From: Emcibacter sp. SYSU 3D8
Lineage (GTDB): Bacteria; Pseudomonadota; Alphaproteobacteria; SMXS01
Reading direction: 5' to 3'
NCBI RefSeq assembly: GCF_039655875.1
Contig: NZ_JBBYXK010000002.1
Span: 558,001-622,000 of the forward strand
Length of the DNA: 64,000 nt
In this document: positions 1-64,000 of the stretch, one piece after another
How positions within the stretch are numbered: the stretch's first letter is position 1
How the letters are laid out: each line of letters starts with the position of its first letter
Made by a program: the position numbers and the translations under genes
The notes under the pieces: model-generated
Seen by the model: only the letters and a program-made list of their open reading frames with translations
Database searches by the model: none
Told to the model about the DNA's origin: nothing

Positions 1-250
1 GGGTGATATGGCGCCAACGCCGGTAATAATGTTGCCAGGCTCCGGGCATATCCTCGGGTTCGAGCGGCGGTATGAACCGGGTGAACACGGTGCGCTCGGG
101 ACTGCGCTGCGCGATCCCGGCGGCGACTGGCAACACCGAGTCCATCCAGGGCGCGGCCCATGGCCCGCCCGGCGCGAACAGGCGCTGCATGTCGATGCAC
201 AGATGCACCGTGCGCTCGTCGGGCGGCCCAAATCCGCTGTCGGTCCCCAT
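1..250 (-). CDS. Cysteine hydrolase (isochorismatase family), N-terminal part
   Basis: The reading frame opens with ATG at 248-250 on the minus strand and stays open to the window edge, so only the first 83 residues are present. The segment hLCIDMQRLFAPGGPW at residues 16-31 is the typical first strand of isochorismatase-like cysteine hydrolases; Asp20 would be the catalytic acid, while the catalytic Cys and Lys lie outside the window. Family members hydrolyse amides, nicotinamide or isochorismate, and the substrate cannot be told here. It is divergent from the P450 gene, with a palindrome at 350-370 between them. The family call is fairly safe from the motif; the function is open. Confidence 0.7.
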   Translation of the reverse strand, partial: MGTDSGFGPPDERTVHLCIDMQRLFAPGGPWAAPWMDSVLPVAAGIAQRSPERTVFTRFIPPLEPEDMPGAWQHYYRRWRHIT

Positions 251-349
251 GCATGTGTCTCCACTGGTCTGGCCGCGTGAAAAACCTCGCCCGGCGCGGA
301 TGGTTCCTGCGGGAGCCCGCCGGAAAGCAGCTGAATGCGCGGATTGGCG

Positions 350-370
350 CGGCCACAATATCTGTGGCCG
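350..370. promoter_or_regulatory. Perfect 8-5-8 palindrome, candidate operator
   Basis: Arms CGGCCACA and TGTGGCCG are perfectly complementary and flank the spacer ATATC. The site lies in the roughly 200-bp gap between the divergent hydrolase and P450 genes, where a dimeric repressor or activator could control both. No T-run follows, so a terminator is unlikely. No regulator gene is visible nearby. Confidence 0.45.
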
Positions 371-454
371 GATCCAATGCGCCGGAACGCCAGCGCCATA
401 TGCAGTCGAATCGTCGGGAACTCTCGGTTAGTCTCGATGCCGGAGGACCAGAGC

Positions 455-1648
455 ATGACCGATTCGGAAGTGGCGCGGCGTCTTTACACGGACTTCCACA
501 TCGAGGACCCGCTGTTCGACGAGCACTTCGAGGAAACGCTCGACGACTTGCTGGACGGCTGCCCAGTTGCCCGCAGCCGCGATGGCAGCGGCTATTTCGT
601 GATCAATCGCTACGAGGATGTGTACCGCTGCGCCCGCGACTGGCGCACCTTCTCCAGCGCCGATGGCTGGATGCTGAACGCACCCGAAGGCTCGATCCCC
701 ATCCTGCCCGAGGATTCCGACCCGCCCTATCACAACACCTGGCGTCACGTGCTGAACCCCTTTTTCAGCCGCGGCAAGGTCGGCGGCCTGGAGGACTTCG
801 CCCGGGCTTGCGCCCGCGAGTTGATCGAGGCCTTGGCGCCCAGGGGCGCGTGCGAGTTCATCGCCGACTACGCGGCCATCCTGCCGGGCCGCATCCTGTT
901 CGAGCGCATCCTGCCGGTGCCGGTGGCCGACCTGCCGGTGCTGTTCCAGGACATCGACACCTTCTCGTTCGGCCCTGTCGAGGAGCGCGGACCGGCATTT
1001 GCCCGGGTCCACGCCTATCTCGAGGCCTTCCTCCGCGACCGCAGCGCACAACCGCCCCAGGGCGACCTTGTCGACCTGATCGTCGCGGGCGTGGACAAGG
1101 ACGGCGCGCCGTGTCCGTGGGAGGACAAGGTCTATATTATCCTCGACGTGGTGTTCGGCGGGCTGGCGACGACGACGCATGTCATGTCGGGCGCCATCCA
1201 TCACCTTGCGACCCATCCCGAAACCCGCGATATGCTGCGGGCCGATCCGGGTCTGATCGACGCAGTTGTCGAGGAGGTCATTCGGCTCTATCCGCCCGTG
1301 GTGGCCGCCGCGCGCACCGTGCGCGCCGACACAGAGGTGGCTGGCGTGGTTTTGAAGCCGGGCGATCGGGTGGCGCTGAACTTCGCCGCCGCCAGCCGCG
1401 ATCCGGCGGCTTGCGATGCCCCCGGCACCTTCGATCCGAAGCGCAGCCAGATCGTCCACACCACCTTCGGCGTCGGCCCGCACCGCTGCCTGGGCGAGCA
1501 TCTCGCGCGGCTTGAGATCAAGGTGACGGTGGAGGAATTCCTGCGCCGCATCCCGGCGTTCGAGTTGGTCCCGGGATCACCGCCTGTCTACGAGAGCGGC
1601 CAACTCCGGACCATGAAGAACCTGGCGTTGCGCTGGCCGGTCGGATAG
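455..1648 (+). CDS. Cytochrome P450
   Basis: A soluble bacterial-type P450 of 397 residues, a normal length for the class. The heme-ligand loop FGVGPHRCLGEH is at about 338-349 with Cys345 as the thiolate ligand. The ExxR motif is at Glu274-Arg277, followed by LYPP, and the I-helix oxygen-activation segment reads GGLATTTH. There is no membrane anchor. I chose ATG 455 because GGAGGA at 442-447 sits at a good distance; in-frame ATG 437 also exists. It would hydroxylate a small organic substrate using an external ferredoxin and reductase; no ferredoxin is adjacent, though a ferredoxin-NADP reductase lies at 25.6-26.9 kb. The substrate is unknown. Confidence 0.93.
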   Translation: MTDSEVARRLYTDFHIEDPLFDEHFEETLDDLLDGCPVARSRDGSGYFVINRYEDVYRCARDWRTFSSADGWMLNAPEGSIPILPEDSDPPYHNTWRHVLNPFFSRGKVGGLEDFARACARELIEALAPRGACEFIADYAAILPGRILFERILPVPVADLPVLFQDIDTFSFGPVEERGPAFARVHAYLEAFLRDRSAQPPQGDLVDLIVAGVDKDGAPCPWEDKVYIILDVVFGGLATTTHVMSGAIHHLATHPETRDMLRADPGLIDAVVEEVIRLYPPVVAAARTVRADTEVAGVVLKPGDRVALNFAAASRDPAACDAPGTFDPKRSQIVHTTFGVGPHRCLGEHLARLEIKVTVEEFLRRIPAFELVPGSPPVYESGQLRTMKNLALRWPVG

Positions 1649-1827
1649 CGCCTTGCCGGCCGGGACGCCGTGCCCGGTCCGACCGGACGTTTCTTGGAGA
1701 AGTCGCCGCCGCCGCTGGGGCCTGCGGTTCCACCGGCGCCGGGTCAGCCGGCCACGGATTGATCTGTCTCAATGGCCGATCCCTCCGGATGCGCGATACA
1801 ATGAAGTCATTCAAAAGGAGTCAGATG

Positions 1828-2382
1828 ATGCCCGAACAGCCGGTGGAACCAATTCGGGAAGCGGTAGGCGTGTTCACCACATTCGAGTCGCTTCAGAGTG
1901 CCATCGACGAGCTGCTCACGTCAGGCTTCGACCGGGCCGAGCTCAGCCTGCTGGCGGGCGAGCACGCGGTCGAGGAGAAGCTTGGCCATACCTATCGCAG
2001 GGTTGCCCAGCTTGAAGACGACGAGACCGTTCCCCGCGCCTTTTATGTGAACCCGGAATCGGTCGGCGCCGCTGAGGGCGCGCTGGTCAGCGCCCTGCTG
2101 TATGTCGGTGCCGTTGCCGGTGCGGGCGCGATCGTGGCCACCGGCGGCACGCTGGCGGCGGTCATCGCCGGTGCAGCACTCATGGGCGGCGCTGGCGGCG
2201 CCATCGGTACGGTGCTTGCCGTGGTGGTCGGCGAACATCATGCCCAATATCTGCAGGAACAGCTGGATCATGGCGGACTGCTGCTTTGGGTCAGAACCTG
2301 GGATGCGGATCGCGAAAAGCGGGCCGTCGGCATCCTCGAGAAACATTCCGGCAAGGACGTGCATGTGCACGCCATCCAGTAA
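1828..2382 (+). CDS. General-stress-type protein with glycine-rich hydrophobic core
   Basis: A 184-residue protein. The N-terminal part (VGVFTTFESLQSAIDELLTSGF) resembles the alpha/beta fold of YflT-like general stress proteins. A long Gly/Ala-rich hydrophobic stretch at about residues 75-135 can span or insert into a membrane. A C-terminal half-repeat (LLLWVRTWDADREKRAVGILEKH) closes the fold. AGGAG at 1816-1820 favours ATG 1828; ATG 1825 is possible. The family resemblance is by pattern only. The molecular function of this type of protein is not established. Confidence 0.75.
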   Translation: MPEQPVEPIREAVGVFTTFESLQSAIDELLTSGFDRAELSLLAGEHAVEEKLGHTYRRVAQLEDDETVPRAFYVNPESVGAAEGALVSALLYVGAVAGAGAIVATGGTLAAVIAGAALMGGAGGAIGTVLAVVVGEHHAQYLQEQLDHGGLLLWVRTWDADREKRAVGILEKHSGKDVHVHAIQ

Positions 2383-2451
2383 GGCCCGCCACCCGCGGAA
2401 ATCCAGCCCGGCCGGCGCAGTCCGTCCCATCCGAACATCAGGAGAGCGACC

Positions 2452-2634
2452 ATGAGCAGTGCGACAGCAATCAGGGCGGTCTATGGGCCGCCGGAACCAG
2501 GGCTTCCCTATCTGGCCGTGACCATTTCACCGGCCGGCGATGTCGTCGCCACATCGCACCCGAACTTTGACGAAGCCGAGGCGCGCGTTCTCCGCAACAT
2601 CACCGAATCGTCGAAGGAACTTGGCAGCGACTGA
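2452..2634 (+). CDS. Small hypothetical protein (60 aa)
   Basis: A short soluble protein beginning MSSATAIRAVYGPPEPG and ending with acidic, polar residues. CAGGAGAG at 2439-2446 gives a clear ribosome binding site 5-6 bases before ATG 2452. It follows the stress-type gene by 69 bases in the same direction and may be co-transcribed with it. No domain is recognised. Confidence 0.6.
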   Translation: MSSATAIRAVYGPPEPGLPYLAVTISPAGDVVATSHPNFDEAEARVLRNITESSKELGSD

Positions 2635-2667
2635 TCGCCGGCGCCCGTAGCGGGAGGATTCGCACAT

Positions 2668-4494
2668 TCAGCGCGAGATCCCCTGCGTCGGGTCGCTTTT
2701 TGGATCGGGCATGTCTGCCTCGGGCGCGGTCGGGTGGACCTCCTCCTCGGCTTCGCGCGCCGCCTCACGTTCGGGTTCTCGCAAAAAGAACTGCTCGATG
2801 CGCGCGTTGAGCACACGGGCACTTTCGTCGCGTATGGCGAATTCCTTGGACAGGTCCCGGTAGAGGGAAAACGCGATCAGGATCATCAGCAGCATGAACG
2901 GAAACGCGGTGATAATCGAGATGGTCTGCAAGCCGCCCAGCCCGCCGCTGAAGAGCAGCGCGGCGGCGAGAACGAGGATCATCACCCCCCAGAAGACACG
3001 CACGAAACGCGTCGGGTTCAGCACGCCCTTGGAAGTGAACATGCCCAGGATGAAGGTCGCCGAATTGGCCGACGTCATGACAAACATGGCGACCAGCAGG
3101 ACCGTACCGGCGACCAGCATCCGGCTGGCCGGCAATTGGTCGAGCAGGACGTAGAGGCCGCTCGGCGCCTCATTGGCCACGGCGTCGGCGATACCGGCCT
3201 GCTTGAACAGCTCGAAATACACAGCCGACCCGCCGAAGACCGAGAACCAGAGCATGCTGAGCGCGACGGGGACGATCATCACGCCCAGCACGAACTCCCG
3301 GATGGTCCGTCCTCGCGAGATACGGGCGATGAAGCTGCCCACGAATGGCGCCCAGCTGAGTCCCCACGCCCAATAGAACATGGTCCACTGCTCGACCCAT
3401 TGGCCGCCGGAATATGGTGACGTCACCAGGCTCATTTCGACGATGTTTCCCAGATACTCACCCAGCGTCTGGGTGAGCACGCCGAAAATGAATGAGGTCG
3501 GGCCGAGAACGGCGACCGCAACCAGCAACGCCGCCGCGATCGCCATGTTGGCGTTGCTGACGTAACGGATGCCTTTTTCCAGCGGCGTCACCGCCGTAAC
3601 GAGGAACACAAGGCCCAGCCCGAGGATGATGGCGAGCTGGGTGGAATAGCCATAGTCCACATCCAGAAACCGGACGACCCCGCTGTTCAGCTGCAGGGCC
3701 CCGAGTCCGAGGGTGGTCGCAACCCCGAAAACCGTCGAGACCACGGTCAGGATGTCGATCGCCTTGCCCCAGGTCCCATCGACGCCACTGCCGATGAGGG
3801 GTCTGAAGGTCTCGCTGATCAGGCCGCGGCTGTTGTGCCGGAACCGCACATAGGCAATGGAAAGGCCGACGATGGCAAAGTTTGCCCACTGATGAATGCC
3901 CCAGTGGAAGAACGAATATCGCATCCCCGTCTGCGCCGCCTCGAAAGAGCGGGGCGTGCCGATCCCGAGGGGCGGCTCGTTGAAATGGGTCAGAGGCTCG
4001 GCCACCCCCCAGAACACAAGGCCCACGCCCATGCCCGCCGAGAAGATCATGCCCAGCCATGCGGTATACGAGAATTCCGGCGGCTCGTGGTCGGGGCCGA
4101 ACCGGATGGTCCCGAACCTGGAGACGGCAAGAAAGATCGCAAAGCAGGCGAAGCCACTGGTCACGAAAAGATAGAGCCACCCGAAATTGTGGGCCGTGAC
4201 ATCGAGAAGCCGACTTGAAACCGCGGCGACAGACACCGGCACCAACGCCGCAAGGGCGGCAAAACCCAGGATCACGATCATGGAGACAAGGAAAACAGCG
4301 CCGACATCGCCCAGCATGCGCCGGGCAAAGTGTGACAGCATGCCGCGGCGGCGCTCGGGGGAAGACGCGGCGAGTTTGCTTCTTGAGTCGGTCAATTGTC
4401 CTGCCTGCGCAAAGCTGCGCCCGATTGAAGCCCCCGCGCTCAATAGACGGCGCGCGGAAGTGCCACCGTAGGTGATTTTGGACCGCCAGACCAA
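2668..4494 (-). CDS. BCCT-family betaine/choline/carnitine transporter
   Basis: Up to 608 residues with about twelve hydrophobic helices. Family signatures are clear: GMGVGLVFWGVAEPL in the third-helix region and the aromatic signature WAWGLSWAPFVGSFIARISR. Members import glycine betaine, choline or carnitine with sodium or protons, usually for osmoprotection. A charged C-terminal tail rich in Glu and Arg follows the last helix, as in osmosensing members. The start is uncertain: the first about 50 residues are polar and unusual, and ATG 4341 (MLSHFARRM) would give a 557-residue protein nearer the usual length. No ribosome binding site decides it. Confidence 0.92.
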   Translation of the reverse strand: MVWRSKITYGGTSARRLLSAGASIGRSFAQAGQLTDSRSKLAASSPERRRGMLSHFARRMLGDVGAVFLVSMIVILGFAALAALVPVSVAAVSSRLLDVTAHNFGWLYLFVTSGFACFAIFLAVSRFGTIRFGPDHEPPEFSYTAWLGMIFSAGMGVGLVFWGVAEPLTHFNEPPLGIGTPRSFEAAQTGMRYSFFHWGIHQWANFAIVGLSIAYVRFRHNSRGLISETFRPLIGSGVDGTWGKAIDILTVVSTVFGVATTLGLGALQLNSGVVRFLDVDYGYSTQLAIILGLGLVFLVTAVTPLEKGIRYVSNANMAIAAALLVAVAVLGPTSFIFGVLTQTLGEYLGNIVEMSLVTSPYSGGQWVEQWTMFYWAWGLSWAPFVGSFIARISRGRTIREFVLGVMIVPVALSMLWFSVFGGSAVYFELFKQAGIADAVANEAPSGLYVLLDQLPASRMLVAGTVLLVAMFVMTSANSATFILGMFTSKGVLNPTRFVRVFWGVMILVLAAALLFSGGLGGLQTISIITAFPFMLLMILIAFSLYRDLSKEFAIRDESARVLNARIEQFFLREPEREAAREAEEEVHPTAPEADMPDPKSDPTQGISR

Positions 4495-4707
4495 GGCGCA
4501 GGAGAGGCCGCAGGCAAAACACCGCGCTGGCTCATCAACTCAGAAAGGCGGCTGCGGAATGCCCGGACGGCGACAAGGCGTCCTTTTTGGAACTTGGCAA
4601 AAAGAAAATTCTGCGGCGCTGTGTCCGGATCGTGCCGGCCAATTTGTCCGCCGCTCCAGACAATCAATTCTGTCCGGAATGACCCATTGATTTCAGGGAA
4701 GTGTTTC

Positions 4708-4783
<76 letters not shown>

Positions 4784-4936
4784 TCCGACGAAACGGCGCG
4801 CACCTTGTGACGGCGCGCCCCTAAAGTCAAGAGCCGTCCACGCGCTTTCGGCAGATGCGCGGCGCCGGGTGAACAACCCTACTTGCGCGCAGACCCAAGC
4901 CCATATTAAACCAGCCTCACAACAGGCGGGAATTCC

Positions 4937-5227
4937 ATGAACGCACTTGCGCAGCTCATCTATCTGGCCGGCCAGCTCCTGATCTGGATGCTCATCATCT
5001 GGGCGGTGCTGGGCCTGCTGATTGCATTCAACGTGGTCAACGCGCGCAACCCCTTCGTGTCGAGCGTGATGCGCTCGCTGGAGGCGCTCTTCACGCCCCT
5101 GCTGCGGCCGATCCGGCGCTTCCTGCCCACCGCGGGCGGCATCGACTTCTCGCCGATGGTGCTGATCATCATCATCTGGGTGATCCAGACGCTGCTGCTG
5201 CAGGACATCCTGCCGATGTTCATGTGA
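4937..5227 (+). CDS. yggT: YggT family membrane protein
   Basis: A 96-residue protein with two hydrophobic helices (about residues 6-33 and 72-90) separated by the conserved stretch NPFVSSVMRSLEALFTPLLRPIRRFLP. YggT proteins are small integral membrane proteins, linked in some bacteria to cell shape, division or osmotic tolerance. The stop overlaps the start of the downstream yggU gene by four bases (ATGA), so the two are translationally coupled. Confidence 0.92.
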   Translation: MNALAQLIYLAGQLLIWMLIIWAVLGLLIAFNVVNARNPFVSSVMRSLEALFTPLLRPIRRFLPTAGGIDFSPMVLIIIIWVIQTLLLQDILPMFM

Positions 5228-5541
5228 TCGGCCGGGCGACAGCCGATGGGGTGGTCGTGCCCGTGCGGCTGACGCCCAAGGCGTCGCGGAATGTCATCGA
5301 AGGCCTGCGGGACGAGGCGGCGGGCGGCCGGGCGCTGGCGGTCAAGGTCACCGCCGTGCCCGAGAAGGGCAAGGCCAACGCGTCGCTGGAGAAACTGCTC
5401 GCCAGGGCGCTGGGCGTCGCCGGCGGGCGGGTCGAAGTGGTTGGCGGCACGACATCGCGGAACAAGGACGTACTGGTGCGCGGCGACCCCGCCGAGATCG
5501 CCGTCCTGCTGGAAAAACTGACAGGAGAGCTGGGTGTCTGA
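5224..5541 (+). CDS. yggU: DUF167 (YggU) family protein
   Basis: A 105-residue protein with the DUF167 core [12 protein letters not shown] near residue 13, [19 protein letters not shown] in the middle, and [11 protein letters not shown] near the end. The role is unknown; the protein is small, soluble and often sits next to yggT. ATG 5224 overlaps the yggT stop, and its own stop lies inside the folD start region, so yggT-yggU-folD form one tight operon. Confidence 0.93.
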
Positions 5542-6424
5542 AGCGGCGATCATCGACGGCAAGGCGTTCGCGGCGAATCTTCGCGGCAAGGTGGCGCGGC
5601 AGGTGGCGGCACTCAAGGCGGACCACGGCCTGACGCCGGGCCTCGCGGTGGTGCTGGTGGGCGCCGACCCGGCCAGCGAGATCTATGTGCGCAACAAGCA
5701 CACCCAGACCACCGAGGCCGGCATGAACTCGTTCGAGTTCAAGCGGCCGGCCGACATCACCCAGGACGCGCTGCTGGGCCTGGTGCGCGAGCTGAACGCC
5801 GATTCCCGCGTCCACGGCATCCTGGTGCAGCTGCCGCTGCCCAAACCGCTGGTCGAGCAGCCGGTCACCCAGGCCATCGACCCGGACAAGGATGTCGACG
5901 GCCTGCATGTGATCAACGCCGGCCGGCTGGCGAGCGGCCTGCCGGGCCTGTTCCCGTGCACGCCGTCGGGCTGCATGATGCTGATCGAGGACCAGCTGGG
6001 CGCCGACCTGTCGGGCAAGCGCGCCATCGTGCTCGGCCGCTCCAACCTGGTGGGCAAGCCCATCGCCCAGATGCTGCTGCGCGCCAACGCCACGGTCACC
6101 ATGGCCCATTCCCGCACCGACGACCTGCCGGCCGAATGCCGCCGCGCCGACATCGTCGTCGCCGCCGTCGGCAAGCCGGACATGGTGCGCGGCGGCTGGA
6201 TCAAGCACGGCGCCGTGGTCATCGACGTGGGCATCAACCGCATCCCCAAGGATGGCGGCGGCACCCGCGTGGTGGGTGACGTGTGCTTTGCCGAGGCGAA
6301 GGACCGGGCGGCGGCGATCACGCCGGTGCCCGGCGGCGTCGGCCCCATGACCATCGCGACCTTGCTGCACAACACGGTGATCGCGGCCTGCCGGCAGGCA
6401 GGGGTCGAGGAGCCAAAGGTTTAG
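5534..6424 (+). CDS. folD: Bifunctional methylenetetrahydrofolate dehydrogenase/methenyl-THF cyclohydrolase
   Basis: FolD interconverts 5,10-methylene-THF and 10-formyl-THF in the cytosol, feeding purine and formyl-methionine synthesis. The 296-residue length fits. Key motifs are [13 protein letters not shown] with the active-site Tyr and Lys near residue 50, [17 protein letters not shown], and the dinucleotide-binding segment [11 protein letters not shown], with PGGVGPMT near the C-terminus. The start is GTG 5534 with AGGAGAG at 5523-5529, overlapping the yggU stop. It ends just before the palindromic repeat at 6447-6523. Confidence 0.97.
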
Positions 6425-6446
6425 ACCATCGCCCGAGCCCAACTTC

Positions 6447-6523
6447 GCGAGCATAGCGACGCGATCCAGCCGTCTCGTTGACGGCTGTGCGGTGGCCTGG
6501 CCGGGTTGCTTCGCTACGCTCGC
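6447..6523. repeat. 77-bp intergenic palindromic repeat, copy 1
   Basis: A 77-base element whose ends fold back on each other: gcgagcatagcgacgcgatc on the left and ccgggttgcttcgctacgct plus cgc on the right, around a central ccgt...acgg mini-stem. It is the same length as, and closely similar to, the element at 10928-11004; this copy has more arm mismatches. It lies between the convergent ends of folD and argG, so it may act as a two-way terminator or mRNA-stabilising hairpin. The GCGAAGCAATCCAG core resembles widespread proteobacterial intergenic repeats. Confidence 0.8.
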
Positions 6524-6538
6524 AGAACCGGCGAGTTT

Positions 6539-7750
<1,212 letters not shown>

Positions 7751-7863
7751 TAGCGTGTGTTCCCGGGGATCGGATTGGCGGCGGAGTATAGGGAAATGAC
7801 GCCGACGGGCAAGGCGCGCTTTTTGCGCCCGCCAAGCGCCTGATTCTGATAGAAAACAAGCCT

Positions 7864-9753
7864 ATGTGCGGATTGGCGGGCATGTTCGACGGCACGGGGA
7901 CGCGGCCCATGGACCGGGGCCTCCTCCGGCGCATGACCGATACCCTTGTCCATCGCGGACCCGACGGGTCGGGACTGTTCGCCGAGCCGGGGATTGCGCT
8001 GGGCCACCGCAGGCTGTCGATCATCGATCTGGCCGGCGGCGCCCAGCCGATGACCGATCCGGAAACCGGCGTCACAGTCGTGTTCAATGGCGAGATCTAC
8101 AATTTCCCCGCGCTGATGGACACCCTGGCCGGTCACGGCCACCGTTTCCGCACCCGGTGCGACACCGAGGTGATCCTGCATGGCTGGAAGCAATGGGGCG
8201 CCGAGTGCCTGTCTCATCTCGACGGCATGTTCGCCTTCGCCCTCTGGGACCCGCGCGAGAGCACCCTGTTCCTTGCCCGCGACCGGCTGGGCAAGAAACC
8301 GCTCTATTACGCCATCCTGCCCGGCGGCCTGTGCCTGTTCGGCTCCGAACTGAAGGCGCTGGCCTGCCATCCGGACCTGCCGCGCGACATCGACACCGAG
8401 GCCGTCGCCGACTTCTTCGCCTATGGCTACGTGCCCGACCCGAAAAGCATCTACCGGGCGGCGCGCAAGCTGGCGCCGGGACATTGCCTGCGCTGGCGGC
8501 GCGGCGGCGAGCCGCAGCTGCGCCAGTGGTGGGACCTGCAGCTGGCGCCGACCGCAGGCGATCCGGCCGACGTGGCAGCCCAACTGGAAATCGCCACCCG
8601 GCGGCGGCTGATCGCCGACGTGCCGCTGGGTGCGTTCCTGTCGGGCGGTGTGGATTCCAGCGCCATTGTCGCCCAGATGGCGCTGGGCATGGAGACGCCG
8701 GTAAAGACATTCTCCATCGGCTTCGGCGACAGGGCCTATGACGAATCGGCCTATGCCGGCGTCATCGCCAGCCGGTACGGCACCGATCACACGGCGCGGC
8801 AGGTGGACCCCGATTCGTTCGGACTGATCGATCGGCTGGCGGGGATTTATGATGAGCCGTTCGGCGACAGCTCGGCCATTCCCACGTTCCAGGTCTGCGC
8901 GCTGGCGCGTGAGAAGGTGAGCGTCGCCCTGTCCGGCGACGGCGGCGACGAGGTGTTCGGCGGCTACCGGCGCTATCTGTGGCATGAGCGCGAGGCACGG
9001 GTGCGCCGGCTGCTGTCGCCCGGCTTTCGCCGCGTGCTGTTCGGCACGCTGGGCAAGATCTACCCCAGGGCCGACTGGGCGCCGCGGATGCTGCGCGCCA
9101 GGACCACGTTCCAGGAATTGGCCCTCGACGACGTCGACGCGTACTTCCTCAGCGTCTCGGCGACCACCGAGCGGCAGCGACGCAACCTGCTGAGCCTCGA
9201 TGTGCGCGGCCAGCTGCACCGCTCGGATTACCATCCCATCGAGGTGCTGCGCGATCACTGGCGCAAGGCCGATGGCGCCGACCCGCTGAAGCAGGCGCAA
9301 TACGCCGACATCAAGACCTGGCTGCCCGGCGACATCCTGGTGAAGGTGGACCGGGCCAGCATGGCCAACAGCCTGGAAGTGCGCGCACCCTTCCTCGACC
9401 ACCGCCTGCTGGAATGGGGCGTCAACCTGCCGGCTTCGGTGAAAATCGCCGGGGGCGAGAAGAAGGCCATCCTGAAGCAGGCGATGGATCCGTTCGTGCC
9501 GGCCGACATTCTCTACCGGCCCAAGCAGGGCTTCTCCGTGCCCATCGGCCCGTGGTTCCGCGGGCCGCTCAGGGACATGGTGCGCGAGGCGCTGACCGGC
9601 AGCCTGCTCAGCGAGTCGGGGTTTGTCGATGCGCAGGCGGTCGAGATGCTGCTGAACCAGCATCAGGGCGGCTACCGCGACAATTCGAGGATTCTCTGGC
9701 TGCTGCTGATGTTCCAGGGGTTCCTGCGGCACGATGCCGCGAGCCGGCCATGA
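7864..9753 (+). CDS. Asparagine synthase (glutamine-hydrolysing), class-II amidotransferase
   Basis: A 629-residue protein. Cys2 directly after the start Met (MCGLAGMFD) is the class-II glutaminase nucleophile, which also fixes the start at ATG 7864. RGPDG and VFNGEIYN complete the glutaminase site. The synthetase half carries the PP-loop LSGGVDSSAIV at about residue 258. Such proteins make asparagine, or in polysaccharide loci amidate sugar acids or similar acids. The overlap (ATGA) with a GT4 glycosyltransferase gene suggests the envelope or exopolysaccharide role is more likely than housekeeping AsnB, but this is inference. Confidence 0.9.
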   Translation: MCGLAGMFDGTGTRPMDRGLLRRMTDTLVHRGPDGSGLFAEPGIALGHRRLSIIDLAGGAQPMTDPETGVTVVFNGEIYNFPALMDTLAGHGHRFRTRCDTEVILHGWKQWGAECLSHLDGMFAFALWDPRESTLFLARDRLGKKPLYYAILPGGLCLFGSELKALACHPDLPRDIDTEAVADFFAYGYVPDPKSIYRAARKLAPGHCLRWRRGGEPQLRQWWDLQLAPTAGDPADVAAQLEIATRRRLIADVPLGAFLSGGVDSSAIVAQMALGMETPVKTFSIGFGDRAYDESAYAGVIASRYGTDHTARQVDPDSFGLIDRLAGIYDEPFGDSSAIPTFQVCALAREKVSVALSGDGGDEVFGGYRRYLWHEREARVRRLLSPGFRRVLFGTLGKIYPRADWAPRMLRARTTFQELALDDVDAYFLSVSATTERQRRNLLSLDVRGQLHRSDYHPIEVLRDHWRKADGADPLKQAQYADIKTWLPGDILVKVDRASMANSLEVRAPFLDHRLLEWGVNLPASVKIAGGEKKAILKQAMDPFVPADILYRPKQGFSVPIGPWFRGPLRDMVREALTGSLLSESGFVDAQAVEMLLNQHQGGYRDNSRILWLLLMFQGFLRHDAASRP

Positions 9754-10913
9754 ACATCCTCAGTTTTACCACGCTCTATCCCAACGCGGCCCAGCCGGTG
9801 CTGGGCATATTCGTGGAGAACCGGCTGCGGCGTCTGACCGAGAGCGGCCGGGTCAACCTGACCGTGGTCGCGCCGGTGCCCTGGTTCCCGTTCACCGCGA
9901 AGGCGTTCGGTACCTATGCGGCCTATGCCAGCGTGCCCGCGCACGAAGTGCGCCACGGCATCGAAATCTTCCACCCACGCTACAAGGTGATTCCCAAGGT
10001 CGGCATGAATATCGCGCCGGCGCTGCTCTATCGCGGCGCGCGCACGATCGTACGGAAACTGGCCCGCGAGCGCGGCGCCCAGCTGATCGATGCCCATTAC
10101 TTCTATCCCGACGGCGTGGCGGCCGCGAAGCTGGCCGGCGAACTGGACCTGCCGCTTGCCATCACCGCGCGCGGCACCGATCTCAACCTGATCCCCCAAT
10201 TCGATATACCGCGGCTGCAGATCGAGCAGGCGGCACGGGCGGCGAATGCGATCATCACCGTTTGCGATGCGCTGCAGCAGCCGCTGCTCGACATGGGCAT
10301 CGATGCCGGCAAGATCACCACCCTGCGCAACGGCGTCGATCTGGCGCTGTTCCGCCCGCTCGACCGCATGGCCGCCCGTAACCGCTGGGGCGCCGACGGC
10401 CGCACCATCGTCTCGGTCGGCGGCCTTATCGAGCGCAAAGGACACCATCTGGCCATCGAGGCGATGAAGTCGGTGTCCGACGCCTCGCTGCTGATCGCCG
10501 GCGGCGGCGAGGAAAGGCCGGCGCTGGAGCGGCAGATCACCGAGCTGGGCCTGACCGGGCGGGTGCGGCTGCTGGGCCAGGTGCCCCATGACAGCCTGCC
10601 ATCGCTCTACAGCGCGGCCGACGCGCTGGTGCTGGCGTCGAGCCGGGAAGGCTGGGCCAATGTGCTGCTTGAGGCCATGGCCTGCGGCACGCCCGTGGTC
10701 GCGACCGACGTCTGGGGCACCGGCGAGGTGGTCGCCGCGCCCGAGGCCGGGGTGCTGGTGAAGGACAGGTCGGCGGCCGGTATCGCGGCTGGCCTGAAGG
10801 CGCTGTTCGACCATCCGCCGGAGCGGACAGCGACGCGCGCCTACGCCGAAGGCTTCAGCTGGGACGCGACGACGCAGGGGCAACTGCGGCTGTTCGAGAG
10901 CCTCCTACCTTGA
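9750..10913 (+). CDS. Glycosyltransferase family 4
   Basis: A 387-residue GT-B fold enzyme. The N-terminal half begins MNILSFTTLYPNAAQPVLG and contains DAHYFYPDGVAAAKLA; the C-terminal donor-binding half has VSVGGLIERKGHHLAIEA and the EX7E-type segment SSREGWANVLLEAMACGTPVVATDVWGTGEV. It would transfer a sugar from a nucleotide donor to a lipid or glycan at the inner membrane. ATG 9750 overlaps the upstream stop by four bases. It forms a two-gene unit with the asparagine synthase; no other polysaccharide genes flank it. Confidence 0.93.
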   Translation: MNILSFTTLYPNAAQPVLGIFVENRLRRLTESGRVNLTVVAPVPWFPFTAKAFGTYAAYASVPAHEVRHGIEIFHPRYKVIPKVGMNIAPALLYRGARTIVRKLARERGAQLIDAHYFYPDGVAAAKLAGELDLPLAITARGTDLNLIPQFDIPRLQIEQAARAANAIITVCDALQQPLLDMGIDAGKITTLRNGVDLALFRPLDRMAARNRWGADGRTIVSVGGLIERKGHHLAIEAMKSVSDASLLIAGGGEERPALERQITELGLTGRVRLLGQVPHDSLPSLYSAADALVLASSREGWANVLLEAMACGTPVVATDVWGTGEVVAAPEAGVLVKDRSAAGIAAGLKALFDHPPERTATRAYAEGFSWDATTQGQLRLFESLLP

Positions 10914-10927
10914 ATTCCCGTGATTTT

Positions 10928-11004
10928 GCGAGCAACGCGAAGCAATCCAGCCGTGCCGTTGACGGCTGTGCGACGGCCTGGCTGGATTGCTTCGCTACGC
11001 TCGC
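10928..11004. repeat. 77-bp intergenic palindromic repeat, copy 2
   Basis: The left arm starts gcgagcaacgcgaagcaatc and the right arm ends gattgcttcgctacgctcgc. The roughly 25-base arms pair except at about three positions, around a central ccgttgacgg mini-hairpin. It has the same length and layout as 6447-6523 and again separates convergent gene ends (glycosyltransferase and cfa). It is the better-preserved copy of the pair. Confidence 0.85.
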
Positions 11005-11019
11005 AGAAGCACCAAAGAT

Positions 11020-12204
11020 TTACCGGTACAGATAATCCCGGGTCAGCGGCACCGAATCAGCCTGCTTGCCCAGCTGCATCTGGAACACCACCAGCCCGCC
11101 ATAGTCGAAACTGCCGACGCAGCCGGCCAGGAACAGCTCGAACATCCGGCAGAAGCGCTCGTCATAGAGCGCCCTGATCCGGTCGCGATTCTGCTGGAAA
11201 CGGCGGTACCAGGCTTCGGTGGTGCGGCCGTAATGCAGCCGCAGTACCTCGATGTCGCTGATGAACAGGCCGGAGCGCTCGATGGCCGGCATCACCTCGG
11301 ACAAGGCGGGCGAATAGCCGCCGGGAAAGATGTATTTCTCGGTCCAGGCGTCGGTGCCGCCCGGTCCGTCGCTGCGGCCGATGGTGTGCACCATGGCGAG
11401 CCCGTCCGGCGTCAGCAGGTCGCGGATGCGGCGGAAATACGTGTCGTAATGCGCCATGCCCACATGCTCGAACATGCCCACCGAGACGATGCGGTCGAAC
11501 GGACCCTCGATTTTGCGATAATCCTCGATGCGGAAATCGAGGACATCCTCCTTGCCCTCGGCAGCCGCCATTTCGCGGGCGGCGCGGCACTGTTCCTCGG
11601 ACAGGGTGATGCCGGTGACATGAGCGCCGGAGACCGCGTTGATGTGCCGGGCCAGCGTGCCCCAGCCGCAACCGATATCGAGCACCCGGTGACCGGGCTG
11701 CAGCAGCAGCTTGTCGGCCACATGGTCAAGCTTGTCGCGCTGGGCCTGCTCGAGCGTGTCGCCGGGATTGCGGAAATAGGCGCAGGAATATTGCCGGTTC
11801 CCATCGAGGAACAGGTCGTAGAATTCCGTGGTGAATTCGTAGTGCTGCGCCACATTGCGCTTGGCGCGCCGCCGGCTGTTGGCGCGCCGTACGCCGCGGA
11901 TCAACGGCCCGGCGCCCAGGCGGAAGGCGCTGGCGTCGGTGGCGCGCCCGGAATTGACCGCCACCAGGTTGAGGAAATCGAGGATATCGCCCTGCTCGAT
12001 GGTCAAGGTGCCGTCCATATAGGCCTCGCCCACCGCCAGGGTCGGGTCGCGCAGGATGCGCCACGCCAGCTTCGGGTCGTGCAGCCTGATGGCCGAGGAA
12101 ATGCCCGGCGGCGTGCCGAAGGTCTCGGTCTTGCCGCTGGGATCGGTGACAGCCAGCGTACCCTTCCTGATGAGCCTGCGTAGCAGGAGCTTCAAGGGCA
12201 CCAT
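11020..12204 (-). CDS. cfa: Cyclopropane-fatty-acyl-phospholipid synthase family methyltransferase
   Basis: A 394-residue SAM-dependent enzyme that would add a methylene bridge to unsaturated acyl chains of membrane phospholipids, usually on entry into stationary phase or acid stress. Motif I of the SAM site is VLDIGCGWGTLARH at about residue 175; VGMFEHVG and the C-terminal W..YF-type region (GYSPALSEVMPAIERSGL) match the family. The N-terminal domain of about 120 residues (IRLHDPKLAWRILRDPTLAVGEAYMDG) is the usual lipid-binding part. It is 10 bases downstream of rlmN in the same direction. Confidence 0.93.
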   Translation of the reverse strand: MVPLKLLLRRLIRKGTLAVTDPSGKTETFGTPPGISSAIRLHDPKLAWRILRDPTLAVGEAYMDGTLTIEQGDILDFLNLVAVNSGRATDASAFRLGAGPLIRGVRRANSRRRAKRNVAQHYEFTTEFYDLFLDGNRQYSCAYFRNPGDTLEQAQRDKLDHVADKLLLQPGHRVLDIGCGWGTLARHINAVSGAHVTGITLSEEQCRAAREMAAAEGKEDVLDFRIEDYRKIEGPFDRIVSVGMFEHVGMAHYDTYFRRIRDLLTPDGLAMVHTIGRSDGPGGTDAWTEKYIFPGGYSPALSEVMPAIERSGLFISDIEVLRLHYGRTTEAWYRRFQQNRDRIRALYDERFCRMFELFLAGCVGSFDYGGLVVFQMQLGKQADSVPLTRDYLYR

Positions 12205-12214
12205 GCGGCCAGCT

Positions 12215-13369
12215 CTACGCGGAGGTGGCCGCCGGGCCGGACGCCGGCAGATCGGCCTTGCGGATCTTTTCCGAGGCGGACTTCAGCTGGCCGCAGGCAG
12301 CCATGATGTCGCGGCCGCGCGGCATGCGGATCGGCGCCGAGATGCCGGCATTGAACACATATTCCGAGAATGCGTGGATGGTGTCCCAGTCCGAGCACTC
12401 GAAGGCGGTGCCGGGCCACGGATTGAACGGGATCAGGTTCACCTTGGCCGGGATGTCGTACTTCTTCAGCAGCCGGACCAGTTCCTGAGCGTCTTCCAGG
12501 CTGTCATTGACGCCCTTCAGCATGGCGTATTCGAAGGTGATGCGGCGGGCGTTCGACACGCCGTGATAATTGGCGCAGGCCGTCAGCAGTTCTTTCAGCG
12601 GATACTTGTTGTTGATCGGCATGATGGCGTCGCGGGTCTCGTCGCGCACCGCGTGGAGCGAGACCGCCAGGTTGACGCCGATCTCCTCGCCGCAGCGCTG
12701 CATCATCGGCACCACGCCCGAGGTCGACAGGGTGATGCGGCGCTTCGACAGCGAGATGCCTTCCGGGTCCATGACGATCTTCATGGCCTGCTTGACGTTG
12801 TCGAAATTATAGAGCGGTTCGCCCATGCCCATCAGCACGATATTGGACAGCAGCCGTCCGTCGGACGGGCTTGGCCACTCACCCAGCGCGTCGCGGGCAA
12901 TCAGCACCTGGCCCACGATCTCGGCGGCGGTCAGGTTGCGCACCAGCCGCTGGGTGCCGGTGTGGCAGAACTTGCAGGTCAGCGTGCAGCCGACCTGAGA
13001 CGAAACGCACAAGGTGCCGCGGTCGTCCTCGGGAATGAATACCGCCTCGACCTCGTTGCCATCGTCGAGCCGGACCAGCCATTTGCGCGTGCCATCCTCG
13101 GACAGCTGGGCAACGGATACCTCGGGCCGGCGAATTTCGCAGGTCTTTTCCAGCGTGGCCCGCATGTCCTTCGACACATTGGTCATGACGTCGAACGAGG
13201 TGGCGCCCTTGTTGTAGATCCAGTGCCACAACTGCTGGGCGCGCATCTTGGTCTGGCCCTCGGGCACGCCAGCGACTGCCAGCGCGGCGCGCAGTTCGTC
13301 GCGCGACAGGCCGCATAGATTGCTCTTGCCGGACGTTTCGGGCGTGTTCAGCGTACGAAGCATGTTCAT
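12215..13369 (-). CDS. rlmN: Dual-specificity rRNA/tRNA adenine C2-methyltransferase
   Basis: A radical-SAM enzyme that methylates C2 of A2503 in 23S rRNA and of A37 in some tRNAs. The CxxxCxxC cluster motif reads C-TLT-C-KF-C at about residues 128-135, followed by HTGTQ. Other signatures are [26 protein letters not shown], and C-terminal [15 protein letters not shown] with the second catalytic Cys. ATG 13369 overlaps the upstream stop as ATGA; ATG 13378 and 13363 are alternatives. It is in an operon with the IalB-like gene upstream and cfa downstream. Confidence 0.96.
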
Positions 13370-13872
13370 GAGCCGCACGCCTGTTTTGCCGCATTGATCG
13401 CGGCGGTGAATCCGGACAGCGAGAAGTCGTATTCGGTGTTGTCGCCGTTGGCCGCCATTTCCTTGACCGTCAGCAGCGCCGCGCCCTTCATGGTGGCGAC
13501 GATCCGCTTGTCGGAGGCAGCGTCATAAGCCCAGGCATCCTTGCCCGAATTGAACAGCGGCTCCTTGAAGCCGCCCATGATGGCGGTGCCGTCCTTGTTG
13601 GACTTGAGAGTGTAGCGGGCGCCGAAGCGCACCTCGTCGCTGATCTTCTTGCCGGGCTTGTGCGACACCATGAAGAACACGCCTGTATGATCCACTTCCT
13701 GGGGCTTGGTGCGCTTGGGCACGGTAATGGCCCAGCACGTCTTCGCGTTGCCGCTGCCATTCGTGAACGCGTCCCAGTCGGTGAACGTTCCGAGCAGCTT
13801 GGGCTGCGCGGCGAGCGCGGGCCCGGCGGCGGCAAAGGCCGCGAGTCCGGCCAGAATCAGGATAGTTTTCAT
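13366..13872 (-). CDS. Invasion-associated locus B (IalB) family protein
   Basis: A 168-residue secreted protein. The signal peptide [21 protein letters not shown] is followed by a mature domain with the IalB pattern [22 protein letters not shown], and a C-terminal [17 protein letters not shown] with a likely disulfide between the two Cys. The family is periplasmic; the Bartonella IalB is tied to erythrocyte invasion, but free-living alphaproteobacteria carry many copies of unclear function. ATG 13872 was chosen because the signal peptide starts there. Confidence 0.85.
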
Positions 13873-13916
13873 GGACCTACCATATAAGGCGCGGCGCCGA
13901 TTTTCCACGACATCCA

Positions 13917-13930
13917 CCACAGAGCTGTGG
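13917..13930. promoter_or_regulatory. Short palindrome upstream of the IalB-like gene
   Basis: Arms CCACAG and CTGTGG are separated by AG, about 45 bases before the IalB-like start and at the end of the neighbouring methyltransferase gene. It could be an operator. At six bases per arm, chance is a real alternative. Confidence 0.2.
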
Positions 13931-13952
13931 ATCGTCCTGTTTTTCACGGCCG

Positions 13953-14480
13953 TCAAGATTTCAACCGGGAGATAGGCTCGCCGTAGCGATGCTCAAGCAT
14001 GGGGATCGGCTCGCCGCGCGGCGTCACGGGGCGTACCGGCCAGCGCCCCAGCGTGCGCACCCGGTCATACATCACCACCGCGCCCGCCGTCGCCTGGTTG
14101 AGGCAGAAGCTGGTGGGGATGCGGACCACATGCGCGCAGCGCGCCAGGATCTCCGGCGTCAGCGACCCGCGCTCGCGACCCAGCACATAGGCGGCCTGGC
14201 GCGGATGGGCGAAGCTGGGCAGGTCGATCGCATCCTCGGTCAGCTCGACGCCGACCAGCACGCAGCGCGCCGGCAGCATGATGGCCTCGACGCTGTCGAA
14301 CCGGTACAGCGGCACTTCCCGGTCGGTGCGGCTGGTGTCCGAGAAGGTGTCGTCCTTGTTGTAGTCGCGCCCGACCGTGAACAGGAAGCTGGCGCCGAAC
14401 CCGTGCGCCGTACGCATCAGGTTGCCCAGATTGCCCGATTTGTCGCCGCTCTCGACCCCGATGCCGAAAAACCCGCGCAT
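13953..14480 (-). CDS. SpoU/TrmH-family RNA methyltransferase
   Basis: A 175-residue SPOUT methyltransferase, short because it has only the catalytic knot domain. Motif 1 is NLGNLMRTAHGFGA, motif 2 VLGRERGSL, and motif 3 IPTSFCLNQATAGAVVMYDR, which together form the deep-knot SAM site. It would 2'-O-methylate a tRNA or rRNA ribose; the small size resembles TrmL- or TrmJ-type cores, but the target is not determinable. It ends just upstream of the IalB-like gene in the same direction. Confidence 0.9.
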   Translation of the reverse strand: MRGFFGIGVESGDKSGNLGNLMRTAHGFGASFLFTVGRDYNKDDTFSDTSRTDREVPLYRFDSVEAIMLPARCVLVGVELTEDAIDLPSFAHPRQAAYVLGRERGSLTPEILARCAHVVRIPTSFCLNQATAGAVVMYDRVRTLGRWPVRPVTPRGEPIPMLEHRYGEPISRLKS

Positions 14481-14557
14481 GCGCTCCGTCCATGGCCTGA
14501 AAGGCCGGTTTCGCGCGGCTTATACAGGGTGCGCGGCGATGGCGCAAATCCAGCCGG

Positions 14558-14866
14558 CTACAGGGGTGCCCCGAACCGCGCGACATCGATCTCCCCCTCG
14601 CGCTTGCGGGCCTGGGCGATGTCGAAGCTGTTCTGCATGCGCATGAGCGTATCCATCGACACGCCGAAGGCCTTCTCCAGCCGCAAGGCCATCTCCGGAG
14701 ACAGGTGGGAGCGTTCGTTGAGCAGGGTCGACAGCGTCGCCCGCGTCACCCCGAGCGCCGCTGCCGCCGCCGTCACCGACAGTCCGAGGGGCTCGATGAT
14801 CTCGTGCCGGATGAAGCCGCCGGGATGGGCGGGGTTTTTCAGCCGGATACCTGCGGTCGCGTTCAC
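14558..14866 (-). CDS. higA: HigA-family antitoxin
   Basis: A 102-residue helix-turn-helix protein: NPAHPGGFIRHEIIEPLGLSV leads into the XRE-like HTH LGVTRATLSTLLNERSHLSPEMALRLEKAFG. HigA antitoxins bind their own promoter and neutralise HigB mRNA-cleaving toxins. The start is GTG 14866 with AGGAAC just upstream. In a normal higBA pair the toxin gene lies directly before; here only a short possible C-terminal remnant is there, so this is a solitary antitoxin that may persist as an anti-addiction or regulatory gene. Confidence 0.88.
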   Translation of the reverse strand: MNATAGIRLKNPAHPGGFIRHEIIEPLGLSVTAAAAALGVTRATLSTLLNERSHLSPEMALRLEKAFGVSMDTLMRMQNSFDIAQARKREGEIDVARFGAPL

Positions 14867-14875
14867 GGCGGGTTC

Positions 14876-14944
14876 CTAGTGGCAATCTTCATAATCGAGG
14901 TCGATGATCTCGATATGGGCGCATATGTTCGGTGTCAAGTTACG
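14876..14944 (-). pseudogene. Possible HigB toxin remnant (C-terminal tail)
   Basis: The frame between stop codons at 14942-14944 and 14876-14878 encodes about 22 residues ending HIEIIDLDYEDCH, which recalls the HigB/RelE C-terminus (xVEIVDYH). It stops 9 bases before the higA start, exactly where a toxin gene would end. No start, no catalytic core and an in-frame TAG upstream argue for a decayed gene. The stretch is short, so chance similarity is possible. Confidence 0.3.
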
Positions 14945-15030
14945 CTATACGGTCGAAAAGACCAACCCTGCCGTTCAGCACGCCGTGCGAGTAGCAGGAT
15001 GCGAAAACGCCCGGGTTCCTGTTCTGGCCC

Positions 15031-15840
15031 TCAACGCAGCGGATCGGACAGCACGAAACGCCATCTTCCGTCACGGCGTTCCGCCTGCCAGCAGCGATAG
15101 GGATCGATATCGGTGGTGATGTAGGTCTGTCCATGGGTGAACGGCCAGACCGCGCATGCAGCGGCCAGACAGATGCAGGCACCGCCACGGGCCTCCACCG
15201 GCAACTCCGGCGGTGCTTGCGGGTGTTCCTCCACGACGAAGAGGAACGGCTGCTCGAACCCGTAGGTGTCGCCTCCTGGCAATATGTCAGCCAGTGCGGC
15301 CTGCAATCCCCGTTCGTCCTTCGGCAAGGGCTTGGTCAGTGGGTTGCCACCCCCACGAGGCACCTGCGATATCCCGTCGCGGAAGGCCAGGACGCGCACC
15401 AGAGTCACGCCTTCGAGCGTGCTCCCCTTGTCCGTGCAGACTGTGATCAAATTCGGCGGGCTTCCGGGACGCTTTACCCCGGAGCAGGCGGCATCGTAGC
15501 TCGCTTCGATGGTCGCGGTCGCATAACGCAGTCGCCTTTCGAGGGCTTCGGCGAGATCGAGTTCCTGGCGCGATGCGCCTCTGGCAGAGAACGAAACGGA
15601 GGCGCATGCCGCGCCCGGCCTCGGCTGCTGTTCGCCGTCACACAGCACGCAATTGAAGCCATAACATTCTCCGAACGTGCCGGTGAGGCGAACCCGCTTG
15701 CCGTGATAACCCCAAGGATCGGCGTTTAGGGCCGATACGGTCGCGTCCAGAGCCGGTTCGTCCGCCATCGCGGAGAAGCACGTTGACCACGCAAGCGCGG
15801 CGAGCAGGAAAATCAATCGCGTCAACATCAAGCCCGTCAT
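15031..15840 (-). CDS. Cys-rich secreted hypothetical protein
   Basis: A 269-residue protein with a signal peptide (MLTRLIFLLAALAWSTCFSAMA, also readable from ATG 15828). The mature part begins with a possible OB-like segment (GKRVRLTGTFGECYGFNCVLCDG) containing a CxxC. About ten cysteines lie in the mature chain, including CICLAAAC near the end, which suggests several disulfides in the periplasm. No catalytic motif or family is recognised. It is divergent from the DMT transporter pair, with 66 bases between. Confidence 0.72.
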   Translation of the reverse strand: MTGLMLTRLIFLLAALAWSTCFSAMADEPALDATVSALNADPWGYHGKRVRLTGTFGECYGFNCVLCDGEQQPRPGAACASVSFSARGASRQELDLAEALERRLRYATATIEASYDAACSGVKRPGSPPNLITVCTDKGSTLEGVTLVRVLAFRDGISQVPRGGGNPLTKPLPKDERGLQAALADILPGGDTYGFEQPFLFVVEEHPQAPPELPVEARGGACICLAAACAVWPFTHGQTYITTDIDPYRCWQAERRDGRWRFVLSDPLR

Positions 15841-15906
15841 CTCGAAAATTCGAACGGATATTACCAGAGTCTTGGCAGGCCACAACGATCGGCATAACCT
15901 GCGCGC

Positions 15907-16809
15907 ATGCTGAAAATCGCCGCCCCATCCCGGACGGTCCAGGCCGTACTGCTGATGATCTGCGCCAGCGCCACCATTTCGGTGCTGTGGGCGCTGCTGC
16001 GCTGGGGCGCCGAGACCATGCATCCGATCTACATGGTGTTCTGGCGCTCGCTGTTCGGCGCAATCGTGCTGGCGCCGCTGTTCCTGAAATCGGGCGGCGC
16101 GGGGCTGCGGACGCGGCGGCTGCCGCTGCATTTCCTGCGCAGCACCTGCAGCCTCGTCGCCATGGTCGGCATCTTCTATTCCATCGCCCACGTGCCGCTG
16201 GCGCAGGGCATGGCGGTGAACTACTCGGCGCCGCTGTTCGCCACCATCGGCGCGGCGATCCTGCTGGGCGAGACCTTGCACCGTCGGCGGATCGTGGCCG
16301 TGCTGGTCGGCTTCCTCGGCATGCTGGTGGTGGTGCGGCCCGGCATCGAGGACGTCCATCTCGGCATCCTGGCCGCACTGATGGGCGCGATGGCCATGGC
16401 CAGTTCGCTCCTGTGCGTGAAGAAGCTGTCGGCCACCGAGGCCACCCAGACCATCATCCTTTACGGCAACACCCTGTGCCTGCCCATCTCGCTGGGACTG
16501 GCGCTGATATATTGGCAGGCCATGACCTGGCACAATTTCATGGTGCTGGCGATCATCGGCGCGGTGTCCAGCACCGCCCAGTGGTTCCTCGCCAAGGCAC
16601 TGTCCATGGCCGACGCCGGCGCCGTGCTGCCCCTGGATTTCATGCGGCTGGTGTTCGTGACCCTTCTGGGTGTTGCGCTGTTCGGCGAAACGCCCGATCT
16701 GCTCACCGTGGTCGGCGGCGGACTTATCGTGTTCAGCACGGTGTACATCGCCCGGCGCGAGGCGGCGGGCCGGGCGGCGGCCAAGGCCGTGCCGGATCCG
16801 GCCGAATAG
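15907..16809 (+). CDS. DMT-superfamily (EamA) transporter 1
   Basis: A 300-residue inner-membrane protein with about ten helices in two EamA repeats, the first ending near LGMLVVVRPG (about residue 143) and the second carrying AISSTAQW-like and PLDFMRLVFVTLLGV segments. Family members export amino acids, metabolites or drugs. It is directly followed by a second EamA gene whose GTG start touches its TAG stop, so the two are co-translated. Confidence 0.9.
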   Translation: MLKIAAPSRTVQAVLLMICASATISVLWALLRWGAETMHPIYMVFWRSLFGAIVLAPLFLKSGGAGLRTRRLPLHFLRSTCSLVAMVGIFYSIAHVPLAQGMAVNYSAPLFATIGAAILLGETLHRRRIVAVLVGFLGMLVVVRPGIEDVHLGILAALMGAMAMASSLLCVKKLSATEATQTIILYGNTLCLPISLGLALIYWQAMTWHNFMVLAIIGAVSSTAQWFLAKALSMADAGAVLPLDFMRLVFVTLLGVALFGETPDLLTVVGGGLIVFSTVYIARREAAGRAAAKAVPDPAE

Positions 16810-17724
16810 GTGGCCGCAGCGCTTGAAAGGCCCGAACAGGCCCGCGACAATCTGCGCGGCGCGGTATGGATCCTGGCGGCGGCGGTGCTCAACACAGTGC
16901 TCATGGCCTTGGTGAAGGTGACCGGCGAGACCGTGCCGCCGACGGTGATCGCATTTTTTCGGGGCCTGTTCGGTCTGGCGGTCGTCCTGCCGTTCATGTG
17001 GCGCGTCGGCCTGGGCGGTTTCAAGACCCACCGGCCGATCCTGCAACTGGTGCGCGCGGTCAGCTCGGGGATGATCCTGCTGGCGGCGTTCTATGCGTTC
17101 GTGCACCTGCCACTGGCCCAGGTGACCTCGATCCTGTTCTCGCGCCCGCTGTTCGTGCTGGTGCTGGCGGCGCTGTTCCTGTCCGAACGGCTGCGATGGT
17201 ACCGGACCACGGCGACGCTGGTGGGCTTCGTCGGCGTGCTGATTGTCATGCGGCCCGGGCCAGGCATGGAACCGGCGGCGCTGATCGCGCTGGCCGCCGC
17301 GGGGCTGGCGGCGGTCAATATCGTGCTCGTCCGCATCCTGACCCGAACGGACCGCACCGAGACGCTGGTGTTCTATGCGGTGCTGGCGCAGACAATCGTG
17401 CTCGCCATCCCAGCCGCGCTGAACTGGCACACGCCCGACCTGCGCGAGTTGGCGTTGCTCGCGGCCATCGCCGTCGTCGCCACCCTGTTGCAAACCTGTG
17501 TGGTGCGCGGCTATCGGCTGGCCGAGGCGTCCTCCATGGCGCCCTTCGAATATACGCGGCTGCTGTTCTCTACGACGGCCGGGTTGCTGCTGTTCGCCGA
17601 ATATCCCGACATCTGGACCGGCGCCGGCGCGCTGCTGCTGATCGGCTCGACCTTCTACATCACGCGGCGCGAACACCGGCTGGCAAAGGCGGGCAAGCCG
17701 CCCGCCGTGTCCACCAATCCCTGA
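16810..17724 (+). CDS. DMT-superfamily (EamA) transporter 2
   Basis: A 304-residue paralogue of the preceding gene with the same two EamA repeats; IVMRPGPGMEPAALIALAAAGLAAVNIVLVR-type sequence joins the halves (first half ends near residue 141) and MAPFEYTRLLFSTTAGLLLF is in the second. GTG 16810 starts immediately after the upstream stop with no separate ribosome binding site, implying translational coupling. The pair probably arose by duplication. The substrate is unknown. Confidence 0.88.
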   Translation: MAAALERPEQARDNLRGAVWILAAAVLNTVLMALVKVTGETVPPTVIAFFRGLFGLAVVLPFMWRVGLGGFKTHRPILQLVRAVSSGMILLAAFYAFVHLPLAQVTSILFSRPLFVLVLAALFLSERLRWYRTTATLVGFVGVLIVMRPGPGMEPAALIALAAAGLAAVNIVLVRILTRTDRTETLVFYAVLAQTIVLAIPAALNWHTPDLRELALLAAIAVVATLLQTCVVRGYRLAEASSMAPFEYTRLLFSTTAGLLLFAEYPDIWTGAGALLLIGSTFYITRREHRLAKAGKPPAVSTNP

Positions 17725-17812
17725 CCCACGCGGGCAGATTAACGGCTGGCCACCCGTCACACGGGCCGTTTACAATGCCTGAGGCCGCATAACGGCCGGC
17801 GAGGGGAACAAC

Positions 17813-18712
17813 ATGGCGGCGAGAATATTGGCGGCAGCGTTGAGTCTCGCGCTGGCGGCGATGCCCGCCCGCGTGGCGGCAGCGCTCGACATGGCCGGCG
17901 TTTTCGACAGCACCGGACCCGAGATCACCATCTCTTGGGAGTATCTGGAAACCCCCGGGCGCAAGGCCGAAATGCAGGCCGTCATCGACGGCTTCGCCGC
18001 GATGGTCGACAACGAGTTCCTGCCCCGCGATCCCCATGCCGGTATCGAGATCGTGATGACCGACGATGCCGCGCATTTCGCGTCCTACATGCGCCGGAAC
18101 TATCCGGCGATCGACATCCCCAAATACGGTGTTTTTGTCAGCGACGGCCGGCTGGTGACCTACAGCCGCTCTGGTGTGGGCACCGTCACCAGCCTGCTGC
18201 TGCCTGGCCTGCTGCGCGACGGATACGACGACCTGCCGCAATGGGCAGTGACCGGGCTGCGCACCTATTTCGAGAAGTTCTACGGCTTCTGGGAGACCGA
18301 CGCCGCGGCCGGCCAGCGGGTGGTGCGGTTCGCCCACGGCTATCACAATCCCTGGCGGTTGCAGGACATCAGGCTGCTGCTGCCCGACCTGAAGCTGGCG
18401 AATCTGGTCTCGGACACGCCAACCGTGGACGGAACCCGGTACCAGAGCCAGCAGCGGCTACTGATGATTTTCATCTGGAAGGAGGGCAAGCTGCCCGCCT
18501 TCATGGCGGCGCTGAGGGCCCGCGACCGCAAGATGTACCCGACCTATCTCGAGGCCGTGTTCGGCCAGCCGCTCGAGGCGCTGCAGCCCCGGTTCCGCGC
18601 CTTCCAGGAAACCATTCTCGCCCACTGGAATCTGGTCATGCGCACGCCCCCCAGCCAGGTCTACGCCGACAGGGCAACATTCGAGGCGATGACCGCCAGC
18701 GTCTGGCGGTAA
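17813..18712 (+). CDS. Secreted peptidase-MA-like protein lacking the zinc motif
   Basis: A 299-residue protein with signal peptide MAARILAAALSLALAAMPARVAA. The segment LPQWAVTGLRTYFEKFYG (about residues 141-158) matches the P-x-W-x-x-E-G-x-A-x-Y-F block that follows HExxH in gluzincin-like peptidase-MA/DUF1570 domains. In its place the chain reads Val-Thr-Gly, and the preceding helix (LLLPGLLRDGY) has no His-Glu pair, so zinc binding seems lost. A binding or scaffold role in the periplasm is possible. The assignment is by motif layout only. Confidence 0.6.
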   Translation: MAARILAAALSLALAAMPARVAAALDMAGVFDSTGPEITISWEYLETPGRKAEMQAVIDGFAAMVDNEFLPRDPHAGIEIVMTDDAAHFASYMRRNYPAIDIPKYGVFVSDGRLVTYSRSGVGTVTSLLLPGLLRDGYDDLPQWAVTGLRTYFEKFYGFWETDAAAGQRVVRFAHGYHNPWRLQDIRLLLPDLKLANLVSDTPTVDGTRYQSQQRLLMIFIWKEGKLPAFMAALRARDRKMYPTYLEAVFGQPLEALQPRFRAFQETILAHWNLVMRTPPSQVYADRATFEAMTASVWR

Positions 18713-18808
18713 CGTGAATTTCACCACCCGCCGCATCCTCGACTCCGTGAAACCACTGTGCTAAATCGGCGCGCCTAAACACGAAACAACGAAAAACGAG
18801 GACACAGA

Positions 18809-19573
18809 ATGGATGTGAATGGAGTTGCCGCCGTGATCACCGGCGGCGCATCCGGCCTGGGCCGGGCCACCGCGGAAGCGCTGCTGGCCAAGGGTGCCAA
18901 AGTCACCATCTTCGACGTCAATGAAACCCTGGGCGAACAGGCGGCCAAGGAAATGGGCTGTGTCTTCGCCAAGGTCGACGTGACCAGCGAAGAAAGCGTC
19001 ATCGCCGGCCTGGACAAGGGCAAGGCGGCCCATGGTCAGGACGCCCGCATCCTGGTGAACTGCGCCGGCGTCGCCGACGCGGGCAAGACCGTGTCCAAGG
19101 GCGAGCCCCATTCGCTGGCTGTGTTCACCAAGGTGATCAACGTCAACCTGATCGGCACCTTCAACTGCATCCGCCTGGCGGCCGCGCGCATGACCCAGAT
19201 GGAGCCGCTGGCCGACGGCGAGCGTGGCGTGATCGTCAACACCGCCTCGGTCGCTGCCTATGAAGGCCAGATCGGCCAGGTGGCCTATGCCTCGTCGAAG
19301 GGCGGCGTGGTGTCCATGACGCTGACCGTCGCCCGCGACCTGTCGCGCGACGGCGTCCGTTGCTGCACGATCGCGCCGGGCCTGTTCATCACCCCCATGC
19401 TGAAGGGCCTGCCGCAGAACGTGCAGGACGCGCTGGGCGAGTCGGTGCCGTTCCCGCCGCGCCTGGGCGATCCCAGCGAATACGCCAAGACCGCCATGTT
19501 CATCTTCGACAATGTGATGCTGAACGGCGAGACCATCCGTCTCGACGGCGCGCTGCGCATGGCGCCGAAGTGA
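18809..19573 (+). CDS. SDR-family dehydrogenase, HSD10-like
   Basis: A 254-residue short-chain dehydrogenase. The NAD-binding glycine motif is TGGASGLGRAT at about residues 12-22; FDVNE places an acidic residue that favours NAD(H). The catalytic set is Asn in NVNLIGTFN, Ser in NTASVAAYEGQIGQ, and Tyr/Lys in YASSKGG. Overall pattern matches 3-hydroxyacyl-CoA dehydrogenase type 2 (17-beta-HSD10), which acts in fatty acid or branched-chain amino acid oxidation. It stands alone and is followed by a strong terminator. Confidence 0.9.
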   Translation: MDVNGVAAVITGGASGLGRATAEALLAKGAKVTIFDVNETLGEQAAKEMGCVFAKVDVTSEESVIAGLDKGKAAHGQDARILVNCAGVADAGKTVSKGEPHSLAVFTKVINVNLIGTFNCIRLAAARMTQMEPLADGERGVIVNTASVAAYEGQIGQVAYASSKGGVVSMTLTVARDLSRDGVRCCTIAPGLFITPMLKGLPQNVQDALGESVPFPPRLGDPSEYAKTAMFIFDNVMLNGETIRLDGALRMAPK

Positions 19574-19593
19574 GCTTGTCCAGATAGGACGGG

Positions 19594-19623
19594 AAAAGGG
19601 GCCTTCGCGGCCCCTTTTTTTAT
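19594..19623 (+). terminator. Rho-independent terminator after the SDR gene
   Basis: The stem aaaggggcc/ggcccctttt with loop ttcg at 19605-19608 is followed by seven T. The A-run on the left side makes it usable for the convergent phhB gene as well. Confidence 0.9.
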
Positions 19624-19683
19624 CCGAATCCCCGCTCAGGGATTTGGGCATTCCGTTGCGCCGCAAGCAGGCCGCGTCCCGGA

Positions 19684-19971
19684 CTATCTGGCCGCCTTGT
19701 CCATGAACGTCGCCAGCGCGATGTCCTTCTTCGTCACGCCGCCGGCGTCGTGGGTCGACAGGGTCACTTCCACCCGGTTGTAGACGTTAGACCATTCGGG
19801 ATGGTGATCGGCCTTCTCGGCGGCCAGCGCGACCCGCGCCATGAAGGCGAATGCCTCGTTGAAGTCGCCGAACTTGTAGGTTTTGGTAATGGCGTTGCGG
19901 CCCGGCACGTCGGACCAGCCGGGCAGGGTGGCAAGCGCCGCCGTGCGCTCGGGTCCCTCGAGTTTTGTCAT
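19684..19971 (-). CDS. phhB: Pterin-4a-carbinolamine dehydratase
   Basis: A 95-residue protein that would dehydrate 4a-hydroxytetrahydrobiopterin during aromatic hydroxylation. The family signature [20 protein letters not shown] with its His-His pair, a further His in LSTHD and the Asp of KKDIALA are all present. The start is ATG 19971, because sequence upstream of MTKLEGPER is not conserved. Convergent with the SDR gene and divergent from the O-methyltransferase. Confidence 0.93.
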
Positions 19972-20025
19972 GTTGATGCCTCTCGCCGCCGCTGCTATGT
20001 CGATATGACCGGATGGAGATGAGAT

Positions 20026-20691
20026 ATGTCCAGAGGCAGTTTTCTCAATGATGGCCTTTACGACTATTTGCTGAAGGCGACGCTCGCGCCCGAGCCGCTG
20101 CTCGAGCGGCTGCGGGACGAGACCACCGAAAAGACCGGCCAGTGGGCCGGCATGCAGATCTCCCGCGACCAGGGCCGGTTCATGCAGGTGCTGGTCAAGC
20201 TGATGGGCGCAAAAAAATACCTGGAGGTCGGCACCTTCACCGGCTACAGCGCGCTGGTGGTCGCCCAGGCGCTGCCGGATGACGGCAAGGTGGTGGCCTG
20301 CGACATCAGCGAGGAATGGACCGCGGTCGGCAAGCGCTACTGGGCCGAGGCCGGTGTCGCCGGCAAGGTGGACCTGCGGCTGGCGCCCGCGCTCGAGACC
20401 ATGGCGGCGCTGGCGGACGGTCCCGAGGCCGGCACCTTCGACATGATCTTTCTCGACGGTGACAAGAAGGAATATGACGGCTACTACGAATACAGCCTGA
20501 CCCTGTTGCGGCCGGGCGGCGTGGTGCTGGTCGACAATGTGCTGTGGGGCGGCAGCGTGGCCGATCCCGAGAAGCAGGACGAGAGCACCGCCGCGATCCG
20601 GGCGCTGAACGAGAAGATCAGGGACGATGCGCGCGTGTTCAGCGTGCTGGTCTCGATCGGCGACGGCCTCACCATGGCCGTGAAACAGTAG
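20026..20691 (+). CDS. O-methyltransferase (caffeoyl-CoA type, class I)
   Basis: A 221-residue SAM-dependent methyltransferase. SAM motif I is [16 protein letters not shown] at about residues 65-80; the metal-binding Asp lies in [15 protein letters not shown] and the second site in [16 protein letters not shown]. Members methylate catechol-type hydroxyls with a divalent cation. The stop is five bases before the phosphatase start, so the two genes are an operon. The substrate is unknown. Confidence 0.92.
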
Positions 20692-20696
20692 CCCCG

Positions 20697-21176
20697 ATGT
20701 CTCCAACCAGCGTCCTGTTCGTCTGTCTGGGCAACATCTGCCGCTCGCCCATGGCCGAGGGGATGTTCCGCGACATGGTCGTGAAAGCCGGTCTCAAGGA
20801 GGTCATTGCCATCGATTCAGCCGGCACCGGAGATTGGCATATCGGCGAACAACCTGATCGCCGCGCCATCACGACGGCCGCGAAACGGGGAATCGACATC
20901 ACCGGCCTCAGGGCCCGGCAGGTGCACGAAAAAGACTTCGTCGAGTTCGATCATATCCTCGTGATGGACCGCAGCAACCTTGCCGCAGTGCAGCGCATGG
21001 CCGCTTCGGGGCGCACGGTTCCGAGGCTGTTTCTGGACTATGCGCCTGTCGTCGGCCTGGACGACGTGCCCGATCCCTACATCACCGGCGGGTTCGACAA
21101 AGTGCTGGATCTGATCGAGGCCGGATCGGCCGGATTGTTGCGGGCGCTAACAGATCAGGCGGGCGGCGCACAATAA
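20697..21176 (+). CDS. Low-molecular-weight protein-tyrosine phosphatase
   Basis: A 159-residue protein. The P-loop CLGNICRSP places nucleophile Cys10 and Arg16, and the general-acid Asp lies in [11 protein letters not shown] near residue 125. It dephosphorylates protein tyrosines or arginines in the cytosol; in many bacteria it counters a tyrosine kinase for polysaccharide export, but no such kinase is in the window. Co-transcribed with the O-methyltransferase. Confidence 0.95.
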
Positions 21177-21287
21177 TACATATAAATTGTGTATTAAATT
21201 ATATTTTACATTTTTGTTGATTAGTCCAGCGCGTAACACTAGATACCCCAACAGTTATGCGCGCAGGCTCTACCGCTATTGTTCGCC

Positions 21288-21316
21288 TTGCCGCAGGGTA
21301 CGCGTGGTAGTATGTA
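21288..21316 (+). promoter_or_regulatory. Candidate sigma-70 promoter for korAB
   Basis: TTGCCG at 21288-21293 and TATGTA at 21311-21316 are 17 bases apart, about 70 bases before the korA start. Upstream lie an AT-rich tract (about 21176-21222) and an imperfect inverted repeat (GCGCGTAAC at 21229-21237, GTTATGCGC at 21254-21262) that could bind a regulator. Confidence 0.45.
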
Positions 21317-21387
21317 AGCCGTGTGACAGCGCGCGTTTAAGCACGTCTGCCGAAAATTCGACCCCGAAAGGATGGGGCTGGGAGAAG

Positions 21388-23265
21388 ATGGCAACCAATC
21401 TCGCTCAAAAGCCGACCGCGAGCGTGGACGATCGCGTCCCCGCAAGCCTCGAATCCGTCGTTATCCGTTTTGCCGGTGATTCCGGCGACGGCATGCAATT
21501 GACGGGCACGCAATTTACGCACTCGACGGCGCTGATGGGCACCGACCTGGCGACCTTCCCCGACTTTCCGGCGGAGATCAGGGCGCCTACAGGCACCACG
21601 TTCGGTGTCTCGGCCTATCAGATCAATTTCGGCGCACGCCGCGTGCTGACAGCGGGCGACCAGCCCGATGTGCTCGTCGCCATGAACCCGGCGGCGCTGA
21701 AGACCAATCTGGACTCGCTCAAGCCGGGCGGGACTCTGGTGGTCGACACCGGCTCGTTCAACAGCCGGACCCTGGCCAAGGCGGGCTACACCTCGAACCC
21801 GCTCGAGGACGGCACCATCGCGCCCTATCAGGTGATCCTGCTCGACATCACCAAGATGACGCTGGAATCCGTCAAGGAATTCGGCCTGTCCAACAAGGAC
21901 GCCATCCGCTGCAAGAACATGTGGACCCTGGGTCTCATGTTGTGGATGTACGGCCGTCAGCGCCAGTCGGTGGTCGATTGGCTGCGCGGCAAGTTCGCCA
22001 AGTCGCAGCAGCTCGCCGACGCCAACGTCGCCGCCGTGAATGCCGGCCATGCATTCGGCGAGACCGCCGAGCTGGCGGGCGACATGAGCCATTCCACGGT
22101 CGGCCGCGCCGAAGTGGCGCCGGGCGTCTACCGCACCATCACCGGCGCGGAATCGCTGGCGCTGGGTCTGGTGGCCGGCGGCAAGCTGGCCGGACTGAAC
22201 ATCATGTTCGGCTCGTACCCGATCACGCCCGCCTCGACCCTGCTGCATCAGCTGGCGCGGTTGAAGGAGCACGGCGTCGTCACCTTCCAGGCGGAAGACG
22301 AAATCGCCGCCATCTGCTCGGCCATCGGCGCCAGCTTCGCCGGCTCGCTGGGCGTGACGTCCTCGTCCGGTCCGGGCATCGCGCTGAAGGGCGAAGCCAT
22401 GGGTCTTGCCATCACCACCGAACTGCCGCTGGTGATCGTCAATTCGCAGCGCGGCGGTCCGTCGACCGGCCTGCCGACCAAGACGGAACAGTCGGATCTG
22501 TACCAGGCGATCTATGGCCGCAACGGCGACGCGCCGCTGCCGGTAATCGCCTCGGCCACGCCGGGCGATTGCTTCGAGGTGGCCATCGAGGCCGTGCGCC
22601 TCGCCGTCAAGTACATGACTCCGGTGATCCTGCTGACCGACGGATATCTGGCCAATGCGGCCGAGCCGTGGCCGGTACCGGATTTCGACAGCCTGAAGCC
22701 ATTCCCGGTCGCGTTCCACACCGAGGCCGAAGGGTTCAGCCCGTTCACGCGTGACCAGAAGACCCTGGCGCGCAACTGGGCGATCCCCGGCAATCCGGGT
22801 ACCGAGCACCGCATCGGCGGCATCGAGAAGGACTTCAACACCGGCAACATTTCCTACGCCGCGGACAATCACCAGCTGATGACCGATACGCGCTGGAACA
22901 AGGTGCTCGGCATCGCCGACGATATCCCGTTGCAGGAAATCACCCAGGGCGATGCCTCGGGCGAACTGGTGGTGGTGGGCTGGGGTTCGACCTTCGGCCC
23001 GATCTACCGCGCCGTCGAGCAGTCGCGCGCCAAGGGCCTGAACGTGTCGCAGATTCACGTCCGCTACATGTGGCCGCTGCCGAAGAACCTGGGCGAGTTG
23101 CTGAAGGGCTTCAAGAAGGTGCTGGTCCCCGAAATGAACAAGGGCCAGTTCGCTACCGTGCTGCGCGATAATTACCTGGTGGACGCGGTCAGGCTGAATC
23201 AGGTCAACGGCCAGCCCTTCAAGGTGAGCCACCTGAACGACGTCATCGCCGAGACGTTGGGCTGA
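21388..23265 (+). CDS. korA: 2-oxoacid:ferredoxin oxidoreductase, alpha (gamma-alpha fused) subunit
   Basis: A 625-residue subunit. The first about 190 residues are the gamma domain (VIRFAGDSGDGMQLTGTQF); the rest is the alpha domain with SYPITPASTLLHQLA, FQAEDEIAAICSAIGASFAG and SQRGGPSTGLPTKTEQSDL. With KorB it would oxidatively decarboxylate 2-oxoglutarate (or a related 2-oxoacid) to the acyl-CoA, reducing ferredoxin. Start ATG 21388 has GGGAGAAG just upstream; an earlier in-frame start at 21187 would encode the AT-rich leader and is unlikely. KorB follows 11 bases later. Confidence 0.94.
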   Translation: MATNLAQKPTASVDDRVPASLESVVIRFAGDSGDGMQLTGTQFTHSTALMGTDLATFPDFPAEIRAPTGTTFGVSAYQINFGARRVLTAGDQPDVLVAMNPAALKTNLDSLKPGGTLVVDTGSFNSRTLAKAGYTSNPLEDGTIAPYQVILLDITKMTLESVKEFGLSNKDAIRCKNMWTLGLMLWMYGRQRQSVVDWLRGKFAKSQQLADANVAAVNAGHAFGETAELAGDMSHSTVGRAEVAPGVYRTITGAESLALGLVAGGKLAGLNIMFGSYPITPASTLLHQLARLKEHGVVTFQAEDEIAAICSAIGASFAGSLGVTSSSGPGIALKGEAMGLAITTELPLVIVNSQRGGPSTGLPTKTEQSDLYQAIYGRNGDAPLPVIASATPGDCFEVAIEAVRLAVKYMTPVILLTDGYLANAAEPWPVPDFDSLKPFPVAFHTEAEGFSPFTRDQKTLARNWAIPGNPGTEHRIGGIEKDFNTGNISYAADNHQLMTDTRWNKVLGIADDIPLQEITQGDASGELVVVGWGSTFGPIYRAVEQSRAKGLNVSQIHVRYMWPLPKNLGELLKGFKKVLVPEMNKGQFATVLRDNYLVDAVRLNQVNGQPFKVSHLNDVIAETLG

Positions 23266-23276
23266 GGAAAGCAATC

Positions 23277-24299
23277 ATGAACGAACTCTCCCCGCAGAAG
23301 CTGACCGCCAAGGACTATGCCACCGACCAGGAAGTGCGCTGGTGCCCGGGTTGCGGCGACTATGCCATCCTGAAATCGGTGCAGAAGACGCTGGCCGACC
23401 TCGAGGCCGATCCGGCAAACACCGTGTTCGTATCGGGCATCGGCTGCTCGTCGCGCTTCCCCTATTACATGGCCACCTACGGCTTCCACACCATTCACGG
23501 CCGCGCCCCGGCCTTCGCCACCGGCATCAAGCTGGCGAATCCGGGACTCGACGTCTGGATGGTGACCGGTGACGGCGACGGCCTGTCGATCGGCGGCAAT
23601 CACCTGCTGCACGTATTGCGCCGGAACGTGGATATCCAGATCCTGCTGTTCAACAACGAGATCTATGGTCTGACCAAGGGCCAGTATTCCCCCACGTCGC
23701 GGCCGGGCACCCGCTCGCCGTCGAGCCCCGGCGGCTCGATCGAGCGCAACCTGAATCCGTGCAACTTTGCCCTGGCCGCCGGCGCATGCTTCGTGGCGCG
23801 TACCGTCGATACCGACCAGAAGCACATGCCCGAGATCCTGAAGCGCGCCCACGGACACCGCGGCGCGTCGTTCGTCGAGATCTTCCAGAACTGCATCGTG
23901 TTCAACGACGCCGTGTTCGCCGACTTCACCGACAAGAAGAACGCACCGGAGCGCCAGCTGCGCGCCGAGCATGGCCACAAGCTGGTCTTCGGCCCCAACA
24001 ACGAGAAGGGCCTGCGCCTCGACCGCGACAATGTGGCGATCGAGATCGTGACCATCGGCGAGAACGGCATCACCGAGGACGACATCCTGGTGCATGACGA
24101 GACCGATGCGTTGCTGGCACAGATGCTGGTCACCCTCGACGGGCCCGACGCGCCGGTCGTGGTCGGCGTGATCTACTGCAATCCGGCCGACACCTATGAC
24201 GGCGGCGTCGCCTCGCAGGTCGAGTCGGCCAAGAGCGCCAAGCCGAACGCCGACATGAAGGAGCTGCTGTTCGCCGGCAGCACCTGGACCGTCGACTGA
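23277..24299 (+). CDS. korB: 2-oxoacid:ferredoxin oxidoreductase, beta subunit
   Basis: A 340-residue TPP-binding subunit. VRWCPGCGDYAIL near residue 22 and GIGCSSRFPYYM near 57 carry cluster-type cysteines, and the thiamine-diphosphate motif is GDGDGLSIGGNHLLH with the closing NNEIYGLTKGQ. The two-subunit KorAB type is typical of aerobic or microaerobic bacteria, where it can run beside or replace 2-oxoglutarate dehydrogenase. 2-Oxoglutarate as substrate is the family default and is not proven here. A strong terminator follows. Confidence 0.95.
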   Translation: MNELSPQKLTAKDYATDQEVRWCPGCGDYAILKSVQKTLADLEADPANTVFVSGIGCSSRFPYYMATYGFHTIHGRAPAFATGIKLANPGLDVWMVTGDGDGLSIGGNHLLHVLRRNVDIQILLFNNEIYGLTKGQYSPTSRPGTRSPSSPGGSIERNLNPCNFALAAGACFVARTVDTDQKHMPEILKRAHGHRGASFVEIFQNCIVFNDAVFADFTDKKNAPERQLRAEHGHKLVFGPNNEKGLRLDRDNVAIEIVTIGENGITEDDILVHDETDALLAQMLVTLDGPDAPVVVGVIYCNPADTYDGGVASQVESAKSAKPNADMKELLFAGSTWTVD

Positions 24300-24322
24300 G
24301 GCTTTCAGCCTCCGGAAACACG

Positions 24323-24352
24323 AAGGGGCGCCGCGCGGCGCCCCTTTTTTCT
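24323..24352 (+). terminator. Rho-independent terminator after korB
   Basis: GC-rich stem aaggggcgccg/cggcgcccctt with a tight loop, followed by a run of six T. Convergent with the WG-repeat gene, which ends 14 bases further on. Confidence 0.9.
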
Positions 24353-24366
24353 TGGATTGACGAGGC

Positions 24367-25398
24367 CTACCGCGCGCAGTCGCCGGCGTTGCCGTCGAAT
24401 TGCGGGTTGATGACCCACTTGCCCTTCTTGTTCACGAAGCCCCATTTGCCGCCGAAACTGGCCAGCGCCAGGCCGTCGTCGAACGGTCCGGCGTCGTCGA
24501 ATTGCGGGTTGACCACCCAGTGGCCCTTCCGGTCGATGAAGCCCCAGCGGCCATTCAGCGCCGCGGGCGCGAGGCCGTCCTCGAACGGCCCGGCGTACTG
24601 GAACTGCGGGTTGACGGCCCACTTGCCGTCTTTGTCGAGGAAGCCCCAGAGACCGTTCTGGGACGCGGGCACCAGGCCATCCTCGAACTCGACGCCGGCC
24701 TGGTCGAACTCCGGGTTGATCATCCAGACGCCCTTCCCGTCGATGAAGCCGTAACGTCCCTCAAATCCGGCCCGCGCCCTGTCGTCGTCGCCATAGGTCC
24801 CGGCCGAGGAGAACTGCGGGTTGACCACCCATTTGCCATCCTTGCCGATATAGCCCCAGCGGTCACCCTGGCGGACGGCGGCGCGGCCCTCGTTGAACAT
24901 GTTGGCCTGTGTGAACTGGGGATTGATCACCCACTTGCCGGTCTTGTCGATATAACCCCACAGGCCCGCCTGCATGGCGGCGGCAATGCCGCCATCGGAG
25001 AAATCGCCGGCGGACTCGATTGTCGGCTCGATTGCCCACTGTCCCTGTTTGTCGATATAGCCGGCGCCGTCTTCGGTCTCGACCGGCGCCAGGCCATTAT
25101 CGCCGAACAGGTAGGCTGCGGTGAAATCGGGCGGGATCGCCCACTTACCCCTTTTGTCCACATAGCCCCAGCGGTCACCCTGCCGCGCCACGGCGAGGCC
25201 GTTCTCATAGGGCCACAGCGCATCGAATTGCGGGTTGAGCACCCATTTGCCGTCGCGGTCGACCATGCCGCACCGGCCTTCCGTGCGCACGATCAGCGCG
25301 TCGTCGCGCGACGCCATTGGGGTATGGTCCCTGTCGAACACGATCGCACCGACGATCAGCACCAGGAGAATGGCGACGGCGATTAGCATGTAGCGCAT
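24367..25398 (-). CDS. Membrane-anchored WG-repeat protein
   Basis: A 343-residue protein. An N-terminal hydrophobic helix (MLIAVAILLVLIVGAIVF) anchors it or acts as an uncleaved signal. The rest is nine WG repeats of about 35 residues, each with the core WG-[YF]-[IVL]-DK-x-GKW-x-[VI]-NPQF; repeats 1, 3 and 6 lack the first Trp. It ends with a Cys. WG repeats form beta-rich solenoids or propellers with presumed binding roles; the ligand is unknown. It lies between korB and the ferredoxin reductase gene. Confidence 0.88.
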   Translation of the reverse strand: MRYMLIAVAILLVLIVGAIVFDRDHTPMASRDDALIVRTEGRCGMVDRDGKWVLNPQFDALWPYENGLAVARQGDRWGYVDKRGKWAIPPDFTAAYLFGDNGLAPVETEDGAGYIDKQGQWAIEPTIESAGDFSDGGIAAAMQAGLWGYIDKTGKWVINPQFTQANMFNEGRAAVRQGDRWGYIGKDGKWVVNPQFSSAGTYGDDDRARAGFEGRYGFIDGKGVWMINPEFDQAGVEFEDGLVPASQNGLWGFLDKDGKWAVNPQFQYAGPFEDGLAPAALNGRWGFIDRKGHWVVNPQFDDAGPFDDGLALASFGGKWGFVNKKGKWVINPQFDGNAGDCAR

Positions 25399-25561
25399 GG
25401 CGAGCCTCGAACAGTTTCGGGAGTCTTCCCGAGCCTGTTAACGCGCGCATGCGGAAAAGGTTACCTCCGCCGCAGCGACGCGGCCTCGCCGACGCCGAGC
25501 GGGCGGATCGGGTTATCGGGACCATTCTGCGACATCAGAACCTGCCTCGGGAAACCGCGCC

Positions 25562-26866
25562 TCAGCCCAGCGAGCCGATCATCTCCGGGATAGTGGTGAA
25601 CTTGCGGCGCGGCGCGCCATGTGTGGCGCCTGCTTCCTCGGCCGCCTCGATGCGCTTCCAGTCCTCGAACGTCACCACCCGCACCTTGCGATCGGACAGC
25701 AGCTGGTCGAGACCCGCCGGACCCTGCTTGAAGGCGTCCGGCGTCAGTGCCTTGGCGTGTTCCGCCACCTGGCTGCCGTCGGGGAAATTGGTGGCGATGG
25801 TGCCGCTGGGGCCGCGCTTGGCCCAGCCGGCCACATAAAGACCGTCATCGATCTTGCCGTTCTCGTTCTGGAACCGCTGGTTCCGGTCATCATAGGCCAC
25901 GTTGTCGAGCGGCGTGGACTGGGTGCCGATACAGGCGACCACGATGTTGCAGGGCACCTCGAACGTCTCGCCGGTGGGCACCACGCGGCCGTCGTCATCC
26001 AGCCGGGTGCGTTCCATGCGAATGGCCGCCACCTTGCCGTCCGCGCCCAGCACCTCGACGGGCATGGCGTAGAATTCCAGGTGGATGCGCACCCCCTTCT
26101 CGTCACCCGTGTGAAGGGCATATTCGCGCAGGTAGCCGATATTCTTTTCCTGGCTGCCGCGGCCCTTGTCCTCGAGCGCCACGGTCTCGTCAGGCAGCAC
26201 GGCCGGATCGACCAGGGTCACCGCGTTCTCCAGTTCGCCGAACTCCTTCACCTCCTTGTGGGTAAAAGCGGCCTGCAGCGGCCCGCGGCGGGCGAACACA
26301 TAGATGTCCTTCACCGGCGAGGTGTCGATGGCGTCGGCGGCATAATGGGCCATGTCGGTGGCGCGCACCTCTTCGCCGGTCTTGGCGAGCAGGCGGGCCA
26401 CGTCGAGCGCCACGTTGCCGGCGCCGATCACCACCGCGGTGCCGGTTTCCAGGCTGGGCGACAATTCGCGGAAGTCGGGATGGGCATTGTACCAGCCGAC
26501 GAACTCGGACGAGCCGTAGACGCCGGCCAGATCCTCGCCGGGAATGCCCATGCGGCGGTCGCGCGGTGCACCGGTGGCCAGCACGACGGCGTCGTAGAGG
26601 CCGCGCAACTCGGCGATGGTCACGTCGCGCGGCACTTCCACATTGCCCAGGAAGCGAACCTGCGGCGACTGGGCCGTGCGCTCGAAGATCTTGGCGATCT
26701 TCTTGCTGCTCTGGTGATCCGGCGCCACGCCGGCACGGATCAGGCCGAACGGCGTCGGCAGTCGATCGATGACGTCCACCCTGCAGTCCGGGATATCCTT
26801 GACCAGCGCGGCGGCCGTGTAAAATCCACCGGGCCCGGACCCGATAATGGCAACGGTCAGGCCCAT
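25562..26866 (-). CDS. Ferredoxin-NADP+ reductase, adrenodoxin-reductase type
   Basis: A 434-residue FAD enzyme. The FAD dinucleotide motif is VAIIGSGPGGFYTAAAL at residues 5-21, with PFGLIRAGVAPDH typical of adrenodoxin reductase/FprA. The NADP motif is VVIGAGNVALDVARLL near residue 150, and the C-terminal FAD contact is YVAGWAKRGPSGTIATN. It moves electrons between NADPH and ferredoxin in the cytosol. With KorAB close by it could turn reduced ferredoxin into NADPH, and it could also serve the P450 near the left end of the window. Both links are inference from position. Confidence 0.94.
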   Translation of the reverse strand: MGLTVAIIGSGPGGFYTAAALVKDIPDCRVDVIDRLPTPFGLIRAGVAPDHQSSKKIAKIFERTAQSPQVRFLGNVEVPRDVTIAELRGLYDAVVLATGAPRDRRMGIPGEDLAGVYGSSEFVGWYNAHPDFRELSPSLETGTAVVIGAGNVALDVARLLAKTGEEVRATDMAHYAADAIDTSPVKDIYVFARRGPLQAAFTHKEVKEFGELENAVTLVDPAVLPDETVALEDKGRGSQEKNIGYLREYALHTGDEKGVRIHLEFYAMPVEVLGADGKVAAIRMERTRLDDDGRVVPTGETFEVPCNIVVACIGTQSTPLDNVAYDDRNQRFQNENGKIDDGLYVAGWAKRGPSGTIATNFPDGSQVAEHAKALTPDAFKQGPAGLDQLLSDRKVRVVTFEDWKRIEAAEEAGATHGAPRRKFTTIPEMIGSLG

Positions 26867-27032
26867 CAGCCCACCTCTCCCCTATGACGTCTCACTTCAA
26901 ATCCCCATGCCCCGGCCTCGTCCGGAAGTCTATACCGGAATATAGCCGTCCATGCCGAAGGGTTTCCCGCAGGCCATCGTTTAATAGCCAAGAACAGGAC
27001 TTAGAGCAACGATTGGCGATCGGATAGACTGG

Positions 27033-27686
27033 GTGAAACCGTCCTGGGAGATGACCGGATTGACCACGGACAATGCGCGTCCCGCGCCGCCCACTATCGC
27101 CGCTGGTACCGCCGCCCTGAATATCCTCTCGGACGAGGCGCTGATGCAGCGCGTCGGCGTGGGCGACCAACCGGCGTACAGCGTGCTGGTCGAGCGCCAT
27201 CTGGGCCGCAATCTGGGTTTTGCCGTGCGGGTGCTGGGCGACAGGGCCGACGGCGAGGAAGTCATGCAGGAAGCGTTTCTGAATCTCTGGCGCGGTGCCG
27301 CGAACTGGCAGCCGGGCGGGGCGCGGTTCACCACCTGGTTCTATCGGGTCGTGCTGAACCTGTGCATCGACCGCCAGCGCAAGCGGCGCGGCCGGCACGT
27401 GCCGCTTGAGGATGCGGGCGAACTGGCCGACGGGCGGCAGAGCGCCGACGCCGGCATCCACGACCGGCAGGTCCGCCAACGGATCGACGGGGCTTTGGCC
27501 GAATTGCCCGAGCGGCAGCGGGAGGCGATCAGCCTCTGCTATCTGCAGGGGCTGAGCAACAAGGAGGCAGCCGCCGTGCTGCAGGTCAACATCAAGGCGC
27601 TCGAGAGTCTGCTCACCCGTGGCAGGGCCGCGTTGAAGCAGCATCTGGCGCCGCTGCGAACTGAAGTGTCGGGGGTTGCCCAATGA
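27033..27686 (+). CDS. ECF-type RNA polymerase sigma factor
   Basis: A sigma-70 family protein of up to 217 residues. Region 2 reads DQPAYSVLVERHLGRNLGFAVRVLGDRADGEEVMQEAFLNLWRG with the DAEEV-like core (DGEEV); region 4 reads LAELPERQREAISLCYLQGLSNKEAAAVLQVNIKALESLLTRGR. The start is unclear: GTG 27033 gives full length, but GGGAG at 27046-27050 fits TTG 27060 better. The next two genes overlap it and look like its anti-sigma factor and sensor, as in CnrYXH metal-response systems. Confidence 0.9.
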   Translation: MKPSWEMTGLTTDNARPAPPTIAAGTAALNILSDEALMQRVGVGDQPAYSVLVERHLGRNLGFAVRVLGDRADGEEVMQEAFLNLWRGAANWQPGGARFTTWFYRVVLNLCIDRQRKRRGRHVPLEDAGELADGRQSADAGIHDRQVRQRIDGALAELPERQREAISLCYLQGLSNKEAAAVLQVNIKALESLLTRGRAALKQHLAPLRTEVSGVAQ

Positions 27687-28123
27687 CTATGAGGCTGGAG
27701 GAATTCAGGAGCCTGCTGGACGCCTGGGGCGCCGATCCCGGGCGCTGGCCCGGCGAACGGCGCGAGGCTGCCGAGGCGCTGCTCGCGGTCTCGGACGAGG
27801 CCCGGCGCCTGCTGGCCGAGGAGGCGGCGTTCGACGGGCTGCTCGCCGGCGCGCCGCCCGCCGCGCCAAGCGCCGCGCTGCTGGACAGCGTTCTGGCGAT
27901 CCCCCGGACCGCGCGGCAAACGCGCAAGGCCGGCAGCTGGCGCTTCGGATTCCTGCCGGTGCTGCCGCGTTTCGCGGGACTGGCGGCGGCGGCGATGCTG
28001 GGCTTCTACATCGGCACCACCAGCCTGTTCCAGCCGGTCCAGACCATGGCGGCGGACAACGACACCGTCATCATCAGCGACTACGTGTTCGGCGGCGGCA
28101 TTGACGGAGAAGCAGGACTATGA
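27683..28123 (+). CDS. Probable membrane anti-sigma factor
   Basis: A 146-residue protein with a cytosolic helical N-terminus (about 1-90), one transmembrane helix (FAGLAAAAMLGFYIGTT, about 98-114) and a short periplasmic tail. It has no zinc-binding His/Cys motif. ATG 27683 overlaps the sigma-factor stop by four bases and its own stop overlaps the next start. Position, size and topology match CnrY-like anti-sigma factors that hold an ECF sigma factor at the membrane; the role is inferred from context. Confidence 0.7.
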   Translation: MTMRLEEFRSLLDAWGADPGRWPGERREAAEALLAVSDEARRLLAEEAAFDGLLAGAPPAAPSAALLDSVLAIPRTARQTRKAGSWRFGFLPVLPRFAGLAAAAMLGFYIGTTSLFQPVQTMAADNDTVIISDYVFGGGIDGEAGL

Positions 28124-28653
28124 CCCGATCGGAGAAATGGCTGCTGGGCGGGCTGGGCCTGTCGCTCGCCCTCAACGGATTGCTTGCCGCGCTGATCTTC
28201 TTCCATCCCGGCCCGCATCACGATCGGCATCGCGGGCCCGACGTGCGCGTCGGTCGGCTGGAAAAGCACCTGGCGCCCGAATCCCGGGACGTGCTGCGCG
28301 AGGCCGTCGCCCAGAATCGTGACGCGCTGAGGCTGGAGTTCGACGCCATGCGCACCGCCCGCGACGGCATCGCCCGGGCCCTGGAGCAGGAGCCGTTCGA
28401 CCGCGCCGCGCTGGAGGCCGCCTTTGCCGAGGCGGGCAGGCATCGTGACGCGATCCAGGCCACCGTCCAGCAAAGCTTCATCGAGGCCGCCGGCCGTCTT
28501 CCCGTCGAGGAACGGGTGAAGCTGGCGAAGGGCGGCGAACGCTATATGCGCCGGCTGCTGGACCCGCGCCGCGACGGCGACAAGGCCAGGGGACGCCGCG
28601 GCGACGAGCGGCGCGGCGACGGACCGCCTCCGCCGGCCGAGCCCACGCCGTAA
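28120..28653 (+). CDS. Periplasmic heavy-metal-sensor-like protein
   Basis: A 177-residue protein: an N-terminal helix (WLLGGLGLSLALNGLLAALIFF) anchors it, then a His-rich stretch HPGPHHDRHRG (residues 29-39) and a helical hairpin of the CnrX/ZraP/Spy type (LEKHLAPESRDVLREAVAQN, then FDRAALEAAFAEAGRHRDA). The tail is strongly basic and Pro-rich. CnrX-like sensors bind Ni, Co, Cu or Zn in the periplasm and release the anti-sigma factor. The metal here is unknown; the His cluster is the likely ligand site. Confidence 0.78.
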   Translation: MTRSEKWLLGGLGLSLALNGLLAALIFFHPGPHHDRHRGPDVRVGRLEKHLAPESRDVLREAVAQNRDALRLEFDAMRTARDGIARALEQEPFDRAALEAAFAEAGRHRDAIQATVQQSFIEAAGRLPVEERVKLAKGGERYMRRLLDPRRDGDKARGRRGDERRGDGPPPPAEPTP

Positions 28654-28664
28654 TCCCGCTGGAA

Positions 28665-28686
28665 ATGGACATGGCTGGCGTATAAT
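28665..28686 (+). promoter_or_regulatory. Weak promoter candidate upstream of the TauE gene
   Basis: A perfect TATAAT sits at 28681-28686, but the -35 side has only weak matches around 28660-28668. It lies in the 108-base gap before the TauE-family gene. The gap suggests this gene may have its own promoter apart from the sigma-factor operon. Confidence 0.25.
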
Positions 28687-28761
28687 TCCCCTACCATCCG
28701 TTGCGCCACGAGGCGTTTCGGCGCATACACACGGTAGAAAAGCGGAAACGCCCACCTTCCC

Positions 28762-29682
28762 ATGCAGATCTATCTGCCCATTGCCGAACTGTCGATCAAC
28801 TGGCTGTTGATCCTGGGTCTTGGCGCGGGTGTGGGATTCATGTCGGGCATGTTCGGCGTCGGCGGCGGCTTCCTGATGACGCCCCTGCTGATTTTCGCCG
28901 GCATCCCCCCGGCGGTCGCCGTCGGCACCCAGGCCAATCAGATCCTCGCCTCGTCGGTCTCCGGCGTCATGGCCCACTGGCGGCGTGGCGGCGTCGACTT
29001 CAAGATGGGCACCGTGCTGATGGTCGGCGGCGTGCTCGGATCGGGCGCGGGCATGGTGCTGTTCGACTATCTGCGCTCGGTCGGCCATGTGGAGTTGCTG
29101 ATCTCGCTCAGCTACGTGGTGTTCCTGGGCACGGTGGGAGGCCTGATGCTGAACGAGAGCATTCGCGCCATCCTGCGCGCCCGCAAGGGCGTCGTGCCTT
29201 CCCGGCGCCGCCACGACGACCTGGCGCACCGGCTGCCGTGGAAGATGCGGTTCCGCAAGTCACGACTCTATATCAGCGTCATTCCCCCCGTCGCCATCGG
29301 CTTCGTCACCGGCGTCCTGTCGGCGATCATGGGCGTGGGCGGCGGTTTCGTCATGGTTCCGGCGATGATCTACCTGCTGGGCATGGCCACCAACGTGGTC
29401 ATCGGCACCTCGCTGTTCCAGATCATCTTCGTCACCGCCACGGTCACCATGCTGCACGCCACGACCACCTATACGGTCGACGTGATCCTGGCGCTGCTGC
29501 TGATCGCCGGCGGCGTCGTCGGCGCCCAGTTCGGCGCCCGCGCCGGCCTGAATGTCAAGGGCGAGCACCTGCGGTTGATGCTCGCCGGCGTGGTCGTCGC
29601 CGTCTGCCTGGGCCTGGCCTGGGGGCTGGTGGTGACACCGCGGGAAATGTACTTCGTCTCGACCCTGGTGGATGACGAATGA
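28762..29682 (+). CDS. Sulfite exporter TauE/SafE family protein
   Basis: A 306-residue membrane protein with about eight helices in two related halves; each half opens with the family glycine motif (GFMSGMFGVGGGFLMTPLL near residue 30 and FVTGVLSAIMGVGGGFVMVP near 186). A polar loop rich in Arg separates the halves. Members export sulfite, sulfoacetate or related anions. It overlaps the TIGR02186 gene by four bases, a common pairing in proteobacteria. Confidence 0.92.
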   Translation: MQIYLPIAELSINWLLILGLGAGVGFMSGMFGVGGGFLMTPLLIFAGIPPAVAVGTQANQILASSVSGVMAHWRRGGVDFKMGTVLMVGGVLGSGAGMVLFDYLRSVGHVELLISLSYVVFLGTVGGLMLNESIRAILRARKGVVPSRRRHDDLAHRLPWKMRFRKSRLYISVIPPVAIGFVTGVLSAIMGVGGGFVMVPAMIYLLGMATNVVIGTSLFQIIFVTATVTMLHATTTYTVDVILALLLIAGGVVGAQFGARAGLNVKGEHLRLMLAGVVVAVCLGLAWGLVVTPREMYFVSTLVDDE

Positions 29683-30437
29683 CGCGGTTGCACATCCTGC
29701 TGCTCCTGCTGCTTCCCATGGCGCTGTCCGGCGGCCCGGCACACGCAGCCACCTTGTCGAGCGACCTGTCGAGCCGCGAGATCGCCATCCGGTCCAATTT
29801 CAACGGCACCAGCCTGCTGCTGTTCGGGTCGAAGAACACCGGCCCCAAGGAAGGGCCCGTCGACATCATCGCCGTGGTGCACGGCCCCGAGCAGCCCATG
29901 ACGATCTACCGCAAGCAGCGGATTGCCGGCATCTGGATGAACAGCCGGCCCGTGCGTTTTCACAACGTGCCCGGCTTCTACGCGGTGGCCAGCAACCGCC
30001 GCCTTGCCGACATCGCGGGCGCCAATTATCTGCGCCGCGAGAATATCGGCCCCAGCAATCTGGTGCTGTTGTCGGTCGAGGAGGTGAGCACCGACGAGCT
30101 GCAGGGGTTGCGCGAGGCCATCATCGAAAACCGCACCAGCGCCGGCCTGTACGAGATTCAGGAAGATGCCGTCACCTTCCCGTCGGGCGACCTGTTTCGC
30201 GCCGACATCTATTTCCCGGCCCGCGTGCCGGTAGGCGATTACCGGGTGATCGTCCGCATGTTCCGCGGCGGCAAGGAGATCGGCCGGACCATTTCGATTC
30301 TCACTGTCGGCAAGCAGGGTCTGGAGCAGTGGACCTACAATGTCGCCCATAACCATCCGTTCGCCTACGGGTTGGCCGCCATCGTGCTCGCGGTGGCCGC
30401 CGGATGGACCGCCGCGGCGGCTTTCCGGCGCCGCTGA
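29679..30437 (+). CDS. TIGR02186 family membrane-anchored protein
   Basis: A 252-residue protein with signal peptide MTRLHILLLLLLPMALSGGPAHA, a periplasmic beta-rich domain (LSSREIAIRSNFNGTSLLLFG, then IIAVVHGPEQPMTIYRKQR) and one C-terminal transmembrane helix (AYGLAAIVLAVAAGWTAAAA). The family has no known biochemical role but travels with TauE-type exporters, as here, so it may be an accessory part of the exporter. Confidence 0.88.
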   Translation: MTRLHILLLLLLPMALSGGPAHAATLSSDLSSREIAIRSNFNGTSLLLFGSKNTGPKEGPVDIIAVVHGPEQPMTIYRKQRIAGIWMNSRPVRFHNVPGFYAVASNRRLADIAGANYLRRENIGPSNLVLLSVEEVSTDELQGLREAIIENRTSAGLYEIQEDAVTFPSGDLFRADIYFPARVPVGDYRVIVRMFRGGKEIGRTISILTVGKQGLEQWTYNVAHNHPFAYGLAAIVLAVAAGWTAAAAFRRR

Positions 30438-30494
30438 TTCCGCGCACGAGTCGAAGTCTCAGGAACCCGGTCTTCACCTGAAATCTGAACGCCG

Positions 30495-30520
30495 GGAACC
30501 GTTCATGTTCAGCCAGCGTT
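30495..30520 (+). promoter_or_regulatory. EcfG-type general-stress promoter upstream of rpoH
   Basis: GGAAC at 30495-30499 and CGTT at 30517-30520 are separated by 17 bases, matching the alphaproteobacterial EcfG (general stress ECF sigma) consensus GGAAC-N16/17-CGTT. It is 74 bases before the rpoH start. Several alphaproteobacterial rpoH genes are known to be under EcfG-type control. Confidence 0.65.
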
Positions 30521-30593
30521 CATCTGTCCGGCACCATTCTTCATCGTGACGAGGGCACGGATACCCTAGGTTCCACGATCCATCGGGGTGACG

Positions 30594-31466
30594 ATGTCGA
30601 GAGCAACTTTTGTCGCGGATGAGAATCTTGGTCGCTTCCTCAAGGAAATGCGGCGATTCACGGTTCTGGACGCAGTTAATGAACGGGAACTGGCGGTAGC
30701 GTGGCAGCAGCGGCGCTGCCCCCATGCCGCCGAGCAGCTGGTGGGCAGCCATCTTCGCCTCGTGGTGAAGGTGGCCAAGAGCTTCAGGGGCTACGGACTG
30801 CCGCTGGGTGAACTTGTCGCCGAGGGCAATGTCGGCCTGATGCAGGCCATCGACCGTTTCGAGCCCGAGCGCGGCTTCCGGCTGTCCACCTACGCGTTGT
30901 GGTGGATCCGGGCGACGATCCAGGAATACGTCCTGCGGACGTGGTCCATGGTAAAGCTCGGCACCACGTCGGCGCAGAAGAAGTTGTTCTTCAATCTGCG
31001 CCGGCTGAAAACCAACCTGCGCGCCATCGAGGAGGACACCTTGACGCCGGTGCAGGTCGCGTTCATCGCCCACCAGCTACAGGTGAGCGAGGAGGACGTG
31101 ATCTCCATGAACCAGCGGCTGTTCGGCCGCGACCAGTCGCTGAACGTGACGATCTCGGACGAGGACGACACCGAATGGCAGGACTGGCTTGAGGACGGCG
31201 AGGTCACGCAGGAAGACGCACTGATCGAGAACGACCAGATGGCCAAGCGCCGGGCGCTGATGACCCGCTGCCTGACCCATCTGGACCAGCGCGAACAGCA
31301 TATCCTGATCAATCGCCGGCTGCGCGACGATCCGCCGACCCTCGACGCCCTGTCGCAGGAACACGGCATCTCGCGCGAGCGGGTGCGGCAGATCGAGGTG
31401 CGCGCCTTCGAGAAACTGAAGCGCATCATGCGCGCCCCGGACATGCCGACGGCCTGGGCCGCCTGA
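30594..31466 (+). CDS. rpoH: RNA polymerase sigma-32 factor (heat-shock type)
   Basis: A 290-residue sigma factor. The RpoH box QKKLFFNLRRLK near residue 122 is diagnostic. Region 2 contains LVAEGNVGLMQAIDRFEPERGFRLSTYALWWIRATIQEYVL-type sequence (about 68-108), and region 4 ends ISRERVRQIEVRAFEKLKR. It directs heat- and oxidative-stress genes. ATG 30594 is preferred over GTG 30588. The EcfG-like promoter upstream suggests an RpoH2-like stress role rather than the classic heat-shock RpoH. Confidence 0.95.
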   Translation: MSRATFVADENLGRFLKEMRRFTVLDAVNERELAVAWQQRRCPHAAEQLVGSHLRLVVKVAKSFRGYGLPLGELVAEGNVGLMQAIDRFEPERGFRLSTYALWWIRATIQEYVLRTWSMVKLGTTSAQKKLFFNLRRLKTNLRAIEEDTLTPVQVAFIAHQLQVSEEDVISMNQRLFGRDQSLNVTISDEDDTEWQDWLEDGEVTQEDALIENDQMAKRRALMTRCLTHLDQREQHILINRRLRDDPPTLDALSQEHGISRERVRQIEVRAFEKLKRIMRAPDMPTAWAA

Positions 31467-31498
31467 GGTTTTCAGGAACTCGGCTTGGGTCTCTTTCG

Positions 31499-31536
31499 GA
31501 AAACGGCTTCCCGTGTGCGGACGGGGAGCCGTTTTC
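31499..31536 (+). terminator. Terminator after rpoH
   Basis: Inverted repeat gaaaacggcttccc/ggggagccgttttc with a roughly 10-base loop, ending in TTTT. It also lies before the convergent aminotransferase gene and can serve both. Confidence 0.8.
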
Positions 31537-31601
31537 TGTTGTGCGCCATCCGCGCCGTGTTGCCGGCGCATGGGCGGCGGTAGTGGCTGGCGTGGGCGAA
31601 C

Positions 31602-32756
31602 TTAGGCGGCCTGCCCAGGCAGCCACGCCTTCAGCCGCCGCGCCGCCTCGGCCATGTCCTCGGCCGTGCCCGCGAAGCACATCCGGATGAACCGGTCGCC
31701 GTCGATCTCGTCGAAATCCGTGCCCGGCACGGTCGCCACGCCGGCGCCGTCCAGCATGGCGCGGCAGAACGCGGCGCTGTCGCTGGTGAAGCGCGACACG
31801 TCGGCATAGAGGTAGAACGCGCCCTGCGGGTTGGCGAAGCTGAGCCCCAGCGGCGCCAGTTCGGCCAGCAGCAGATCGCGGTTGGTCTTGTAGGCGGCGA
31901 CGCGCAGGTCCAACTCCTCGGTGCACTCGAACGCCGCCAGCGCCGCATGCTGGGCCACCGTCGGCGGCGAGATGAAAAGGTTCTGCGCCAGCCGCTCGAC
32001 CGGCCGGACCAGCGCCTCGGGCACCACCATCCAGCCAATGCGCCAGCCGGTCATGCAGTAATATTTCGAGAAGCTGTTGATCACGACCGCCTCCGGGTTG
32101 AACGACAGGGCGGTGACCTCGTCGCCGTCGAACACCATGCGGTGGTAGATCTCGTCCGAGATCAGCCGGACGCCGCGCTCCTGGCATGCCGCGCCCAGCG
32201 CGGCCATGCCGGCGGCGTCGATCATGGTGCCCGTGGGATTGGACGGGCTGGCGACCAGTAGGCCGTCGAGCCGGTCGACGAACGCCAGATGCGCCGGCGT
32301 GGGCTGGAAATTGTCGGCCAGCGTGGTGCGCAACTCGACCGCCTCGATGCCCAGGGTGCGCATGATCCGCTCATAGGGCGGATAGCACGGCCGGCCGATC
32401 GCCATGCGGTCGCCGATGTCGAAGCAGGCGGTGAAGGCCAGGGTGAACGCCGCCGACGAGCCGGTGGTGACGATCACCCGCTTTGGATCCACGTCGGCGC
32501 CATAGGCGTCGCCGTAATGCCGGGCGATGCGTTCCCTCAAGGAGGGGATGCCCAGCGCCACGGTGTAGCCGCCGCGTCCGGCGCGCATGGTGCGCTCGGC
32601 GGCGTCCGTCACCGCCGCGGGCGTCGGCGTGCCCGGCTCGCCCACCTCCATGTGGATGATCCGCCGGCCCTGCGCCTCCAGCGCGGCGGCCGCCGTCATC
32701 ACGTCCATGACGCGGAACGCGGGAATGTCGCTGCGCTTTGAGATTTTCGGCGGCAT
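31602..32756 (-). CDS. Class I/II pyridoxal-phosphate aminotransferase
   Basis: A 384-residue fold-type-I aminotransferase. The PLP lysine lies in INSFSKYYCMTGWRIGW, the substrate-binding part in ASPSNPTGTMID, and the carboxylate-binding Arg in DRFIRMCFAG. The N-terminus HMEVGEPGTPTPAAV is typical of the aspartate/alanine/aromatic group. The amino donor cannot be set. ATG 32756 was chosen; ATG 32798 is also in frame. It is divergent from the Lon-like gene with about 105 bases between. Confidence 0.93.
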   Translation of the reverse strand: MPPKISKRSDIPAFRVMDVMTAAAALEAQGRRIIHMEVGEPGTPTPAAVTDAAERTMRAGRGGYTVALGIPSLRERIARHYGDAYGADVDPKRVIVTTGSSAAFTLAFTACFDIGDRMAIGRPCYPPYERIMRTLGIEAVELRTTLADNFQPTPAHLAFVDRLDGLLVASPSNPTGTMIDAAGMAALGAACQERGVRLISDEIYHRMVFDGDEVTALSFNPEAVVINSFSKYYCMTGWRIGWMVVPEALVRPVERLAQNLFISPPTVAQHAALAAFECTEELDLRVAAYKTNRDLLLAELAPLGLSFANPQGAFYLYADVSRFTSDSAAFCRAMLDGAGVATVPGTDFDEIDGDRFIRMCFAGTAEDMAEAARRLKAWLPGQAA

Positions 32757-32861
32757 GGCAGTCTCGGCACTGTGCGGAACCAGCGTCGTTTCTCGCATCC
32801 CCGGGCGTTCAATCAAGACTTTTCCGGTCAGCCGCCCTATTTTCCGCTTGGGAGGAACGCC

Positions 32862-35309
32862 ATGCCGACGAAGAAGCCAACCGCAACCGACGCACCGGTC
32901 CACCTGCCGCTGCCCGCCAGCGCCCTGTGCGGGCAATGCGACGCGTCGACGCTGGGATTCGAGACCACCGCCGAGATCACCGAGGCCAACGGCGTCATCG
33001 GCCAGCAGCGCGCGATCGAGGCCATCGAGTTCGCGCTGGGCATGGACAAGCCCGGCTACAACCTGTTCGCCGTGGGTCCGCGCGGCACCGGCAAGTACCG
33101 GCTGGTGCGCGGGCTGGTGGAGCAGGCCGCGGCGAACCGCACCGGCGAGCTCGACTGGGCCTATGTGTACAATTTCGACGACGAGCGGCGGCCCTGCGCC
33201 CTTTCCCTGCCCGCCGGGCGCGGCGAGGTCCTGGCCGAGGCGATGAAGAAGCTGGTGCACGATTCCCGCGCGGCGCTGACCAGCGCCTTTTCGGGCGAGG
33301 ACTACCGCAACGCCGTCCAGGCCATCCAGGACGATGTGGAACGGCGCCAGAACGCCGCCCTGGAGGAGCTGCGCGCCCAGGCCGCGGCAAAGAACATCAC
33401 CCTGCTGAACACGCCCATGGGCATGGGATTCGCGCCGCTGGCCGATGGCAAGGTGATGGAGCCGGAGAATTTCAACCAGCTTCCCGAGGAAGACCGCAAG
33501 CGCATCGAGGAGGATATCCGCGACCTGCAGGAAGGCCTGCGCGTCGCCATGCAGAAGATGCCGGCGGTGCTGCGCGAGGTGCGCGAGCGCATCGAGACGC
33601 TGAACGAGGAGACCGCCGAATTCGCGACCGGCGGCCTGGTGCGCGCCGTGCAACAGAGCTTTTCGGATCTGGAGGCGGTGGCGACCTATCTCGAGCGGGT
33701 CCATGCCGACCTGAAGGACAGCGTCGACCTGTTCCTGAAGGCCCAAAAACCGCCGGAAGACGACAGGGGACCGTCGAGGGGGCCGGAAGCCGATTCGTTC
33801 TTCCGCCGTTACCTCGTCAACCTGATCGTCGAGCACAAGGACGGCGCACCGGCGCCCGTGGTCTATGAGGACGAGCCCACCTACGAGCGGCTGATCGGCC
33901 GCATCGAGCAGCGGGTGGAGATGGGCACGCTGGTGACCGACTTCAGCATGATCCGCGCCGGCGCGCTGCACCGGGCCAATGGCGGCTATCTGCTGCTCGA
34001 TGCGAGAAAAGTGCTGATGCAGCCCATGGCCTGGGAGGCGCTGAAGCGCGCCTTGCGGGCGGGCGAGGTGCGCATCGAGCCGGTGTTCGGCGCCATGGGC
34101 CTGCCGGTCACCACCATGCTGGAGCCCGAGGCGATCCCGCTCCAGGTCAAGATCGTGCTGCTGGGCGAGGGCAACATCTATTACCCGCTGCATGCCTACG
34201 ATCCGGACTTTCCCGGCCTGTTCAAGGTGATGGCCGACTTCGACGAGCGGGTGGTCCGCGACGACGCGACGGTGCAGAAAATGGCCCGGCTGATCGCCGC
34301 CCGCGCGCGCAGCGAAAGTCTCAGGCCGTTCCACCGCAACGCCGTGGCCCGGCTGATCGACGACATGTCCCGCGAGGAGGAGGATTCCGAGCGCCTGTCG
34401 GCCAATGTGGAGCACCTTACCGACCTGATGCGCGAGGCCGATTATCTGGCCGGCAAGACCGGCCACGACGTGGTGACGGCCGGCGACGTGAACGACGCCG
34501 TCGACGCCGGGCGCCGCCGGGTCAGCCGGATCAACGAGCGCATGCAGGCCGAGATCATGCGCCAGACCATGCTGATCGACACGGCGGGCGCCGTCGTCGG
34601 GCAGATCAACGGCCTGTCGGTCTATACCATCGGCGCCGCGGCGTTCGGCAAGCCGAGCCGCATCACCGCGCGGGTCTGGCTGGGCCGCGGCGACGTGCTC
34701 GACATCGAGCGCACCGTGGCGCTGGGCGGGCCGCTGCATTCCAAGGGCGTGCTGATCCTGTCGGGTTATCTGGGCGCGCAATATTCCCAGGACATGCCGC
34801 TGTCGCTGTCGGCCAGCCTGGTGTTCGAGCAATCCTATGGCGGAGTCGACGGAGACAGCGCCTCGTCTGCCGAGCTCTACGCGCTGCTGTCGGCGCTGGC
34901 CGAGGCGCCGATCTTCCAGCATTTCGCGGTAACCGGCTCGGTCAACCAGCGCGGCCAGGTGCAGGCGATCGGCGGCGTCAACGAGAAGATCGAGGGCTAT
35001 TTCGACCTGTGCGACAGGCGCGGGCTGAGCGGCAAGCAGGGCGTGCTGATCCCCACCGCCAACGTCAAGCACCTGATGCTGGACCGCCGTGTGGTCGAGG
35101 CGGTCGAGGCCAGGAAGTTCCACATCCACGCGGTCTCGAGCATTGACCAGGGCATCGAGATCCTGACCGGCGTGGCGGCCGGCAAGGCCGACGAAAATGG
35201 CCTGTTTCCGCCCGGCAGCATCAACGCCCGCGTCGCCGCGCGGCTGCACGGCTTCGCCGAGGCGCGCCAGCGATTCGGCCAGCCGCCCCGGTGGGAATCC
35301 GGCACGTGA
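32862..35309 (+). CDS. Lon-like ATP-dependent protease (LonB/YcbZ type)
   Basis: An 815-residue protein. The N-terminal AAA domain has a Walker A variant GPRGTGKY near residues 72-79, with Tyr where Ser/Thr is usual, and a long helical insertion (about 140-300). The C-terminal Lon protease domain carries catalytic Ser666 (GDSASS) and Lys709 (NEKIEG), 43 residues apart as in Lon. No N-terminal LAN substrate domain and no membrane segment, so it is a cytosolic non-canonical Lon. GGAGGAA at 32851-32857 sets ATG 32862. The USP-like gene overlaps its stop. Confidence 0.93.
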   Translation: MPTKKPTATDAPVHLPLPASALCGQCDASTLGFETTAEITEANGVIGQQRAIEAIEFALGMDKPGYNLFAVGPRGTGKYRLVRGLVEQAAANRTGELDWAYVYNFDDERRPCALSLPAGRGEVLAEAMKKLVHDSRAALTSAFSGEDYRNAVQAIQDDVERRQNAALEELRAQAAAKNITLLNTPMGMGFAPLADGKVMEPENFNQLPEEDRKRIEEDIRDLQEGLRVAMQKMPAVLREVRERIETLNEETAEFATGGLVRAVQQSFSDLEAVATYLERVHADLKDSVDLFLKAQKPPEDDRGPSRGPEADSFFRRYLVNLIVEHKDGAPAPVVYEDEPTYERLIGRIEQRVEMGTLVTDFSMIRAGALHRANGGYLLLDARKVLMQPMAWEALKRALRAGEVRIEPVFGAMGLPVTTMLEPEAIPLQVKIVLLGEGNIYYPLHAYDPDFPGLFKVMADFDERVVRDDATVQKMARLIAARARSESLRPFHRNAVARLIDDMSREEEDSERLSANVEHLTDLMREADYLAGKTGHDVVTAGDVNDAVDAGRRRVSRINERMQAEIMRQTMLIDTAGAVVGQINGLSVYTIGAAAFGKPSRITARVWLGRGDVLDIERTVALGGPLHSKGVLILSGYLGAQYSQDMPLSLSASLVFEQSYGGVDGDSASSAELYALLSALAEAPIFQHFAVTGSVNQRGQVQAIGGVNEKIEGYFDLCDRRGLSGKQGVLIPTANVKHLMLDRRVVEAVEARKFHIHAVSSIDQGIEILTGVAAGKADENGLFPPGSINARVAARLHGFAEARQRFGQPPRWESGT

Positions 35310-36127
35310 CCGCCGCGGCCGCCACCGGGCCCGGGACCACCGGAAGGCGGCGTGCGGTCAGCCGCGTCGTGCTGACCATCGAAGCCGAATCGATGGGCGG
35401 CGAGGCCATCGACACCGCCGTGCGTCTGGCCCGCGCCTACGAGGCCGATCTGGTCACGCTGTTCGTCAAGACCAGCGACATGATGAACATGGTCTCGCTG
35501 CCGTTCGGCGCCACGCTGACCAGCCGCGCCGGCGTCACCCGCCAGATCGACCGGACCATGCTGGAACACCGGCTGGACCGGCTGGCGCACCAGGCCGAGG
35601 CGCTGCTGGCCCGCGCGGCGTCCGGCGTGCGCTGGTCGTTCCGCACCACGACCGGCCACACCGAACAGGTGGCCGCCCGGGAGGCGCTGCAGGGCGACCT
35701 GCTGGCGATCTCGTCGCGAACCGCCACCCGGGTCAGCGACACGATCGGCGCGCTTGCCTGTTCGCTGCTCTTGCTGGGCGACGGCATGGGGCAGGACCGG
35801 CCGGTGATCGCGCTGTACGAGGGCGACACCAGCGTTCTGGGCGTTGCCCGCGAAATGGCCCGGGCATTCGCCAAGGACCTGGCCGTGGTGCTGCCCCACG
35901 GCATGGATGCCCGCGCCCGCCGCCGGGCGCAGGACTGGCTGGGCCGTCGCGGCCTGCCGACGCGCCTGTTGCAGTTCTCCGAGCCCGACCCCGCCGCGCT
36001 GGCCGCCGAACTGGCAGACCTGCAACCCGGCCTGCTGGTGATGGGCCGCACCGCCGCCGCGTCGCGCCAGCTGCAGCAAATCTTTGAAACCGGAAACCGC
36101 CCGGGGCCGTTATTGCTGGTGTCGTGA
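35306..36127 (+). CDS. Universal-stress-protein-like protein
   Basis: A 273-residue protein with two alpha/beta halves resembling USP domains: RVVLTIEAESMGGEAIDTAVRLARAYEADLVTLFV near the start (residues about 19-53), then RPVIALYEGDTSVLGVAREMARAFAKDL (about 167-194). The ATP-binding G-x2-G-x9-G(S/T) motif is not evident. GTG 35306 overlaps the Lon-like stop (GTGA), so the two proteins are made together. A link between proteolysis and this protein is inferred from coupling only. Confidence 0.65.
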   Translation: MTAAAATGPGTTGRRRAVSRVVLTIEAESMGGEAIDTAVRLARAYEADLVTLFVKTSDMMNMVSLPFGATLTSRAGVTRQIDRTMLEHRLDRLAHQAEALLARAASGVRWSFRTTTGHTEQVAAREALQGDLLAISSRTATRVSDTIGALACSLLLLGDGMGQDRPVIALYEGDTSVLGVAREMARAFAKDLAVVLPHGMDARARRRAQDWLGRRGLPTRLLQFSEPDPAALAAELADLQPGLLVMGRTAAASRQLQQIFETGNRPGPLLLVS

Positions 36128-36166
36128 CAACGACTATATATACGTTCCCGGCACCCTGAGGATTCC

Positions 36167-36568
36167 ATGGCCATTATCTCCGTCACCCGATTGCGCGTAA
36201 GGTCCTGGCGGTTCCTGCCGGACTTTCTGCTGCATTCGGTGCGGATCACGCGGCAGACCCGGGCCGCGCCCGGCAATATGGGCGCCGAGGTGTTCCGGGA
36301 TGCGGGCATGACGTTCTGGACCAAGTCGGCCTGGCGTGACGAGGCATCCATGCGGGCCTTTGTGACGTCGGGCGCCCACAAGGCGATCATGCCCCATTTG
36401 CACCGCTGGTGCAGCGAGGCATCGGTGCTCCATTGGGAACAGGAGACGGCCCGCCTGCCGTTCTGGCAGGATGCCGGGCGCCGCATGCAGCGCGATGGCC
36501 GCCTGATCGACGTCAAGCGCCCCAGCGATGCGCATGCGGCCGGGCGGATTCCGCCGATGAAGAATTAG
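36167..36568 (+). CDS. ABM-like/DUF3291-like protein
   Basis: A 133-residue soluble protein. The N-terminal ISVTRLRVRSWRFLPDFLLHS and the block FWTKSAWRDEASMRAFVTSGAHKAIMPHL, then CSEASVLHW, resemble the dimeric ferredoxin-like fold of antibiotic-biosynthesis-monooxygenase and DUF3291 proteins. No catalytic residue stands out. Assignment is by pattern; the function is unknown. Confidence 0.65.
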   Translation: MAIISVTRLRVRSWRFLPDFLLHSVRITRQTRAAPGNMGAEVFRDAGMTFWTKSAWRDEASMRAFVTSGAHKAIMPHLHRWCSEASVLHWEQETARLPFWQDAGRRMQRDGRLIDVKRPSDAHAAGRIPPMKN

Positions 36569-36676
36569 TCCTCCCCGCCGGCACACAAGGCTGGCCGGTC
36601 GCCAGGCGGCGGTTTACGCTTCGCGGCCTGGGGACATGCCACGGCACGGCCGGCGGCAGCAACGGAGGACCATTCC

Positions 36677-37417
36677 ATGATCCATCTTCATTACTGGCCG
36701 ACGCCGAACGGCAAGAAGGTCACGATCTTGCTCGAGGAAGCCGGGATCGAGCATGTGATCGTGCCGTGCAACATCGGCGCTGGCGACCAGTTCAAGCCGG
36801 AATTCCTGGCGATCAATCCCAATCACCGGATGCCGACCATGGTCGACGACGCGCCCGCCGACGGCGGCGCACCGATCAGCGTGTTCGAATCCGGCGCGAT
36901 CCTGCTCTATCTGGCCGAGAAGGCCGGTCAGTTCTGGCCGCAGGACCTGCGCACCAGATACGACGTGGTGCAGTGGGTGTTCTGGCAGATGGCGAACCAG
37001 GGACCGAAGCTGGGTGAATTGGGGACCTTCATCCGCGCCGGCGACAAGCATGGCGACCAGTCATTCGCCGTGCGCCGGTTCACCGACGAAGCCAACCGGC
37101 TGTACGGCGTGCTGAACAACCGGCTGTACGACCGCCGCTACCTGGCCGGCGACACCTATACCATCGCCGACATGGCCGCCTATCCATGGACGGTGAACTG
37201 GAAATTCCACCGCCAGGACCTGGGCGAATTCAAATATTTCAAACGCTGGTTCGACGAGCTCAGCGAACGTCCCGCCGTCCAGCGCGGCATGGCCGTCGGC
37301 GCCGACTTCGCGGCCAACCTGGCCGACCTGCCGCCCGAGGAAATCGAGCGCCGCACGAAGATGCTCTACAACCAGCGCGCCCGGCCGGCGCCGGAATCCG
37401 GCGGCTACGGATTCTAG
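36677..37417 (+). CDS. Glutathione S-transferase (nu/YfcG-like)
   Basis: A 246-residue protein. The N-terminal thioredoxin-like domain has YWPTPNGKKVTILLEEAG with the Thr-Pro-Asn-Gly site of nu-class GSTs, NPNHRMPTMVDD with the cis-Pro, and FESGAILLYLAEK for gamma-glutamyl binding. The C-terminal domain contains FWQMANQGPKLGE and the ADMAAYPW capping motif. Nu-class members show disulfide-bond reductase or peroxide activity with glutathione. RBS ggagg precedes ATG 36677. A cupin gene follows 25 bases later. Confidence 0.95.
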   Translation: MIHLHYWPTPNGKKVTILLEEAGIEHVIVPCNIGAGDQFKPEFLAINPNHRMPTMVDDAPADGGAPISVFESGAILLYLAEKAGQFWPQDLRTRYDVVQWVFWQMANQGPKLGELGTFIRAGDKHGDQSFAVRRFTDEANRLYGVLNNRLYDRRYLAGDTYTIADMAAYPWTVNWKFHRQDLGEFKYFKRWFDELSERPAVQRGMAVGADFAANLADLPPEEIERRTKMLYNQRARPAPESGGYGF

Positions 37418-37442
37418 GCCGCCTGAACGCAGGGAGGCATTC

Positions 37443-37763
37443 ATGACAGAGGTCGCGACAAGAAAACTGCTCGAGAACGACAAGGTCATCGTCTGGGAAC
37501 TGGTGCTGGAACCCGGCGAGAGCACCGGCGTGCACCGGCACGAGCTCAGCTACATGGTCCATGTGATCGAGGGCTCGACCCTGCGCGCCACCGACGGCGA
37601 CGGCGGCAATCAGGTGGACGTCACCCTCCAGCCGAACGACACCCATTTCTTCGAGATCAGCGGCGGCGTCGCCACGTCGGGCGGCCTCAGCACCCCGGCG
37701 GTGCATGATGCAAAGAATGTCGGCACCGGCCGCTACCGGGAAATCATGGTCGAGATCAAGTAG
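37443..37763 (+). CDS. Small cupin-domain protein
   Basis: A 106-residue single-cupin protein. Motif 1 is LEPGESTGVHRHELSYMVHVIEG with two His and a Glu as likely metal ligands; motif 2 is NDTHFFEISGG with one more His. Such small cupins can be enzymes, metal or ligand sensors. It closely follows the GST gene and may be expressed with it. The substrate is unknown. Confidence 0.88.
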   Translation: MTEVATRKLLENDKVIVWELVLEPGESTGVHRHELSYMVHVIEGSTLRATDGDGGNQVDVTLQPNDTHFFEISGGVATSGGLSTPAVHDAKNVGTGRYREIMVEIK

Positions 37764-37773
37764 GTGGCCGCGT

Positions 37774-38250
37774 CTATCCACCCTGACCGATCTTATGCAG
37801 AATCTGATCGGTTACGCTGCGGCCAGCCTCGTCACGCCTGAAGGCCATGAGAAACAGCAATTTGCCGCCGCTCGTCTCTTCCGCCTTGCGCCCGATGTTG
37901 TCCTTTTCCTCTGAATCTTGGGTTCGCACCCCCTTGTATTCGATTACCAGCTGCCGCCCGTCCTGCAGTTCGGCAACGAAGTCGGGGTAAAAATAGTCGG
38001 TCGATTTGGGGCTTCGGATCAGGCGTTTGAGCGCGACAGCCTTTCCCGATCCAGACTTGAAATACGTCTCGAGTTCGCGCGCGTGTTGTTCCGTCTCGAC
38101 GGCGACATAGGATTTCAGAACAACGGGGAGATATGCTTTGGTCGAAAGCACCTTACCCGCGTTGTGCGAAGAGAATCGTCGCTTCAGATCATTCGTCGAG
38201 CCGACATAGACATCGTCATTGCTCAACTTAAGAAAATAGACGTACCACAT
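37774..38250 (-). CDS. GIY-YIG nuclease fused to a PD-(D/E)XK restriction-type tail
   Basis: A 158-residue protein in two parts. Residues 1-78 form a GIY-YIG domain: Y3-V-Y5 and Y15-V-G17 for the GIY/YIG pair, RR at 24-25, His29, Glu59 and the end block TYFKSGSGKA. Residues 85-155 match the end of type III restriction R subunits: Y-F-Y-PD90-F, then E104-Y-K106 as a PD-(D/E)XK core and SGGKLLFLMAF. CAGGGAGAC before ATG 38250 sets the start. Base composition is lower in GC than the neighbours. Both active sites look intact; DNA cleavage or defence is inference. Confidence 0.8.
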   Translation of the reverse strand: MWYVYFLKLSNDDVYVGSTNDLKRRFSSHNAGKVLSTKAYLPVVLKSYVAVETEQHARELETYFKSGSGKAVALKRLIRSPKSTDYFYPDFVAELQDGRQLVIEYKGVRTQDSEEKDNIGRKAEETSGGKLLFLMAFRRDEAGRSVTDQILHKIGQGG

Positions 38251-38286
38251 AAAGTCTCCCTGCGCTGCTTCGCAGCTTCGGGAGAT

Positions 38287-38344
38287 CACCCTACGCCGTC
38301 AAGTGTGGTGGCCTGCCACCCGAAGCCCGTGAGGGCGTAGGGTG
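38287..38344. repeat. Nested inverted repeat next to tRNA-Gly
   Basis: A perfect 11-bp outer stem (CACCCTACGCC at 38287-38297, GGCGTAGGGTG at 38334-38344) encloses an inner hairpin GGTGGC-ct-GCCACC at 38307-38320. The right arm runs into the CCA end of the tRNA gene. No T-run follows on either strand, so it is more likely a mobile palindromic repeat unit or RNA-processing structure than a simple terminator. Confidence 0.7.
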
Positions 38345-38416
38345 GAGCGGGTGAAGGGAATCGAACCCTCGTCGTAAGCTTGGGAAGCTTCTGCTCTACC
38401 ATTGAGCTACACCCGC
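38343..38416 (-). tRNA. tRNA-Gly (anticodon CCC)
   Basis: A 74-base cloverleaf with acceptor GCGGGTG/CACCCGC, discriminator T and encoded CCA (38343-38345). The D arm is GCTC-AATGGTA-GAGC, the anticodon loop TTCCCAA with CCC, and the T loop TTCGATT. It would decode GGG. The base pair 27-43 (G-A) is mismatched, a feature I also associate with other alphaproteobacterial glycine tRNAs of this type. Confidence 0.96.
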
Positions 38417-38525
38417 GCGTCCAGCCGGTCTGAGATAGCATATGGGCCGGTGCTGTCGAGCATTTTCATATCTCCCGCGCGTTGCAGAAATCCCGTATTG
38501 AAGGGCGTTCCAGCGGGAGAACCAC

Positions 38526-39344
38526 ATGGACATGCACGTAATAGTACGATCGGCGACCACGCTGCTGACGGTCTACGGCCTGAAGCTGATCGGCGCGGTG
38601 GTGATCCTGATCGTCGGCTGGACGCTGTCGTCCTGGGCGAACCGGGCCATGCTGCGGCTGTCGGGCCGCGCCAGCCGGCTGGACCCGACCCTGTCGCTGT
38701 TCCTGGCCAGCGTCTCGCGCTGGGCGATCCTGGGTTTCACCATCATCGCGGTGCTGTCCCAGTTCGGCGTCGAGACCACCAGCCTGATCGCGGTGCTGGG
38801 CGCCGCGTCGATCGCCGTGGGGCTGGCGATGCAGGGGACACTCAGTCACTTCGCCTCGGGCGTCATGCTGCTGATCTTCCGGCCATTCCGGATCGGCGAC
38901 GACATCGAGGTTGCCTCGAGCATCGGCACCGTGCGCGCCATCAGCCTGTTCGCGACCGAACTGGCCATGGCGGACAATGTGCAGCTGTACCTGCCCAACG
39001 GCATGGTATGGGGCGCGGCGATCAAGAACTTCAGCGCCCACAAGACCAGGCGCGTCGACCTCAGCGTCAATGTGGGCTACGGTAACCGGCTGGACGCGGT
39101 CCTCGCCATGATCCGCGACACCATCGCCGCCGATCCGCGGCCATTGCCCCAGCCCGAGCCGCAGGTGGTGGCCGGTGCGCTGGGCGATATGGCCGTGCAG
39201 ATCATCATCCGGGTCTGGGTGAGGAGCGCCGATTATCTGGTTTTCCGCTACGATCTGGTCGAACGACTCAAGCAGCGATTCGACGACGAAGGCGTCCAGA
39301 TCGCGCTGGCCGAACACCGGCTGCACAATCCGCCAGCGGTGTGA
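38526..39344 (+). CDS. mscS: Small-conductance mechanosensitive channel (MscS family)
   Basis: A 272-residue inner-membrane channel. Three helices precede the pore helix, which carries the Gly/Ala-rich motif VLGAASIAVGLAMQGTLSHFASG (about residues 92-115). The beta domain contains FRPFRIGDDIEV and VQLYLPNGMVWGAAIKNFS, and the C-terminal alpha/beta domain follows. It opens under membrane tension to relieve osmotic down-shock. A ribosome binding site, gcgggag, precedes ATG 38526. Confidence 0.95.
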   Translation: MDMHVIVRSATTLLTVYGLKLIGAVVILIVGWTLSSWANRAMLRLSGRASRLDPTLSLFLASVSRWAILGFTIIAVLSQFGVETTSLIAVLGAASIAVGLAMQGTLSHFASGVMLLIFRPFRIGDDIEVASSIGTVRAISLFATELAMADNVQLYLPNGMVWGAAIKNFSAHKTRRVDLSVNVGYGNRLDAVLAMIRDTIAADPRPLPQPEPQVVAGALGDMAVQIIIRVWVRSADYLVFRYDLVERLKQRFDDEGVQIALAEHRLHNPPAV

Positions 39345-39447
39345 GCGGCGCGAATTTTATGCCCGATCCGGGTAGATGACCTTATGATGGAGTGGACTTG
39401 GGGATTGCCTACAGCACCGTGATTGGGAAACGGCGTGCGGTTCCGCG

Positions 39448-41871
39448 ATGATTCCACGTAATTGGGCCGAGGCCGGCAAGGTCTTCCTTGTCGCGCTCGC
39501 CTGCGCGGCTATCGCCGCCTTCAGTCACCTGTTCTCCATTGCCAGCATCGTGCCGCCCGCCACCTGGTGGCCGCTGGGCATTGCCCTGGGCGGCCTGATC
39601 GTCCTGGGCCGCGTCGCGTGGCCTGGCGTGTTCCTGGGCTGGCTGGCCGGGGCCCTGATCGCCGGTCTGGGCCCCGCTGCGGCAATTTCGGCCGGCACCG
39701 GCACCGCGGCCGCGCTCGGGGGCGCCTGGCTGGCGGCAAGGCTGCGCCTGGGCACCGGTCTCGACCGGTTCCGCGACGTGGGACTGCTGATGGCGGTCAT
39801 CGTGCCGGCCACGGCTCTCGTCGCCGCGCTGGGCGACGCGTTGCTGTTTCTGGTGCCGGAACTCTCGCCCACGGCCGCCGATCCGGGCGACGCGATCCTG
39901 GGCCGTTGGCTCGGCTGCGTGTTCAGCGGATTTGCCTTCGTGCCGTTGCTGATGGGCATGAACCAAAGCACCGCCATCGCCACCCGGCCGCTCCGCTGGC
40001 TGGAGTTCGCCGGCATCCTGGGCATCAAGGCCCTGACCGCGGCCCTGATCAACACGCCCGCGCTGCCCAACTCGGTTCAGCTTGCCCTGGTGGTGAGCCA
40101 GTTTCCGCTGCTCGCCTGGATGGCGGTCCGTTTCAACCTGCTTGGCGTCGGCATCCTGATCGCCGTGTCGCTGGTCTTCGCGCAGTTCGGCACCGCCCAG
40201 GGCGCCGGCCCGCTGCACGGCTTCACCATCGGCGGCCAGTGGACCACCCTGACTTCGTTCTGCACCCTGTCGACCCTGACGGCGCTGCTGCTCTATGCCG
40301 CCATGGAGGCCATGCGGCGCATGCAGCGGGAAGTGATCGCCAGCGAGCGCCGCCTGCGCGATATCGCCGACAGCGCCAGTGACTTCTTCTTCGAGACCGA
40401 CGCGATGGGGCGGCTGCAATATGTGTCGGAACGCTTCGCCGAATTCGTCGGCAGCCAGACCGAGCTGCTGCTGGGCCGGGTGGCGTTCATGGACGAGGTG
40501 ACCAGTGCCACCGAGCCCGACTGGCCGATCCTGCTCGAGCATATCAGGCAGCACGAAAGCTACCGCAACATGCGCGTGCCGGTCACCACCATGTCCGGCG
40601 AGCGCAAGGTGCTGATGGCGAGCGGCAAGCCGATCTTCGACGATCATGGCCTGTTCGTGGGGTATCGCGGCGCCTGTAGCGACATCACCGAACAGATCGA
40701 TGCCGCCGACGCCCTGTTCCAGGCGCAAAAGATGGAGAGCGTCGGCCAGCTGACCGGCGGGCTGGCGCACGACTTCAACAACCTGCTCGCGGTGATCATC
40801 GGCAATATGGAACTGGCCGAGGAAACCCTGGCCGAGGCCCCGGGCGCCAGCAAATCGCTGCTCCGCAAGGCGCTCAATGCCGCCGAGCGCGGCGCGTTGC
40901 TGATCCAGCGCCTGCTGGCGTTCTCGCGGCGCCAGGCGCTGTCGCCCAAGGTGGTCGACGTCAATGCCCTGCTCCTCGGCCTGAGCGACATCCTCGACCA
41001 TGCTTTGGGCGACGGCATCCGTCTCCGGCGCGACCTGACGCGGGAACCGTGGCTGGTGCGGGTCGATCCGACCCAGCTCGAATCGGTGATTCTCAACATG
41101 GCGATCAACGCCCGCGACGCCATGCCGTTGGGCGGCGATCTGACCATTGTCACCCGCAATGACTGTTTCGCCGAGGAAACCATGGCCGGAAAGGATTCGC
41201 TGCCGGCGGGCGACTACGTGACCATCACGGTTTCGGACACCGGCACCGGCATGCCGCCGGACGTGCTCGACCGCATCTTCGAGCCGTTTTTCACCACCAA
41301 GGACACCGGCCGCGGCAGCGGCCTTGGCCTGAGCATGGCCTATGGCTTCGTGCGCCAGTCGGGCGGCGCCATCGAGGCGCGCAGCGAGCCCGGCGAGGGC
41401 ACCCGGCTGACATTCTACCTGCCCCGTCACCGCGACGAGACCGGGGCCGTGGCCAGCACAAGGAACGCGGCGGCGGGACCGCCGGGTTACGGCGAGCGCA
41501 TCATGCTGGTGGAAGACGACGCGGCGGTGCGCGACCTGCTCGTGCGCCGGTTGAGCGGCATGGGCTATGAGGTGGTGCCCGTCGACAATGCGGTGAAGGC
41601 GCTCAAGATGCTGCGCGAGACATCCGCCGTCGATCTGCTACTGACCGACGTGGTGCTGCCCGGCGGCCTCTACGGCGACAAGCTGGCGGAACAGGCGCGG
41701 GCGCTCAGGCCCGGCCTGAAGGTGCTGTTCATGTCGGGCTATCCGAAGAACGCGACGGACAAGATGGGACAGATCGGGCTGGACGACCCGGTGCTGCGCA
41801 AGCCGTTCCGCAACCAGGAACTGGCCGCCCAGCTGCGCCAGTTGCTTGACCGTGCAGAGGAAAACGCCTAA
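39448..41871 (+). CDS. Hybrid sensor histidine kinase with MASE1, PAS and receiver domains
   Basis: An 807-residue protein. An N-terminal MASE1-like region of about eight helices (residues 1-285) is followed by a PAS domain ([20 protein letters not shown], about 300-420), a HisKA domain with phospho-acceptor His near residue 440 in [11 protein letters not shown], an HATPase_c domain ([40 protein letters not shown]), and a C-terminal receiver with [11 protein letters not shown] and the phospho-Asp in [10 protein letters not shown] near 733. There is no DNA-binding output, so signal passes to another protein. The SAM-II riboswitch starts right after its stop. Confidence 0.94.
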
Positions 41872-41878
41872 CACTTTG

Positions 41879-41936
41879 CCCGTGGCGATTTGGCGACCAG
41901 CTTGCGGCCACGTTAAAAAAACAGCTAAACGGTCGG
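41879..41936 (+). ncRNA. SAM-II riboswitch
   Basis: The P1 stem CGTGGC (41881-41886)/GCCACG (41907-41912) encloses GATTTG and the conserved TTGC (41902-41905). Downstream is GTTAAA... and AGCTAAA, the conserved 3' strand. CGACC (41894-41898) pairs with GGTCG (41931-41935) to form the H-type pseudoknot of SAM-II. SAM-II is an alphaproteobacterial riboswitch class that lowers methionine/SAM gene expression when SAM is bound. A terminator and then paiB-metZ follow. Confidence 0.9.
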
Positions 41937-41941
41937 GCGCA

Positions 41942-41975
41942 AACCCTGACCCGTTCCGGTCGGGGTTTTTTGTTT
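41942..41975 (+). terminator. Terminator of the SAM-II leader
   Basis: Stem aaccctgacc/ggtcggggtt (one T-G wobble) with loop cgttcc, followed by TTTTTTG. It sits between the riboswitch and the paiB start. Its right arm repeats the GGTCG of the pseudoknot, so CGACC could pair with either copy; a switch by transcription termination is likely but inferred. Confidence 0.85.
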
Positions 41976-41987
41976 TGGGCGGATGCG

Positions 41988-42602
41988 ATGTACGTACCGG
42001 ACCATTTTCAGCAGGACGACCGCGAGGCCGCGCTCGACCTGATCGAGCGGAACGAATTCGGCCTGCTGGTGGCGGGCGCCGAAGCGGTGCACATTCCGTT
42101 CGTGCTGGACCGTTCGCAAGGGCTGCTGCGCTGCCACGTGGCGCGGGCCAATTCTGTCTGGCGCGAGGCGCTGGGCAGCCGTGTGCTGGCGGTATTCTCC
42201 GGCCCCCATTGTTACGTGTCGCCGGACTGGTACGACACCGCCGGACAGGTGCCGACCTGGAACTACATGGCGGTGCATGTCTCGGGCATGGCGAGGGAAC
42301 TGCCGGCGGCGGCGCTCGAGGCCCATCTGCGCGCGCTCATCGCCCAGGAGGAACGCCATCTGGCGCCCAAGCCGGCCTGGGATTTGGGGCAGGCGCCGGC
42401 GAAGGCGGTGGTGTCCATGCAGCGCGACATCGTCGGCCTGGAAATCCCGCTGGAGCGGATCGACGCAAAATGGAAATTGTCGCAGAACCGGACCAGCGCC
42501 GACCGCCGCAAGGTGATCGCCGCGCTGCGGGCCCGGGGCGGCGAGAACAACACCGCCATCGCCGAGGCGATGGAACGGAACGAGAAGGAAGCAAGCGCAT
42601 GA
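41988..42602 (+). CDS. paiB: FMN-binding PaiB-family protein
   Basis: A 204-residue split-barrel protein. It begins MYVPDHFQQDDREAALDLIERNEFGLLV and contains the family blocks LRCHVARANSVWR, FSGPHCYVSPDWY and VPTWNYMAVHVSG, with a C-terminal HTH-like segment (NRTSADRRKVIAALRA). PaiB of Bacillus is a negative regulator of sporulation and protease genes; most relatives are uncharacterised flavin binders. Unusually, it is the first gene behind the SAM-II riboswitch. Its stop overlaps the metZ start by four bases. Confidence 0.92.
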   Translation: MYVPDHFQQDDREAALDLIERNEFGLLVAGAEAVHIPFVLDRSQGLLRCHVARANSVWREALGSRVLAVFSGPHCYVSPDWYDTAGQVPTWNYMAVHVSGMARELPAAALEAHLRALIAQEERHLAPKPAWDLGQAPAKAVVSMQRDIVGLEIPLERIDAKWKLSQNRTSADRRKVIAALRARGGENNTAIAEAMERNEKEASA

Positions 42603-43795
42603 CGGCAAAGAAACCTTCCGAATGGCGGCTGGCCACCAGGCTGGTGCGCGGCGGCACGAAGCGGTCGGACTTCGGCGAAACGTCGGAGGCGATCTTCATG
42701 ACCTCGGGCTTCCGCTACGACGCAGCGGAAGTCGCCGCCGACCGTTTCGCGGGCACCGCCGACGGCTTCACCTATTCGCGCCTGTCCAACCCGACCGTGG
42801 CCATGTTCGAGGAGCGCATGGCGCTGATCGAGGGCCTTCCCGTGGCCAAGGCCACCGCGACCGGAATGGCCGCGGTCAACGCCGCCCTGATGTGCCAGCT
42901 CCGCGCCGGCGACAAGGTGGTGGGCGCCAAGGCGCTGTTCGGCTCGTGCCGCTATATTCTCGAGCAGATCCTGCCGCGCTTCGGCATCACCACCGAGCTG
43001 GTCACCGGTTCCGACAACGACGCCTGGACACGGGCGATCACCCCGGGCACGAAGACCGTGTTCATCGAGACGCCGGCCAACCCGACCCTCGACGTGGTCG
43101 ACCTCGCCCATGTCTGTTCGGCGGCGCATGCCGTCGGCGCGACCGTTATCGTCGACAATGTCTTTGCCACCCCGTTGCTGCAGCGCCCCACGGATTTCGG
43201 GGCCGACATCGTGGTATATTCGGGCACCAAGCACATCGACGGCCAGGGCCGGGCGCTGGGCGGCGTGATCCTGTGCAGCGAGGCGTTCTTCGAAGATCAC
43301 CTCAACCAGTATCTGCGCCATACCGGCCCGACCATGAGCCCGTTCAACGCATGGATCATGCTGAAGGGTCTGGAGACCCTGGATCTGCGGGTCCAGCGGA
43401 TGTGCGACAACGCCCTGAAGGTGGCCAACTTCCTGGCCGAGAGCGGGAAGCTGGAGCGCGTGCTGTATCCGGGCCGGCGCGACCATCCGCAGCATGACCT
43501 CGCCATGCGCCAGATGAAGACGGGCGGCAGCGTTATCACCATCGACGTGCCCGGCGGGCGCGATGCCGCGTTCCGGCTGCTGAACGCGCTGGAGATTATC
43601 GACATCTCCAACAATCTGGGCGACGCCAAGAGCCTGATGACCCATCCGTCGAGCACGACGCACCGCTCGCTGGCCGAGGACGCGCGTCTGGAACTGGGCA
43701 TCATCGAGGGCACGTTGCGCCTGTCGGTGGGGCTGGAGGATTCCGACGATCTCATCGAGGATCTGGAACAGGCGATGTCGCGTATATCGGCTTAG
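42599..43795 (+). CDS. metZ: O-succinylhomoserine sulfhydrylase
   Basis: A 398-residue PLP enzyme of the Cys/Met metabolism family. The PLP lysine is Lys211 in YSGTKHIDGQGRALGG; other blocks are FTYSRLSNPTV, IETPANPTLDVVDL and SSTTHRSL near the end. It makes homocysteine from O-succinyl- (or O-acetyl-) homoserine and sulfide. ATG 42599 overlaps the paiB stop as ATGA, so it is under the same SAM-II control. apaG follows, a known alphaproteobacterial order. Confidence 0.95.
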   Translation: MTAKKPSEWRLATRLVRGGTKRSDFGETSEAIFMTSGFRYDAAEVAADRFAGTADGFTYSRLSNPTVAMFEERMALIEGLPVAKATATGMAAVNAALMCQLRAGDKVVGAKALFGSCRYILEQILPRFGITTELVTGSDNDAWTRAITPGTKTVFIETPANPTLDVVDLAHVCSAAHAVGATVIVDNVFATPLLQRPTDFGADIVVYSGTKHIDGQGRALGGVILCSEAFFEDHLNQYLRHTGPTMSPFNAWIMLKGLETLDLRVQRMCDNALKVANFLAESGKLERVLYPGRRDHPQHDLAMRQMKTGGSVITIDVPGGRDAAFRLLNALEIIDISNNLGDAKSLMTHPSSTTHRSLAEDARLELGIIEGTLRLSVGLEDSDDLIEDLEQAMSRISA

Positions 43796-43870
43796 GGCAG
43801 TGGACAATCCGCGTTCGGGGGGTAGAGTACCCGAAACGCGGCCCGGTCCGATCGAACACAAGGCTTGAAC

Positions 43871-44263
43871 ATGTATAACGCCGTCACCCGGCAAATCAGC
43901 GTGACCGTAACGCCCTACTTCATCGAGGATCAGTCGGACCCTGAAGACAACCACTTCGTCTGGGCATATCAGGTCAATATCGAGAACGCCGGCGACGAGA
44001 TCGTGCAGCTGATCGGCCGGTACTGGCATATCACCGACGCGAACGGCCAGGTTCAGGAAGTGCGCGGCGACGGCGTGGTCGGCGAGCAGCCCGTGCTGCG
44101 GCCGGGCGAAAGCTTCGAGTACACAAGCGGCACGCCGCTGTCGACGCCGTCAGGCATCATGGTGGGCCGGTACCATATGGAAACCAAGGCAGGCGAAGGA
44201 TTCGAGATCGACATCCCCGCCTTCTCGCTGGACAGCCCGTATCAGCGGACCAGCCTGAACTGA
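43871..44263 (+). CDS. apaG: ApaG domain protein
   Basis: A 130-residue Ig-like beta-sandwich protein with [25 protein letters not shown], the [14 protein letters not shown] block, and [19 protein letters not shown]. ApaG has been linked to Co2+/Mg2+ tolerance and Ap4A level in enterics; the real biochemical role is unclear. ATG 43871 is chosen over the in-frame TTG 43865. Confidence 0.95.
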
Positions 44264-44285
44264 CGCCCGAAACGGGGAGGACCCA

Positions 44286-44891
44286 GTGGACAAGAGAGTG
44301 GTGAGGATGCCAACCCGCGAGGAGGCGGAGGAGGCCGTGCGCACCATGCTGCGCTGGGCGGGCGACGATCCGGAGCGGGAAGGCCTGATGGATACGCCGG
44401 CCCGCGTCGTGCGCGCCTATGAAGAATATTTCGCCGGTTACCGCGAGGATCCGAACCAGTATCTGGAGCGCACCTTCGAGGAAGTCGCGGGTTATGACGA
44501 GATGGTCGTGCTGCGCGACATTCCGTTCGAATCCCATTGCGAGCACCATCTGGCGCCGATCATCGGCAAGGCGCATGTGGCCTATCTGCCGACCAATCGC
44601 GTGGTCGGCATCTCCAAGCTGGCCCGGGTCGTCGACGCTTTCGCCAAACGCCTGCAGGTGCAGGAAAAAATGACCGCCCAGATCGCCGAATGCATCAATT
44701 CGGCCCTGCAGCCCGATGGCGTCGCCGTCGTCGTCGAGGCGGTGCATCACTGCATGACCACCCGCGGCGTGCACAAGCACGGCGTGTCCATGGTCACCAG
44801 CACACTGCTCGGCGCGTTCCGCGACAACATTCACACCCGCGCCGAGTTCATGGCCATGATCGGCAGCCCGGCCAGCCGGATCTACGGCTAG
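44286..44891 (+). CDS. folE: GTP cyclohydrolase I
   Basis: A 201-residue enzyme converting GTP to dihydroneopterin triphosphate at the head of the folate/tetrahydropterin pathway. Zinc ligands are in [19 protein letters not shown] (Cys and His), and the last zinc Cys in [21 protein letters not shown] and QERMT-like [11 protein letters not shown] complete the active site. Start GTG 44286 has GGGGAGGA upstream. The pterin recycling gene phhB (19.7 kb) and folD (5.5 kb) are on the same stretch but not linked in operon. Confidence 0.96.
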
Positions 44892-44894
44892 GCG

Positions 44895-46058
44895 ATGCGG
44901 CCGAACGCGCATCGTGCGGTGGAGCTTCTCCACGACCTGATCGCGTTCGACACGGTCAGCCGCAACTCCAACCTGAAGCTGATCGACTATGCGGCCGATT
45001 ACCTGGCGGGCGTGGGTGTCGAGTGCGAATTGATCCGCGACGACAGCGGCGCCAAGGCCAATCTGTTCGCCACCATAGGCGGCCCGGCCGGTGTGCCCGG
45101 CATCGTGCTGTCCGGACACACGGACGTGGTTCCGGTCGACGGGCAGGACTGGTCGAGCGACCCGTTTTCCCTGACCGAGCGGGACGGCAAGCTGTTCGGG
45201 CGCGGCACCTGCGACATGAAGGGCTTCATCGCCATCTGCCTGGCCATGGCGCCGGTCATCGCCAGGGCCGATCTGAAGCGGCCGATCCATTTCGCGTTTT
45301 CCTATGACGAGGAAGTCGGCTGCCGCGGCGTGGCGGGCATGATCGAAAAGATCGCGGGACGCTCGCCGCTGCCGCGCGCCTGCATTGTCGGCGAACCCAC
45401 CTCCATGCGCGCCGTGACCGCCCACAAGGGCATCCGCGCCTTCGAGACCGTGATCACCGGCCGCGAATCCCATTCCAGCAACACCGAATTCGGCGTCAGC
45501 GCCATCATGGCAGGCGGCAGGCTGATCGAATTTCTCCGCGCGATCCTTGCCGAGATGAAGGCGCGCGGCGACGACACCGGCCGGTTCGATCCGCCCTATA
45601 CCTCGCTCAATATCGGGACGATCGACGGCGGCAGCGCCCTGAACATCACCCCCAACCGGTGCCGGATGGTGTGGGAATACCGGCCGCTGCCGCAGGCCGA
45701 CGAGGATGAGATCATTTCCCGCTTCGACGCATTCTCCCGCGACGTCGAGGCCGAGATGCGCGCCCGGTTCGACGGCGCGTCCATCGTCACCACGCAGATC
45801 GCGCGGGCGCCGGCGCTGCTGCGTCAGCCGAATTCGCCCGCCGAAGAACTGGTGCGGGCGCTCACCGGCGAGAACGATTCGCTGACCGCCGCCTATGTCA
45901 CGGAAGCCGGGCTGTTCCAGCTGGCCGATATCCCCACCGTGGTCTGCGGCCCCGGCTCCATCGACCAGGCCCACCGGCCTGACGAGTTCATCGAACTGAG
46001 CCAGATGGACGCGGGCACGGATTTCATCGAGAAACTCGTCGCGGCACTGTCGGCCTGA
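44895..46058 (+). CDS. argE: Acetylornithine deacetylase
   Basis: A 387-residue M20-family metallohydrolase removing the acetyl group from N-acetylornithine. Metal-site blocks are LSGHTDVVPVDGQDWSSDPF, GRGTCDMKGF and FSYDEEVGCRG; the dimerisation domain starts near residue 175 (GRESHSSNTEFG). ATG 44895 is three bases after the folE stop, so it is likely co-transcribed with folE. ArgE homologues can also act on other acyl-amino acids. Confidence 0.93.
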   Translation: MRPNAHRAVELLHDLIAFDTVSRNSNLKLIDYAADYLAGVGVECELIRDDSGAKANLFATIGGPAGVPGIVLSGHTDVVPVDGQDWSSDPFSLTERDGKLFGRGTCDMKGFIAICLAMAPVIARADLKRPIHFAFSYDEEVGCRGVAGMIEKIAGRSPLPRACIVGEPTSMRAVTAHKGIRAFETVITGRESHSSNTEFGVSAIMAGGRLIEFLRAILAEMKARGDDTGRFDPPYTSLNIGTIDGGSALNITPNRCRMVWEYRPLPQADEDEIISRFDAFSRDVEAEMRARFDGASIVTTQIARAPALLRQPNSPAEELVRALTGENDSLTAAYVTEAGLFQLADIPTVVCGPGSIDQAHRPDEFIELSQMDAGTDFIEKLVAALSA

Positions 46059-46116
46059 GGTCGACTCCGCCCGATTTTACCCCGACAATACCCGCCTGAT
46101 CACACGGGAGGGTTCC

Positions 46117-47034
46117 ATGGCCGCATCGCCCCAGTTACTGGACGCCATCAACAAGCTGCGTGCGGGCAATGAAGCCGCCGCCCAGGCCGGCGCGGCGCCC
46201 TCGGTAGAGGGCGTGCGCGAGATGATGGCCAGCGCGGTATTCACCGCGCCGGCACCGTCCGGACTGAGGACGTCGAAGGCGCGGGCGGTGACCGTGCCCT
46301 GCGAATGGGTCTGCGCCCCGGGCGCCGATTCCAACAAGCGGGTGTTGTACCTGCATGGCGGCGGCTATGCGGCCGGCAACCTGGACACCCACCGGGCCCT
46401 GTGCGGCGATATCTCGGTGGCGTCCGGCGCATCGGTGCTTAACGTCGACTACCGGCTGGCGCCCGAATATGCCGCACCCGCCCAGTTCGAGGACGCCCTG
46501 CTGGCCTATCGCTGGATGCTGGACAATGGCCCGCTGGGCGAAGACCCGGCGAGCCACGCCTTCGTCGCCGGCGATTCGGCCGGCGGCGGCCTGGCGCTCT
46601 CCGTGCTGCAGGGAATCCGCGATGCAGGCGTGCGCGCACCCGATGCCGCTGTCCTGATCTCGCCCTGGACCGACATGACCTGCTCGGGGGGCACCTTGCG
46701 TACCAACTCGGACAAGGACCCCATGGTCGGCTATGGCCTGATCTCGTGGATGGCGGGCCTGGTGGTCGGCGACGGCGATCCCGCCGACCCGCGCGTGTCG
46801 CCGCTATTCGGCAACTACGCCGGCCTGCCGCCCATGCTGATCCAGGTTGGCGAAAACGAGTCCCTGCTGGACGATTCGCGCGCCGCCGCCGAGAAAGCGA
46901 CGGCGGCTGGTGTCGACGTCACCCTGGAATGCTGGCCCGACGTGATCCATGTCTGGCACGCATTGGGCCACGGCGTGCCGGAAGCCTCGCGCGGCATCAA
47001 TCGCGTCGGCGAATATCTGCGCGCGCACTTCTAG
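46117..47034 (+). CDS. Alpha/beta hydrolase (HSL-type esterase)
   Basis: A 305-residue esterase. The oxyanion-hole motif HGGG lies in YLHGGGYAAGNLDTH; the nucleophile elbow is AGDSAGGGLAL; the catalytic His lies in DVIHVWHALGH and the Asp just before in the SLLDDSRAAAEK region or nearby. These are features of hormone-sensitive-lipase family carboxylesterases for short-chain esters. ATG 46117 has an upstream gggagg. Convergent with the aldo/keto reductase. Confidence 0.93.
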   Translation: MAASPQLLDAINKLRAGNEAAAQAGAAPSVEGVREMMASAVFTAPAPSGLRTSKARAVTVPCEWVCAPGADSNKRVLYLHGGGYAAGNLDTHRALCGDISVASGASVLNVDYRLAPEYAAPAQFEDALLAYRWMLDNGPLGEDPASHAFVAGDSAGGGLALSVLQGIRDAGVRAPDAAVLISPWTDMTCSGGTLRTNSDKDPMVGYGLISWMAGLVVGDGDPADPRVSPLFGNYAGLPPMLIQVGENESLLDDSRAAAEKATAAGVDVTLECWPDVIHVWHALGHGVPEASRGINRVGEYLRAHF

Positions 47035-47070
47035 CGGCCAGCGACGGCCGGCAGAAGGTTCGGGCCAGGG

Positions 47071-48162
47071 TTACGCCGGCCGGCCGAACGGCTTGTCGAT
47101 CTTGGCGCCGCCGTCTGAAACGTCCTGGATGAACTGACTCTGGATCAGGTCGTGGGGATAGCCCAGTTCGATCTGGGTAAGCTCGTCCAGCCACGCCTTG
47201 TGCTCCAGCGGCAGGGCCACCTCCATGGCGCCGAGATTATCCTCGAGCTGGGCTGGCGTCCGGGCGCCCAGGATGGTGCTTGAGACATTCTGATGCGCCA
47301 TCACCCAGGCCAGCGCCACCTGCGCCGGCGTGGCGTTGATCTGCTTGCCGATGTCGATCAGCGCGTCGTTGATCTCGAGCGCCTGTTCGGTCACCCGGCC
47401 CGAGGCGGCCACCATGTTCTCGCGGGTACCATTGCCGCCGCCAAGCACGCGGCTGTCGCCGCTTCCCGGCTGGGCGATGTGCTTGCGGCCATATTTGCCG
47501 GTAAGCAGGCCCGCCGCGAGCGGTGACCACGGCGTAACGCCCAGGCCGAATTCGCGGCACATGGGCAGCAGGTCGCGTTCGGGTGTTCGCTGCAGCAGGT
47601 TGTATTCAAGCTGGAGTGCCACGAACGGGGTCCAGCCCTTCAACTCAGCCAGCACGTTGGCCTGGGCGATCTTCCATGCCGGCGCGTTGGACACGCCCAC
47701 ATAGAGCAGCTTGCCCTGGCGCACCGCGTCGTCGAGCGCGCGCATGATCTCATGCACCGGCGTACGGAATTCCCAGACATGCAGCCAGTACAGATCGATG
47801 TAGTCGGTACCCAGACGCTTCAGCGAGGCTTCCAGCGACTGCATGATGTTCTTGCGGGCGTTGCCGCCGGCGTTGGGATCGCCCGGCGAGGTGTTCATGG
47901 TGAACTTGGTGCCGATCACCCAGCGCTCGCGCTGGCCTTTCATGAACTCGCCGAGCAGCGTCTCGCTGGTGCCCTGGGTATACCCATCGGCCGTGTCGAC
48001 GAAATTGCCGCCGCGATCGGCATACATGTCGAACATGCGGCGGCTGTCCTGGGCGTTGGCGCCCCAGCCCCAATCCTCGCCGAAGGTCATGGCGCCCAGG
48101 CAAAGGGGCGAGACCCTCAGGCCGCTTCGGCCCAGTGTGCGGTAATCGTCCAAGGCAACCAT
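47071..48162 (-). CDS. Aldo/keto reductase
   Basis: A 363-residue NADPH-dependent reductase of the AKR superfamily. The catalytic Asp and Tyr are in NFVDTADGYTQG, the Lys in VIGTKF, and the His in DLYWLHVWEF. The NADPH-binding end reads SSTILGARTPAQLEDNLGA. The sequence is nearest to YajO/Tas-like or perakine reductase-like AKRs. The physiological substrate is unknown. Confidence 0.94.
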   Translation of the reverse strand: MVALDDYRTLGRSGLRVSPLCLGAMTFGEDWGWGANAQDSRRMFDMYADRGGNFVDTADGYTQGTSETLLGEFMKGQRERWVIGTKFTMNTSPGDPNAGGNARKNIMQSLEASLKRLGTDYIDLYWLHVWEFRTPVHEIMRALDDAVRQGKLLYVGVSNAPAWKIAQANVLAELKGWTPFVALQLEYNLLQRTPERDLLPMCREFGLGVTPWSPLAAGLLTGKYGRKHIAQPGSGDSRVLGGGNGTRENMVAASGRVTEQALEINDALIDIGKQINATPAQVALAWVMAHQNVSSTILGARTPAQLEDNLGAMEVALPLEHKAWLDELTQIELGYPHDLIQSQFIQDVSDGGAKIDKPFGRPA

Positions 48163-48186
48163 GTCGCGTCTCCCCGCTTCGGTTAT

Positions 48187-49098
48187 TCAGCGTATGCTGT
48201 AGAGCTCCGTCAGAACCTGATAGGACTGACGCAGATTGGCTTCGGTGTCGTCGCGGGCATCGATCGCGCCCACGGAATCCCAATAGCTTATGGCCGCCTT
48301 GCCAAGCTCGACCGCCTGTTCCACGTCAGCGGCGGCCTTGTTGTGCCATCCCCGGACAGTCAGCGCCTGGGCCAGATTGCCCTGGATGATCGCCGTCTGG
48401 GCCGGCAGATCGAGGGTTGCCGCCATAGCCAGCGCCGCGCGCAGCTGGGTCACCGCTTCGTCGGCGGGCGCCGCCTCGTTGGTCAGCATGGCCATCTCGA
48501 CCAGCGCGCTCGCCATGTTGACCTGGATGCGCACCCGCTCGCGGTCGTCCGGCTTGATCGCCCGATCGCTCAGCGCCTCGCGGAAGGTCTGATGGGCCAG
48601 CTTCAGCGCGGCGGCGTCCTTCGCCATGCTGCCCTTGGTCCACTGGGCGATGGCCAGGCTGTTCATCAGGCCGGGCCATTGTTCCGGTTGCGAATCGCGG
48701 GCGAACAGCGCCGCCGATTCGAAGGCGGCAATGGCCTCGTCGAGCCGGCTGCGATCATTGGTGCGCCGGGCCAGCATCACCAGTGCCGTGCCGACATCCT
48801 TGCTTGCCGCGACCCAGAGCGCGCCGCGGCCGCCGCTTTCCAGCGACGACAACACGGCGGATGCCGCGTCGGCGCCGCGGCGGATCAGACCGACGTCGCC
48901 GTTCAGGTCGCCAAGACGAAACATCGCCTCGGCCCGTCGCAATGCCTGATCGCTGGGCGCGCCGGCAGGCGCAATCCGCTCGATGACCGCCTGCAGCTCG
49001 GCCGGGCTGGCGTCCGCCAGGTCGGCCTCGGCGGCAACAGCCGCACTTGCGGCACTGGCGGCGAGCACAAGCGCGGCGATAATCGGTCTGACGGGCAT
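48187..49098 (-). CDS. Secreted helical-repeat (TPR-like) protein
   Basis: A 303-residue protein with signal peptide MPVRPIIAALVLAASAASAAVAA. The mature chain is a series of Ala-rich helices in the pattern A-x-x-L-x-x-A-I-x-x-[YF]-x-x-A (for example RSRLDEAIAAFESAALFA), as in tetratricopeptide solenoids, which suggests a protein-binding scaffold in the periplasm. GGAGGATCC directly before ATG 49098 decides the start. Divergent from the ZIP-like gene; no specific family recognised. Confidence 0.75.
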   Translation of the reverse strand: MPVRPIIAALVLAASAASAAVAAEADLADASPAELQAVIERIAPAGAPSDQALRRAEAMFRLGDLNGDVGLIRRGADAASAVLSSLESGGRGALWVAASKDVGTALVMLARRTNDRSRLDEAIAAFESAALFARDSQPEQWPGLMNSLAIAQWTKGSMAKDAAALKLAHQTFREALSDRAIKPDDRERVRIQVNMASALVEMAMLTNEAAPADEAVTQLRAALAMAATLDLPAQTAIIQGNLAQALTVRGWHNKAAADVEQAVELGKAAISYWDSVGAIDARDDTEANLRQSYQVLTELYSIR

Positions 49099-49233
49099 CG
49101 GATCCTCCACGGACATCTTAATGCCGGGCATGGTGATGTTTGCAAGTCCGACGTCCGCGACGGGGCGCTTGCATCCGCCCGACATGTCACCGATAAGGAC
49201 GCATCACTCTCAGCGTTATGTTATAACAAAGAC

Positions 49234-49875
49234 ATGTATCTCGCCGCCGGCATCGCCGCCCTGCTCATCGGACCCGCCGCGTACCAGCTCCTGCAGGGGC
49301 TGTCGCGGTTCAGGCACGCGCTTGACCTGGCTGTCACGGGCGTCATCACCGTGCTGGCGCTGCTGATCCTGTGGGACACGGCCGAGTCCGGCGGCTGGCT
49401 GATCGTTGCCTTCGCCACGGCCGGCCTGGCCGGCCCGCTCGCCGCCGAGGCGCTGCTGCACCGCGAGCGCGGGGTCCATGCGGTAACTCTGGTCGTGGGC
49501 GTGGGCGGATTGCTGCTGCACAGCGCGGCCGATGGCGCGGCGCTGCTGAGCGGACAGCTCGGCCGTCACGAAGCCCTGTCGATGGCCGTGGTGCTGCACA
49601 ACGTGCCCGCCGGCCTGGCCATCTGGTGGCTGGTACAGACCAATGTCGGCACCCGCGCCGCCATGGTGGTGCTGGCCCTGCTCGCGGCAGCGACCGTGGC
49701 GGGCTATTTCGCCGCGTCGGCGGTGGCGAGCGTCGCCAGCGAGGCCGAATTCGCCTGGCTCCAGGCATTCGTTGCCGGCTCGCTGCTGCACCTGACCTAC
49801 CACCGGCTGCGCCACAGCCACGGTGAACGCGAGCGCGCGGCCCACGACCATGGGCGTTCCGGCCACAGCCACTGA
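49234..49875 (+). CDS. ZIP-like metal permease with His-rich tail
   Basis: A 213-residue membrane protein with about seven helices. VVLHNVPAGLAIWWLV (about residues 122-137) matches the ZIP TM4 metal site HN-x-P-E-G, with Ala in place of Glu. LLLHSAADGAALLSG (about 91-105) supplies a second His-Asp site, and HLTYHRLRHSHGE near the end adds further His. The tail HDHGRSGHSH is a likely metal-binding extension. It is shorter than most ZIP proteins. ATG 49234 follows from where the hydrophobic sequence starts. Confidence 0.72.
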   Translation: MYLAAGIAALLIGPAAYQLLQGLSRFRHALDLAVTGVITVLALLILWDTAESGGWLIVAFATAGLAGPLAAEALLHRERGVHAVTLVVGVGGLLLHSAADGAALLSGQLGRHEALSMAVVLHNVPAGLAIWWLVQTNVGTRAAMVVLALLAAATVAGYFAASAVASVASEAEFAWLQAFVAGSLLHLTYHRLRHSHGERERAAHDHGRSGHSH

Positions 49876-50015
49876 AACCCGCCGTTGCCTTCGGGTGTGG
49901 CGGAGTTACATCTTTTCTTTGTCCCGACTGCTTGCTACAGCATGCGAGGCTAGGAAACGCCAACCGGCCCGATCAAAAAACCCGCCGGATCACAAATTCA
50001 GAGAAGGCTGCCGCC

Positions 50016-50915
50016 ATGAAATTCGCTCTCGGACCCGTTACGGGCCTTGTGCTTGCCTGCCTCGCGCTGACGGCCTGCGACAAGAAGGCCCCCGACGAAC
50101 AGGCAAAGGCCGAGGACGCCGTGGTCGCGACGGTCAACGGCCAGAAGATCCGCCAATCCGACGTGACCGAACTCTACGACGCGCTGCCGGGTCAATACCG
50201 CCAGCTGCCCATCGACTTCCTGCAGGACCAGCTGGTCGAGCGGCTGGTGGACCAGAAGCTGGTGACCGCCAAGGCCCGCGCCGATGGCACGGAGAAGGAC
50301 GCCAAGTACAAGGAACGGCTCAGCCAGGCGAAGGACCAGATTCTGGAAGATGTCTGGCTGTCCAAGGAGATCGACAAGCGCCTGTCTCCCGAGCGACTGA
50401 AGAAGGCCTATGACGAGATGGTCGCCGAGTTCAAGCCATCGACCGAATTCAAGGCCAGCCATATCCTGGTGAAGACCGAGGAAGAGGGCCGGCAGGTCAT
50501 CGCCGATCTCGCCAAGGGCGCCGACTTCGCCGCGCTGGCGAGAGACAAGTCGCTGGACAAGGGTTCGGCCGCCGAAGGCGGCGATCTGGGCGATTATTTC
50601 GCGCCCGACAAGATGGTGCCCGAGTTCGCCCAGGCGGTGACCGCGCTGAAGCCGGGCGAGGTATCCAAGACGCCGGTGAAGAGCCAGTATGGCTGGCACG
50701 TCATCAAGGTCGTCGACACCCGGCAGAGCACGCCGCCCAAGCTGGAAGACGTGGAAGCCCAGATCCGGGAATCCGAGCACGACAAGGTGGTCCAGGAAAT
50801 CCTCGAAGAACTGCGCAGCAAGGCCAAGATCGAGAAGCCGACGCCGACCGCCGATGCCGGTTCGGGCCACGAAGGCGAGGACGCGCCGCCGCCCGCCGAG
50901 CCGGAAGCCAAGTAA
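50016..50915 (+). CDS. Lipoprotein peptidyl-prolyl isomerase (parvulin, PrsA/SurA-like)
   Basis: A 299-residue protein. The lipobox LALTAC (Cys21) makes it a lipoprotein in the periplasm. An N-terminal SurA-like helical chaperone region (about 30-140) precedes the parvulin domain with FKASHILVKTEEEG, GGDLGDYF, and SQYGWHVIKVVD (His). A Pro/Glu-rich tail follows. It would help fold exported proteins. A strong terminator follows. Confidence 0.93.
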   Translation: MKFALGPVTGLVLACLALTACDKKAPDEQAKAEDAVVATVNGQKIRQSDVTELYDALPGQYRQLPIDFLQDQLVERLVDQKLVTAKARADGTEKDAKYKERLSQAKDQILEDVWLSKEIDKRLSPERLKKAYDEMVAEFKPSTEFKASHILVKTEEEGRQVIADLAKGADFAALARDKSLDKGSAAEGGDLGDYFAPDKMVPEFAQAVTALKPGEVSKTPVKSQYGWHVIKVVDTRQSTPPKLEDVEAQIRESEHDKVVQEILEELRSKAKIEKPTPTADAGSGHEGEDAPPPAEPEAK

Positions 50916-50958
50916 CGGCCGCTCCGGAGACAGAGGCGGCCAACGCCGAAACGTTCAA

Positions 50959-50988
50959 GGGCATCCCGGTTCACCGGGATGCCCTTTT
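50959..50988 (+). terminator. Rho-independent terminator after the parvulin gene
   Basis: A perfect 11-bp stem gggcatcccgg/ccgggatgccc with loop ttca, followed by TTTT. It lies before the convergent gcrA gene. Confidence 0.93.
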
Positions 50989-51023
50989 CGATTCAGCGTC
51001 TCGATTGGACGGAACGCAAGACC

Positions 51024-51464
51024 CTACCGGTTGCCGCGGCGGCGATCCTTGCGCGGCTGCGGCGCCTGATAGGCGATCGACGCGTGGTGCTGGCAATAGG
51101 GCTGGCCCGGTGTCGATTTGCGGCCGCAGAACCGGAAATCCGAATCGCCGGGATGGCCCATGGGCCATTTGCACATGCGGTCGGTGAGCGTGAGGATGGT
51201 GATCATCTCAGGTTCGGCCTTGGGCGCGGGCTTTTCGACCTTCGGCGCCTTCTTCGCCGGTTTGGCCACCGGCTCGGCAGCTTCCTCGGCGGGCTTCTTC
51301 ACCGGCGACGGCCGTGACGACAGGCCAAGGCGGTGAGCCTTGCCGATCACCGCATTGCGCGTCACGTCACCGCTGAGTTCCTCGGCGATCTGGCTGGCGC
51401 TGAGGCCCTTCTTCCAAAGAGTCTTAAGCAGTTCGACCCGTTCGTCGGTCCAACCCAAGGTCAT
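51024..51464 (-). CDS. gcrA: Cell-cycle regulator GcrA
   Basis: A 146-residue protein. The N-terminal HTH (MTLGWTDERVELLKTLWKKGLSASQIAEELSG, then NAVIGKAHRLGL) is the GcrA DNA-binding domain; a Lys/Pro/Ala linker leads to the C-terminal RNA-polymerase-binding domain with CKWPMGHPGDSDFRFCGR and YCQHH. GcrA acts with the CcrM methylase at GANTC sites to time cell-cycle transcription. It is found only in Alphaproteobacteria. Confidence 0.97.
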   Translation of the reverse strand: MTLGWTDERVELLKTLWKKGLSASQIAEELSGDVTRNAVIGKAHRLGLSSRPSPVKKPAEEAAEPVAKPAKKAPKVEKPAPKAEPEMITILTLTDRMCKWPMGHPGDSDFRFCGRKSTPGQPYCQHHASIAYQAPQPRKDRRRGNR

Positions 51465-51531
51465 CGTCTAAATCCTGTCCGGAGTTCGGGGGGCGCACCC
51501 TACAGAAAACGCTCGTTTCGGTCAATTGCGA

Positions 51532-51559
51532 GACATAGTACGCCCTTCGGGCTTGTCAA
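51532..51559 (-). promoter_or_regulatory. Candidate sigma-70 promoter of gcrA
   Basis: Read on the minus strand, TTGACA (51554-51559) and TATGTC (51532-51537) are 16 bases apart, giving a 5' leader of about 60 bases before the gcrA start. The match to TTGACA is perfect and the -10 moderate. Confidence 0.5.
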
Positions 51560-51656
51560 ATCCCCGCGCACATCGTCCGTGCAGCGCCGCACCTTCCGGC
51601 GCACTTGCCCAATATCGGGCCTCGCGGTAGAAGCGGCGCGAGGATATCGGAACCGC

Positions 51657-52469
51657 ATGCACAAGATCATCGAACCGCCCGCCTATGCCGTCCGCCAGAT
51701 CGGCGCCGTCAACTGGATCGGGCTCTGGACGCTTTACTGCAAGGAAGTGAAGCGCTTCATGAAGGTCGGCCTGCAGACGGTGTTCGCGCCGGCGGTGACG
51801 ACGATCCTGTTCTTTGCCGTCTTCATGCTGGCGCTGGGCGGCGACCACCGGGTGGTGCGCGGCCTGCCCTTTGCCGAGTTCCTCGTCCCGGGCCTGGTGA
51901 TGATGGGAATCGTCCAGAACAGCTTCGCCAACACATCGTCTTCCCTGTTGATCGCCAAGGTGCAGGGCAACATCGTCGATCTGCTGATGCCGCCCCTGAG
52001 CGCCGGCGAGATGGTGCTGGCCTTCGCGCTCGGCGGGGTGACGCGGGGCATCCTGGTCGCCGTCGCCGTGGTGCTGCCGCTGCTGCCGTTCGTCGACATC
52101 CACCTGCCGCATCCCTTCCTGGCGGTCTATTTCGCGCTGTCGGCCTCGCTGCTGCTGTCGCTGGTAGGGCTGCTCGGCGGCGTCTGGGCGACCAAGTTCG
52201 ACCACATGGCGGCGATCACCAACTTCGTCATCATGCCGTTGTCATTCCTGTCGGGGACGTTCTATTCGATCGAGCGACTGCCGGCCGTCTGGCAGACCAT
52301 CAGCCATTTCAACCCGTTCTTCTATGCGATCGACGGCCTGCGCTATTCGTTCATCGATCACGCAGACAGCTCCATTCCGCTGGGCATGGGCGTCATGCTG
52401 GCGCTCAACATCGGGCTATACACCGTCTGCTACTGGGTGTTCCGACGAGGTTACCGGCTGAAGGACTGA
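51657..52469 (+). CDS. ABC-2-type transporter permease
   Basis: A 270-residue permease with six helices. The family core FLVPGLVMMGIVQNSFANTSSSLLIAKVQGNIVDLLMPPLS-type region (about 79-120) and SFLSGTFYSIERLPAVWQTISHFNPFFYAIDGLRY near 195-229 match YadH/NodJ permeases for lipids, polysaccharides or drugs. The ATPase partner is not adjacent on either side, so it must come from elsewhere or this is an orphan. ATG 51657 was chosen from the protein pattern; upstream in-frame sequence is not protein-like. Confidence 0.92.
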   Translation: MHKIIEPPAYAVRQIGAVNWIGLWTLYCKEVKRFMKVGLQTVFAPAVTTILFFAVFMLALGGDHRVVRGLPFAEFLVPGLVMMGIVQNSFANTSSSLLIAKVQGNIVDLLMPPLSAGEMVLAFALGGVTRGILVAVAVVLPLLPFVDIHLPHPFLAVYFALSASLLLSLVGLLGGVWATKFDHMAAITNFVIMPLSFLSGTFYSIERLPAVWQTISHFNPFFYAIDGLRYSFIDHADSSIPLGMGVMLALNIGLYTVCYWVFRRGYRLKD

Positions 52470-52522
52470 GCGCTTTCAGGCGCGGCTGAAAGCCTCGCCG
52501 TCCGAACACCGCGACCAGGACC

Positions 52523-52549
52523 GAGGCGCCTTCGGGCGTCTGCCTTTTT
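52523..52549 (+). terminator. Likely terminator after the permease gene
   Basis: A short stem aggcgcc/ggcgtct with a TTCG loop is followed by GCC and five T. It is weaker than the other terminators in the window and lies just before the argD promoter. Confidence 0.5.
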
Positions 52550-52551
52550 CG

Positions 52552-52580
52552 TTGACACCCCGTGGGGGCCTCCCGATACT
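52552..52580 (+). promoter_or_regulatory. Sigma-70 promoter of argD-argF-hslO
   Basis: TTGACA at 52552-52557 and GATACT at 52575-52580 with a 17-base spacer. It lies 43 bases before the argD start, giving a short leader. Confidence 0.7.
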
Positions 52581-52622
52581 CCACGGCTTTTTCCGAGACC
52601 CAAACCCGGACGGGGAAATTCG

Positions 52623-53813
52623 ATGATCACGGCTGTGATGCCGACCTATGCGCGGGCCGACCTCGCCTTTGACAAGGGCAAGGGCTCGTACCTCTACAGC
52701 ACCGAAGGCGAGAAGTTCCTGGACTTCTGCGGCGGCATCGCCGTGACCAGCCTCGGCCATGCCCACCCGCATCTTGTCGAGGCGCTGAAGGCCCAGGCCG
52801 AGGCGCTTTGGCATACCTCGAACCTCTACCGAATTCCGCAACAGGAAAAGCTGGCCGCGCGCCTGACCGAGGCGACCTTCGCGGATACCGTGTTTGTATG
52901 CAATTCGGGCGCCGAGGCGCTGGAATGCGCCATCAAGACCACCCGCAAATATCACTATGTCAACGGCGCGCCGGAGCGCTTCCGTATTGTCACCATGGAA
53001 GGCGCCTTTCACGGCCGCACCCTGGCGACCATCGCCGCCGGCGGACAGGCCAAGCACCTCGAGGGCTTCGGGCCCAAGGTAGAGGGCTTCGACCAGGTGC
53101 CGTTCGGCGACCTCGACGCCCTGTCCAACGCCATCGGTCCGGCCACCGCCGGCGTGCTGTTCGAGCCGGTGCGCGGCGAGGGCGGCATCAACGCCATTCC
53201 GGTCGAGTTGATGGCCAGGATCCGCAAGCTGTGCGACGAGCGCGGCATCCTGATGGTGCTGGACGAGGTCCAGTGCGGCATCGGCCGCACCGGCAAGCTG
53301 TTCGCCTATCAATGGTCCGACATCGCGCCCGACATCCTGGCAAGTGCCAAGGGCCTGGGCGGCGGCTTCCCGATCGGCGCCTGCCTCGCCTCTGAAGAAG
53401 CGGCCAAAGGCATGGTCGCCGGCAGCCATGGCTCGACCTTTGGCGGCAACCCCATGGCCTGCGCCGTGGCCAATGCGGTGCTCGACGTCGTGCTGGCGCC
53501 CGGGTTTCTCGACCGGGTCCAGGATCTGGGCGGCTATATGGGCCAGAAGCTGGCATCGGTGGTGGCCAAGCATCCGGACATCCTGGACAGTGTGCAGGGC
53601 GTCGGCCTGATCCGGGGGCTGCGCTGCAAGGTACCCAACACCGATCTGGTCAATGCGCTGCGCGACCAGCATGTGCTGACCGTCGGGGCGGGTGAAAACC
53701 AGGTGCGCCTGCTGCCGCCGCTGACCGTCACCGAGGATGAAATCGATGAGGCGGTCGCCGCCATCGACACGGCGTGCGGCGCGGTCGCGGCACGGCTGAG
53801 TCCCGTGCCATGA
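52623..53813 (+). CDS. argD: Acetylornithine aminotransferase
   Basis: A 396-residue class-III aminotransferase that makes N-acetylornithine from the semialdehyde with glutamate, and may also act on succinyl-diaminopimelate in lysine synthesis. Blocks include [54 protein letters not shown] and the PLP Lys in [14 protein letters not shown]. The stop overlaps argF by four bases. Together with lysA in the next cluster, it ties arginine and lysine synthesis. Confidence 0.95.
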
Positions 53814-54745
53814 GCGACGGCGGCTATCGGCACTTTCTCGACCTTGATGAAATCGATGCCGGCGAATTGAAGGCCATCATCGCCCGCGCCCGGCAGATCA
53901 AGGGCGCGCGCGCCGGATTGCCCAAGGGCGCGCCGGACCCCGACGCGCCGCTGGACGGTCACATGCTGGCCGCCATCTTCGAGCGCGAGTCGACCCGGAC
54001 CCGTGTGTCGTTCGACGTCGGCATGCGCCAGCTTGGCGGCCGGACCATGATATTGACCGGCGACGAAACCCAGCTGGGCCGTGGCGAGACGGTGGCCGAT
54101 ACCGCCCGCGTCCTGTCGCGCTTTGTCGACGCTGTCATGCTCCGCACCCTGCGCCACGATTACCTGCTGGAGCTGGCCGAAAACGCCACGATCCCCGTGA
54201 TCAATGGCCTGACCCAGCTGACTCATCCATGCCAGCTGATGGCCGATGTGATGACCATCGAGGAGCATCGCGGCCCCATCGCCGGCAAGGTGGTGGTCTG
54301 GACCGGCGACGGCAACAATGTCTGCGCCAGCCTGGTGCATGCGGCCGTGAAGTTCGATTTCGAGCTGCGCATCGCCACACCGAAGAAATATGCCCTGCGC
54401 CAGGACGTGCTGGACTGGGCCGCCGCGCATGGAGGCCGTGTCTCGGTCGGCGAGGATCCGTGGGCCGCCGTCAGGGACGCCGACTGCGTGTTCACCGACA
54501 CTTTCGTGTCCATGGGGCAGACCGGCCGCGAAAAGCGGCTGGAGCGGCTGGCGCCGTTCGCCGTCAGCAGCGAACTGATGGCCGCGGCGAAACCCGATGC
54601 CCTGTTCCTGCACTGCCTGCCGGCCCATCGCGGCGAGGAAGTGGACGAGACGGTCATTGACGGGCCCAAGTCGGTCGTCTGGGACGAGGCCGAGAACCGG
54701 CTACACGTCCAGAAGGCCATCCTGCTGTGGTGCCTGGGAAAGTAA
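53810..54745 (+). CDS. argF: Ornithine carbamoyltransferase
   Basis: A 311-residue enzyme forming citrulline from ornithine and carbamoyl phosphate. The carbamoyl-phosphate loop ESTRTRVSF is at about residue 54, with HPCQLMADV in the middle and the ornithine loop [11 protein letters not shown] near 269. ATG 53810 overlaps the argD stop. hslO follows, a conserved alphaproteobacterial order. Confidence 0.97.
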
Positions 54746-54753
54746 GAGCCTTC

Positions 54754-55668
54754 ATGCCTGCCAGCGCCTCGCTACTCGGCGGCACCGCCGACGATGTCAT
54801 CCAGCCGTTCCAGATCGAGGGCGCGGCGGTGCGCGGCCGGGTCGTCCGTCTCGGTCCGCTGGTCGACGATATCCTGAACCGCCACGCCTATCCGGATGGC
54901 GTCGCCAGCCTGCTTGCCCATGCGCTGGCCATGACAGCGTTGCTGGGCAGCGCGATCAAGTTCGAGGGCAAGCTGATCATGCAGGCCAAGGGCGACGGCG
55001 CGGTGAAGACCATCGTCGTCGATTACAGGACGCCGGGCGAGATGCGCGGCTGGGTTGCCTTCGACCAGGCGCTGTATGACGCGGCGGTGGCCAAGGGCGT
55101 CGATCCGGGCCGCGAGGTGCCGCAGCTGCTGGGCGGCGGCTATCTGGCTTTCACCATCGACCAGGGACCGGATACAGAACGCTACCAGGGCATCGTCGGC
55201 CTGGAAGGCGGCACCCTGGCCGAATGCGCCCAGAAATATTTCGAGGATTCCGAGCAGCTTCCCTCGGCGGTGAAGCTGAGCGCCGCGCGGGTGGACGGCA
55301 AATGGCGGGCCGGCGGCATCATGCTGCAATATCTGGCCTCCGCCGGACACCAGCACGACGATGGCGACGAGGATGACGACAGCTGGCGCGAGAGCGCCAT
55401 CCTGATGGCCAGCACCCGCGACGAAGAACTGGTCAACCCGGCGCTGACGCCGACGCAGGTGCTGTTCCGGCTGTTCCACGAACGCGGCGTGCGCGTGTTC
55501 GACCCCCTATCGCTTGCCGTGTTCTGCCAGTGCAGCCGCGAGCGCATCGAGGACGTGCTGGCCCAGTTCGCCGGCGACGACATGTCGGACATGGTGGTCG
55601 ACGGCAAGATCGTCGTGACCTGTGAATTTTGCAGCCGGGTCTACGAGTTCGAACCGCCAGCGGAATGA
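54754..55668 (+). CDS. hslO: Hsp33 redox-regulated chaperone
   Basis: A 304-residue holdase activated by oxidation. The C-terminal zinc switch has CQC in FCQCSRERIEDVL and CEFC in VTCEFCSRVYEF, four Cys in all. The N-terminal domain contains AHALAMTALLGSAIKFEGKL and LLGGGYLAFTIDQ. ATG 54754 is eight bases after the argF stop; GTG 54727 is possible. Its place in the arginine operon is conserved in relatives but has no clear reason. Confidence 0.95.
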   Translation: MPASASLLGGTADDVIQPFQIEGAAVRGRVVRLGPLVDDILNRHAYPDGVASLLAHALAMTALLGSAIKFEGKLIMQAKGDGAVKTIVVDYRTPGEMRGWVAFDQALYDAAVAKGVDPGREVPQLLGGGYLAFTIDQGPDTERYQGIVGLEGGTLAECAQKYFEDSEQLPSAVKLSAARVDGKWRAGGIMLQYLASAGHQHDDGDEDDDSWRESAILMASTRDEELVNPALTPTQVLFRLFHERGVRVFDPLSLAVFCQCSRERIEDVLAQFAGDDMSDMVVDGKIVVTCEFCSRVYEFEPPAE

Positions 55669-55796
55669 ACCGCTTTCCCGCGATTCTGGCCGATTCCACA
55701 GCCAATCGGCCGTCAAAATTGACTATAGGCGCGAAAAGCACTTAAGCGTCCCGCTGGCCGGAATATTGCCGCAGGCCGCCTCAAGCCGACGGCCAG

Positions 55797-56306
55797 CTAA
55801 TCCAGACCGCCAGCGGCGCTGCCGCTGCTGGCCGCGGCAATGGCGCTGTTGCTCTCGAGGCTTTCCGCCGCGTCCCACAGCATCAGGGCGGTCTCGAAGC
55901 TGCCGCGCACTTCCGGATCCCGGCGCAGCTGCCAGTAGGCCGAGCGCACCGCCAGATAGGTGGTCATATCGTCGCCCAGAATGTCTGGATTTTCGCTCAG
56001 GGCGAACAGCTGGCGGATCGCGTCCTGACGGTCCCGCGGCGCGGCGACCAGGCGGTTACCCAGTTCGACGAGCTGGCGGGCGACCGGGTTGACGAAGATC
56101 TGGTCCGGCGGCACCAGCTTGTCCTTGATGTCGTCGACCGTGACCGCATCTTCGAGCTTGATCGACACCATGTCGGGATCGGCCGCAACGTGCGGCAGAA
56201 TATAACGCACGGCGATGATGGCGAGCAGCACGCCGACCGCGGCCCAGCGCGCGACAGCCAGTATCCGCGAGAGGCGGCCCGGAGGTTGTTCGTCGGAATC
56301 AGGCAT
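55797..56306 (-). CDS. Hypothetical membrane-anchored protein
   Basis: A 169-residue protein with one N-terminal transmembrane helix (WAAVGVLLAIIAVRYILP) after a short polar start, then a soluble, mainly helical domain ending in a Ser/Ala/Gly-rich tail. No family recognised. It lies 16 bases downstream of lysA in the same direction and is probably the last gene of the argH-lptM-lysA operon. Confidence 0.72.
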   Translation of the reverse strand: MPDSDEQPPGRLSRILAVARWAAVGVLLAIIAVRYILPHVAADPDMVSIKLEDAVTVDDIKDKLVPPDQIFVNPVARQLVELGNRLVAAPRDRQDAIRQLFALSENPDILGDDMTTYLAVRSAYWQLRRDPEVRGSFETALMLWDAAESLESNSAIAAASSGSAAGGLD

Positions 56307-56322
56307 CTTGCCCTGCGTTTCC

Positions 56323-57594
56323 TCAGCCCAGCAGCCATTCCGGCAGCGTTTCCGCGGCCAGCATTTCCTCGTATGTAGGCCGGCGGCGGATCACGGCGAA
56401 TCTGTCGCCGTCCACCAGCACTTCCGGCACCAACGGCCTGGTATTATAGCTGGACGCCATCACAGCGCCATAGGCGCCTGCGGACATGATGGCGACAAGA
56501 TCATTGGCGGCAAGCGGGGTCGACATCCGCTCCTTGGCGAAGGTGTCGCCGGTTTCGCAAACCGGGCCGACGAAATCGACCGGCGAGGCTTCCATGTCCG
56601 GGGCAGGTTCGGCGACGGGCAGGATATGGTGATAGGCGCCGTACATGCTGGGCCGCACCAGGTCGTTCATGGCGCCGTCGATGATCACGAAGCTGCGGTT
56701 TCCGGTCTGCTTCACATGGACGACCTTCGAGACCAGGATTCCGGCGTTGCCGACGATCAGACGGCCCGGCTCGAGCACGACCTGGCAATCCAGCGGCCCG
56801 ATCAGCCGCGCGATCAACGCGGCGTAGGCGTCCGGATGCGGCGGCTCCGGATCATCGGGATGATAGGGGATGCCGAGCCCGCCGCCCACGTCCACGCGCC
56901 GGATGTCGTGCCCTTCGGCACGCAGTTCCACCACCAGCCTGGCGATATGGCCGAACGCCTCCTCGTAGGGATCGAGCGAGGTCAGCTGGGAGCCGATATG
57001 CACGTCGACGCCGACCGGCTCGATGCCGGGCAGGTCGGCGGCAAGCCGGTACATCTCGCGCGCCCGCGCCAGCGGCAGGCCGAACTTGTTCTCGCCCTTG
57101 CCGGTCGAAATCTTCTCATGGGTCCTGGCATCCACATCGGGGTTGATGCGCAGCGCCACCGGCGCCCGGACGCCCTTTTGCACGGCGACGGCGTTCAGCA
57201 CCATCAACTCGGGCTCGGATTCCACGTTGAACTGGAGGATGCCCTGATCGAGAGCGAAGGCCATTTCGTCCAGGGTCTTGCCGACGCCCGAGAACACGAT
57301 CCTGTCCGCCGGGATGCCCGCCGCCAGCGCCCGCCGCAGCTCGCCTTCCGAGACGATGTCGGCGCCGGCGCCCAGTCTGCCCAGGGTCTTCAGCACCGCC
57401 AGGTTGGAATTGGCCTTCATCGCGTAGCAGACCAGCGCGTCCATCTGCGCGAAAGCATTCGAGAATACGGTGTAATGCCGGGTCAGCGTCGCGGTCGAAT
57501 AGCAATAGAACGGCGTGCCCACCGCCGCCGCGATCTCGGTCAGCGGCACATCCTCGGCATGCATGATGCCGTTGCGGTACTCGAAATGATTCAT
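56323..57594 (-). CDS. lysA: Diaminopimelate decarboxylase
   Basis: A 423-residue PLP enzyme making lysine from meso-diaminopimelate. The PLP Lys lies in YAMKANSNLAVLK near residue 51; GENKFGLPL, GVDVHIGSQL, and GGGLGIPY are typical, and the catalytic Cys/Glu pair is in GPVCETGDTFA. ATG 57594 uses the last base of the lptM stop codon, so the two genes overlap as TGATG. Confidence 0.97.
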   Translation of the reverse strand: MNHFEYRNGIMHAEDVPLTEIAAAVGTPFYCYSTATLTRHYTVFSNAFAQMDALVCYAMKANSNLAVLKTLGRLGAGADIVSEGELRRALAAGIPADRIVFSGVGKTLDEMAFALDQGILQFNVESEPELMVLNAVAVQKGVRAPVALRINPDVDARTHEKISTGKGENKFGLPLARAREMYRLAADLPGIEPVGVDVHIGSQLTSLDPYEEAFGHIARLVVELRAEGHDIRRVDVGGGLGIPYHPDDPEPPHPDAYAALIARLIGPLDCQVVLEPGRLIVGNAGILVSKVVHVKQTGNRSFVIIDGAMNDLVRPSMYGAYHHILPVAEPAPDMEASPVDFVGPVCETGDTFAKERMSTPLAANDLVAIMSAGAYGAVMASSYNTRPLVPEVLVDGDRFAVIRRRPTYEEMLAAETLPEWLLG

Positions 57595-57776
57595 CAGGGC
57601 GTGTTCTGCTGGGGCGGCACGTTCATCGTCGGCTTGGAGCCGGGCGACTGGGGCGACACTTCCTTTACCGGCGGCGGTGCGGTTGCGTTCGGCGGCGCCT
57701 CCAGCGCGCCCTTGCGGCCACAGGCGGCAGCAAGCCCGCAAAGCGCGATGATGGCGGCGATCTTCAAGGCGTTCAT
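57594..57776 (-). CDS. lptM: Small lipoprotein LptM (YifL-like)
   Basis: A 60-residue lipoprotein: [19 protein letters not shown] with lipid Cys19, then [10 protein letters not shown] and a Pro-rich tail. LptM aids maturation of the LPS export complex LptDE at the outer membrane. It overlaps argH upstream (ATGA) and lysA downstream, as in many proteobacteria. Confidence 0.9.
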
Positions 57777-59167
57777 GCGAGGCGCTCCTTCCACGCGGCA
57801 ATGGCCTCGCGCACCCGCTCGGGCGAGGTGCCGCCATAGGACCGGCGGCTGGCCACCGACCGCTCGACGGTCAGCACGCCGAACACGGCGTCGGTGATCC
57901 CGGCCTCGACGGCCTGCATCTGCGCAAGGCTCAGATCCGGCAGGTCGCAGCCCTCGTCCTCGGCCAGCTTGACCAGCGCGCCGGTGACGTGATGGGCGCG
58001 CCGGAACGGCATGTCCAGGTTCTGCACCAGCCAGTCGGCCAGGTCGGTCGCGGTGGCGAAACCGGCGCCGGCCGCCTGCAGCAAGACAGGCTTGTTGACC
58101 TTCAGGTCGCCGATCATCCCGGCCATGGCCGCGACGCACAGGCCGATCGCCTCGGCGGCGTCGAAGGTCGGCTCCTTGTCCTCCTGCATGTCCTTGGAAT
58201 AGGCGAGCGGCAGGCCCTTCATGACGATCAGCAGGGTGTTGAGCGACCCGACGATCCGGCCGGTCTTTGCGCGGATCAGCTCGGCCGCGTCCGGGTTGCG
58301 CTTTTGCGGCATGATCGACGACCCGGTCGAGAACGAATCGCTCAGGCTGGCGAAGCGGAACTGGGCGCTGGACCAGATGACCAGCTCTTCCGCCAGCCGC
58401 GACAGATGCACGGCGCAGATCGAGGCTGCCGACAGGAACTCCAGCGCGAAGTCCCGGTCGGACACCGCATCGAGCGAATTGGCGGTGGGACGGTCGAAGC
58501 CGAGCGCCCTTGCCGTCATGTGCCGGTCGATGGGGAACGACGTGCCGGCAAGCGCCGCCGAGCCGAGCGGATTCTCGTTGAGCCGCGTGCGCGCATCCGC
58601 CAGCCGGCCACGGTCGCGGCCGAACATCTCCACATAGGCCATCAGGTGGTGGCCGAAGGTCACCGGCTGGGCCACCTGCAGATGGGTGAAGCCCGGCATC
58701 AGGGTTTCCGCATGCTCCTCGGCCCGTGCCAGCAGCGCCTGCTGCAGGTCGATGAGCGCGCCGTCCAGATCGTCGATCGTGTCGCGCACCCAGAGCCGGA
58801 AGTCGGTCGCCACCTGGTCGTTGCGCGAGCGGGCGGTGTGCAGCCGGCCGGCGGCGTCGCCGATGATCTGGGCAAGCCGGGACTCCACATGCATATGGAT
58901 GTCCTCGAGCGCCGGATTGATGGTGAAGTCGCCCGCCTCGATCTCGCCCTTGATCTGGTCGAGCCCGGCCAGGATCGCCTTGCCGTCCTCGGCGCCGATG
59001 ATGTCGGTGGCGACCAGCATGGCGCAGTGGGCTTTCGACGCGGCGATATCCTGGGCATACAGCTTGCGGTCGAAGCCGATGGACGCGTTGATACGCTCCA
59101 TGATCGCGGCCGGCCCGCCAGCGAAGCGGCCGCCCCAGAGCTTGTTGGACCCGTTGTCGTCTGCCAT
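57773..59167 (-). CDS. argH: Argininosuccinate lyase
   Basis: A 464-residue enzyme cleaving argininosuccinate to arginine and fumarate. The fumarase/aspartase signature [12 protein letters not shown] lies near residue 284; [17 protein letters not shown] and [17 protein letters not shown] are the other conserved blocks. ATG 59167 starts [15 protein letters not shown], which is typical. Divergent from the TlpA-like gene with only 34 bases between, so the promoters must overlap. Confidence 0.97.
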
Positions 59168-59201
59168 CTTGTCCGCCGCCGCCCCTGAACCGGAGCTCAT
59201 C

Positions 59202-59771
59202 ATGACCCTGAAGCGCCTGCTGCGCACCGCCATTGTCCTAAGCGCTGCCTTATATGTCGGCTGCGGCGAGACAGGCAACCCGGAAACCGGTACGGCGCCC
59301 GCGCTGCAACCCGTGGGACAGGTCGAGGATTTCGAGGTTGCCGCCGAGCCCCGGCCCGTGCCGGAGCTCGCCTTCAAGACCGTGGGCGACCGGGACGTGA
59401 CGCTGAGCGACTTCCGCGGCAAGACCGTGCTGCTCAACTTCTGGGCCACCTGGTGCGCACCGTGCAAGGTGGAGATGCCATCGCTCGACCGGCTGCAGGC
59501 GCAGCTGGGCGGCGACAAGTTCGCCGTCGTCGCCATCTCCAGCGACCGGGCCGGCAAGCGCGCGGTCGATCCCTGGTTCGACGAAGAGGGCTTCAAGCTG
59601 GAACGCTATTACGACCCCAAGAACGCCGTCGGCATGGGCCTGGGCGTCACCGGCCTGCCCACCACCATCCTGCTCGACGCGCAGGGCCGCGAACTGGGCC
59701 GCATGCTGGGCGACGCCGAATGGGACAGCCCGGAAGCGGTGGCGCTGGTGAAGCAGGCGATGGGGGATTAG
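59202..59771 (+). CDS. TlpA-like thiol-disulfide oxidoreductase, lipoprotein
   Basis: A 189-residue protein with lipobox ALYVGC (Cys21). The thioredoxin-like domain starts near residue 60 and contains [17 protein letters not shown] with the active-site CAPC, and the cis-Pro loop [12 protein letters not shown]. It would reduce disulfides in the periplasm, as for cytochrome c maturation or metal-site delivery. Next to argH in many alphaproteobacteria. Confidence 0.94.
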
Positions 59772-59926
59772 ATTCCGGTTGGAGGAAAACCCGATGCCAT
59801 CTTTGACAGAAATCTTGAAGCGCTTGCCCGATGAGCAACGGAAGCGAGACAACTATTGGGGATAGGGCGATACTGTAGCTCTGGACATTGGGAGGCGAGT
59901 GATTTGGGTATCGCCATAGCGACGAT

Positions 59927-60172
59927 TTGTGGACATCCGATGGAAAGCACGTTGGTCGTTTCGTCGGCAGTGAAAATTATCGCCCAAACGGAAGATACTT
60001 GGGCGAATTGATGAATCGAGATCGTCTCATTACGCACTGCGGTAAGTTCTCCTGCATTCAGTCGAGTTTCTCGCCCTACGCGCCACGAGACGCTTATGCT
60101 CGCTACGCCAATTATGCCGAATACGCGATGTGTGCCGGGTACGAGGAGTTCCCTAGCCCAAATGCCTTCTGA
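59927..60172 (+). CDS. Candidate small beta-flower-like protein
   Basis: About 81 residues. SDGKHVGRFVGSENYRPNGR and YLGELMNRDRLITH carry the repeating D/N-G-[KR]-x-[VL]-G pattern of small four-fold beta-flower-type proteins; the C-terminus is Tyr/Ala rich. The only start is TTG 59927 without a clear ribosome binding site, and a stop lies nine codons upstream, so the 5' end may be truncated. Low confidence that it is expressed as such. Confidence 0.4.
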   Translation: MWTSDGKHVGRFVGSENYRPNGRYLGELMNRDRLITHCGKFSCIQSSFSPYAPRDAYARYANYAEYAMCAGYEEFPSPNAF

Positions 60173-60217
60173 GCGCATTTTCGTCACATTCCGGTGGCGC
60201 TTATACCCAAAGGGCAA

Positions 60218-60574
60218 ATGATGCGAACAATTGCGTTTATTGCAGCGGGGTTGATCGCCGGATGCGGGCCTAGCGAGCAGATCGATGTAGTTACGCTTTA
60301 TCGAAACTCCCCCTTGGCAAACGATCTCCGCATTCATTGGGCAACTTTCGACGCTGCGGAAGGAGCCGACTACAATCTTGGCAGTTGTGAAATGGCGGCC
60401 AAAATACTTAATGCGAACCTCGAAGCCTCGGCCAAAGCCGAGGGAAAGCAACCGTTTCCCAATGTCGGATTCTGGTGCGAGCCAGGCGGTTATTCCGAGT
60501 CTGGCGGCGTTCCAACCAAGTTTGATGGCCAATTTCCGTCTGACACGACAAGCTCGATGCGCTTTTCAAAGTAG
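60218..60574 (+). CDS. Small lipoprotein of unknown function (YRNSP type)
   Basis: A 118-residue protein with lipoprotein signal MMRTIAFIAAGLIAGC (Cys16). The mature chain has VVTLYRNSPLANDLRIHWATFDAAEGADYN, then GSCEMAAKILNAN and NVGFWCEPGGY, with two Cys that could pair. I recall similar unnamed small proteins in other alphaproteobacteria; the role is not known. AAGGG before ATG 60218/60221 supports the start. Confidence 0.6.
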   Translation: MMRTIAFIAAGLIAGCGPSEQIDVVTLYRNSPLANDLRIHWATFDAAEGADYNLGSCEMAAKILNANLEASAKAEGKQPFPNVGFWCEPGGYSESGGVPTKFDGQFPSDTTSSMRFSK

Positions 60575-60663
60575 GTGACCGCACTCGTCCCAGTTGTCGG
60601 CAATTCTCTTAGCGATGTCGAATAAACCCAAGGATTGGAATGCACTTGAATTGTACGTCTATA

Positions 60664-60682
60664 TGACACACATTATGCGTCA
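60664..60682 (+). promoter_or_regulatory. Candidate operator of the toxin-antitoxin pair
   Basis: The imperfect palindrome TGACACACA-T-TATGCGTCA (seven of nine positions pair) lies 27 bases before the antitoxin start, where the ribbon-helix-helix antitoxin would be expected to bind. Confidence 0.4.
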
Positions 60683-60709
60683 AATGAATGCCCGTCAGGA
60701 GTATGCCCC

Positions 60710-61012
60710 ATGCCGCGCAAACACGCGAAAGCCGAAAGCCCGCCCAACCGCGTCGAGCGGCTCGGGTTTCGGCTGGATGAGGACACCAAGGAGCTGATCG
60801 AGCGGGCGGCCCATCTGTCCCGGCGCAAGGTGAGCGACTTCTGCGTCACCGCGCTGGCCGAGACCGCGCGCCGGACCATCGCCGAGCATGAGACGCTGGC
60901 GCTGTCTGACCGCGACCGCGCGGCGTTCTTCGACGCGCTGGTCAATCCGCCCGAGCCGAGCGAACGGCTGGTGCGCGCGCTGGCCGAACACAAGCGGCGC
61001 GTGGCGCCCTGA
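60710..61012 (+). CDS. DUF1778 antitoxin (TacA-like)
   Basis: A 100-residue protein with N-terminal ribbon-helix-helix (RVERLGFRLDEDTKELIERAA then VSDFCVTALAE) and a C-terminal helix that would wrap the toxin (ALSDRDRAAFFDALVNPPEPS). TacA-like antitoxins block GNAT toxins and repress the operon. AGGAG at 60697-60701 sets ATG 60710. The toxin start follows two bases after its stop. Confidence 0.92.
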   Translation: MPRKHAKAESPPNRVERLGFRLDEDTKELIERAAHLSRRKVSDFCVTALAETARRTIAEHETLALSDRDRAAFFDALVNPPEPSERLVRALAEHKRRVAP

Positions 61013-61014
61013 GC

Positions 61015-61533
61015 GTGGCCGCGCCGCCAGATCTGAGGATCGAGGCGCTGGCGGCGCATCACGACCGGGACGGCTTTTCCTGCGGCGTCGACAGCCTCGA
61101 CCGCTACTTCCGCACCCAAGCCTCACAGGATGTCAGGCGCAAGGCCAACGGCGTCTTCGTTCTCGTCGAACCCGAACGGCCGGATGTCGTGCTCGGCTAC
61201 TACACGCTCTGCGCCACGGCGCTGGCGCCGGGCGACGTTCCCGCCGCCGCGCTCAAGCATGTGCCGCGTTATCCGTTGGTCAGCGCCACCCTCGTCGGCC
61301 GGCTGGCTGTGTCGGACACGAGACAGGGCGAGCGGCTGGGCGCCATGCTGCTCGCCGACGCCGTGCGCCGCGCCCACGCCAGCGCGGCGACGGTCGGCTC
61401 GTCGATGCTGGTGGTGGACGCGATCAACGAGCGCGCGGCGGCCTTCTATGAAGCCAACGGCTTCGTGCGGCTGCCGGACTCGCTGCGGCTCGTGCTGCCG
61501 ATGCAGGTGATCAGGGGTTTGGTGGAACCATGA
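61015..61533 (+). CDS. GNAT-family toxin (TacT-like acetyltransferase)
   Basis: A 172-residue GNAT protein. The acetyl-CoA loop is RLAVSDTRQGERLGAMLL, and the N-terminal block HDRDGFSCGVDSLDRYFRTQA with the C-terminal AAAFYEANGFVRLPD matches toxins that acetylate the amino group of charged tRNA and stop translation. GTG 61015 is coupled to the antitoxin stop. A toxin with a neighbouring DUF1778 antitoxin is the usual layout. Confidence 0.92.
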   Translation: MAAPPDLRIEALAAHHDRDGFSCGVDSLDRYFRTQASQDVRRKANGVFVLVEPERPDVVLGYYTLCATALAPGDVPAAALKHVPRYPLVSATLVGRLAVSDTRQGERLGAMLLADAVRRAHASAATVGSSMLVVDAINERAAAFYEANGFVRLPDSLRLVLPMQVIRGLVEP

Positions 61534-61618
61534 CGGCCGAGGGTGATGCGAACGGCTTGCCTGAACGGCCGACTTGCCCTCTCTTTACGCCCTACCCGAA
61601 TCCACGCAGGAGCCCTCC

Positions 61619-62758
61619 ATGCTCACCCGCAACATCTATGAGCCGGAACACGAAATGTTCCGCGACGCCGTCCGCAAGTTCTTCCAGAAGGAGCTGACAC
61701 CGTTCCACGGCGAGTGGGAGAAGGCCGGCAAGGTGCCGCGGGATTTCTGGCGCAAGGCCGGCGAGCAGGGCCTGCTGTGCCCGCAGGTGCCCGAGGAATA
61801 TGGCGGTGCCGGCGGCGACTACCGCTATCTGGCCATTGTCGATGAGGAACTGGGGCTGGCGGGCGCGTCGGGTCCGGGCTTTGCCGTGCACAGCGACATC
61901 GTCTGCGGCTACATGCTGAAATACGCCAGCGAGGACCAGAAGCGGCAATGGCTGCCGAAGATGGTCACCGGCGAGGTGGTGACCGCCATCGCGATGACCG
62001 AGCCGGGCACCGGCAGCGACCTGCAGGGCGTCAAGACCACGGCGCTGCTCGACGGCAACCACTATGTGGTGAACGGCAACAAGACCTTCATCTCCAACGG
62101 CCAGAACGCCGACCTGGTCATCGTCGTCGCCAAGACCGATCCGAGCCTGGGCGCCAAGGGCATCAGCCTGCTGCTGGTCGAGGCGGACCGCGACGGCTTC
62201 GCGCGCGGCCGGAACCTGGACAAGATGGGCATGCACGCGGCCGACACGTCCGAGCTGTTCTTCACCGACGTGCGGGTGCCGACGTCGAACCTGCTCGGCC
62301 CGGAGGAGGGCAAGGGCTTTGCCCAGCTGATGAGCGAGCTGCCGCAGGAGCGCCTCGGCATCGCGCTCAACGCCCAGGCCGTGGCGCAATATGCCTACGA
62401 TCTGACCGTGGCCTATGTGAAAGAGCGCAAGGCGTTCGGCAAGACGGTGTTCGACTTCCAGAACACCCGCTTCAAGCTGGCCGAGCTGAAGACCCAGGTC
62501 GAGGTCGGCTGGGCGTTCTGCGACAAGTGCATCGAGCATCATCTGCGCCACGAACTGACCGCCACCGACGCGGCCATGGCCAAGCTGTGGGTCACCGAGA
62601 TGCTGGGCCGCGTGGTCGACGAGGGCGTGCAGCTGCACGGCGGCTACGGCTTCATGAACGAGTACCCGATCACCCGGCTCTATACCGACTCGCGCGTGCA
62701 GCGCATCTTCGGCGGCACGTCCGAGATCATGAAGGAACTGATCAGCCGGTCGATCTGA
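61619..62758 (+). CDS. Acyl-CoA dehydrogenase (long-chain type)
   Basis: A 379-residue FAD enzyme for the first step of beta-oxidation. FAD/substrate blocks are AIAMTEPGTGSDLQGVKTT and ANGNKTFISNGQNADL-like VNGNKTFISNG; the C-terminal segment RIFGGTSEIMKELISR with Gly-Gly-Thr is typical of the long-chain (LCAD) group rather than the EGT of medium-chain enzymes. ATG 61619 is set by AGGAG at 61608-61612. Confidence 0.95.
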   Translation: MLTRNIYEPEHEMFRDAVRKFFQKELTPFHGEWEKAGKVPRDFWRKAGEQGLLCPQVPEEYGGAGGDYRYLAIVDEELGLAGASGPGFAVHSDIVCGYMLKYASEDQKRQWLPKMVTGEVVTAIAMTEPGTGSDLQGVKTTALLDGNHYVVNGNKTFISNGQNADLVIVVAKTDPSLGAKGISLLLVEADRDGFARGRNLDKMGMHAADTSELFFTDVRVPTSNLLGPEEGKGFAQLMSELPQERLGIALNAQAVAQYAYDLTVAYVKERKAFGKTVFDFQNTRFKLAELKTQVEVGWAFCDKCIEHHLRHELTATDAAMAKLWVTEMLGRVVDEGVQLHGGYGFMNEYPITRLYTDSRVQRIFGGTSEIMKELISRSI

Positions 62759-62780
62759 CAGTTATTCGCCGTCCTTTTCT

Positions 62781-62808
62781 CGTCATCCCCGCGCACGCGG
62801 GAATGACG
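62781..62808. repeat. Dispersed 28-bp palindrome between convergent genes
   Basis: cgtcatccccgcg and gcgggaatgacg pair with one mismatch around a short loop. The sequence resembles the CGTCATTCCCGC palindromes common in proteobacterial intergenic DNA. It separates the acyl-CoA dehydrogenase and PepSY gene ends. Confidence 0.75.
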
Positions 62809-62834
62809 ATTTGGGGAGGGGTGGAGCTTGACGA

Positions 62835-64000
62835 TTAGGCAGTCCTTAGCCCCAACCAGATACTGACCGGCCGCACCCGTCGCAGCACCAGCCATTCGAA
62901 GAGCGCGATCGCGATCAACGACGCCCCCAGCACCGGCAGGAACACCGCCAGCGCCAGGATCAGCACGGCAAGGCCAACGCCGATGCGGCCGTCCGGCGCA
63001 GGCGGCGCACCCAGCCGGCCGTCGGGACGCCGCTGCCACCACATGACGTAGCCGGTGACGCTGAGTCCGATCAGCGACAGCGCGGTCAGCACGCCCAGCG
63101 CCTGGTTGAGCGGACCGAACAGCTGGCCCTCATGGGCGGCGATGCCGTAGCCGACGATGCGGTCCACCAGATGACTGTCGCCGAAGCCTTCGCGCCGCAC
63201 CACCGCGCCGGTGGCCGGATCGAGCACCAGCATGACCCGCTGCGGCCGGTTCTGGGTATCCGAGCGCGCCACCCAATCGGGCGATTTCGGCCAGCGGTCG
63301 GAGGGCGGCTGGATCAGCACCGGCGGCGGGAGGCGCAGCGGCCGGACCGCCGCGACCATGGCATCGAACGAGTCCGGCACGCCCGCAGGGTGCGCCCCAT
63401 GGCCACCAGGAGCGTGATCGTGATGGACGTGGGCCGCCATGCCGGCCTTCCAGTCCTGCTTGCCGCCGGTCATGCCTGTGGCCTGCTTGATGTCCTTGAA
63501 CGCGCCGCCCCACACATTGGTCCAGGGCAGGCCCGAAAGCAGCAGGCACAGCGCGAAGGCCGACACCCAGATGCCGATCACCGCGTGAAGGTCGCGCCAG
63601 AACTGCCGCCCACCCTGCTTCAGGCGCGGATAGAGCACGCCGGCCAGGCCGGCGGCCTTGCGCGGCCACCAAAGGTAAAGCCCGGTCACGATCATGACGA
63701 TGGCCCAGCTGGCCGCCAATTCCACCAGGATCGCGCCCGAATCGCCGATCAGCAACTCGCCGTGGATGGTCTTGACCACCTGCATCAGCCGCTCGTCCTC
63801 GGGCACCATGCCGAGCACCGCCGCCGATCGCGGGTGAACGAACACCCGGACATCGCCGTCCGGCCCCGCCACGGTCACCCGCGCGGCATCGGCCGCGTCG
63901 GCGCGTACCTCGTAGGACCGCAGCGACGATCCCGGTACCGCCGCCAACGCCGCGCCGACCTGCGCGGCGGCGCTGGCGGAAGCCCCGGTTCCGCCGATGC
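62835..64000 (-). CDS. PepSY-associated transmembrane protein, 5' end missing
   Basis: The frame is open to the window edge, so the N-terminus is missing; at least 388 residues are seen. After a PepSY-like domain (RSYEVRADAADAARVTVAGP..., then HGELLIGDSGAILVELAASWA) come helices with YLWWPRK, RDLHAVIGIWVSAFALCLLLSGLPWTNVWG-type (PepSY-TM), a His-rich loop (HVHHDHAPGGHGAH), and C-terminal helices. Such proteins are inner-membrane, often next to TonB receptors for iron, and may reduce ferric siderophores. No partner is visible before the edge. Confidence 0.88.
   Translation of the reverse strand, partial: IGGTGASASAAAQVGAALAAVPGSSLRSYEVRADAADAARVTVAGPDGDVRVFVHPRSAAVLGMVPEDERLMQVVKTIHGELLIGDSGAILVELAASWAIVMIVTGLYLWWPRKAAGLAGVLYPRLKQGGRQFWRDLHAVIGIWVSAFALCLLLSGLPWTNVWGGAFKDIKQATGMTGGKQDWKAGMAAHVHHDHAPGGHGAHPAGVPDSFDAMVAAVRPLRLPPPVLIQPPSDRWPKSPDWVARSDTQNRPQRVMLVLDPATGAVVRREGFGDSHLVDRIVGYGIAAHEGQLFGPLNQALGVLTALSLIGLSVTGYVMWWQRRPDGRLGAPPAPDGRIGVGLAVLILALAVFLPVLGASLIAIALFEWLVLRRVRPVSIWLGLRTA

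What the first reader, a model, noticed from the sequence alone, without database searches (positions are those of the whole stretch)
37774..38420. GIY-YIG domain fused to a PD-(D/E)XK tail beside tRNA-Gly
Two nuclease cores lie in one 158-residue protein: a full GIY-YIG domain (Y3-V-Y5, Y15-V-G17, His29, Glu59) and then the end of a type III restriction R subunit with PD90 and E104-Y-K106. Both keep their catalytic residues. The gene has lower GC than its surroundings and sits between a structured palindrome plus tRNA-Gly(CCC) and the cupin gene. Seen directly: the two motifs, the reading frame and the composition. Inferred: it may be a small stand-alone DNA endonuclease or defence/selfish element built from a restriction remnant.
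Basis: partly seen in the sequence, partly recalled or inferred. Interest (0 to 1): 0.68.

Follow-up and report, generated by a model that had tools for sequence, protein, structure and literature searches.

The report
Palindrome-nuclease element at tRNA end
The gene is a small DNA-cutting-enzyme gene that arrived as part of an apparently mobile double-hairpin element sitting exactly at the end of a tRNA gene; similar elements, usually without the enzyme gene, sit at the ends of many kinds of tRNA genes in related bacteria, while the second nuclease piece looks like a one-off scrap of a restriction enzyme.

Summary
The reading frame is real (37774-38250, minus strand, 158 aa): a complete GIY-YIG domain (residues 1-79) fused in frame to the last 77 or so residues of a type III restriction R subunit. 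I found no second example of the fusion, and its PD-(D/E)XK half lacks the first part of the parent domain, so "two nucleases in one protein" is probably an accident.

The larger finding is what the gene belongs to. A segment of about 578 bp was inserted exactly after the CCA of tRNA-Gly(CCC); two sister genomes keep the empty site. It starts with two inverted, imperfect palindromes. In a class-wide sample 28 of 35 GIY-YIG relatives lie downstream of a same-strand tRNA gene; of 32 other GIY-YIG loci none does. A covariance model of the double hairpin gave 93 elements in 90 fetched places: 75 abut a tRNA 3' end (16 kinds), five sit in or at tmRNA, SRP RNA or RNase P RNA genes; 71 carry no detected GIY-YIG gene. 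Stems covary strongly.

Best reading: a REPIN-like mobile element, targeted to 3' ends of tRNA-type genes, with GIY-YIG as its likely nuclease. Linkage and insertion are shown; catalysis and mobilisation are inferred. Rfam and ten paper searches gave no description.

The parts
38343..38416 (-). tRNA-Gly (anticodon CCC); its CCA end is the insertion point
   Evidence: ARAGORN; same tRNA with empty 3' flank in G006 and G007
37765..38342 (-). about 578-bp insertion between the tRNA-Gly CCA end and the stop codon of the cupin gene; 4-5 bp of the empty site are replaced
   Evidence: empty sites in G006 and G007
38251..38345 (-). double-hairpin (REPIN-like) leader, starting at the tRNA CCA and ending just before the ATG
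   Evidence: covariance model R1, 77.9 bits, E 1.5e-14 (this element is one of the 22 the model was built from); fold z-scores
38317..38344 (+). first imperfect palindrome, inverted copy (rcM), directly after the tRNA
   Evidence: pattern scan; also part of the long hairpin with arms 38287-38301 / 38330-38344
38256..38284 (-). second imperfect palindrome (M), with GAA/GCA internal loop, directly before the ATG; its 3' arm holds the GGGAG that would be the ribosome site
   Evidence: ribosome-site role inferred from sequence
37774..38250 (-). ORF of 158 aa, GIY-YIG domain fused to a type III Res tail
38014..38250 (-). codons 1-79: complete GIY-YIG nuclease domain, about the whole length of its stand-alone relatives
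   Evidence: Pfam; 84-85% identity to L004, L005 and G046; model
37777..38010 (-). codons 81-158: C-terminal end of a type III restriction R subunit with D90, E104, K106
   Evidence: PADLOC PDLC03650; 54-61% identity to the 23 parent ends aligned; parents of 907 and 884 aa

Best explanation
The region is one copy of a small mobile element. Its core is a pair of inverted imperfect palindromes (about 95 bp, REPIN-like) that inserts exactly at the CCA end of tRNA genes and at a few other stable-RNA genes. Some copies carry behind it a small GIY-YIG nuclease gene, most likely the enzyme that cuts the target or the folded hairpins and so moves the element and, in trans, the copies without a gene. 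Insertion after CCA leaves the tRNA intact, and read-through from the tRNA would express the nuclease. In this genome the copy at tRNA-Gly(CCC) is in addition fused in frame to the end of a type III Res gene, probably by a deletion or by capture of flanking DNA at an earlier site; the tail is probably not a working second nuclease. Shown: insertion, boundary at CCA, linkage to tRNA genes, hairpin covariation, differing states between close relatives, no second fusion found. Inferred: that GIY-YIG is the mobilising enzyme, what it recognises, and expression from the tRNA promoter.
For: Empty tRNA-Gly site in G006 and G007, insert starting right after CCA. 28 of 35 GIY-YIG hits in 31 of 385 class genomes have a same-strand tRNA upstream, at 78-400 bp; 0 of 32 GIY-YIG loci outside this subfamily do. 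Model R1: 49 of 385 genomes hit; of 93 distinct elements in 90 fetched places, 71 abut a same-strand tRNA 3' end and 4 more in the reverse call, 16 tRNA kinds; two lie in permuted tmRNA genes, one follows SRP RNA, one is inside RNase P RNA. Stem pairs 93.9% kept against 71.3% shuffled, covariation 0.556 against 0.169, slid 0.04-0.19. Same tRNA sites in the genus differ in state: full, decayed, replaced or absent (by eye). Solo elements are most like a GIY-carrying element of their own genome in 12 of 48 cases, permuted mean 1.8, largest 11, 0 of 2000 reach 12.
Against: No cutting or movement was seen. 71 of 93 elements have no detected GIY-YIG gene (4 of them have under 400 bp of sequence behind them), so they may move by another enzyme or be relics; unlinked transposases were not searched for. 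36 of 48 solo elements do not match best within their genome, and that test used 30 GIY elements, eight of them added by hand, leaving out others held (for example in G130, G131, G147, G155). The 3' end of the GIY-carrying unit is not fixed: only 5 of 40 loci show a repeated leader just after the gene. 7 of the 35 GIY-YIG hits have no called tRNA (L108 cannot be tested at a contig start; L107 is a partial match). R1 was built from elements taken beside GIY-YIG genes, nearly all at tRNA ends, and includes the CCA, which favours such sites, although nothing else of the tRNA is in the model. Own-genome similarity could come from local duplication or common descent.
Confidence: 0.7

Rival explanations
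1. One reading: a small stand-alone two-nuclease protein (GIY-YIG plus PD-(D/E)XK), used for defence or as a selfish endonuclease.
For: Open frame without stops, motif residues kept in both halves; the model folds both parts with an unordered linker at 80-87.
Against: No second example found; the tail starts at the PD strand and lacks the parent's preceding stretch (by eye); Foldseek gives only weak matches to nucleases of that fold, E above 0.07.
Confidence: 0.06
2. A decayed genomic island: a type III restriction system and other genes were integrated at tRNA-Gly by a tyrosine integrase and later deleted, leaving the GIY-YIG-Res fusion as flotsam.
For: tRNA 3' ends are usual integrase sites (recalled); the Res tail needs a donor Res gene; low GC. 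A 14-base piece of the tRNA end has four further matches at 2 mismatches in the window where 0.55 are expected by chance, though none is nearer than 9 kb to the insert.
Against: No second copy of the last 23 bases of tRNA-Gly in the window at up to 3 mismatches; 578 bp is too short for an integrase gene; the double hairpin and the GIY-YIG gene recur at many other tRNAs. It may still explain how the tail was picked up.
Confidence: 0.12
3. The double hairpin is an RNA device: a processing or stabilising 3' trailer of stable RNAs, or a translation control of the GIY-YIG mRNA, kept for the host's use.
For: Strong RNA fold and covariation; placed at ends of tRNA genes and, in single cases, tmRNA and SRP RNA genes; the possible ribosome site lies in the second hairpin.
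Against: Decay, replacement and absence at one and the same tRNA within a genus; no match in 336 of 385 genomes, with the reserve that only ten candidates per genome were scored; most copies have no detected ORF to control.
Confidence: 0.1

Closest known systems
REP / REPIN elements with RAYT transposases (PMC3733652, passages read; the term REPIN recalled)
   Same: Two inverted imperfect palindromes, solo copies, a minority next to a small nuclease gene. The paper also says that its CGTC repeats, frequent in alpha-Proteobacteria and lacking a dedicated transposase, have tails that mostly fit CCA; the element here begins with CCA
   Different: Linked enzyme is GIY-YIG, not a Y1 tyrosine transposase; a CGTC tag at the hairpin foot in 7 of 137 palindromes and GTAG in 2 of 137, no stem starting with AT; placed at tRNA 3' ends
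Double-hairpin elements of Allomyces mitochondria (recalled, not looked up)
   Same: Mobile double hairpins, also found within structured RNA genes
   Different: No known enzyme, mitochondrial; sequences not compared
Free-standing GIY-YIG homing endonuclease SegB of T4-like phages, in a tRNA gene region (PMC13096335, search listing with start of abstract only; location recalled)
   Same: GIY-YIG nuclease gene among tRNA genes, favouring its own spread
   Different: Here many tRNA sites, boundary at CCA, double hairpin, bacterial chromosomes; no relative found in phage or viral collections
UPF0213-type small GIY-YIG proteins (PDB 1zg2, 1ywl)
   Same: Fold and size (E 2.4e-4 and 1.3e-2)
   Different: Other GIY-YIG loci sampled are not linked to tRNA genes
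Type III restriction Res subunit (PADLOC PDLC03650)
   Same: The last 77 or so residues
   Different: Helicase and the first part of the nuclease domain are missing

Membership tests
GIY-YIG nuclease superfamily (PF01541) | Profile match over the curated cut-off, with GIY/YIG, H and E residues | tested here: met
   50.3 bits against 22.6; residues
GIY-YIG nuclease superfamily (PF01541) | DNA cleavage activity | not testable with these tools
   no assay
Type III restriction enzyme | Helicase motor plus C-terminal nuclease in the R subunit | tested here: not met
   only model positions 818-894 of 898 are present
REP/RAYT system | Y1 tyrosine transposase (RAYT) flanked by its REPs | tested here: not met
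   the linked gene is GIY-YIG; unlinked RAYT genes elsewhere in these genomes were not searched for
REP super-families of PMC3733652 | GTAG or CGTC tag at one end of the palindrome; for CGTC repeats A-T first stem pairs | tested here: not met
   of 137 palindromes in 93 elements CGTC at the foot in 7, GTAG in 2, stem starting AT in 0; the CCA tail named for CGTC repeats is shared
REPIN-like architecture | Two inverted imperfect palindromes, with copies lacking the enzyme gene | tested here: met
   71 of 93 elements without a detected GIY-YIG
Free-standing homing endonuclease | Occupied and empty alleles of one site | tested here: met
   tRNA-Gly site; tRNA-Val site
Free-standing homing endonuclease | Cleavage of the empty allele and gene conversion | not testable with these tools
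   no assay
Integrase-borne island at a tRNA gene | Duplicated tRNA 3' end (att) at the other end, and an integrase gene | tested here: not met
   one copy only of the 23-base end in the window; four weak 14-base matches, none within 9 kb; the insert is about 578 bp
Known Rfam RNA family | Match over gathering score at the hairpin itself | tested here: not met
   16 and 18 loci scanned: over gathering only tRNA, tmRNA, RNase P and SRP models; sub-threshold matches touching the hairpins (for example mir-4773, sX4) are weak

The most novel reading that the evidence does not exclude
A new class of bacterial mobile element: inverted hairpin pairs moved by a GIY-YIG nuclease that finds tRNA-like 3' ends (T-arm plus CCA) of any tRNA, of tmRNA and occasionally other stable RNA genes, works on the elements in trans, and can pick up neighbouring coding sequence to make new fused proteins, as in this window.
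Probability: 0.4. Interest if true: 0.86.

Novelty: new variant of a known kind. Interest (0 to 1): 0.74.

Why it matters
If right, GIY-YIG nucleases would have a counterpart to the REP/RAYT system, with an unusually precise and general target, the 3' end of tRNA-type genes, that spares the host gene. It would explain a set of repeats behind tRNA genes in Alphaproteobacteria for which I found no description, give a test case for how hairpin DNA might be recognised by this nuclease fold, and show how a mobile gene can capture a foreign domain.

Tried and rejected
Phage and viral origin: no relatives in phages or viral contigs. Plasmid carriage: 43 plasmid records match (40 listed), the listed ones over residues 81 on, or, in the two broadest (H1, H38), at annotated DEAD/DEAH helicases. 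Many copies in the own genome: only one other element was found, a truncated solo copy at tRNA-Leu. Promoter in the insert: none by consensus; the one terminator-like site lies in the cupin gene, none between tRNA and ORF. A repeated leader as general 3' boundary: only 5 of 40 loci. A first palindrome pattern was mis-specified and found almost nothing; corrected. An over-short DNA pattern was uninformative. The phylum-wide search (26 of 398 genomes hit, all of the same class) does not say how many of the sampled genomes lie outside the class, so I draw no limit from it. I give no copy numbers: one search scored ten candidates per genome and lists both strands of some places. From its list I examined 90 places (30 came as loci, 60 fetched by region); weaker listed and unlisted places were not examined. 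Of the 160 matches the best 150 were aligned and classified; two weak separate places among the other ten (L177:2853-2899, L218:816-891) were not. In the control three of 35 loci belong to the subfamily by similarity (L311, L324, L325), and only L324 has a called same-strand tRNA. The ten paper searches gave no description of the element; most subscription journals and all preprints were not covered. L222 (palindrome overlapping the start of RNase P RNA) may be a chance resemblance.

Full report
What is in the window. On the minus strand, tRNA-Gly(CCC) (38343-38416) is followed directly by a structured stretch of about 95 bases and then by an ORF of 158 codons (38250 to 37774). The ORF has a complete GIY-YIG domain (PF01541, 50.3 bits) and, from residue 81, the C-terminal end of a type III restriction R subunit (PADLOC PDLC03650, E 1.8e-17, residues 81-154 against model 818-894 of 898). 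D90, E104 and K106 are as stated; the glutamate conserved among relatives is E61, not E59 (by eye).

The fusion. In genome contigs 71 loci match the protein; the listed ranges fall mainly on one half or the other, and the three that cross the junction widely (L012, L039, L040) are ends of Res-like proteins (907, 884 and a cut 269-codon frame). Stand-alone GIY-YIG relatives end near the junction: of 45 measured, the window's own included, the window copy runs on for 79 residues, three distant proteins not next to tRNA for 44-50, the other 41 for 0-17. AlphaFold2 on 31 aligned sequences (mean pLDDT 85.7, pTM 0.51) gives a GIY-YIG fold to residue 78, no order at 80-87, and strand-strand-helix-strand-helix at 91-155. 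The parents have some 30 further residues of this domain before the PD strand (by eye; the fold's layout is recalled); here they are gone. Foldseek finds UPF0213 and Slx1 for the first part and only weak matches to PD-(D/E)XK-type nucleases for the second. I take the tail as an accidental in-frame fusion, recent enough to be open.

The insertion. In G006 and G007 (same genus) the tRNA-Gly CCA is followed by five bases and the stop codon of the cupin gene; in the window about 578 bp lie there. In G002, G004 and G005 the same tRNA has no such element in the flank printed (by eye). The insert begins with the base after CCA. GC3 is 0.63-0.69 against 0.87-0.89 in three neighbours.

tRNA linkage. 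A class-wide search with residues 1-79 gave 35 matches in 31 of 385 genomes. ARAGORN finds a same-strand tRNA upstream of 28 of the 35; of the other seven, L108 begins at a contig end and L107 is a partial match. The tRNAs are of eleven kinds (Gly, Ser, Val, Asp, Ala, Thr, Lys, Leu, Pro, Met, Tyr). Outside that set there are a His case in a family genome (L077), tRNA-Ser in a Balneolaceae genome (L009) and tmRNA in Fulvivirga (L057). As a control, 35 GIY-YIG loci chosen by the Pfam model (29, 6) include three of this subfamily (one of them with a called tRNA); of the other 32 none has a same-strand tRNA upstream.

The double hairpin. The stretch between tRNA and ORF consists of two inverted copies of an imperfect palindrome, each with an outer stem, a GNA/GNA internal loop and an inner stem. 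In 22 aligned elements RNAalifold predicts these two hairpins (13 pairs, 9 with double changes). Pairs form in 93.9% of cells against 71.3% when shuffled; covariation is 0.556 against 0.169, with 0 of 500 shuffles as high, and 0.04-0.19 for slid structures. The two weaker measures of that call, pairs with double changes and further pair types, are reached by 22 and 42 of 500 shuffles. The pattern occurs 10 times in 404,222 bases of other loci.

Elements without the gene. Covariance model R1 hit 49 of 385 class genomes at E 0.001. I took 90 of the listed places; the best 150 of 160 matches there make 93 distinct elements. 71 abut a same-strand tRNA 3' end and 4 more do so when read on the other strand; 18 do not. 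22 have a GIY-YIG gene behind them by the wider rule (21), so 71 are solo as far as detected; 4 of these have under 400 bp of sequence behind them. Of the 18 exceptions, two lie in permuted tmRNA genes, in the aligned case (L187) directly after the acceptor CCA; one follows SRP RNA (L192); one is inserted in a terminal loop of RNase P RNA, P12 by recalled naming (L224); one overlaps the start of RNase P RNA (L222). Four show ends resembling the last bases of a tRNA-Ser without a called tRNA (L148, L149, L223, L231, by eye). Four lie 84-159 bases behind a tRNA, two of them after another element (L169, L199; also L178, L216). L172 and L204 keep a T-arm-like string but no tRNA is found by ARAGORN or Rfam. 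L176, L188 and L215 have no RNA that I recognise. By my own arithmetic, with 60 tRNA genes in a 1-Mb genome and a tolerance of 11 positions, chance abutment would be about 3 in 10,000.

Turnover. At tRNA-Val(TAC) in the genus, G005 and G007 carry full GIY elements of two different kinds, G000 a decayed one, G004 none. At tRNA-Leu(CAA), G006 has a full solo element, G000 and G005 the first part only, G007 a longer but incomplete piece, G004 and G002 none (by eye). Solo elements resemble most a GIY-carrying element of their own genome in 12 of 48 cases against 1.8 expected, which fits mobilisation in trans but also local copying; the test used 30 GIY elements, not all that I hold.

How it most likely works. 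The sequence shared by these tRNA targets is the T-arm and CCA end. I propose that the GIY-YIG enzyme cuts there, or cuts the folded palindromes, as RAYT is held to do with REP hairpins (recalled). The CCA shared by the target and the element's end keeps the tRNA whole. With no terminator or promoter match between tRNA and gene, read-through would express it. None of this was assayed.

Literature. Ten full-text searches gave no description. PMC3733652 (passages read) describes GTAG and CGTC palindromes and says that the CGTC repeats, frequent in alpha-Proteobacteria, apparently lack a dedicated transposase and mostly end in a CCA-like tail. That tail is a likeness to the element here; the tags are not: of 137 palindromes 7 have CGTC and 2 GTAG at the foot, and no stem starts with AT. 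PMC5082802 (passages) describes Br-REP1 and Br-REP2, of other sequence. PMC2267715 (passages) removed tRNA-related clusters from its survey of stem-loop repeats. PMC13096335 (listing and start of abstract) concerns phage SegB.

Verdict. The two-nuclease protein is real as sequence but probably an accident. The element it rides on is the notable finding.

Noticed in passing
L224:901-996 (G147): A double-hairpin element is inserted in a terminal loop (P12 by recalled naming) inside an RNase P RNA gene that otherwise matches its family over its full length.
   Followed up: partly
L187:901-1025 and L157:1501-1591: Elements sit inside permuted (two-piece) alphaproteobacterial tmRNA genes; in L187 directly after the acceptor CCA.
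   Followed up: partly
L192:901-995: An element directly follows the 3' end of an SRP RNA gene.
   Followed up: partly
L148, L149, L223, L231 (20 bases before the element): Elements without a called tRNA are preceded by what looks like the last dozen bases of a tRNA-Ser, as if carried along from a donor site (by eye).
   Followed up: no
L007:386-422, L099, L103, L113, L116: A direct repeat of part of the leader (14-31 bp) lies 4-20 bp after the GIY-YIG stop codon in 5 of 40 loci, in none of 40 in a control stretch; it may mark the 3' end of the unit or an older element.
   Followed up: partly
G003:C13:7394-13366: About 6 kb separate the GIY-YIG gene from the stretch before tRNA-Asp, where G005 has about 100 bp in all: a further insertion behind the element.
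   Followed up: no
L057 (Fulvivirga) and L009 (Balneolaceae): GIY-YIG relatives outside Proteobacteria lie just behind tmRNA and tRNA-Ser with a similar palindrome.
   Followed up: partly
G000:C2:486451-486570 (L236): The window's genome has a second, truncated solo element at tRNA-Leu(CAA).
   Followed up: yes
window 20235, 22253, 28508, 59740: Four 2-mismatch copies of the last 14 bases of tRNA-Gly, more than the 0.55 expected by chance.
   Followed up: no
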